Shown: piece after piece, positions 1-24,233 of the stretch | How positions within the stretch are numbered: the first letter of the stretch is position 1 | How the letters are laid out: each line of letters opens with the position of its first letter | IMG/VR virus record: IMGVR_UViG_3300044998_000013 | Span: 1 to 24,233 of that record | Length of the DNA: 24,233 nucleotides | Reading direction: 5' to 3' (one strand) | From: a virus | The notes under the pieces: model-generated | What the model was told of the DNA's origin: nothing | The model's database searches: none | The model's input: the letters and a program-made list of their open reading frames with translations, nothing else | Program-made: the position numbers and the translations under genes

Positions 1-63
1 GTTCTCGCAGAAGCATCAACGGCGCTCCGATGGACGCTAGATGTAGAGCAACGTTACCAAGGC

Positions 64-78
64 GGTAAAACCTTTACC
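64..78. repeat. Palindrome GGTAA-N5-TTACC, copy 1
   Basis: A 15-base element, GGTAAAACCTTTACC, with six-base arms (GGTAAA/TTTACC) around a three-base centre. It shares the GGTAA-N5-(T/A)TACC pattern with elements at 119-133 and 543-557. This is a possible operator half of a set that brackets the repeat cluster at 195-479. Confidence 0.45.
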
Positions 79-98
79 ATATGAAGTCCTTGTTTCTG

Positions 99-141
99 AC
101 CGTGATGGTGTCTGTGTGGGTAAAGCCGATACCATCACGGT
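99..141. repeat. Perfect 11-bp inverted repeat
   Basis: ACCGTGATGGT at 99-109 is matched exactly by its complement ACCATCACGGT at 131-141, with 21 bases between. No T-run follows on either strand, so an ordinary intrinsic terminator is unlikely. It could be a protein-binding site or an RNA hairpin. Confidence 0.5.
119..133. repeat. GGTAA-N5-ATACC element, copy 2
   Basis: GGTAAAGCCGATACC, the least symmetrical of the three copies. It is followed after three bases by ACGGT (137-141), the same layout as at copy 3. It overlaps the right part of the inverted repeat 99-109/131-141. Confidence 0.4.
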
Positions 142-194
142 AATACTGCTTCCGAAAAAACGAAGAAAGGACGCGGCATAGACCCCCTGTCGGC

Positions 195-479
195 CTCTGT
201 TTCGGCTCAGTGTTGCTTCTGTGTCATCCTCTGTTGCGTAATTTTCTGTTTATCTTCAATCGCTTCAATGTAAACCGACACAGAAAACAGAGAATCCTTA
301 TAGGGCATGGTAGCAGGTATAGGGAAAGTGAATATAAACAGATTCTATTGAATCGTATATTATACCTCCTAGGGAAATATTCGTTGTTTCGCGTCGGCAC
401 CCCCCCTGAACAGGGTATAAGCCTAACTAAAACAATGACTTTTTGATGACACAGACACTATTAAACAGAGTAACACAGA
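195..479. repeat. Cluster of two short repeat motifs (iteron-like)
   Basis: Motif A, TCTGTGTC or its complement GACACAGA, occurs at 218-225, 277-284 and 448-455. A 7-base core also occurs at 473-479 (ACACAGA) and 111-117 (TCTGTGT). Motif B, CTCTGTTT or its complement AAACAGAG, occurs at 195-202, 285-292 and 463-470, with a 7-base copy at 229-235. The copies left of 240 are in one orientation and those right of 270 in the other. A and B are adjacent at 277-292 and near each other at 448-470 and 218-235. An 11-base inverted pair lies at 218-228 and 445-455. Such arrays are typical of initiator or regulator binding sites; the binding protein is unknown. Confidence 0.6.
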
Positions 480-542
480 CCAACACGGTGTCGGGCCCCT
501 CTCGACCTGCGGGCTGGGATTTCTCAAAGTTGGCGGTCTGCT

Positions 543-557
543 GGTAAGTCTCTTACC
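543..557. repeat. Palindrome GGTAA-N5-TTACC, copy 3
   Basis: GGTAAGTCTCTTACC, with six-base arms GGTAAG/CTTACC and a three-base centre. It is followed after three bases by ACGGT (561-565), as in copy 2. It lies between the repeat cluster and the end of the primase gene. Confidence 0.45.
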
Positions 558-620
558 GATACGGTGAAAAACGCTGGGAGTTATCCCGCTTTCTCTACCG
601 TCTCCGGTTCGTGACGGTCG

Positions 621-639
621 AACCCGCTCAGAGCGGGTT
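621..639 (-). terminator. GC-rich hairpin at the primase stop codon
   Basis: AACCCGC (621-627) and GCGGGTT (633-639) form a seven-pair stem around the primase stop codon. On the primase strand no U-run follows directly. About 50 bases further downstream, on the same strand, a weak GGGA/TCCC hairpin is followed by five T (complement of 567-571). This may be a transcript end or a 3'-protecting hairpin. It is a weak terminator call. Confidence 0.3.
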
Positions 640-3306
640 CTCGGTGCCTTTGGCTTGCTTGACGAAGTGCGCTGCCCAGGCGTTCGGCTTCACCTTGACT
701 CCCGACACGGCTGGAAACCAAGCCCTCTGGCATCCGTATCGCTCGAAGTAGCGGAACCCGTCATGAACCCATCCGAGCGAACGAAGTGCCTGCGCGACGT
801 GCATGGACAGTATGCGGTCTTGCCGACCGAGTTCCTTGCCGAGGATTTCGGACACGATCTGCGCAGAGCACAGGGCTTCAGGGCGGTTCGGCTCCGACCC
901 CGGCTTGTCGAACTTCGACGTGACATCTCCCCGGATGACCCAATCCGCGATCAGGCCCGCGATAACGTCAACCTCGTTCTCTTCCATCTTCTCTCCCTGA
1001 AGCATCCTAGCGATGGCTTCTGCTTCGCTGCTCAGGGTCAGGACGAGATCGCCCATCGACTTGGGCCACTCGTGCCTCATGGTCAGGTAGAGGTGCCGCG
1101 CCTCGGCCCATATCTGCGGCGCGTTCTTGCGAAGGGCGTGGAAGTCCACGTTTCTTCCTGAAGCCCGTATCGGCCAGAACCTGCGGTTGCCCGACCTGTC
1201 GCTCAGGTATGATTCGGCATTGGTGGTCCCGATCAGCGTGAAGCCGCGCCTGATCGTGCCGGTGTAGTGGCCGTATGCCTGCCTGAGCGTCACCGCTGTT
1301 TGCGTGATGTAGGCTTTGACATCCTCGACTTCCGCGCGCCGCATCGAGGACAGTTCTGGAAGCTCCACGATCAGTGCCCCGACGGTAGCCTCGAAGAGCT
1401 TCTGAGTGTCCTTGAAGTTGGCGGTCAGGCTCTTGCCGAAGCCCATGGCGAGGAGTTGGACGAACGTGGACTTTCCGATCCCCTGCGGCCCCTCGATGAT
1501 CGGCACATAGTCGAACTTGTGTCCCGGCTCGTAGACCCTCGCGACGGTGGCGACCAGGAACAACCGGGCGGTCTCCCGGTGATAGGCGTTGTCTTCTGCG
1601 CCGAAGTAGTCGATCCAGAGGCGTTCGCAGCGGCTCTCGCCGTCCCACTCTTCGCGGAACAGACGGTCCTTGATGGAGTGGAAGCTGTTCTGCCGAGCAG
1701 CGGCTTCCACAGCCGCCCGGACATCGGCTGTCGTTGCCTTGATCCCCCAACCCATCTTGTCCCCTCCGGAGGCGGCGGACAGCATGATTCTCGCCAGGGT
1801 GATGTGGTAGTCGGCTATGTCGTCCCCGATGTCAGGGTTCTCCACGACGGCCTTCTCGTAGCCGCTCATCCGGACGTTGAGGTCTTTGCGGATGACGGGC
1901 CGGTTGGTGGCCTCGTCGAAGGCGAAGCTCCGGCAGAGGCGGAGGTCGTTCATCACGATGTGCGTGACGTTCGCGATGGTGTTCAGGACGGTCCCGTCCT
2001 TGCTCACCTCAAGCTCCAAATGCCAATCCTTCGCGGGCTTCCGGCGTATGGAACCCGGCGGAAAGACCTTGTGAGGCGGCGGCGTCCATGCGGACCTTCC
2101 GGGGGGAATCCCGATGAGGTCCAGGTCTTCCTCGTCGATCCCGGCGAGCGGGTCTTCAGGCGTGTCATCGTCGTTCTCGACGTAGGCGTCTTCAACGTCC
2201 GCGTCGGTGAACATGCGGGTGATGTTGTAGCGCGACTCAAGCTGCTGCTGGCGCACCTCCGGGAGCGACTGAGCTAGATCGACCATGGCCTTGAAGCTCG
2301 GCCTTTTGCCGATAGGGGTCTCGCGGTCGTTGGCGTCGTCCAGATGACCGAACTTGTGGATTCGGACCATATCCCATGCGTTGACCAGTTGGTCGGCGCA
2401 GGGGTCGCTACCGTGGTGCGAGTAGAGGAAGTCGCCGTCGTCCTCGACCACGGCTCCATTGGCCGAGGTGGACGCGAAGTAGGTGAAACGAGGCTTGGAC
2501 GAATGGGTGTCACCCGGCAGATATACGCCGGGTATCAGTTCGTCCATGGCCTTGAAGATGTCGAAGGCACGGCAGAAGTCTCCGACGATACCCTTCTTCT
2601 CGCGGGGGTTCTCGGCCTTCTCCGCGACCTTCCGAAGCTCTTCGTCAGCGACCCTCGGGAGGACCGAGTGGTCCCGCCAGTCGCCGTGTATCATGCTGAA
2701 GACCTCGACGGCTTCCTGCCAGTCCAGAAGTCTTCCGCGCTGCTCGTGGAAGAAGAACTCGCCATCCCTGGAAGCCGTCGGCAGGAACATCATCTGCGCG
2801 GCACGGAAGCTCACCTTGTCGAAGAAGGTCATGTCCGGGTCGATCATGTGTGCGACGATCCGCGACACAGGCGAGTAGTCGTCGTTCTCGATGGGCGTTC
2901 TGACCGGAATCGTGATTCGGATACGCGGCTTGTCCGACGTGTGCCGTCTGGTCGAGTTCGCACAAAGGGCGACACCGGGGAGGACGTTCCCCGTCGTCAG
3001 GTCTTCGATGAACTCCGGCGTGGCGAAATCGAGGTCGAGCGTGATGAGGTCGCTCGGTTTTCCGCTGTCCCTGTTCCGCCTTCCGGCGTTGACCTGCGTG
3101 CGGAAATACCAGCCGTTGACGGACTTCAGCTTGACCTGCTCGTCCTGCGGCAGGGAGATATACTCGCGGAACTTCTCGGCTGTCCTGACTGGTGCGGACA
3201 GCATGTCCTTGACCTGACGCCATGATCTGACGACGTTCTTGGCCTTGCCGTAGTTGGTTCCGCGACCGATAGCGAAGTGAATCAGTTTGTCATCGGTTTT
3301 GGGCAT
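628..3306 (-). CDS. Phage primase-polymerase / VirE-like helicase
   Basis: This probably makes primers and unwinds DNA at the phage origin. From the chosen ATG at 3304-3306 it is 892 residues. The N-terminal part looks like an archaeo-eukaryotic primase-polymerase: an acidic pair D91-L-D93 in a strand-like context, then a His (H122) in an S-T-R-R-H run followed by a basic hydrophobic strand. The C-terminal part is a VirE/D5-type P-loop ATPase. Walker A is GPQGIGKST near residue 605, the Walker B-like stretch VELPELS is near 647, and the arginine-rich sensor stretch TTNAESYLSDRSGNRRFWPI is near 695-713. A longer frame extends to 3498 but would overlap the regulator gene at 3390-3641 and has no family features, so I reject that start. 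The gene reads opposite to the rest of the replication genes and follows the regulator by 83 bases, probably in one operon. Confidence 0.85.
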   Translation of the reverse strand: MPKTDDKLIHFAIGRGTNYGKAKNVVRSWRQVKDMLSAPVRTAEKFREYISLPQDEQVKLKSVNGWYFRTQVNAGRRNRDSGKPSDLITLDLDFATPEFIEDLTTGNVLPGVALCANSTRRHTSDKPRIRITIPVRTPIENDDYSPVSRIVAHMIDPDMTFFDKVSFRAAQMMFLPTASRDGEFFFHEQRGRLLDWQEAVEVFSMIHGDWRDHSVLPRVADEELRKVAEKAENPREKKGIVGDFCRAFDIFKAMDELIPGVYLPGDTHSSKPRFTYFASTSANGAVVEDDGDFLYSHHGSDPCADQLVNAWDMVRIHKFGHLDDANDRETPIGKRPSFKAMVDLAQSLPEVRQQQLESRYNITRMFTDADVEDAYVENDDDTPEDPLAGIDEEDLDLIGIPPGRSAWTPPPHKVFPPGSIRRKPAKDWHLELEVSKDGTVLNTIANVTHIVMNDLRLCRSFAFDEATNRPVIRKDLNVRMSGYEKAVVENPDIGDDIADYHITLARIMLSAASGGDKMGWGIKATTADVRAAVEAAARQNSFHSIKDRLFREEWDGESRCERLWIDYFGAEDNAYHRETARLFLVATVARVYEPGHKFDYVPIIEGPQGIGKSTFVQLLAMGFGKSLTANFKDTQKLFEATVGALIVELPELSSMRRAEVEDVKAYITQTAVTLRQAYGHYTGTIRRGFTLIGTTNAESYLSDRSGNRRFWPIRASGRNVDFHALRKNAPQIWAEARHLYLTMRHEWPKSMGDLVLTLSSEAEAIARMLQGEKMEENEVDVIAGLIADWVIRGDVTSKFDKPGSEPNRPEALCSAQIVSEILGKELGRQDRILSMHVAQALRSLGWVHDGFRYFERYGCQRAWFPAVSGVKVKPNAWAAHFVKQAKGTENPL

Positions 3307-3389
3307 TGGCGGGGGGTGCCTCTTGGGGGTTCGGGCGGGGGGAAGCCCGGGGCCTACAGACCTGTATTCAGGCCGTGTCGTCAGTCCAT

Positions 3390-3641
3390 CTAACGTGTGA
3401 ATACGAAACGGTGCAAGTCTTCCAGGGACACGCGGCCCTCGGACATTTCCACGATCTGCTGCGCCCGCTCGGGCGAAATCTTCATGCGTCTGGTCCACTT
3501 CCAGATTGCCATTCTGGTGACGCCGAGCTTCCTCGCAGCGTTGATGATGGTCTTCTCGCCGCGCGCGTCGGGAGGCACGGCGACGAGAATCAGGCGAAGA
3601 AGTTCGTTGTCGACAGACTCAGGACTCGGGTGTGCAGGCAT
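3390..3641 (-). CDS. Small helix-turn-helix regulator (Cro/YdaS-like)
   Basis: An 83-residue protein with a helix-turn-helix at about residues 31-52 (INAARKLGVTRMAIWKWTRR). After it comes an ERAQQIVEMSEGRVSLEDL stretch, resembling the end of YdaS/Cro-type phage repressors. It probably binds DNA as a dimer and controls the divergent promoters just upstream. The ATG is preceded by GAGAGG at about seven bases on this strand, supporting the start. It is the first gene of the leftward unit and is followed by the primase gene. No CI-like repressor with a protease domain is seen in the window, so whether this is the lysogeny switch or only an early-gene regulator cannot be said. Confidence 0.75.
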   Translation of the reverse strand: MPAHPSPESVDNELLRLILVAVPPDARGEKTIINAARKLGVTRMAIWKWTRRMKISPERAQQIVEMSEGRVSLEDLHRFVFTR

Positions 3642-3669
3642 GTTTGACCTCTCGGTAGTGTGGCCGTTC

Positions 3670-3696
3670 CTATCACATTAAACTGCTGGTTGACAA
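3670..3696 (-). promoter_or_regulatory. Possible leftward promoter
   Basis: On the minus strand TTGTCA (complement of 3691-3696) lies 15 bases before TGATAG (complement of 3670-3675). The spacing is short and the -10 poor, so this is tentative. Its -35 overlaps that of the rightward promoter within the near-palindrome GTTGACAAC (3689-3697), where one bound protein could affect both directions. Confidence 0.25.
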
Positions 3697-3718
3697 CTTC
3701 CCTGTTTGGCGTTTGAAT
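3690..3718 (+). promoter_or_regulatory. Rightward sigma70-type promoter
   Basis: A perfect -35 hexamer TTGACA (3690-3695) is followed after 17 bases by TTGAAT (3713-3718, four of six matches to TATAAT). Transcription would begin near 3725, about 47 bases before the ATG at 3772. It would drive the rightward replication genes and perhaps beyond, since no strong terminator is seen downstream. Confidence 0.55.
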
Positions 3719-3771
3719 GAAGCATCGGACAAGATATGGTTCGAGCAACCCCAACGAGGAAAACCCTGAAC

Positions 3772-4200
3772 ATGAGTATCGAGAAAGCCCTGCAAGACCT
3801 CACCGACGCGATCAAGGAGAACACCTCTCGCCTGGACATGATGCTGAGCGGGGCCAAGGCCCCGGCTCCCTCCGGCAAGGCGACCGCCACCAAGGTCGCC
3901 GAAACGAAGTCGTCCAAGACCACGACCGCCAGTTCGAGCAAGAAGGCTCCCGCCGTCACGGCGGACACCATCGCCGAGTTGGCCGGTAAGCTGATGTCCG
4001 TCAAGGACGCCGCCGAGAAGAAGGCCAACAAGGCCGCCCTCGCGAAGATTCTCGCGAAGTATGGGGCCGAGCGTCTGACGGCTATCGACCCCGAGCACTT
4101 CCCCGAGGTCGCCGACATGCTGAAGGCGCTGATCGCCGGTGAAGACCCGTTCGAGGACGAGGATGAGGACGAGGACGAGGACGAGGACGAGATGGTCTGA
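3772..4200 (+). CDS. Small phage protein with a Glu-Asp repeat tail
   Basis: A 142-residue protein of unknown function, first gene of the rightward unit. It begins with a short helix (residues about 1-25, MSIEKALQDLTDAIKENTS). A Ala/Lys/Ser/Thr-rich linker (about 28-65) and a helical region (about 66-125) follow. It ends in six Glu-Asp pairs, a Glu and a terminal Met-Val. I chose the ATG at 3772 over one at 3736 because the protein begins like similar phage proteins from there and a GAGGA lies 11 bases upstream, whereas the earlier ATG has no ribosome site. The place before the recombination/SSB genes suggests a role in DNA replication or recombination, but nothing shows what it does. The acidic tail resembles those of single-strand DNA-binding proteins. 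Confidence 0.7.
   Translation: MSIEKALQDLTDAIKENTSRLDMMLSGAKAPAPSGKATATKVAETKSSKTTTASSSKKAPAVTADTIAELAGKLMSVKDAAEKKANKAALAKILAKYGAERLTAIDPEHFPEVADMLKALIAGEDPFEDEDEDEDEDEDEMV
4153..4191 (+). repeat. GAG-GAC hexanucleotide microsatellite
   Basis: Thirteen codons alternating Glu and Asp (GAG with GAC or GAT), nearly perfect GAGGAC units. A run like this can change length by replication slippage without breaking the frame, altering the length of the acidic tail. Confidence 0.8.
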
Positions 4201-4219
4201 CCTCCTTTTCCGCCTCGCA

Positions 4220-4246
4220 GTCGAGGGCGGCCCTTTCGCCCTCGAC
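4220..4246 (+). terminator. Ten-pair GC hairpin between genes
   Basis: GTCGAGGGCG (4220-4229) pairs fully with CGCCCTCGAC (4237-4246) around a seven-base loop. It sits in the 74-base gap before the DUF2800 gene. No T-run follows, so it is more likely a partial terminator, attenuator or RNA-processing element than a full stop. Confidence 0.4.
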
Positions 4247-4274
4247 ACCAAGACCGAAAACCCGAAGGATCGAA

Positions 4275-5495
4275 ATGCCCGGAATCCACTCTTCGTTAGG
4301 AGCGTCGAAGGCTCATCGTTATCGCGCCTGCCCCGGAAGCGTTGCCGCGTGCCGCGATCTCCCGGACAGTTCTGGCGAGGAGGCCGCGCAAGGCACGGTC
4401 TTCCACGAAGTCGCCGCCGATGTCCTACAGTTCGGCCTGAACCCCCACCATTTTGTCGGTCACGAGATCGAAGTCGAAGGTTTCGGCTTTCTTCCTTTCA
4501 CGGAAGAAATGGCCGTGAAGATGCAGACCGGCCTTGATCTGGTGTGGGCTTTCGCCGATGCCCCTTCCGCCAAGCTGATCGTCGAGCAGAGGCTCGACCT
4601 GTCCCGTTGGCTCGGTCCAGACCAGTTCGGGACATCTGATGCGTGCGTCATCGACCCCCAGAACCGCCTGATCGTCGTCTTCGACTGGAAGTGGGGCGCT
4701 GGCGTTCCGGTCGATCCCTGTGAGAACGACCAGGCAGTCCTCTATGCTCTCGGCGTCTGGGATCGGTTTGAGAGAGATTTCGACGGGATTGAGCATGACA
4801 AGATCACCGTCAAGATCATCATCGAGCAGCCGCGTGCCGCCGGAGGTGGGGGAATCTGGGATACGACCGTCGAGTGGCTGCTGCTCGAAGGCGAGAAGAT
4901 TCGCCGGGATGCCGAGCTAACCCGAGACCCCAATGCTCCGCGCATTCCCGGCGTCAAGCAATGCAAGTTCTGCCCGGCGGCGAGGTTCAAGACCTGCCGG
5001 GAATACGTCCAGTTCAACCTTGATATGGTCGGGCAGAAGTTTGAAGACCTCGACGAAGCCTTCTCCGTCGGGGCGGCGCTGGTTCCCCCTGACGTAAAGG
5101 CTCTGACACCGCAGCAGCGGTCTCAGATTCTGCTGAACGAGAGCATGTTTCGGGCGTTCCTCAAGGACTTGCACGAAGAGGCGCTCAACGACGCTATCGC
5201 GGGCCGGGATGTCCCGGGCATGAAGCTCGTGGACGGTCGCAGCCCCCCGAGGCGGTGGAAGGACGAGGAGAAAGCGGGGGTCATACTTCGCAAGAAGCTC
5301 GGCAAGGCGGCGGAGATCGTATCCTTGAAGTCCCCCGCCATGATCGAAGAGACCGTCGGGAAGACGGCCTTCGAGAAGGATTTCGGTCTTCTCGTCGATG
5401 TCGGGAAACCGAAGCCGGTGCTTGTCCCGGAACACGACAAGCGACAGGCGAGACCGAACATTCACGACAAGTTCGACAATCTCGACGACATCTGA
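4275..5495 (+). CDS. DUF2800 family PD-(D/E)XK nuclease, Cas4/RecB-like
   Basis: A 406-residue protein of the DUF2800 phage family, probably an exonuclease for recombination or end processing. Visible nuclease features are H44 in a GTVFHEVAADVL helix, D122 in FGTSDACV, the D137-W138-K139 strand and Q153-x3-Y157. A cysteine before the nuclease core (C19 in RACPGS) and three after it (C230, C233, C241 in CKFCPAARFKTC) match the four-cysteine Fe-S arrangement of Cas4, AddB and Dna2. AAGGA lies about six bases before the ATG. The following gene encodes an SSB-like protein, a pair commonly found together in siphophage replication modules. The protein ends in LDDI. That it binds Fe-S and cuts DNA is inferred from motifs. 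Confidence 0.85.
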   Translation: MPGIHSSLGASKAHRYRACPGSVAACRDLPDSSGEEAAQGTVFHEVAADVLQFGLNPHHFVGHEIEVEGFGFLPFTEEMAVKMQTGLDLVWAFADAPSAKLIVEQRLDLSRWLGPDQFGTSDACVIDPQNRLIVVFDWKWGAGVPVDPCENDQAVLYALGVWDRFERDFDGIEHDKITVKIIIEQPRAAGGGGIWDTTVEWLLLEGEKIRRDAELTRDPNAPRIPGVKQCKFCPAARFKTCREYVQFNLDMVGQKFEDLDEAFSVGAALVPPDVKALTPQQRSQILLNESMFRAFLKDLHEEALNDAIAGRDVPGMKLVDGRSPPRRWKDEEKAGVILRKKLGKAAEIVSLKSPAMIEETVGKTAFEKDFGLLVDVGKPKPVLVPEHDKRQARPNIHDKFDNLDDI

Positions 5496-5519
5496 AAACC
5501 CGAGGAAAGGAAACTCGAT

Positions 5520-6170
5520 ATGGCTGAAAGCAACCCTACCGGCGAAGTTATCCTTCGCAACGTCAGGCTGAGCTACCCCCATCTGTTCGAGCCGCAGGAG
5601 AGGCTGAGCGACGACGGGGAAACTCGTCTGGTCTACAGCGCGGCCTTCCTGATCCCCAAGGAAGGTGACGAGTTCAAGAACGCGCTGGCCGTTCGCAAGG
5701 CCATGAAGGCCCTCATGGTCGAGAAGTATGGTCCGGACGAGACCAAGCACCCCCGCATCCCTGCGGAAAGGAAGTGCTTGCGCGACGGCGACGAGAAGGA
5801 CGGCGAGGAGTATCACGGCCACTGGTATGTGAACGCCAACTCCTCCACCAAGCGTCCTCCGACGATCATCACCAACCGCAAGGGCAAGGACGGCAAGTGG
5901 ATCGAAGCCGAACCCGGCGGCAAGGGCGCTCCCTACGGGGGATGCTATGTCAACGCGATCATCACTATCTGGCTTCAGGACCACAAGAAGTATGGCAAGC
6001 GCCTCAACGCTTCCATCGAGTCGGTCCAGTTCAGGCGCGATGGAGAGCCGTTTGGCGCGGGCCGCGTCGACCCGAACAGTCGCTTCAGCGATGATGATGT
6101 CGACGTGATCGAGGATGACGACAACGCCTATGACGATGATGTCTACGGCGACGAAGACGACATGATCTGA
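5520..6170 (+). CDS. DUF2815 family SSB-like protein
   Basis: A 216-residue protein of the DUF2815 family, whose members are thought to be single-strand DNA-binding proteins of the T7 gp2.5 kind. The body has the beta-rich start EVILRNVRLSYPHLFEP and the aromatic stretch GGCYVNAIITIWLQDHKKYGKRLNASIESVQF typical of the family. The last 30 or so residues are extremely Asp/Glu-rich and end in DEDDMI, comparable to the C-terminal tails by which SSBs recruit partners. It follows DUF2800 by 24 bases with a good AGGAAAGG ribosome site, and precedes the polymerase gene by three bases, so the three are almost certainly co-transcribed. It probably coats single strands for the polymerase and nuclease encoded beside it. 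Confidence 0.85.
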   Translation: MAESNPTGEVILRNVRLSYPHLFEPQERLSDDGETRLVYSAAFLIPKEGDEFKNALAVRKAMKALMVEKYGPDETKHPRIPAERKCLRDGDEKDGEEYHGHWYVNANSSTKRPPTIITNRKGKDGKWIEAEPGGKGAPYGGCYVNAIITIWLQDHKKYGKRLNASIESVQFRRDGEPFGAGRVDPNSRFSDDDVDVIEDDDNAYDDDVYGDEDDMI

Positions 6171-6173
6171 TTC

Positions 6174-8297
6174 ATGTCCAAGGATGTGCTGTCCCTCGAT
6201 TTTGAGACCTACAGTGAAGTCAACCTAGCGGTTGTCGGCACCAGCCGGTATTCGCGGCACCCCTCGACCGAGATTTTGATGGCCGCCTACTCCATCAACG
6301 ACGGACCCGAGCGTCAGTGGATACCGGCTGAGGGGCAGCATATTCCAGTGGAACTTGAACAAGCGTTGTTCAGCCCCGACGTAATCAAGTTTGCTTGGAA
6401 CGCGGCCTTCGAGATCGCGATTACGAGACAACTCATAGGCGAGCCGGACATCCGCCAGTGGCGGTGTTCGATGGTTCTCGCCATGACCCTGTCGTTGCCT
6501 GGATCGCTGGACAAGGTCGGGCGGATTCTTCGGATCGAAGACGACAGCCTGAAGAAGAAGGATGGCGCGCGGCTCATGCGGAAGTTCAGCTTCCCGCGCA
6601 AGCCCACGAAGTCCAATCCCAACACGAGGTTCCACTGGTATGACTCCCTTTCTGAATGGGAGGACTACCTGGCCTACAACCGAAACGACGTTCGCGCCGA
6701 ACGAGCGATCCTGCGCAAGATCAGGCGTTTCGGCCCACCTGCTCACGAGTGGCGGCTGTGGCACCTCGACCAGAAGATCAATGAGGCTGGCCTTCCCATC
6801 AACATGCGCATGGTCGACAATGCGTTGAAGGTCTACCGAGAGGCCCTGAAAGAGGCCCACGAAGAGATGGCCCTAATCACGGGCCTGTCGAATCCCAATT
6901 CTCAGGCTCAACTTCTCCCGTGGCTTCGCTCCTGCGGATACCCTTTCGCGGACCTGAAGAAGGTCAATGTCCGGCGTGCGAAGGAGCGCGTCGACGAATA
7001 CGTCGAGGTAATGAAAACGGACCCCATGCGGGTCGAGAAGTCGATCAGGGACGACCCGTCGAGAGCGGCGATATGGCCCCTCCAACCGAAGCTGAAGCGG
7101 GTTTTGGAGCTTCGCTTGGAGACCAGCAGAACGTCGATCAAGAAGCTGGAAGCGATCAAGCGCGCGGTCGACGAAGACGGGCACCTTCGCAATACGCTTC
7201 AGTTTGCCGCTGCGGGTCGGACGTGGCGGTGGGGCGGTCGTCTGTTCCAGCCGCAGAACCTGCCTCGTCCAGAAAAGAGCTTGGAGAAGGGGATTCCTCT
7301 GCACGCTGCCAACGTAGAGCGTCTCGATCTTGAGTCGCTTCGTTTGATTTATGGCAACGTTTTTGACCTATTGGCGTCCTGCATACGGCCCACGGCGCAG
7401 GCTCCGGAGGGCAAGGTCTTCATCGACGCCGACCTGTCGGCAATCGAGAACATCGTGCTTGGGTGGCTTTGCGACTGCTCGAAGATTCTCAACGTCTTCA
7501 AGCACGGCAAAGACCCCTATATCGACTTCGCGACCTATATGTTCGGGCTTCCCTACGAGGAGCTTTACGCCGAATACAAGGCTGGCAACTCGGCACGTCG
7601 AACGATCTCAAAACCCGGCGTCCTCGGTTGCGGCTACATGATGTCGGCGGGCTACGAGTATGTCGACCAGCAGTCCGGGGAGAAGGAGGCGACCGGACTG
7701 CTCGGCTACGCATGGTCCATGGGCGTCAAGCACTTCACGCAAGAAGACGCGGAGCTATCGGTCAGGGTCTTTCGTGACACCTACACCGAGGTAGTAGACT
7801 ATTGGAGAGAGATCGAGATTGCGGCCAAAAGGTGCATCCGCAACAGGGACGAGGTTCGTTTCGGCAAGGTCAAGTTCTGCTGGGATGCTCCCTTCATGCG
7901 AATCCTTCTGCCTTCTGGCAGGTATCTCAGCTACCTGCGCCCCAAGATTGAGCGGGTCGCGATGCCGTGGGGCGGGACCAAGATGTCCATCACCTACGAG
8001 GGTCAGGACGAGCGGAAGCAATGGAAGCGCATCCAGACGCATCCCGGCAAACTCACGGAGAACGTGGATCAGGCCATCGCACGCGATCTTCTCGCACACG
8101 GGATGATGGAAGCCAATCGTCGAGGCATAGACATCCGTCTGCACGTCCACGATCAGATTCTCGGCTTGTGTCGAGAAGAAGAAGCTGAAGAGAAGCTGGC
8201 CCTTTTGATCGAGTGCATGTCTGCGCCACCTTCTTGGGCTTCGGACATCCCTTTGAAGACTGCGGGCTTCTACTCCAAGGTTTTCATGAAGGACTGA
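6174..8297 (+). CDS. Phage family A DNA polymerase
   Basis: A 707-residue replicative DNA polymerase with a 3'-5' exonuclease domain. The exonuclease motifs are D9-F10-E11, WNAAFE near residues 74-79 and a Y-N-R-N-D run near 165-175. Polymerase motif A is DLSAIEN with D420 as the metal-binding Asp. Motif B includes R475/R476, K480 and a Tyr eight residues after that Lys. Motif C reads H659-D660-Q661, where most family A enzymes have HDE. No 5'-3' exonuclease domain is present, as expected for phage enzymes. The start lies three bases after the SSB-like gene and has no strong ribosome site, so translation is probably coupled. It presumably copies the phage genome with the primase-helicase and SSB-like protein. 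Confidence 0.92.
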   Translation: MSKDVLSLDFETYSEVNLAVVGTSRYSRHPSTEILMAAYSINDGPERQWIPAEGQHIPVELEQALFSPDVIKFAWNAAFEIAITRQLIGEPDIRQWRCSMVLAMTLSLPGSLDKVGRILRIEDDSLKKKDGARLMRKFSFPRKPTKSNPNTRFHWYDSLSEWEDYLAYNRNDVRAERAILRKIRRFGPPAHEWRLWHLDQKINEAGLPINMRMVDNALKVYREALKEAHEEMALITGLSNPNSQAQLLPWLRSCGYPFADLKKVNVRRAKERVDEYVEVMKTDPMRVEKSIRDDPSRAAIWPLQPKLKRVLELRLETSRTSIKKLEAIKRAVDEDGHLRNTLQFAAAGRTWRWGGRLFQPQNLPRPEKSLEKGIPLHAANVERLDLESLRLIYGNVFDLLASCIRPTAQAPEGKVFIDADLSAIENIVLGWLCDCSKILNVFKHGKDPYIDFATYMFGLPYEELYAEYKAGNSARRTISKPGVLGCGYMMSAGYEYVDQQSGEKEATGLLGYAWSMGVKHFTQEDAELSVRVFRDTYTEVVDYWREIEIAAKRCIRNRDEVRFGKVKFCWDAPFMRILLPSGRYLSYLRPKIERVAMPWGGTKMSITYEGQDERKQWKRIQTHPGKLTENVDQAIARDLLAHGMMEANRRGIDIRLHVHDQILGLCREEEAEEKLALLIECMSAPPSWASDIPLKTAGFYSKVFMKD

Positions 8298-8335
8298 AGT
8301 GTGCAGGAGCTTTGGCTGAGACGACGGAGGCTGAG

Positions 8336-8605
8336 ATGCGCGAAGCGACGATTGAAGATTCGGTCATCCTGGCGGCAAGGAAGGCCGGGTGGTTCGTTCG
8401 CAGGGCTGCCTGGCGCGGGCGCAAGGACTGTCCGGACGTTGTTTTTGCCAAGTTTGGCCGAGTCGTCTGGATCGAGTTCAAGAGAAAGGACGAAGAGCCT
8501 CGGATGACGCAGAAGATCGAACATGAGGAGATGCGTGCGGCGGGGATGGAGGTCTACGTCGTCGACAGTATCTCTGTCGGAAAGCGTCTTCTCGGAATCT
8601 CGTGA
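8336..8605 (+). CDS. VRR-NUC domain nuclease
   Basis: An 89-residue single-domain protein of the VRR-NUC family (PD-(D/E)XK fold). The key residues are P33-D34 in KDCPDVVF and E47-x-K49 in VVWIEFKRK, with an early Glu (E7) in the first helix. The frame stays open upstream into the polymerase gene, but GGAGG lies five bases before the ATG at 8336, and the domain begins there, so this is the start. Phage VRR-NUC proteins usually sit beside an SNF2 helicase as here, and are thought to cut branched or flapped DNA. It overlaps the helicase start by one base, indicating coupled translation. Confidence 0.88.
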   Translation: MREATIEDSVILAARKAGWFVRRAAWRGRKDCPDVVFAKFGRVVWIEFKRKDEEPRMTQKIEHEEMRAAGMEVYVVDSISVGKRLLGIS

Positions 8606-10098
8606 TGCCTGCTATTCCAAAGTTTTTCAACGATTTGGAGATAGAAGAGCTTGTCTACGGCCCTCCGGAGGTGATTCGGACGGAGGAGGATTTCAGGCCC
8701 TATCAGAAGTGGATGTCCGAAGCCGTAATTGACGCCAAGAAGGTCTACCTCGCGGCGGAGATGGGTCTTGGGAAGACGGCCTGTGTTCTTCATGCGTTCT
8801 CGCAGCTATTCGCGTTCGGACAGGTTCGTCGTCTTCTCGTTGTCGCCCCGTTGAAGGTGGCGGAGGACACATGGCCCGATGAGATCGCGGCGTGGAGCTT
8901 TGCGCGAGGTCTGAGCTATGTCGTGGTAACGGGCGGAGCGGATCAGCGCGAGGCGGCGCTTTCTCTGGGGCCGCGAGACGTTACGATCATCAATCGCGAG
9001 AACCTGAGTTGGCTGTATCAGAAGTTCGGCCCCGCCAGGTGGCCTTTCGACGCTCTTGTATACGACGAGGCTACGAGGCTGTCTTCCGGCAGGTTCAAGA
9101 CCGCCCCGACGGTCTCCGAAGGCGTGAGGCGATACACCAATCGCGATACCAACCTCGGCGTCATCAACAAGGTCTGGCGGAAGCTGAATTACATCGTCCT
9201 GCTTTCCGGGACTCCCGCCCCGAAGGGGCTTATCAACCTATGGGGTCCGATCTACGCGCTGGATCGTGGTGCTCGCCTTGGAGAGAAGTTCACGTCATTC
9301 AAGGACAGGTGGTTCCGACAGTCCAAATACGGTTACGAGGTCGAGCCTTTCGCGCACTCGCGCGATGAGATCATGGGCCGTATCAAGGACGTTTTCTTTT
9401 CCCTTCGCGAGGAAGACTACCTGAAGCTGCCGAAGCTCGTTGTGGTCGACAGGTTCGTCGATCTTCCGCCTTCAGTCCTGAAGCGATACCGCGATTTTGA
9501 GCGGAAAATGGCCATTGAGGTCGTCAAGAACAGGGAGGATCGCGAGGTCGTCCGGGCTTTGACGAAGGGAGTTCTTCTGAACAAGCTGTTGCAGTTCGCC
9601 AATGGGTCTCTCTACGTTGAGGACGGTTCGGACGTTCCGCAGCATACCGAAAAGCTGAGGGCGCTTGAGTCCATCATCGAGGAAGCCAATGGCAAGCCTG
9701 TGCTTGTTGCCTACAGCTTCCGGTTCGACCTTGATGCCATCAAGAAGCGTTTCCCCCACGCTCGGATTTTTGGCCAGAACCAGAATGACAAGAGGGAATG
9801 GAACGAAGGAAAGATTCCGTTGATGCTGATTCACCCGGCATCTGCCGGTCACGGACTCAACATCCAGCGCGGATCGAACATCGCGGTTTGGTATGGCCTG
9901 ACTTGGAGCATGGAGCTATACAAGCAGTTCATCAAAAGGCTGCATCGCTCCGGCCAGACGGAGGACCACGTTTTCATCTACCGTATTCTTGCGCGCAATA
10001 CGGTCGACATGCGCGTGGCCCGTGTTCTCAGTAAACGCGAGGTTGACCAAAACGCCATTACTGATATGGTCAGGGTCTATCTTGAAGAGGTTGCGTAG
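8605..10098 (+). CDS. SNF2-type DEAD/DEAH helicase
   Basis: A superfamily 2 ATPase of 497 residues. Walker A is GLGKT (54-58), motif II DEAT (154-157), motif III SGTP (201-204), motif V SAGHGLN (about 412-418) and motif VI RLHRSGQ (about 445-451). The final helicase half has the WSMELYKQFIKRLHRSGQ run typical of phage SNF2 proteins. It probably remodels DNA or moves proteins off it during replication or recombination, together with the VRR-NUC nuclease. A GTG at 8602 directly precedes the ATG at 8605; I took the ATG, which overlaps the stop of the previous gene (TGATG). The stop overlaps the GTG start of the next gene by one base. Confidence 0.9.
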   Translation: MPAIPKFFNDLEIEELVYGPPEVIRTEEDFRPYQKWMSEAVIDAKKVYLAAEMGLGKTACVLHAFSQLFAFGQVRRLLVVAPLKVAEDTWPDEIAAWSFARGLSYVVVTGGADQREAALSLGPRDVTIINRENLSWLYQKFGPARWPFDALVYDEATRLSSGRFKTAPTVSEGVRRYTNRDTNLGVINKVWRKLNYIVLLSGTPAPKGLINLWGPIYALDRGARLGEKFTSFKDRWFRQSKYGYEVEPFAHSRDEIMGRIKDVFFSLREEDYLKLPKLVVVDRFVDLPPSVLKRYRDFERKMAIEVVKNREDREVVRALTKGVLLNKLLQFANGSLYVEDGSDVPQHTEKLRALESIIEEANGKPVLVAYSFRFDLDAIKKRFPHARIFGQNQNDKREWNEGKIPLMLIHPASAGHGLNIQRGSNIAVWYGLTWSMELYKQFIKRLHRSGQTEDHVFIYRILARNTVDMRVARVLSKREVDQNAITDMVRVYLEEVA

Positions 10099-10730
10099 TG
10101 AGCGACGTTTCGGAAAAGCTGGACCAGTTGATAGCTGCCCGCAGGCAGTCGTCTTCGCGCCATGTGCCCACAACCGGCTTTACGGCGTCCTGGCTGAGCC
10201 GAGCTTTCGACATGGACATCAAGTCCGTCCAGAAGCGGCTCGCCCGTTGCCCTAGCCGACCCTCTCCCGATGGGCGGGCAACCGTCGTCTACGACTTGAA
10301 GGACGCGGCCAAGTATCTCGTGGAGCCGAGCCTTTCGGTCGAGGACTTCATGCGTCTTGCCAAGCGGGCCGATCTTCCTGCCACGCTTCAGCAGCAGTTC
10401 TGGGATGCCATGCTGAAGCGTCAGCAATACGAGGTTCGGGCCAACGACCTCTGGCCTACCGACAGGGTTCGAGAAGTTCTCCGCGATACCTTTCAGACCA
10501 TCAAGTTCACGATGCAGCTTTGGGCGGATACCTTGTCTCGGGAGAAGGCTGTGACCCAAGAACAGAGAGAAGCCATCGTTCGGCTTGTGGACGCGCTTCA
10601 GAACGAGATTTACGAAGCTCTCGTCCTGCGCGTTTCGCAGAAGCGATCCGGGCCGCAGATCGTCGATCTGGAAGTCGCTAACCCGTTGCAATCGGCGGAG
10701 GACGATGATGACGGTTCATCCCTCATTTAA
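10098..10730 (+). CDS. Terminase small subunit (Nu1/DUF1441-like)
   Basis: A 210-residue protein directly before the large terminase gene. The first 70 residues contain a likely winged-helix/HTH (TASWLSRAFDMDIKSVQKRL) followed by a basic wing-like part. The middle (about 95-185) is helical. It ends in Asp-rich DDDDGSSLI. By place and pattern it is the DNA-recognition subunit that brings the large subunit to the packaging site, like lambda Nu1. It starts with GTG, overlapping the helicase stop by one base (TAGTG), and its end overlaps the large-subunit start by 23 bases. A specific family assignment would need a profile search. Confidence 0.75.
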   Translation: MSDVSEKLDQLIAARRQSSSRHVPTTGFTASWLSRAFDMDIKSVQKRLARCPSRPSPDGRATVVYDLKDAAKYLVEPSLSVEDFMRLAKRADLPATLQQQFWDAMLKRQQYEVRANDLWPTDRVREVLRDTFQTIKFTMQLWADTLSREKAVTQEQREAIVRLVDALQNEIYEALVLRVSQKRSGPQIVDLEVANPLQSAEDDDDGSSLI

Positions 10731-12837
10731 GACCCTCGAAGAAATCGTAGCGGAGACAGCCGCCCTTGTTCGGCCTCCGGAGAGGCTCACGGTTTCGCAG
10801 GCTGCCGAGAAGGTCCGGTTTCTCAACAACCCCGGGGCCTATGTCGGGCCTTGGAGCAACAGCGTAACGCCATACCTGGTGGAGCCTCAGGACACGCTCT
10901 CTTCGCAGGATTTCACGGGGATGGTCTTCGCGGGTCCGGCGCAGACGGGCAAAACCGACATGGCGCTGAATTGGCTGGCCCACAGCGTCGTCTACGATCC
11001 TGCGGACATGATGATCGTCCAGACCTCAAACACCACGGCCCGCGACTTCTCCATTCGCCGGATCGACCGTCTGCACAGGCACAGTCCAGAAGTCGGACGG
11101 CGGCTGATTCCGAGGAAGGATGCCGACAACAAGTTCGACAAATCGTATACCTCAGGTATGCTGTTGACCCTGTCGTGGCCGACCATCAATGAACTCTCCG
11201 GCAAGCCGATACCCCGTCTCTGGCTGACAGATTACGACCGGATGACGCAGGACGTAGACGGGGAAGGATCGCCTTTCGACCTAGCGAGGAAGCGCGCCAC
11301 GACCTTCGGCAGCTTCGGCATGTGCGCCGCAGAGTCCTCTCCCGGCTTCATGGTATCCGATCCTAAGTGGAAGCCTACGACACCGCACGAGGCTCCGCCG
11401 ACGCAGGGAATCCTTTCGCTCTACAACCGGGGTGACAGGAGGCGTTGGTATTGGCGGTGCGTCATGCCGAAGTGCGGCATGGCTTTTGAGCCTGACTTCT
11501 CGCTGCTCAACTATCCTGACAGCGAGGACATCATGGAGGCCGCAGAGATGGCGACCTTGCGGTGCCCCCATTGCGGAACCGACTATAGCCACGATCCCAT
11601 GGACGGCCTTCCGGGGAAGCACGAGATGAACCGGAACGGTCGCTGGATCAAGGACGGGATGACTTGGACTCGAGAAGGCGAAGTATTGGGAAAGCCGATC
11701 AGGTCGAGCATCGCGAGCTTCTGGCTGAAGGGTGTCGCTGCCTCTTTCTCGTCGTGGAAGACCATCGTCTTCAACTACCTCTCTGCGGTAAGGGAATACG
11801 AGTCCACGGGCCAGGAAGAGGCTTTGAAGACCACGGTCAACACCGATCAGGGTCTTCCATACACCCCCAAGGCGCTTGACGTTGGCAGGTCTCCTCAAGA
11901 GCTCGAATCCCGGGCCATCGACATCGGCATGAGGGTCGTGCCTCTCCTCGGGCGCTTTCTCATCGCCTGCGTCGACATCCAGAAGAATCGCTTCGTCGTG
12001 CAGGTTCACGCGATCTGCGAGAACCTCGACATCGCGGTCATCGACAGGTTCGAGATCAAGAAGTCAAACCGGCTCGATGAGGACGGAGAACGTTTCTGGG
12101 TCAATCCCGGGGCGCACGCCGAGGACTGGCGTCTTCTCGTCCGGGAAGTTCTGACGAAGACCTACCCTCTTTCGGACGGTTCCGGTCGTCGAATGGCAGT
12201 TCACCTCACGATGTGCGATTCAGGCGGCAAGGACGGCGTTACGGCGAACGCCTACGCGTTCTATCGTTGGCTGAGAGACCCCAAGGCCGAGGGATCGGAG
12301 GACGAGGAGGTCTATGGGTGGGAGCCCAATCTCGCGAGCCGTTTCCTGCTCCTGAAAGGCGCATCCTCTCCGGGTGCTCCGCGTTTCCGGATCGAATACC
12401 CGGACTCGGGGCGGCGAGATCGTAACGCGGGAGCGCGCGGCGAGATTCCGGTTGCCTTCATCAACACCGATACGCTGAAGGATCAGTTGAACCACATGCT
12501 CGACAGGGTGGAACCGGGGGGCAGGATCGTCTTTCCGAATTGGCTGGATTCGACCTTCTTCACCGAACTTACCGTCGAGGTCAAAGACCCCAAGAAGGGT
12601 TGGATCAACCCCAAGAGTTACCGAAACGAGTCTTGGGATTTGCTCACATACTGCTTGGCAGGTTGCCTTTCGCCGAGGGTAAGGCTGGACTCGATACGCT
12701 TCGACGAACCTCCTTCGTGGGCGGAACGTTGGGATGACAACTCTCTGGTCTACAGCCCTGCGAAACAGGCAAAACCGTTCGACGCGGAGCGGAAACCGCG
12801 CTATGACTTGTCGAAACTGGCGCAGGAACTCGGGTGA
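10708..12837 (+). CDS. Terminase large subunit (GpA family)
   Basis: The packaging motor and genome-cutting subunit, 709 residues. The ATPase has the GpA-type P-loop GPAQTGKT (76-83) and an acidic WLTDYDRM stretch (171-178). A zinc-ribbon-like cysteine set is at C250, C255, C285 and C288. The nuclease half has the strand ACVDIQKNRF with D422 and MCDSGG with D503, and a late ESWDLLTYCLAG run, all as in lambda gpA relatives. Two ATGs lie at 10705 and 10708; GGAGG at 10697-10701 gives the better six-base spacing to the second. The frame is open further upstream inside the small-subunit gene, but that part has no family features. GpA-type terminases are usually linked with cos packaging, so a cos site may lie outside what I could identify. 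Confidence 0.93.
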   Translation: MTVHPSFKTLEEIVAETAALVRPPERLTVSQAAEKVRFLNNPGAYVGPWSNSVTPYLVEPQDTLSSQDFTGMVFAGPAQTGKTDMALNWLAHSVVYDPADMMIVQTSNTTARDFSIRRIDRLHRHSPEVGRRLIPRKDADNKFDKSYTSGMLLTLSWPTINELSGKPIPRLWLTDYDRMTQDVDGEGSPFDLARKRATTFGSFGMCAAESSPGFMVSDPKWKPTTPHEAPPTQGILSLYNRGDRRRWYWRCVMPKCGMAFEPDFSLLNYPDSEDIMEAAEMATLRCPHCGTDYSHDPMDGLPGKHEMNRNGRWIKDGMTWTREGEVLGKPIRSSIASFWLKGVAASFSSWKTIVFNYLSAVREYESTGQEEALKTTVNTDQGLPYTPKALDVGRSPQELESRAIDIGMRVVPLLGRFLIACVDIQKNRFVVQVHAICENLDIAVIDRFEIKKSNRLDEDGERFWVNPGAHAEDWRLLVREVLTKTYPLSDGSGRRMAVHLTMCDSGGKDGVTANAYAFYRWLRDPKAEGSEDEEVYGWEPNLASRFLLLKGASSPGAPRFRIEYPDSGRRDRNAGARGEIPVAFINTDTLKDQLNHMLDRVEPGGRIVFPNWLDSTFFTELTVEVKDPKKGWINPKSYRNESWDLLTYCLAGCLSPRVRLDSIRFDEPPSWAERWDDNSLVYSPAKQAKPFDAERKPRYDLSKLAQELG

Positions 12838-13079
12838 TGATCTATGTCAACGACGACAATCGGGTGATCTGGGAGACGCGCCTCGCCGAAGCTGAAGCAG
12901 CGTGGCACGCTTTGAACCTGGGGAACTCGGCGCGGGTCTTTGTCGATCAGAACGGCGAGCGTGTGGAGTATACTCCTGCGAACCGGATCGGCCTTTGGAC
13001 CTATATTCTACAACTTCGCAGGGCACTCGGTTTTCCGACCGGAATTAGCGGCCCGATCCAACCGTGGATGATACCATGA
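12837..13079 (+). CDS. Head-tail joining protein gpW
   Basis: An 80-residue gpW-like protein. It matches lambda gpW in pattern: a first helix rich in Ala and Leu (LAEAEAAWHAL), then a two-strand hairpin ending in GERVEYT, then a final helix (IGLWTYILQLRRALG). In lambda, gpW sits on the portal and stops DNA leaking after packaging. It starts in a TGATG overlap with the terminase stop (GTG at 12834 is an alternative) and ends in an ATGA overlap with the portal gene. Order terminase-W-portal is as in lambda. Confidence 0.85.
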   Translation: MIYVNDDNRVIWETRLAEAEAAWHALNLGNSARVFVDQNGERVEYTPANRIGLWTYILQLRRALGFPTGISGPIQPWMIP

Positions 13080-14743
13080 AGGTCTACCAGGACGAAGATT
13101 TTCAGCGCATGGTAGGCGTCCCCGGACGCGACTTCAGCGTTCTCGGTGGGGCCTTCGACGGGGCCGCGCGGTTTGAGCGTCAGATCGCGAATTGGAACCC
13201 CGGCATTCGTTCTGCGGATGCTGAAATCCTGCCTGACAAGAGCCTGCTCGACGCGAGAGCGCGCGATCTGACTCGCAATGATGCCTACGTCCATTGGGGA
13301 ACGCAGCAGCATCGCGACAGCATCGTCGGTTCCTTCTTCCTGCTCAACGCCAAGCCTGCGCATGAAGTTCTCGGTCGAAGCGCCGATTGGGCGGAGGAGT
13401 TCCAACGGGAGGTCGAAGCGAAGTTCACGCTCTGGGCGGAGAGTCCTCATCATTGGGTCGACGCTTCGCAAGAGCAGACCATGACCGAGATGGTCCGGCT
13501 GATCGTCGGTCTCGTGGTGATGAACGGCGAGGCTTTGGCTACGGCTGAGTGGATGCCCAAATCCGGGCGTGAGTTCCGGACGGCTATCCAGATCGTCGAT
13601 ACGGATCGCCTCTCGACTCCGTTCAAGTATCAGCACGATCCGGATGTTCGCGGAGGTATTCGGCGTGATAGGTATGGCCGTCGAACAATGGCCTACATCC
13701 GGGCGCGGCACCCCCAGGACTTTGGTCTCTATTCGGAGAGCCTTCCGAACTGGCGCGAAGTTCCCTTTGAGAAGCCTTGGGGCCGTCAGATGGTTTTCCT
13801 GTTTCGGGAGAAGGTTCGCCCGGAGCAGACCCGAGCGATTTCGGACCTGACCTCCTCCATGCGGGAAGTCGCGATCACTCGGAAGTTCCGCGATGTCACC
13901 CTTCAGAACGCTGTCCTGAACGCGAGCTATGCTGCGACTATCGAGTCCGAGCTTCCGACCGAGATTCTCGCGGCTCAGATCGGCGTGACAGGCCAATGGG
14001 ATGCCGCGCTGGAAGCCTATGCGTCGTCGTTCCTCGGGCAGATCGCGGCCTACTCCTCCGGGGCCAAGAACCTCATGCTTGACGGCGCGAAGATTCCCCA
14101 CCTTTACCCCGGAACGCGGCTTCAGCTTCGCCCCGCGGGGACTCCCGGCGGTGTTGGGCAGGACTTCGAGAAGGCCATGCTCCGCTATCTGGCCGCCTCT
14201 CTGGGCGTCTCCTACGAGGAGCTAACGCGAGACTACACGCAGACCAACTACTCGTCTGCCCGCGCGGCGATGATGGCGACGTGGCGCTTCATGCAGAGCC
14301 GGAAGAGGATCGTCGCGGATTCCTTCGCGAACGCCGTCTACCGTCTGTGGATCGAGGAGGCGATCAACAACGACAAGATCGAATCGTTTCGGGCTTCGGA
14401 AGCGGCTCAACTCTATACCGACGGCCACCAGAATCAGATGTTCGACGCGCTGACCCGTGCGGAGTGGATCGGCGCGGCGCGCGGTCAGATCGACGAGTTG
14501 AAGGAAACCCAGGCTGCCGTCTTGAGGATCAAGTATGGCCTGTCGACGCATGAGGACGAATTGGCCCGCCTTGGCAAGGATTGGCGCAGGGTCTACGAAC
14601 AGATGGAGCGTGAGCAGAAGGAGCGTGAGAAGCGCGGAATCTCTCTCACGGAAGACGACAAGATGATGAACGCCGTTACCGGGTCTCCCCGAGAAGATCG
14701 TCAGGGCGGCGAAGCCGGGGAGCAAGAGCCTGATGCTGACTAA
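13076..14743 (+). CDS. Portal protein (lambda gpB family)
   Basis: A 555-residue portal protein. The dodecameric ring forms the DNA channel at one head vertex. Family-like features are the DLTRNDAYVHWGTQQHRDSIVGS region, the TDRLSTP and KPWGRQMVFLF stretches, and YEELTRDYTQTNYSSARAAM, characteristic of lambda-type portals. Length is close to lambda gpB (533). The ATG at 13076 overlaps the gpW stop (ATGA), so I prefer it to the GTG at 13064. The end overlaps the protease gene by 11 bases. Confidence 0.92.
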   Translation: MKVYQDEDFQRMVGVPGRDFSVLGGAFDGAARFERQIANWNPGIRSADAEILPDKSLLDARARDLTRNDAYVHWGTQQHRDSIVGSFFLLNAKPAHEVLGRSADWAEEFQREVEAKFTLWAESPHHWVDASQEQTMTEMVRLIVGLVVMNGEALATAEWMPKSGREFRTAIQIVDTDRLSTPFKYQHDPDVRGGIRRDRYGRRTMAYIRARHPQDFGLYSESLPNWREVPFEKPWGRQMVFLFREKVRPEQTRAISDLTSSMREVAITRKFRDVTLQNAVLNASYAATIESELPTEILAAQIGVTGQWDAALEAYASSFLGQIAAYSSGAKNLMLDGAKIPHLYPGTRLQLRPAGTPGGVGQDFEKAMLRYLAASLGVSYEELTRDYTQTNYSSARAAMMATWRFMQSRKRIVADSFANAVYRLWIEEAINNDKIESFRASEAAQLYTDGHQNQMFDALTRAEWIGAARGQIDELKETQAAVLRIKYGLSTHEDELARLGKDWRRVYEQMEREQKEREKRGISLTEDDKMMNAVTGSPREDRQGGEAGEQEPDAD

Positions 14744-16040
14744 CGCGACCATTCTGGGTCGAGCCTTCAGCGGCGACCCGATGCTTTTGCAGCCCGAGCG
14801 CGCGGAGTGGGCGGCGCACGCTCTTCTCGACGCGGCAGATGCCATTCAGGCCGACGGCAGGGCAACCTCCATGGCTGTCAGCGAAGACTTCTGGGCCTTC
14901 GGTGACGACGATCCTTGGCGTCCATACGTCGTCCGGGACGGTGTTCTGCTTGTCCCGGTCAGCGGGGTTCTTCTCAACAAGTTTCCCTATCAACTCGGCG
15001 GGTGGGCCACGGGATACGAATACATCGAGCAAGCGGTTCAGCGAGGTCTGGATGACCCCGGCGTTCGCGGCATTGCTCTCATGGTCGATTCCCCTGGCGG
15101 TCTGGTAGCCGGGTGTTTTGAGTGTGCGGATGCACTTTACGCGGCGCGAAGCCAAAAGCCGGTTCGCGCCTTCGTCGATACGGCGGCATTTTCCGGCGCG
15201 TATGCGCTGGCGTCTGCCGCCTCGGAAATCAGTCTCACGCGATCTGGCGGAACCGGCTCCGTGGGCGTCATCATGGCGCACGTCGACGCTTCCGGATTTT
15301 ACGACCGCATGGGCTTGAAGGTCACGCTGATCTATTCCGGCAAGCACAAAGCTGACGGAAATCCTCACGAGGCGCTTCCCGAAGATGTCCGCGCGCGTTT
15401 TCAGGCGCGGGTCGACAAGATTCGGGGTGTTTTTGTTTCTACGGTTGCGCGGAACCGAAATATGTCAGAAGATGCGGTCTACGGAACGGAGGCGATGACC
15501 TACGACGCCGAAGAGTCTGTGGATATTGGGTTCGCAGACAATATCGAGTCAACGGAAACCGCCCTCGCGCAATTCGCGCAGGCACTTGATATGGAGAAAC
15601 GCCACATGCCCGCCAATGAAAACTCCATCGCGATCAGCTTCACGGAAGCGGATGTCGCGGCTGCTCGCGCCGAGGGCCATGCCTCCGGGCGCGCGGAAGG
15701 CATCGCTGAAGGTGCGTCTGCGGAGAAGACGCGCATCATTGCGATTTTGAACTCCGAGGAAGCCAAAGTCCGGCCTTTCGCGGCCATGGCTGCGGCGCTG
15801 GAAACGGACATGCCTGCCGACAAGGCGACGGCGTTCCTCTCCAAGCTGCCTGCCGAGGCCAAGGCGAGCGTCGGTGAACCCAAGTCGGCGGGAGGGTTCA
15901 ACGCCGCCATGGATGCAACCCAGAACCCGAATGTCGGCGCGAACGTCGATGCCGGAGGGGAAGACGACGACGAGGAATCTCGCGTGATGTCTCTCATCAA
16001 CGTGGGTCGTCGGGCCGTCGGTCTGAAGCCTGTCAACTGA
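14733..16040 (+). CDS. Head maturation protease (S49) with C-terminal scaffold
   Basis: A 435-residue gpC-like protein. Residues about 65-275 form an S49/SppA-type serine protease: IALMVDSPGG (114-123), the probable catalytic S154 in AAFSGAYALA, SGGTGSVGVIMAH (171-183) and a Lys (K204 or K206) in SGKHKADGNP. The remainder (about 287-435) is Ala/Glu-rich, helical and acidic near the end, like the lambda Nu3 scaffold that overlaps gpC. The protease would trim scaffold and head proteins during prohead maturation. The start overlaps the portal gene by 11 bases. Its stop is 19 bases before the decoration gene. Confidence 0.9.
   Translation: MLTNATILGRAFSGDPMLLQPERAEWAAHALLDAADAIQADGRATSMAVSEDFWAFGDDDPWRPYVVRDGVLLVPVSGVLLNKFPYQLGGWATGYEYIEQAVQRGLDDPGVRGIALMVDSPGGLVAGCFECADALYAARSQKPVRAFVDTAAFSGAYALASAASEISLTRSGGTGSVGVIMAHVDASGFYDRMGLKVTLIYSGKHKADGNPHEALPEDVRARFQARVDKIRGVFVSTVARNRNMSEDAVYGTEAMTYDAEESVDIGFADNIESTETALAQFAQALDMEKRHMPANENSIAISFTEADVAAARAEGHASGRAEGIAEGASAEKTRIIAILNSEEAKVRPFAAMAAALETDMPADKATAFLSKLPAEAKASVGEPKSAGGFNAAMDATQNPNVGANVDAGGEDDDEESRVMSLINVGRRAVGLKPVN
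15606..16040 (+). CDS. Nested scaffolding protein (Nu3-like), in-frame internal start
   Basis: An ATG at 15606, in frame within the protease gene (codon 292), is preceded by GGAG at 15593-15596 with nine bases between. It would give a 144-residue protein made only of the helical scaffold-like part. In lambda the scaffold Nu3 is made just this way inside gene C, and the gene order here is the same. The start is inferred; ATG 15591 is an alternative. The sequence features are an Ala/Glu-rich helix start (TEADVAAARAEGHASGRAEG) and an acidic GGEDDDEES stretch near the C terminus. Confidence 0.55.
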   Translation: MPANENSIAISFTEADVAAARAEGHASGRAEGIAEGASAEKTRIIAILNSEEAKVRPFAAMAAALETDMPADKATAFLSKLPAEAKASVGEPKSAGGFNAAMDATQNPNVGANVDAGGEDDDEESRVMSLINVGRRAVGLKPVN

Positions 16041-16059
16041 TCTACCGGAGGCCATCAAC

Positions 16060-16860
16060 ATGAACGATGTCACCATTCCTCTCGGCTCCCCCGGCATCGC
16101 CGGATACAGTGCTGAGACCTACGGCGGCCCCGCCGAATTGTTTTTCTCGGATACGCCGCCCGTTGCTACCAAGCACATCCGCATCGCCGCTCCGGCTGGT
16201 GGCCTGACCCTGCCCCTCGGTGCGGTCATCCGCGAGACCGGCGCGCTGGCGACGATCTCGGCTGGCACGGCAGCTTCCGGCACCTTCACGGTGTCGGCTG
16301 GCAACGCTGCCAACGGCGATACCCTCGTCATCATGGGCCGGACCTATACCTTCCGGACGACGCTTACCGGCGGAGGTCTTGCCGATGAAATCCTGATCGG
16401 CGCGAACGTCACGGAGACGGCGCAGAACGTGGTCGCGGCCCTCAACGGAGCGACTGGCGAAGGCACGCTCTACGGCGCAGGGACCACGCAGAACCAGCTT
16501 GTCTCGGCCACCAATTCCGGCGGTGTCGTCACCCTGACGGCGCGACAGGTCGGAACCGTCGGCAATGCGATCACTCTCGTCGAGACCGGCGCGAACCTCT
16601 CGGTGTCCGGTGCCACCCTGTCGGGCGGCGCGAACCCGACCTCCACGGCGTTCGGCATCCTCGGTGCTCCGATCTCGATGTTGGCCGGCCAGGTCATGTC
16701 GGTGCCCGTCCATGTGGCCGGCCACTTCAACATGCTCGCGCTGACCTTCCATTCGGACTTCTCGTCTGATCGCCTGAAGGAACGTGCTTTCGTCGGCACG
16801 GAATCTCCGGGCATCCTGATCTCGAAGCCGAAGCATCTTGACTCCCACGTCGACATCTGA
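16060..16860 (+). CDS. Head decoration protein gpD-like with an inserted domain
   Basis: A 266-residue protein placed as lambda gpD, between protease and major capsid genes. Its end matches gpD in pattern: AFGILGAPI, then a GHF stretch, then SDRLKERAFVGTESPGI (lambda has AVGIL, GTF, SDETKKRTAFAGTAISI). gpD is only 110 residues. The excess is a separate block at about residues 71-191 closely similar to a block in the tail tube protein, so the gpD fold seems to be split by an inserted domain. The protein would bind the outside of the expanded head as trimers, with the extra domain probably facing outward. CGGAGG lies before the ATG. It ends in HVDI. Confidence 0.8.
   Translation: MNDVTIPLGSPGIAGYSAETYGGPAELFFSDTPPVATKHIRIAAPAGGLTLPLGAVIRETGALATISAGTAASGTFTVSAGNAANGDTLVIMGRTYTFRTTLTGGGLADEILIGANVTETAQNVVAALNGATGEGTLYGAGTTQNQLVSATNSGGVVTLTARQVGTVGNAITLVETGANLSVSGATLSGGANPTSTAFGILGAPISMLAGQVMSVPVHVAGHFNMLALTFHSDFSSDRLKERAFVGTESPGILISKPKHLDSHVDI
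16270..16632 (+). repeat. Inserted virion domain, copy in decoration protein
   Basis: Encodes about 121 residues running from TAASGTFTVSAGNAANGDTL to SGATLSGGAN. Shared landmarks with the copy at 20358-20723 are GTxTxxAGNAxxGDTxVIxxRTYT, the LVAA/VVAAL helix-like segment, LYGAGT, VSATxxGGxVTxT, the GN(A/S)ITL strand and VSGAxLSGGAN. By eye about half the residues are identical. Confidence 0.85.
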
Positions 16861-16891
16861 CGGCGGCGATGGCAACTGAAAGGACGTAACC

Positions 16892-17953
16892 ATGCCCATC
16901 GAAAATCCCATCTACCGCACGTCCGAACTCGTGGCCGTGCTGCGTGACAACGAATTGATGATGCCGCCGTCGAACTACTGGCTGTCGCTGTGTTTTCCGA
17001 CGACCATGCAGTTTACCACGGAGGAGATCGACTTTTCGCAACTGACGGACAGCCGCAAGCTCGCTCCCCTCGTGGTTCCGACTGCTCAGGGTGTTCCGAT
17101 CTACACCAACGCCGAGCGGCGCATGACCGTTCGTCCTGCCTATGTGAAGCCGAAAGACCCGGTGAACGCATCTCGGGTCATCAAGCGCGCGGCTGGCTTT
17201 GGCGAACTCAACTCCTCGGTGCCGATGTCGCCTTCCGAGCGGTATATGGCTATCGTTACCGAGATCATGCGTCAGCACCGCCGTGCCATCGAGCGCCGCT
17301 GGGAGTGGATGGCGTCGGAGGCCGTTCAGCACGGTCGGATCACGCTCGAAGACGAGCGGTATCCGCGTGTCGTGGTCGACTTCGAGCGCGATCCTGCGAA
17401 CACCGTGACGCTGACGGGCGCTGCTCGATGGGGCCAGCCCGGTGTGGACATTCTCGCGGACATCGAGTCCTGGAAGAAGCAGGTTCGCCGCGCCAAGTTC
17501 GGCGGGCCGCTGAACCGGATCACTCTCGGCGTCGAAGCGTGGGATGTGGTCCGTCAGGACTCCGCGATCCGTGAATTGCTGAAGACGGACTACCTCCCCG
17601 GTCAGCGCAACAACCTCGACCTCAACCTCGGAGTCATGGAAGGGCTGGACGTGGAGTGGGTTGGCCGCATCAACGGCACCACGGATGTCTACGTCTACTC
17701 GGATTACTACGAGCAGGACGGAAACATCGTGGAGTTCATGCACCCGCGCGACGTGGTGATGACCGGGCCGAACGTCCAAGGCGTTCGCTGCTTCGGCGCG
17801 ATCCAGGATGTTGCTTCCAACTTCCAGCCGCTCGCGATGTTCCCGAAGATGTGGTCCGAGAATGACCCGTCGGTCACGTTCGTCATGACCCAGAGCGCCC
17901 CGCTCATGGTGCCCGTCAACGTCAACAACACCTTCCGCGCGCGCGTTCTCTGA
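16892..17953 (+). CDS. Major capsid protein (lambda gpE family)
   Basis: A 353-residue major head subunit, close to lambda gpE in length (341) and in the expected place. Family-like features are the start (TSELVAVLRDNE...NYWLSLCFP), the FDFS/EEIDFSQL-like N-terminal stretch, the helix MRQHRRAIERRWEWMASEAVQHGRI (split here by family pattern: a long charged helix around 125-150), and the late strand region VYVYSDYYEQDGNIVEFM. It folds as the HK97-type capsid protein and forms the icosahedral shell. AAGGA lies about seven bases before the ATG. A strong hairpin follows the stop within 20 bases. Confidence 0.93.
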   Translation: MPIENPIYRTSELVAVLRDNELMMPPSNYWLSLCFPTTMQFTTEEIDFSQLTDSRKLAPLVVPTAQGVPIYTNAERRMTVRPAYVKPKDPVNASRVIKRAAGFGELNSSVPMSPSERYMAIVTEIMRQHRRAIERRWEWMASEAVQHGRITLEDERYPRVVVDFERDPANTVTLTGAARWGQPGVDILADIESWKKQVRRAKFGGPLNRITLGVEAWDVVRQDSAIRELLKTDYLPGQRNNLDLNLGVMEGLDVEWVGRINGTTDVYVYSDYYEQDGNIVEFMHPRDVVMTGPNVQGVRCFGAIQDVASNFQPLAMFPKMWSENDPSVTFVMTQSAPLMVPVNVNNTFRARVL

Positions 17954-17967
17954 CGATCAGACTTCTC

Positions 17968-17993
17968 GGAAGAGCAGCTTGGTCTGCTCTTCC
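17968..17993 (+). terminator. Ten-pair hairpin after the major capsid gene
   Basis: GGAAGAGCAG (17968-17977) pairs fully with CTGCTCTTCC (17984-17993) around a six-base loop. It lies 14 bases after the capsid stop, in the longest gap of the late operon (108 bases). No T-run follows, so it may be a partial terminator or a 3' stabilising structure that gives more capsid than downstream protein. No other feature is seen in this gap except the ribosome site for the next gene. Confidence 0.5.
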
Positions 17994-18061
17994 TCAATGG
18001 CCTGAATGGCGTCTTCCCCGCACGATACTCCGCCCCCATCAAAGTCATAGGAGACCACTGA

Positions 18062-18394
18062 ATGTCCTACGTCACCATGAAAGCCGTTCATCGCGTTCGG
18101 CTCTGCCTCGCCCCTGGGCAGCCTGCGACTGCTTCGTCCCCTGCTTCTCGGCCCAAGGTTCAGGATGTTCCTCCGGGGGCTCTTTTCACCACGACTTCGG
18201 ACGTTGCATCCGACCTCGTTTCTCAGGGCGCTGCTGTTCTGCTCTCGGACGAGGATCAGGCTCCCCCGCAGGTCATCAACGGGGTCGGCGAAGAGAGGAA
18301 GCGGCGCGGTCGTCCGCCCAAGGCGAGACCTGCCAGCGATTCCGTCGAAGAGCCTGAAGCCGATCCGAACTCCGACGGCGACGATGTGATCTGA
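18062..18394 (+). CDS. Hypothetical protein in the lambda FI position, AT-hook-like tail
   Basis: A 110-residue protein between the major capsid and FII genes, the place of FI in lambda, though I see no sequence likeness to FI. The N-terminal half has DVPPGALFTTTSDVASDLVSQGAAVLL, a pattern common in short phage head proteins of unknown function. The second half is low in complexity: a basic AT-hook-like RKRRGRPPKARP (79-90) followed by an acidic run ending in DGDDVI. The AT-hook-like segment suggests DNA contact, perhaps in packaging, but this is speculative. AGGAG lies about nine bases before the ATG. Confidence 0.7.
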   Translation: MSYVTMKAVHRVRLCLAPGQPATASSPASRPKVQDVPPGALFTTTSDVASDLVSQGAAVLLSDEDQAPPQVINGVGEERKRRGRPPKARPASDSVEEPEADPNSDGDDVI

Positions 18395-18397
18395 CCC

Positions 18398-18775
18398 ATG
18401 CCAGACTTTGCCGAATTGAAGCGCAGGTCACGGCAGGCACTTCACGCGGCGATGTCGATTCCGGCCTACTATTTCTCGTCTCCGGACGCCGAGCCTTTGC
18501 AGGTCCGCGTTCGGACGCACATCAAGAATCCTCAGATGCAGGGAGACTTGAAAGGGACCAATCTCAGCTACGCCGAGATGACGGAAGCTCCTACGAAGCT
18601 GATTCTCGACACCAGAGAAGTTCCTGATCCGCAGCGTGGTTCCATATTTGTTCTAAGCCCCTCTGAGGGCTACATTGTGGACCACGCTGATCCGGCCTAC
18701 CGAGAGACGGTCACGGTCGAGGTCTCTGTCCTCAGCGCGCAGGAGCTTGAAGGATTGCCGTATCCCGGGAGCTAA
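18398..18775 (+). CDS. Head-tail joining protein (FII-like)
   Basis: A 125-residue protein in the lambda FII position. FII (117 residues) caps the head connector and gives the tail its docking surface. A loose similarity to FII is visible: NLSYAEMTEAPTKLILDTREVPDPQRGSIFVL against the lambda stretch with ISYAGQG, VRTDEV and RRGDTLTI, followed by a YIVDHADPAY strand against FWVDRVSPDD. It starts three bases after the preceding gene. The assignment rests on place and this pattern. Confidence 0.65.
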   Translation: MPDFAELKRRSRQALHAAMSIPAYYFSSPDAEPLQVRVRTHIKNPQMQGDLKGTNLSYAEMTEAPTKLILDTREVPDPQRGSIFVLSPSEGYIVDHADPAYRETVTVEVSVLSAQELEGLPYPGS

Positions 18776-18777
18776 CG

Positions 18778-19398
18778 ATGTCGTCGAATTGGGCGGTCTT
18801 CGCGGAGGGTGATCTGTCTCAGTCGCTTCGCGAGCTTTCGGCTGACAGGATCGCCAAGCTCCGGGCCATGGCGGTCAATACAACGGCGCGACATGGCAGG
18901 GCTGTTTTGTCGCGAGACATCCGCGATCAGGTCAACCTCCCCGCTCGTTACGTCTCCGAAAGCGAGAAGCGCCTTTACGTCGCGAAGACAGCGACGGCGG
19001 CACGAGCAGAGGCGGTCGTCCGGGCTTCCGGAAGACCGACATCTCTTGCCCGTTACGCCGTCAATCCCTCCACGTCGCAGCGTGGCGCTGGCGTGCTTGT
19101 AGAGGTCGCTCCCGGACGAGCGCGGCTCATGCGCAAGGCTTTCTTCTTGCGGCTCCCCCAAGGCTCCGTTCTCACCGATACGCAATTCAATCTCGGGCTT
19201 GCCATTCGGCTGAGGCCCGGAGAGCGCGTGATGAACAAGGTGCAGATGGTTCGGATGTCCTCCGGCCTTTACCTGCTTTACGGGCCTTCGGTAGATCAGG
19301 TATTCAGGGCCAACGACGGGTCCGGTGCGGCTTCTGACAGAGCGGAATACTTGGCCCGGAAGCTGGAAGACGAGTTCCTTCGCCTTTTGGAGTTGTGA
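18778..19398 (+). CDS. Minor tail protein Z-like
   Basis: A 206-residue protein in the place of lambda gpZ (192 residues). Typical features are an N-terminal helical region with conserved-looking AVNTTARHGRAVLSRDIRDQVNLPARYV, then a strand-rich middle with a RASGRPTSLARY run, and a VDQVFR near the end (SVDQVFRANDG), as in phage Z-type tail completion proteins. It is thought to work at the tail end that joins the head. GGGAG precedes the ATG by several bases. Its stop overlaps the start of the next gene (TGATG). Confidence 0.8.
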   Translation: MSSNWAVFAEGDLSQSLRELSADRIAKLRAMAVNTTARHGRAVLSRDIRDQVNLPARYVSESEKRLYVAKTATAARAEAVVRASGRPTSLARYAVNPSTSQRGAGVLVEVAPGRARLMRKAFFLRLPQGSVLTDTQFNLGLAIRLRPGERVMNKVQMVRMSSGLYLLYGPSVDQVFRANDGSGAASDRAEYLARKLEDEFLRLLEL

Positions 19399-19922
19399 TG
19401 CCTCTCGAATACGAAGACCCTATTCGGCTCCGGATAATGAAGGCGATGTGTGCCGCCATTGAGGAGATTTCTCCTGACAACGGCTTCGCTTCGGATTTCT
19501 CCGGCAGGGTCTTCCGGGGGCGCACGCGTTTCGGGGCCTCTGACCCCATCCCCATGGTCTCGATTCTGGAAGCGCCGATTCCGTTGGAGAAGATCAGGCC
19601 TCCGCAAGACGCTACCGATGACGCAGGCCCTTGGGAGCTTGTCATCCAAGCCTTCGTAAAGGACGACAAGGAAAACCCCTGCGATCCGGCATACGTCGCC
19701 TTGGCCGACCTCAGAAAGCGCATGGCGCAGGAGCGTTCCAAGCTGGATACCTATCACTACTCGACAGGTCCTTTCGGTCTTGGCCGATTGGTCTACGGCA
19801 TGTATATCGGGACGGGAGTGGTTCGGCCTCCCGACGAGATCAGCGAGAAAGCATATTGCTGGTTGCAAGTGACGCTGGACATCGCGGAGGACATGGCCCA
19901 TCCTTACGGGCATCACGTCTAA
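19398..19922 (+). CDS. Tail terminator protein (gpU position)
   Basis: A 174-residue protein in the place of lambda gpU (131 residues), which caps the tail tube and fixes its end. It begins with a helix (DPIRLRIMKAMCAAIEEI) and has strands such as PIPMVSILEAP and WELVIQAFVKDD, then a long helix (YVALADLRKRMAQERSKL), then a strand pair ending in YCWLQVTLDI. This alternation agrees with terminator folds, but I could not confirm family membership by motif. A GTG at 19395 is an alternative start; ATG 19398 has GGAG five bases upstream. Confidence 0.65.
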   Translation: MPLEYEDPIRLRIMKAMCAAIEEISPDNGFASDFSGRVFRGRTRFGASDPIPMVSILEAPIPLEKIRPPQDATDDAGPWELVIQAFVKDDKENPCDPAYVALADLRKRMAQERSKLDTYHYSTGPFGLGRLVYGMYIGTGVVRPPDEISEKAYCWLQVTLDIAEDMAHPYGHHV

Positions 19923-19937
19923 GAGGGGACGAAGATC

Positions 19938-21089
19938 ATGGCGGAACAGAAGCAATATGTTCTTGGGCGCGGCGAGCTTCATTTCGCCCGGTTTTTGCCC
20001 GGAACGCAGACTCCCGATTCCTTCATCTACATCGGCAATACGCCTGAAGTCAGTCTGAACATCGAGGTCGAAGACCTTCAGCATTTCGACGCCGATCAGG
20101 GCATCCGCGAGGAGGACGACAACGTCGTTCTCGAAGTCATGCGGACGGGGTCTTTCGTGACCGACAACATCAACGCCGAGAACGTCGCGCTGTTCTTCAT
20201 GGGCGATGCGGACATTCTCACGCAGGCCGCGATCCCGCCTGTCAGCCAGTTGATCGAGGAGGCTCGTCGGGGACGCGGCTACGCACTCGGGTCGTCGGAC
20301 ACCAATCCCGAAGGGTTCATGGGCATCGACCCGGCCACGTTCTCTGTCATGCTGGCGAGCGGTTCCGTCGCGGCTACCGGAACCGTGACCATCGGCGCAG
20401 GCAACGCCTCCGCTGGCGATACCGTGGTCATCGGAAGCAGAACCTACACCTATGTGGCGTCGTCTCCTGCGGCCAACCAGGTTCTTGTCGGGTCGAATCC
20501 GACTCAGTCGGCGGCGAACCTCGTTGCCGCGATCATGGGCGGGCCGGGTTCCGGTTCTCTCTATGGCGCGGGAACGCTTCCCCACGCGCAGGTCTCTGCC
20601 ACCAGCACCGGCGGCACCGTGACCATCACTTCCAGGCTTTTCGGCTCTGGCGGCAACTCCATCACCCTGTCGGCCACGGGCGTGAACATTACCGTGTCCG
20701 GCGCAAACTTGTCCGGCGGCGCGAACGGAACGCTCCTGGTGGCGGATGTCGACTACCGCATCAATCTGGATACCGGCTTCCTGACTTTCCCGAACACCTC
20801 TCCGGCCCTCTCTTCGCCCGCCGATGTCTACGTCCAGTATGGCGTTCGCGCCTCTACCCGGACGGTCGTCCTGTCGGGCAATGTGCAGGTCGAAGGCGCT
20901 TTCCGGTTCGAGTCCAAGAACGCGCGCGGCCCGGATCAGGTGATCTACATGCCTTGGGTCAAGGTCTCTCCGAATGGCGACTACGCGCTGAAGGGGGATG
21001 AGTGGCAGCAGATTCCGATGCAGTTCAAGGTCATGAAGAAACCGGGCGAGCCCGCCATCCGGCGCAACGGCCTTCCGGCCTACCTGTGA
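19938..21089 (+). CDS. Major tail tube protein with an inserted domain
   Basis: A 383-residue tail tube subunit in the lambda gpV position. The tube core seems to be residues 1-130 and 263-383. The latter has VADVDYRINLDTGFLTF, VVLSGNVQVEGAFRF and WVKVSPNGDYALKGDEWQQIP, typical of siphophage tube proteins. Between them, about 141-262, is the domain also found in the decoration protein. Lambda gpV carries an extra Ig-like domain too, but at its C terminus; here the extra domain is internal. The protein would stack as hexamers around the tape measure. A purine-rich AGAGGGG lies before the ATG. Confidence 0.85.
   Translation: MAEQKQYVLGRGELHFARFLPGTQTPDSFIYIGNTPEVSLNIEVEDLQHFDADQGIREEDDNVVLEVMRTGSFVTDNINAENVALFFMGDADILTQAAIPPVSQLIEEARRGRGYALGSSDTNPEGFMGIDPATFSVMLASGSVAATGTVTIGAGNASAGDTVVIGSRTYTYVASSPAANQVLVGSNPTQSAANLVAAIMGGPGSGSLYGAGTLPHAQVSATSTGGTVTITSRLFGSGGNSITLSATGVNITVSGANLSGGANGTLLVADVDYRINLDTGFLTFPNTSPALSSPADVYVQYGVRASTRTVVLSGNVQVEGAFRFESKNARGPDQVIYMPWVKVSPNGDYALKGDEWQQIPMQFKVMKKPGEPAIRRNGLPAYL
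20358..20723 (+). repeat. Inserted virion domain, copy in tail tube protein
   Basis: Encodes about 122 residues from SGSVAATGTVTIGAGNASAG to VSGANLSGGAN. It aligns over its whole length with the copy at 16270-16632, with one short gap after the RTYTY strand. It contains mostly strands with Gly, Thr, Ser and Val, in keeping with a small beta-sandwich on the virion surface. Confidence 0.85.
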
Positions 21090-21103
21090 TGGACTGACCC
21101 CCT

Positions 21104-21583
21104 ATGGCCCTTCGCGACGTTCCCCTCGTCACGAAGGCCGTGGACATCAACGGTGTTCCCGTGGAAGTTCGCGGCCTTTCCTACTCCGACCTTGCTACCA
21201 TACTGCCGAAGTATGGGAGCGAGGTCGGCGTCATCTTCGGTTCGGTCCTCAGCGGCCAAGAGCTTGATGTCCAGAAGCTCCCTTCTGTCATCCAGCTTGT
21301 TCTCAGTCGCTGTCCTGATCTTTGCGCCGAGGTCATCGCGATAGCGGCTGACGATCCATCCCCGGAGGGGATCGCTCGCGCCAAGAAGATCAGCTTCGGA
21401 AAGCAGACCGAACTCCTCGAAGCCATTTTCGACTGCACCTTTACAACGGAGTCGGAAATGGAAAAGTTCTTGGGGGTCATCGAGCGCGCGGTTCTCGCCT
21501 TGGCGAAGACGATGGACCGAGTGACCCTCTCGAATCTTTCCGTCGCTGGTGGATTTCAGTCCGTAAGCAGGTCAGTCTCCTGA
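21104..21583 (+). CDS. Tail assembly chaperone (gpG-like)
   Basis: A 159-residue protein between tube and tape-measure genes, the place of lambda gpG (140 residues). It has an N-terminal VDINGVPVEVRGLSYSDLATILPKYG stretch, then helical parts with SRCPDLCAEVIAIAADDP and FGKQTELLEAIFDCTF, then EMEKFLGVIERAVLALAKTM. It would bind the tape measure during tail assembly. The 0-frame stop is TGA at 21581-21583, while the -1 frame stays open past it (see next entry). No strong ribosome site is visible before the ATG. Confidence 0.8.
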   Translation: MALRDVPLVTKAVDINGVPVEVRGLSYSDLATILPKYGSEVGVIFGSVLSGQELDVQKLPSVIQLVLSRCPDLCAEVIAIAADDPSPEGIARAKKISFGKQTELLEAIFDCTFTTESEMEKFLGVIERAVLALAKTMDRVTLSNLSVAGGFQSVSRSVS

Positions 21584-21804
21584 AGGAGGCTGGTCATCCG
21601 CGCGCTATAGACTACCCTCTTGGTGCCCTCTACGACGAGGCGGCTTTCGTCGTCGAGCGTCACAATGCCCGGATAGCTACAGAAGCCTTGTTGATACGGC
21701 AGGCCATAGCCGCTAACCTCTCAAAAGACGGGTCCAAGCTGTTCAAGGAAACGCAGACCGATCTTTCCGTAAAGGTCGCTCCTCGAAAGACCCTTTTCGA
21801 GTAG
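21104..21804 (+). CDS. Predicted G-T frameshift product of the tail chaperone
   Basis: The -1 frame relative to the chaperone is open from 21319 to a TAG at 21802-21804. Past the 0-frame stop it encodes about 73 residues of protein-like sequence, including LKEAGHPRAIDYPLGALYDEAAFVVERHN and LIRQAIAANLSKDGSKLF, ending in KTLFE. It has no ATG or GTG that would serve as a start. In lambda and many siphophages the T part is made only as a G-T fusion by a -1 frameshift, so a product of about 233 residues is expected here. The exact slip point is not certain. Confidence 0.65.
21460..21478 (+). promoter_or_regulatory. Candidate -1 frameshift site
   Basis: Within the window where both frames are open, the 0-frame codons TTG-GGG-GTC (21470-21478) contain a run of five G at 21472-21476, allowing GGG to re-pair after a one-base slip. 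GGAAAAG at 21460-21466 (codons GAA-AAG) is a second candidate, and CGGAAAG at 21397-21403 a third, one base from lambda's GGGAAAG. None is a perfect X-XXY-YYZ heptamer. Confidence 0.35.
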
Positions 21805-21828
21805 AGACCGGCTTTCCGGAGGTAGGGT

Positions 21829-24233
21829 ATGGCGAAGCGCGAAGTCGATCTCGTAATCCGCGCGAGGGATGAGGCTGCCAAAGTTGTCGATGGCATCACG
21901 TCGGCGCTGAAGACTTTCAACGAGCAGCAGCAGGCAATCGCAAAGGGTTCCAGCCGGACGGGCGAAAGCCTGAAGAACCTGGAAGCTGCGTTTGCCAAGC
22001 TGAACCAGTCCGTCAAGTCGACTCAGATCGCTGAGAAGCTGGCTTCCGACGCTGCCCGATCCTCCGAGGCTCTGGGCAGGATGCGTCAGGCCATCGTGGA
22101 TTCCAGCGCGGAACTTGCGAAGGCGAAGACGACGTTTGACCAGGCGTCGTTGGCGACCGAGAAACTTCAGCGCAAGACGGACGGCGCGGCTAAGGCACTT
22201 CGGGACGCAAAGGCATCCTTCGACCAAGCGAAAGCGTCCAACGCCAATCTCGTCAAGCAGCTTGCGGAAGCCACGACAGCGCAGGAGAGGCTGATCCGCA
22301 CGCAAGAGCGTCAGGTTCAAGCCATCTCAAAGCAGGAGGTCCGTCTTGAAGCGGCGTCACAGCGGTATGAGAGGCTGCGTGCCGAGGTCGAGAAGACCGA
22401 CAAGCCTACTAAGACCCTCGCGAACAGCTTCGACGCGGCTGCACGGGCGCTGGAACGGGAATCGAACAAGCTCGTCGCCGCAAGGGAGGCTCACGCCAAA
22501 ACGGCGTCGGAAGTCCAGAAGGCCGCCGAAACCGTCAACAGGCTTCAGTCGTCGCTCGAACAGTCGAACGGACGGTTGGAGAACCACTCCCGGCGCGTCT
22601 CCAAGATCGAGAACAACTACAAGGCCCTCAGGGGCCAGTTGTCCGCAGCGGCGCAAGGCCAAAAGCTGCTCGGGGAGGCCGTAGAATCGGCGTCTCGTCG
22701 TGTCGCTCAACAGACCGATCAGCTTCGTCGGGGCGAGCGAGAGCTTCAGAACTTCGCAGCCGCTGCCGCTGCGGCAAGGCAGGGCGAGACCCAACTCGTC
22801 ACCGCAGGCCGGGGCGCTATGGTCACTGACCTCGCCAACCAGCGCAGGGCTACGCTGGAAGCCAAGCGTGAGTGGGTTCAGGCCACGGAAGCGGTCAAGC
22901 AGCTTGTCCAGCAGATCGGCGCTGTGGGCGTTCCGACGCGGGCCATGTCCGACGCCTTGAACAAGGCCAAGATGACGGCTGCGGCCCTGAAGCAGGAGTT
23001 TCTGGCTCAGCGATTGGCGCAGGAGCAGATGCGCCGTTCCGTGGCCGAAGTCGGGACGACGCTCGACAGTCTGGCGGCGGCGCAGCAGCGGGCGTCACAG
23101 GCGCAGGCGCAGGCACGCGAGCGTATCGCGGCGCTTCGTGGAGAGCTTGCCAGAAACATCGCTGCGCTTCAGCAGCAGTCTTCCGCTGCGGAGAAAGCGG
23201 CGCAGGCGCAGCTACGGGCCAGCACGGCGACCCGTCAGGCGTCTTCCGCCGCAGCCGAACAGACGCGCCAGCTAACCGCCCTTCAGCAGGCTTACAGGCT
23301 TCTCTACGGCGAGAGCCGTCAGGCCCTTAGCCTCACGCAGCGGTGGCGCGGCGAGGTTCTCGCTCTGGTTTCTTCGTATGCGGGCTTCTTCGCTGCGATC
23401 AACATCCTGAAGCAGGTTACGGACGCCTACATGACGTTGGAGGCTGCGCAGGGTCGCCTTCGCGTCGTCTTCGACAGCGACGAGTTCGCGGTCAACGAGG
23501 AGATGGATTTCCTTCGCCGTAACGCCGAACGCCTTGGCATCGAACTTGGCGTCCTCGCCAACCAATACACCCGGTTCGCGGTTGCGGCGAAGGGGACGAA
23601 CCTTGAAGGCGAGGCCACCCGTCGAATCTTCATTTCAGTCGCAGAAGCGGCGCGGGTCAACAAGGCGTCCACGGAACAGCTTAACGGCACCTTCCTCGCC
23701 TTGGAGCAGATGGTCTCCAAGGGTGCGGTCACTATGGAAGAGCTTCGTCGCCAACTCGGCGACCGGCTTCCGGGTGCTGTTCAGATCATGGCGGATGCCG
23801 TCGGCGTCTCGGTTGCCGAACTCACCAAGATCATTGAGCAGGGACAGCTATCTTCCGACTATCTGCTCAATTTCGCTGACGAACTCGACAAGCGTTTCGG
23901 CGCGGCGTTGCCTGCCGCGCTTGATACCTTGACGACGCAACTCGGGCGTCTTCAGAACGCGGCTTTTCAGGCCCTTCTGGCCTTCGGCGAAGCCGGGTTC
24001 ATCGAGGCTTTCACGGAACTCCTCGCAGACCTCGTCGATCTTCTGAAATCGGCTGAGTTCGTCACGTTCACGGAACGGATGTCGGCGTTGGCCGCTACTG
24101 TGGTTCGGGCTATCAGCCTGATAATCCGAAACTTTCAGCTATTCGCTACTGTTGCAGCGGGCCTTATCGGCCTTCGTCTGACGCCGGTTTTCGTCGCCTT
24201 GGCAGCGGCCATGGGCAGCGTCAAAGCGCAGGC
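21829..24233 (+). CDS. Tail tape measure protein, N-terminal part
   Basis: Starts at ATG 21829 with GGAGG six bases upstream and continues open to the window edge, giving about 801 residues of an unfinished protein. Tape measure proteins set tail length and are ejected ahead of the DNA. Residues about 1-510 are mostly helical, rich in Ala, Gln, Lys and Glu, and should form long coiled coils. From about 535 to 700 is the conserved tape-measure N-terminal domain (TIGR02675-like), with EQLNGTFLALEQMVSKGAVT, MEELRRQLGDRLPGAVQIM and VSVAELTKIIEQGQLSS. Hydrophobic segments near the edge (about 765-800) may be the first membrane-like helices of the central region. It follows the T part by 24 bases. 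Confidence 0.93.
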   Translation, partial: MAKREVDLVIRARDEAAKVVDGITSALKTFNEQQQAIAKGSSRTGESLKNLEAAFAKLNQSVKSTQIAEKLASDAARSSEALGRMRQAIVDSSAELAKAKTTFDQASLATEKLQRKTDGAAKALRDAKASFDQAKASNANLVKQLAEATTAQERLIRTQERQVQAISKQEVRLEAASQRYERLRAEVEKTDKPTKTLANSFDAAARALERESNKLVAAREAHAKTASEVQKAAETVNRLQSSLEQSNGRLENHSRRVSKIENNYKALRGQLSAAAQGQKLLGEAVESASRRVAQQTDQLRRGERELQNFAAAAAAARQGETQLVTAGRGAMVTDLANQRRATLEAKREWVQATEAVKQLVQQIGAVGVPTRAMSDALNKAKMTAAALKQEFLAQRLAQEQMRRSVAEVGTTLDSLAAAQQRASQAQAQARERIAALRGELARNIAALQQQSSAAEKAAQAQLRASTATRQASSAAAEQTRQLTALQQAYRLLYGESRQALSLTQRWRGEVLALVSSYAGFFAAINILKQVTDAYMTLEAAQGRLRVVFDSDEFAVNEEMDFLRRNAERLGIELGVLANQYTRFAVAAKGTNLEGEATRRIFISVAEAARVNKASTEQLNGTFLALEQMVSKGAVTMEELRRQLGDRLPGAVQIMADAVGVSVAELTKIIEQGQLSSDYLLNFADELDKRFGAALPAALDTLTTQLGRLQNAAFQALLAFGEAGFIEAFTELLADLVDLLKSAEFVTFTERMSALAATVVRAISLIIRNFQLFATVAAGLIGLRLTPVFVALAAAMGSVKAQ

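Follow-up and report, generated by a model that had tools for sequence, protein, structure and literature searches.

What is the function of a cluster of short repeats that change orientation midway through the left non-coding region of a phage contig? The window analyzed here is the entire virus record IMGVR_UViG_3300044998_000013 (24,233 bp, classed linear), which is a fragment with a tape-measure gene interrupted at its right end. The repeats (111-479) lie in non-coding DNA 3′ of a minus-strand primase-helicase gene that ends at position 628. The first-pass annotation had placed them beyond this gene in an AT-rich stretch, and it was confirmed that the GC content is 0.456 over positions 1-500 versus about 0.60 elsewhere in the contig. 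An origin with initiator sites and a multi-site operator had been offered as the two explanations. A small HTH gene lies directly upstream of the primase-helicase gene, and comparable small HTH genes are found upstream of the primase-helicase in Rhodobacter phages and in S-ESS1. After this region, the plus strand encodes a DUF2800 exonuclease, a single-strand binding protein, a DNA polymerase, a helicase, a terminase, and portal, capsid, and tail proteins. A phage-inducible chromosomal island (PICI) was considered for the element and ruled out, because it has its own terminase, portal, capsid, and tail genes and is thus a phage. No Rfam match or tRNA was found in the window. The genes of concern are as follows.

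628-3306, minus strand: VapE-type primase-helicase, 892 aa from ATG, the proposed initiator (PF05272, E=2e-64; phrog_256, E=9e-191).
631-999, minus strand: C-terminal domain of the primase-helicase (residues 770-892), the proposed iteron reader (pLDDT about 85 in the full-length model; mean 85 in the model of the isolated domain).
3390-3641, minus strand: Cro/YdaS-like small HTH gene directly upstream of the primase-helicase gene, a candidate regulator and rival reader (PF15943, YdaS_toxin, 37.7 bits with a cut-off of 30).

The first-pass annotation had described an array of two 8-base motifs between 195 and 479. Each of them occurs three times in the whole window, TCTGTGTC at 218-225 (+), 277-284 (-), and 448-455 (-), and CTCTGTTT at 195-202 (+), 285-292 (-), and 463-470 (-), with no copy outside that interval; the mean counts in shuffled sequence are 0.73 and 0.64, respectively. 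It was revealed that the two motifs are variants of one family with the 7-mer A[A/C]ACAGA (TCTGTKT/AMACAGA) as the common core. This 7-mer occurs ten times exactly in the 24,233-bp contig, always at 111-479 (369 bp), and is absent from the remaining 23.8 kb or so. Thus, the two motifs are real, while the copies at 111-117, 245-251, 336-342, and 473-479 had been overlooked. The TCTGT forms start at 111, 196, 218, and 245 on the plus strand (n=4) and at 278, 285, 336, 449, 463, and 473 on the minus strand (n=6), so that one orientation prevails over 111-251 and the opposite one over 278-479, just as the annotation had noticed for left and right. Its pairing of the two motifs is exact at 277-292 and 448-470, and the pair that it had called less exact, near 218-235, spans 218-236 and has one mismatch in the second member (CTCTGTTG). 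The elements of the array, located by motif scan unless stated otherwise, are listed below.

111-117, plus strand: iteron TCTGTGT, an outlying copy that overlaps the left arm of a hairpin.
196-202, plus strand: iteron TCTGTTT (within CTCTGTTT at 195-202).
218-224, plus strand: iteron TCTGTGT (within TCTGTGTC at 218-225).
230-236, plus strand: degenerate iteron TCTGTTG with one mismatch, recognized from the sequence.
245-251, plus strand: iteron TCTGTTT.
278-284, minus strand: iteron TCTGTGT.
285-291, minus strand: iteron TCTGTTT.
325-384, no strand: the AT-richest 60 bp of the array region (72% AT), a putative DNA-unwinding element between two iteron clusters, placed as in relatives.
336-342, minus strand: iteron TCTGTTT within the AT-rich stretch.
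449-455, minus strand: iteron TCTGTGT.
463-469, minus strand: iteron TCTGTTT.
473-479, minus strand: iteron TCTGTGT.

Two iteron sets, at 196-291 and 449-479, thus flank the AT-rich stretch at 325-384, with the single copy at 336-342 inside it. The iterons are spaced less evenly than those of many relatives, and the contig, itself a fragment, contains no second cluster of such repeats.

Is such a cluster expected by chance? Counting the motifs over the whole genome had been recommended, and a look-elsewhere control was added, in which any 7-mer with one ambiguous position was allowed, provided that it was clustered within 400 bp and nearly absent elsewhere. By this measure, the real array scores 10 (all ten copies at 111-479), the best other cluster in the contig 4, and 200 block-wise dinucleotide shuffles 6 at most. 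On a less strict statistic, which counts the 8-mer pairs that recur, the array exceeds all 100 shuffles but is matched by five of 66 coding windows of the contig. Thus, the case for enrichment rests on the specific motif and not on general repetitiveness. A composite, CTCTGTTTTCTGTGTC, was also tried; its 21 matches in a scan of viral contigs showed no primase homology and were attributed to chance.

Which protein might read these repeats? The solved structure closest in sequence to the primase-helicase is 7pds (chain 'Similar to D. nodosus vapE', E=1e-40). When modelled with AlphaFold2 (mean pLDDT 82), the protein matches chains of the same entry ('PriRep1 with dsDNA', a VapE-like protein of SaPI) with E=3e-28 and a TM score of 0.75-0.80 by target length. 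By its matches to PF05272 and 7pds, the protein belongs to the VapE/D5-like helicases and would be of the self-loading type. An alternative GTG start at 3498 would extend it to 956 aa. The C-terminal domain is predicted to fold as helix-helix-strand-strand, resembling a winged helix. A fold search with the model of the isolated domain gave nothing below E=0.05, and the C-terminal alignment, compared as a profile with the full-length one, matched only itself. SaPI Rep uses its C-terminal domain to recognize iterons located just downstream of the gene that encodes it (PMC7581432).

Are there similar arrays in related phages? The relatives include members of Casjensviridae, namely Ruegeria phage DSS3-P1, Synechococcus phage S-ESS1, and Rhodobacter phage RcPescado, as well as many environmental contigs. 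The window, as a fragment, can be compared in its replication module, which is syntenic with six contigs (L002-L007) and homologous to those of DSS3-P1, S-ESS1, and RcPescado, all classified in Casjensviridae. In about 35 related loci, of Casjensviridae and some phages of Gram-positive bacteria, an array lies directly 3′ of the same gene, and its repeat is lineage-specific. In an unbiased locus-wide scan, the best localized motif cluster starts between -50 and +1000 bp from the primase stop codon in 36 of 61 related loci, as against about 5.5 expected, a count that is not fully independent because a few loci are near-duplicates. In the remaining loci, several of the best clusters lie 1-2.5 kb further 3′, some lie elsewhere, and some were not found. 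Most loci with a gap behind the gene have a short repeat there, in several copies and in both orientations (for example CGGTAGA, CCGGCACA, GTTTACA, CCTGTGC, ACCTGTCC, or GATACCCC, depending on the lineage), and these iterons often form two clusters of mixed orientation around an AT-rich gap. Among the Gram-positive phages that have both the gene and the gap, iterons are clear in Listeria LWP01, Staphylococcus 2638A, Brevibacillus Emery, and C. difficile phiCDKH02 and weak in Streptococcus Javan630. Two phages whose next gene abuts the primase-helicase gene, leaving no gap, have no iterons. Plasmid-like iteron sets can also serve partition, incompatibility, or copy control through a protein other than the primase-helicase, and some of the relatives are temperate; however, no partition or copy-control gene was recognized in the window, and in phages of several hosts the arrays lie behind the primase-helicase gene, so that such a role is very improbable here.

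The closest relative of the window is L071, which is 73% identical in the primase part, 77% in the helicase part, and 38% in the C-terminus, and whose iterons differ; it is the sole close relative available for comparing iterons and initiator with those of the window. According to the first-pass annotation, the absence of the motifs in close relatives with the same gene order would speak against its proposal. The letters are indeed absent (L071 has TGGAACC, not ACACAGA), while the array as such is retained. Since the array is still there and its sequence has changed in parallel with the C-terminal domain, the missing letters do not refute an origin. Upstream of the primase gene, L071 has a frame (278-1648) that by eye resembles a tyrosine integrase, suggesting a temperate phage or a prophage. 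Over 28 divergent loci, iteron similarity was not significantly related to C-terminal identity in a partial Mantel test that controlled for helicase identity (r=0.08, p=0.14); in this set, C-terminal identity is near saturation and the motif seeds of some loci (e.g. L041) are probably suboptimal. Thus, the argument rests on close phage pairs.

Such pairs exist among cultured phages. One consists of Ruegeria phages DSS3-P1 and V16, which share a host and in which most proteins are 95-100% identical. At the DNA level, the identity is 94.5% as far as about codon 449 of the primase-helicase gene and 86% on the far side of the array. Between these flanks, protein identity falls to 32% in the helicase half and 37% in the C-terminus, and the two phages have entirely different iterons (TGGAACAC versus ATCGGACA). 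DSS3P1_82, a small ORF between the primase-helicase gene and the array of DSS3-P1 (L039 845-1213), has no match in V16 and is part of the swapped cassette. V16 has an extra annotated HTH gene, V16_23, without a close counterpart in DSS3-P1, and for eight further small proteins of unknown function the two phages likewise show no close match. Given these unmatched small proteins, the helicase half covaries best with the iterons but is not alone in doing so.

This swap bears on the operator that the first-pass annotation had offered as its second explanation, in which the repeats would bind a phage repressor or a Cro-like HTH protein, for instance the YdaS/Cro-like product of 3390-3641. Clustered repeats are typical of operators too, and the small HTH gene directly upstream of the primase-helicase, with its likes in the Rhodobacter phages and S-ESS1, would supply a reader. 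However, the array lies at the 3′ end of a gene and not at a divergent promoter, and the array region has a single promoter-like match, which equals the chance expectation. Moreover, all DSS3-P1 proteins annotated as HTH or regulator have a match of 98.7-100% identity in V16 while the repeats are entirely different, which makes an operator unlikely. The integration site attP fares still worse. Short repeats in two opposed groups, with an AT-rich core between them, do resemble the arm-type sites of an attP, and relatives have tyrosine integrases, but no integrase gene was recognized in the window record, the integrase gene lies more than 10 kb from the array in DSS3-P1/V16 and in RcPescado/RcMrWorf, and the integrases of DSS3-P1 and V16 are 99.8% identical while the repeats differ. 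Arm sites for an integrase are therefore hardly credible. The DNA polymerases of the two phages are 98.8% identical.

A packaging site was considered in the same way. A conserved CGGGGCTCCGCGCACCC-type element marks the end of many related contigs, exactly or to within a few bases, and in relatives it lies on the 3′ side of the proposed origin array at a distance of a few hundred bases. It resembles a Chi-type cos and looks like the natural cos end of these phages. Elements of this type form the locus ends of L003, L004, L043, L045, L047, L048, L051, and L057, and also occur near 9342 in L002 and 3′ of the array in L071. Since a cos of this type lies just past the array in relatives and several contigs end exactly there, the repeats might be cosB-like sites for the small terminase subunit. 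Against this, the conserved cos core is distinct from the lineage-specific repeats, and no cos core was recognized next to the array of the window. In DSS3-P1 and V16, furthermore, TerS (99.6%) and TerL (100%) are near-identical and the cos side is conserved while the iterons have been replaced; cosB sites are thus a very unlikely explanation. A segment of the window at 392-410 (GCGTCGGCACCCCCCC) resembles the core of the relatives but has the opposite orientation, and it was not accepted as a Chi-type cos core. Long tandem repeats of short period (CCTGACCG; CCACGGCCCGGCCCC...) lie between the cos-like element and the contig end in L002 (about 9500-9810) and L005 (about 9400-9703) and are perhaps assembly artefacts.

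A smaller change of the same kind was found in Rhodobacter phages. The iteron core is GGTGAG in RcPescado, RcPutin, RcJoli, RcWhiteOak, and RcAqua and ACTGAG in RcMrWorf and RcBigEagle, and the change is at aligned positions in a largely conserved background. The primase-helicases of the RcPescado type and of RcMrWorf are 95% identical overall, and the identity is lowest at the C-terminus, about 84% (83.6%) over the last 125 or so residues and 78% in the last alignment block. Between RcPescado and RcMrWorf, the terminase is 97-99% identical (TerS 99%), and of three HTH proteins, one is 100% identical and the others 90-93%. The natural swaps in cultured phages, as judged from sequence comparison, are the strongest evidence for an origin.

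It is therefore proposed, with a probability of roughly 85%, that the array is the replication origin of the phage, of the iteron type known from SaPIs and PICIs, and that it is bound by the C-terminal domain of the adjacent primase-helicase. Of the two explanations in the first-pass annotation, the origin with initiator sites is strongly supported by the placement of the array, the lineage-specific iterons of relatives, and their co-replacement with the helicase half and the C-terminal domain, while the operator is disfavoured. The array is enriched in its motif, lies 3′ of the primase-helicase gene, and has a layout conserved in relatives; between close phages, the iterons are replaced together with the helicase half or the C-terminus. 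By analogy with SaPI Rep, the C-terminal domain would bind the iterons, helicase rings might then form to either side of the AT-rich stretch, which they would melt, and the forks would be started by the helicase with its fused primase. Initiation in vivo would probably follow this course.

How does this origin compare with known ones? The alpha protein of phage P4 is a single primase-helicase that also recognizes short iterons, although P4 needs a second cis region (crr) as well. In origins of the lambda O type, the iterons lie inside the O gene beside an AT-rich stretch and are bound by the phage initiator O, which is not a helicase. The window shares the placement of iterons beside an AT-rich stretch, whereas its array is non-coding and lies outside and 3′ of the helicase gene. 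The SaPI/PICI Rep (pri-rep)-ori system (PMC6092414, PMC7581432) supplies the solved structure, 7pds, that is closest by both sequence and fold. In both systems, the array directly follows the 3′ end of the gene for a VapE-type initiator helicase, the iterons are short, specific to each lineage, and arranged in two sets about an AT-rich stretch, and a C-terminal domain is the proposed reader; in PICI origins, two iteron sets always flank an AT-rich region (PMC6092414). In contrast to these satellites, the window belongs to a tailed phage that encodes terminase, capsid, and tail proteins of its own, the array adjoins the phage cos end in relatives, and the iterons of the window are less regularly spaced. 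SCCmec Cch2 with its putative origin (PMC7581432) is also an initiator-like helicase with repeats downstream of its own gene, to which it binds via a C-terminal domain, but it has only three 5-nt iterons, its partner primase is a separate complex, and the mobile element is different. In the RepA-ori of PLE, the Vibrio cholerae satellites (PMC7145576, PMC8263062), iterons and initiator are likewise exchanged as a cognate module and the iterons diversify, while RepA is a RepA_N protein without helicase or primase and the iterons are semi-palindromes of about 30 bp.

Thus, this class of origin is already known from satellites. No report of such an origin in Casjensviridae was found in the open-access literature, and what appears to be new is that a satellite-type origin occurs across a tailed-phage family, in which each lineage has its own iterons and these change in step with the helicase half or the C-terminus. 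It is tentatively suggested that phages with a VapE-type primase-helicase have a satellite-style origin in which the iteron and the domain that reads it make up an exchangeable specificity module that diversifies fast, possibly as a result of conflict; this broader view is offered with less than even confidence. In PLE, a phage nuclease that mimics the satellite initiator selects for iteron change (PMC8263062). By analogy, satellites borrowing the initiator, or nucleases mimicking it, might possibly drive the change in phages. DSS3-P1/V16 and the Rhodobacter phages offer near-isogenic pairs for direct tests of initiator-iteron specificity.

Near the left contig end, two overlapping plus-strand frames (1-178) stop before the array and may belong to another gene that ends here or reflect a frameshift in the assembly; no convincing homologue was found for the peptides readable there. 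An imperfect hairpin, ACCGTGATGGTGTC / GATACCATCACGGT, lies at 99-141 and overlaps the outlying iteron at 111-117.
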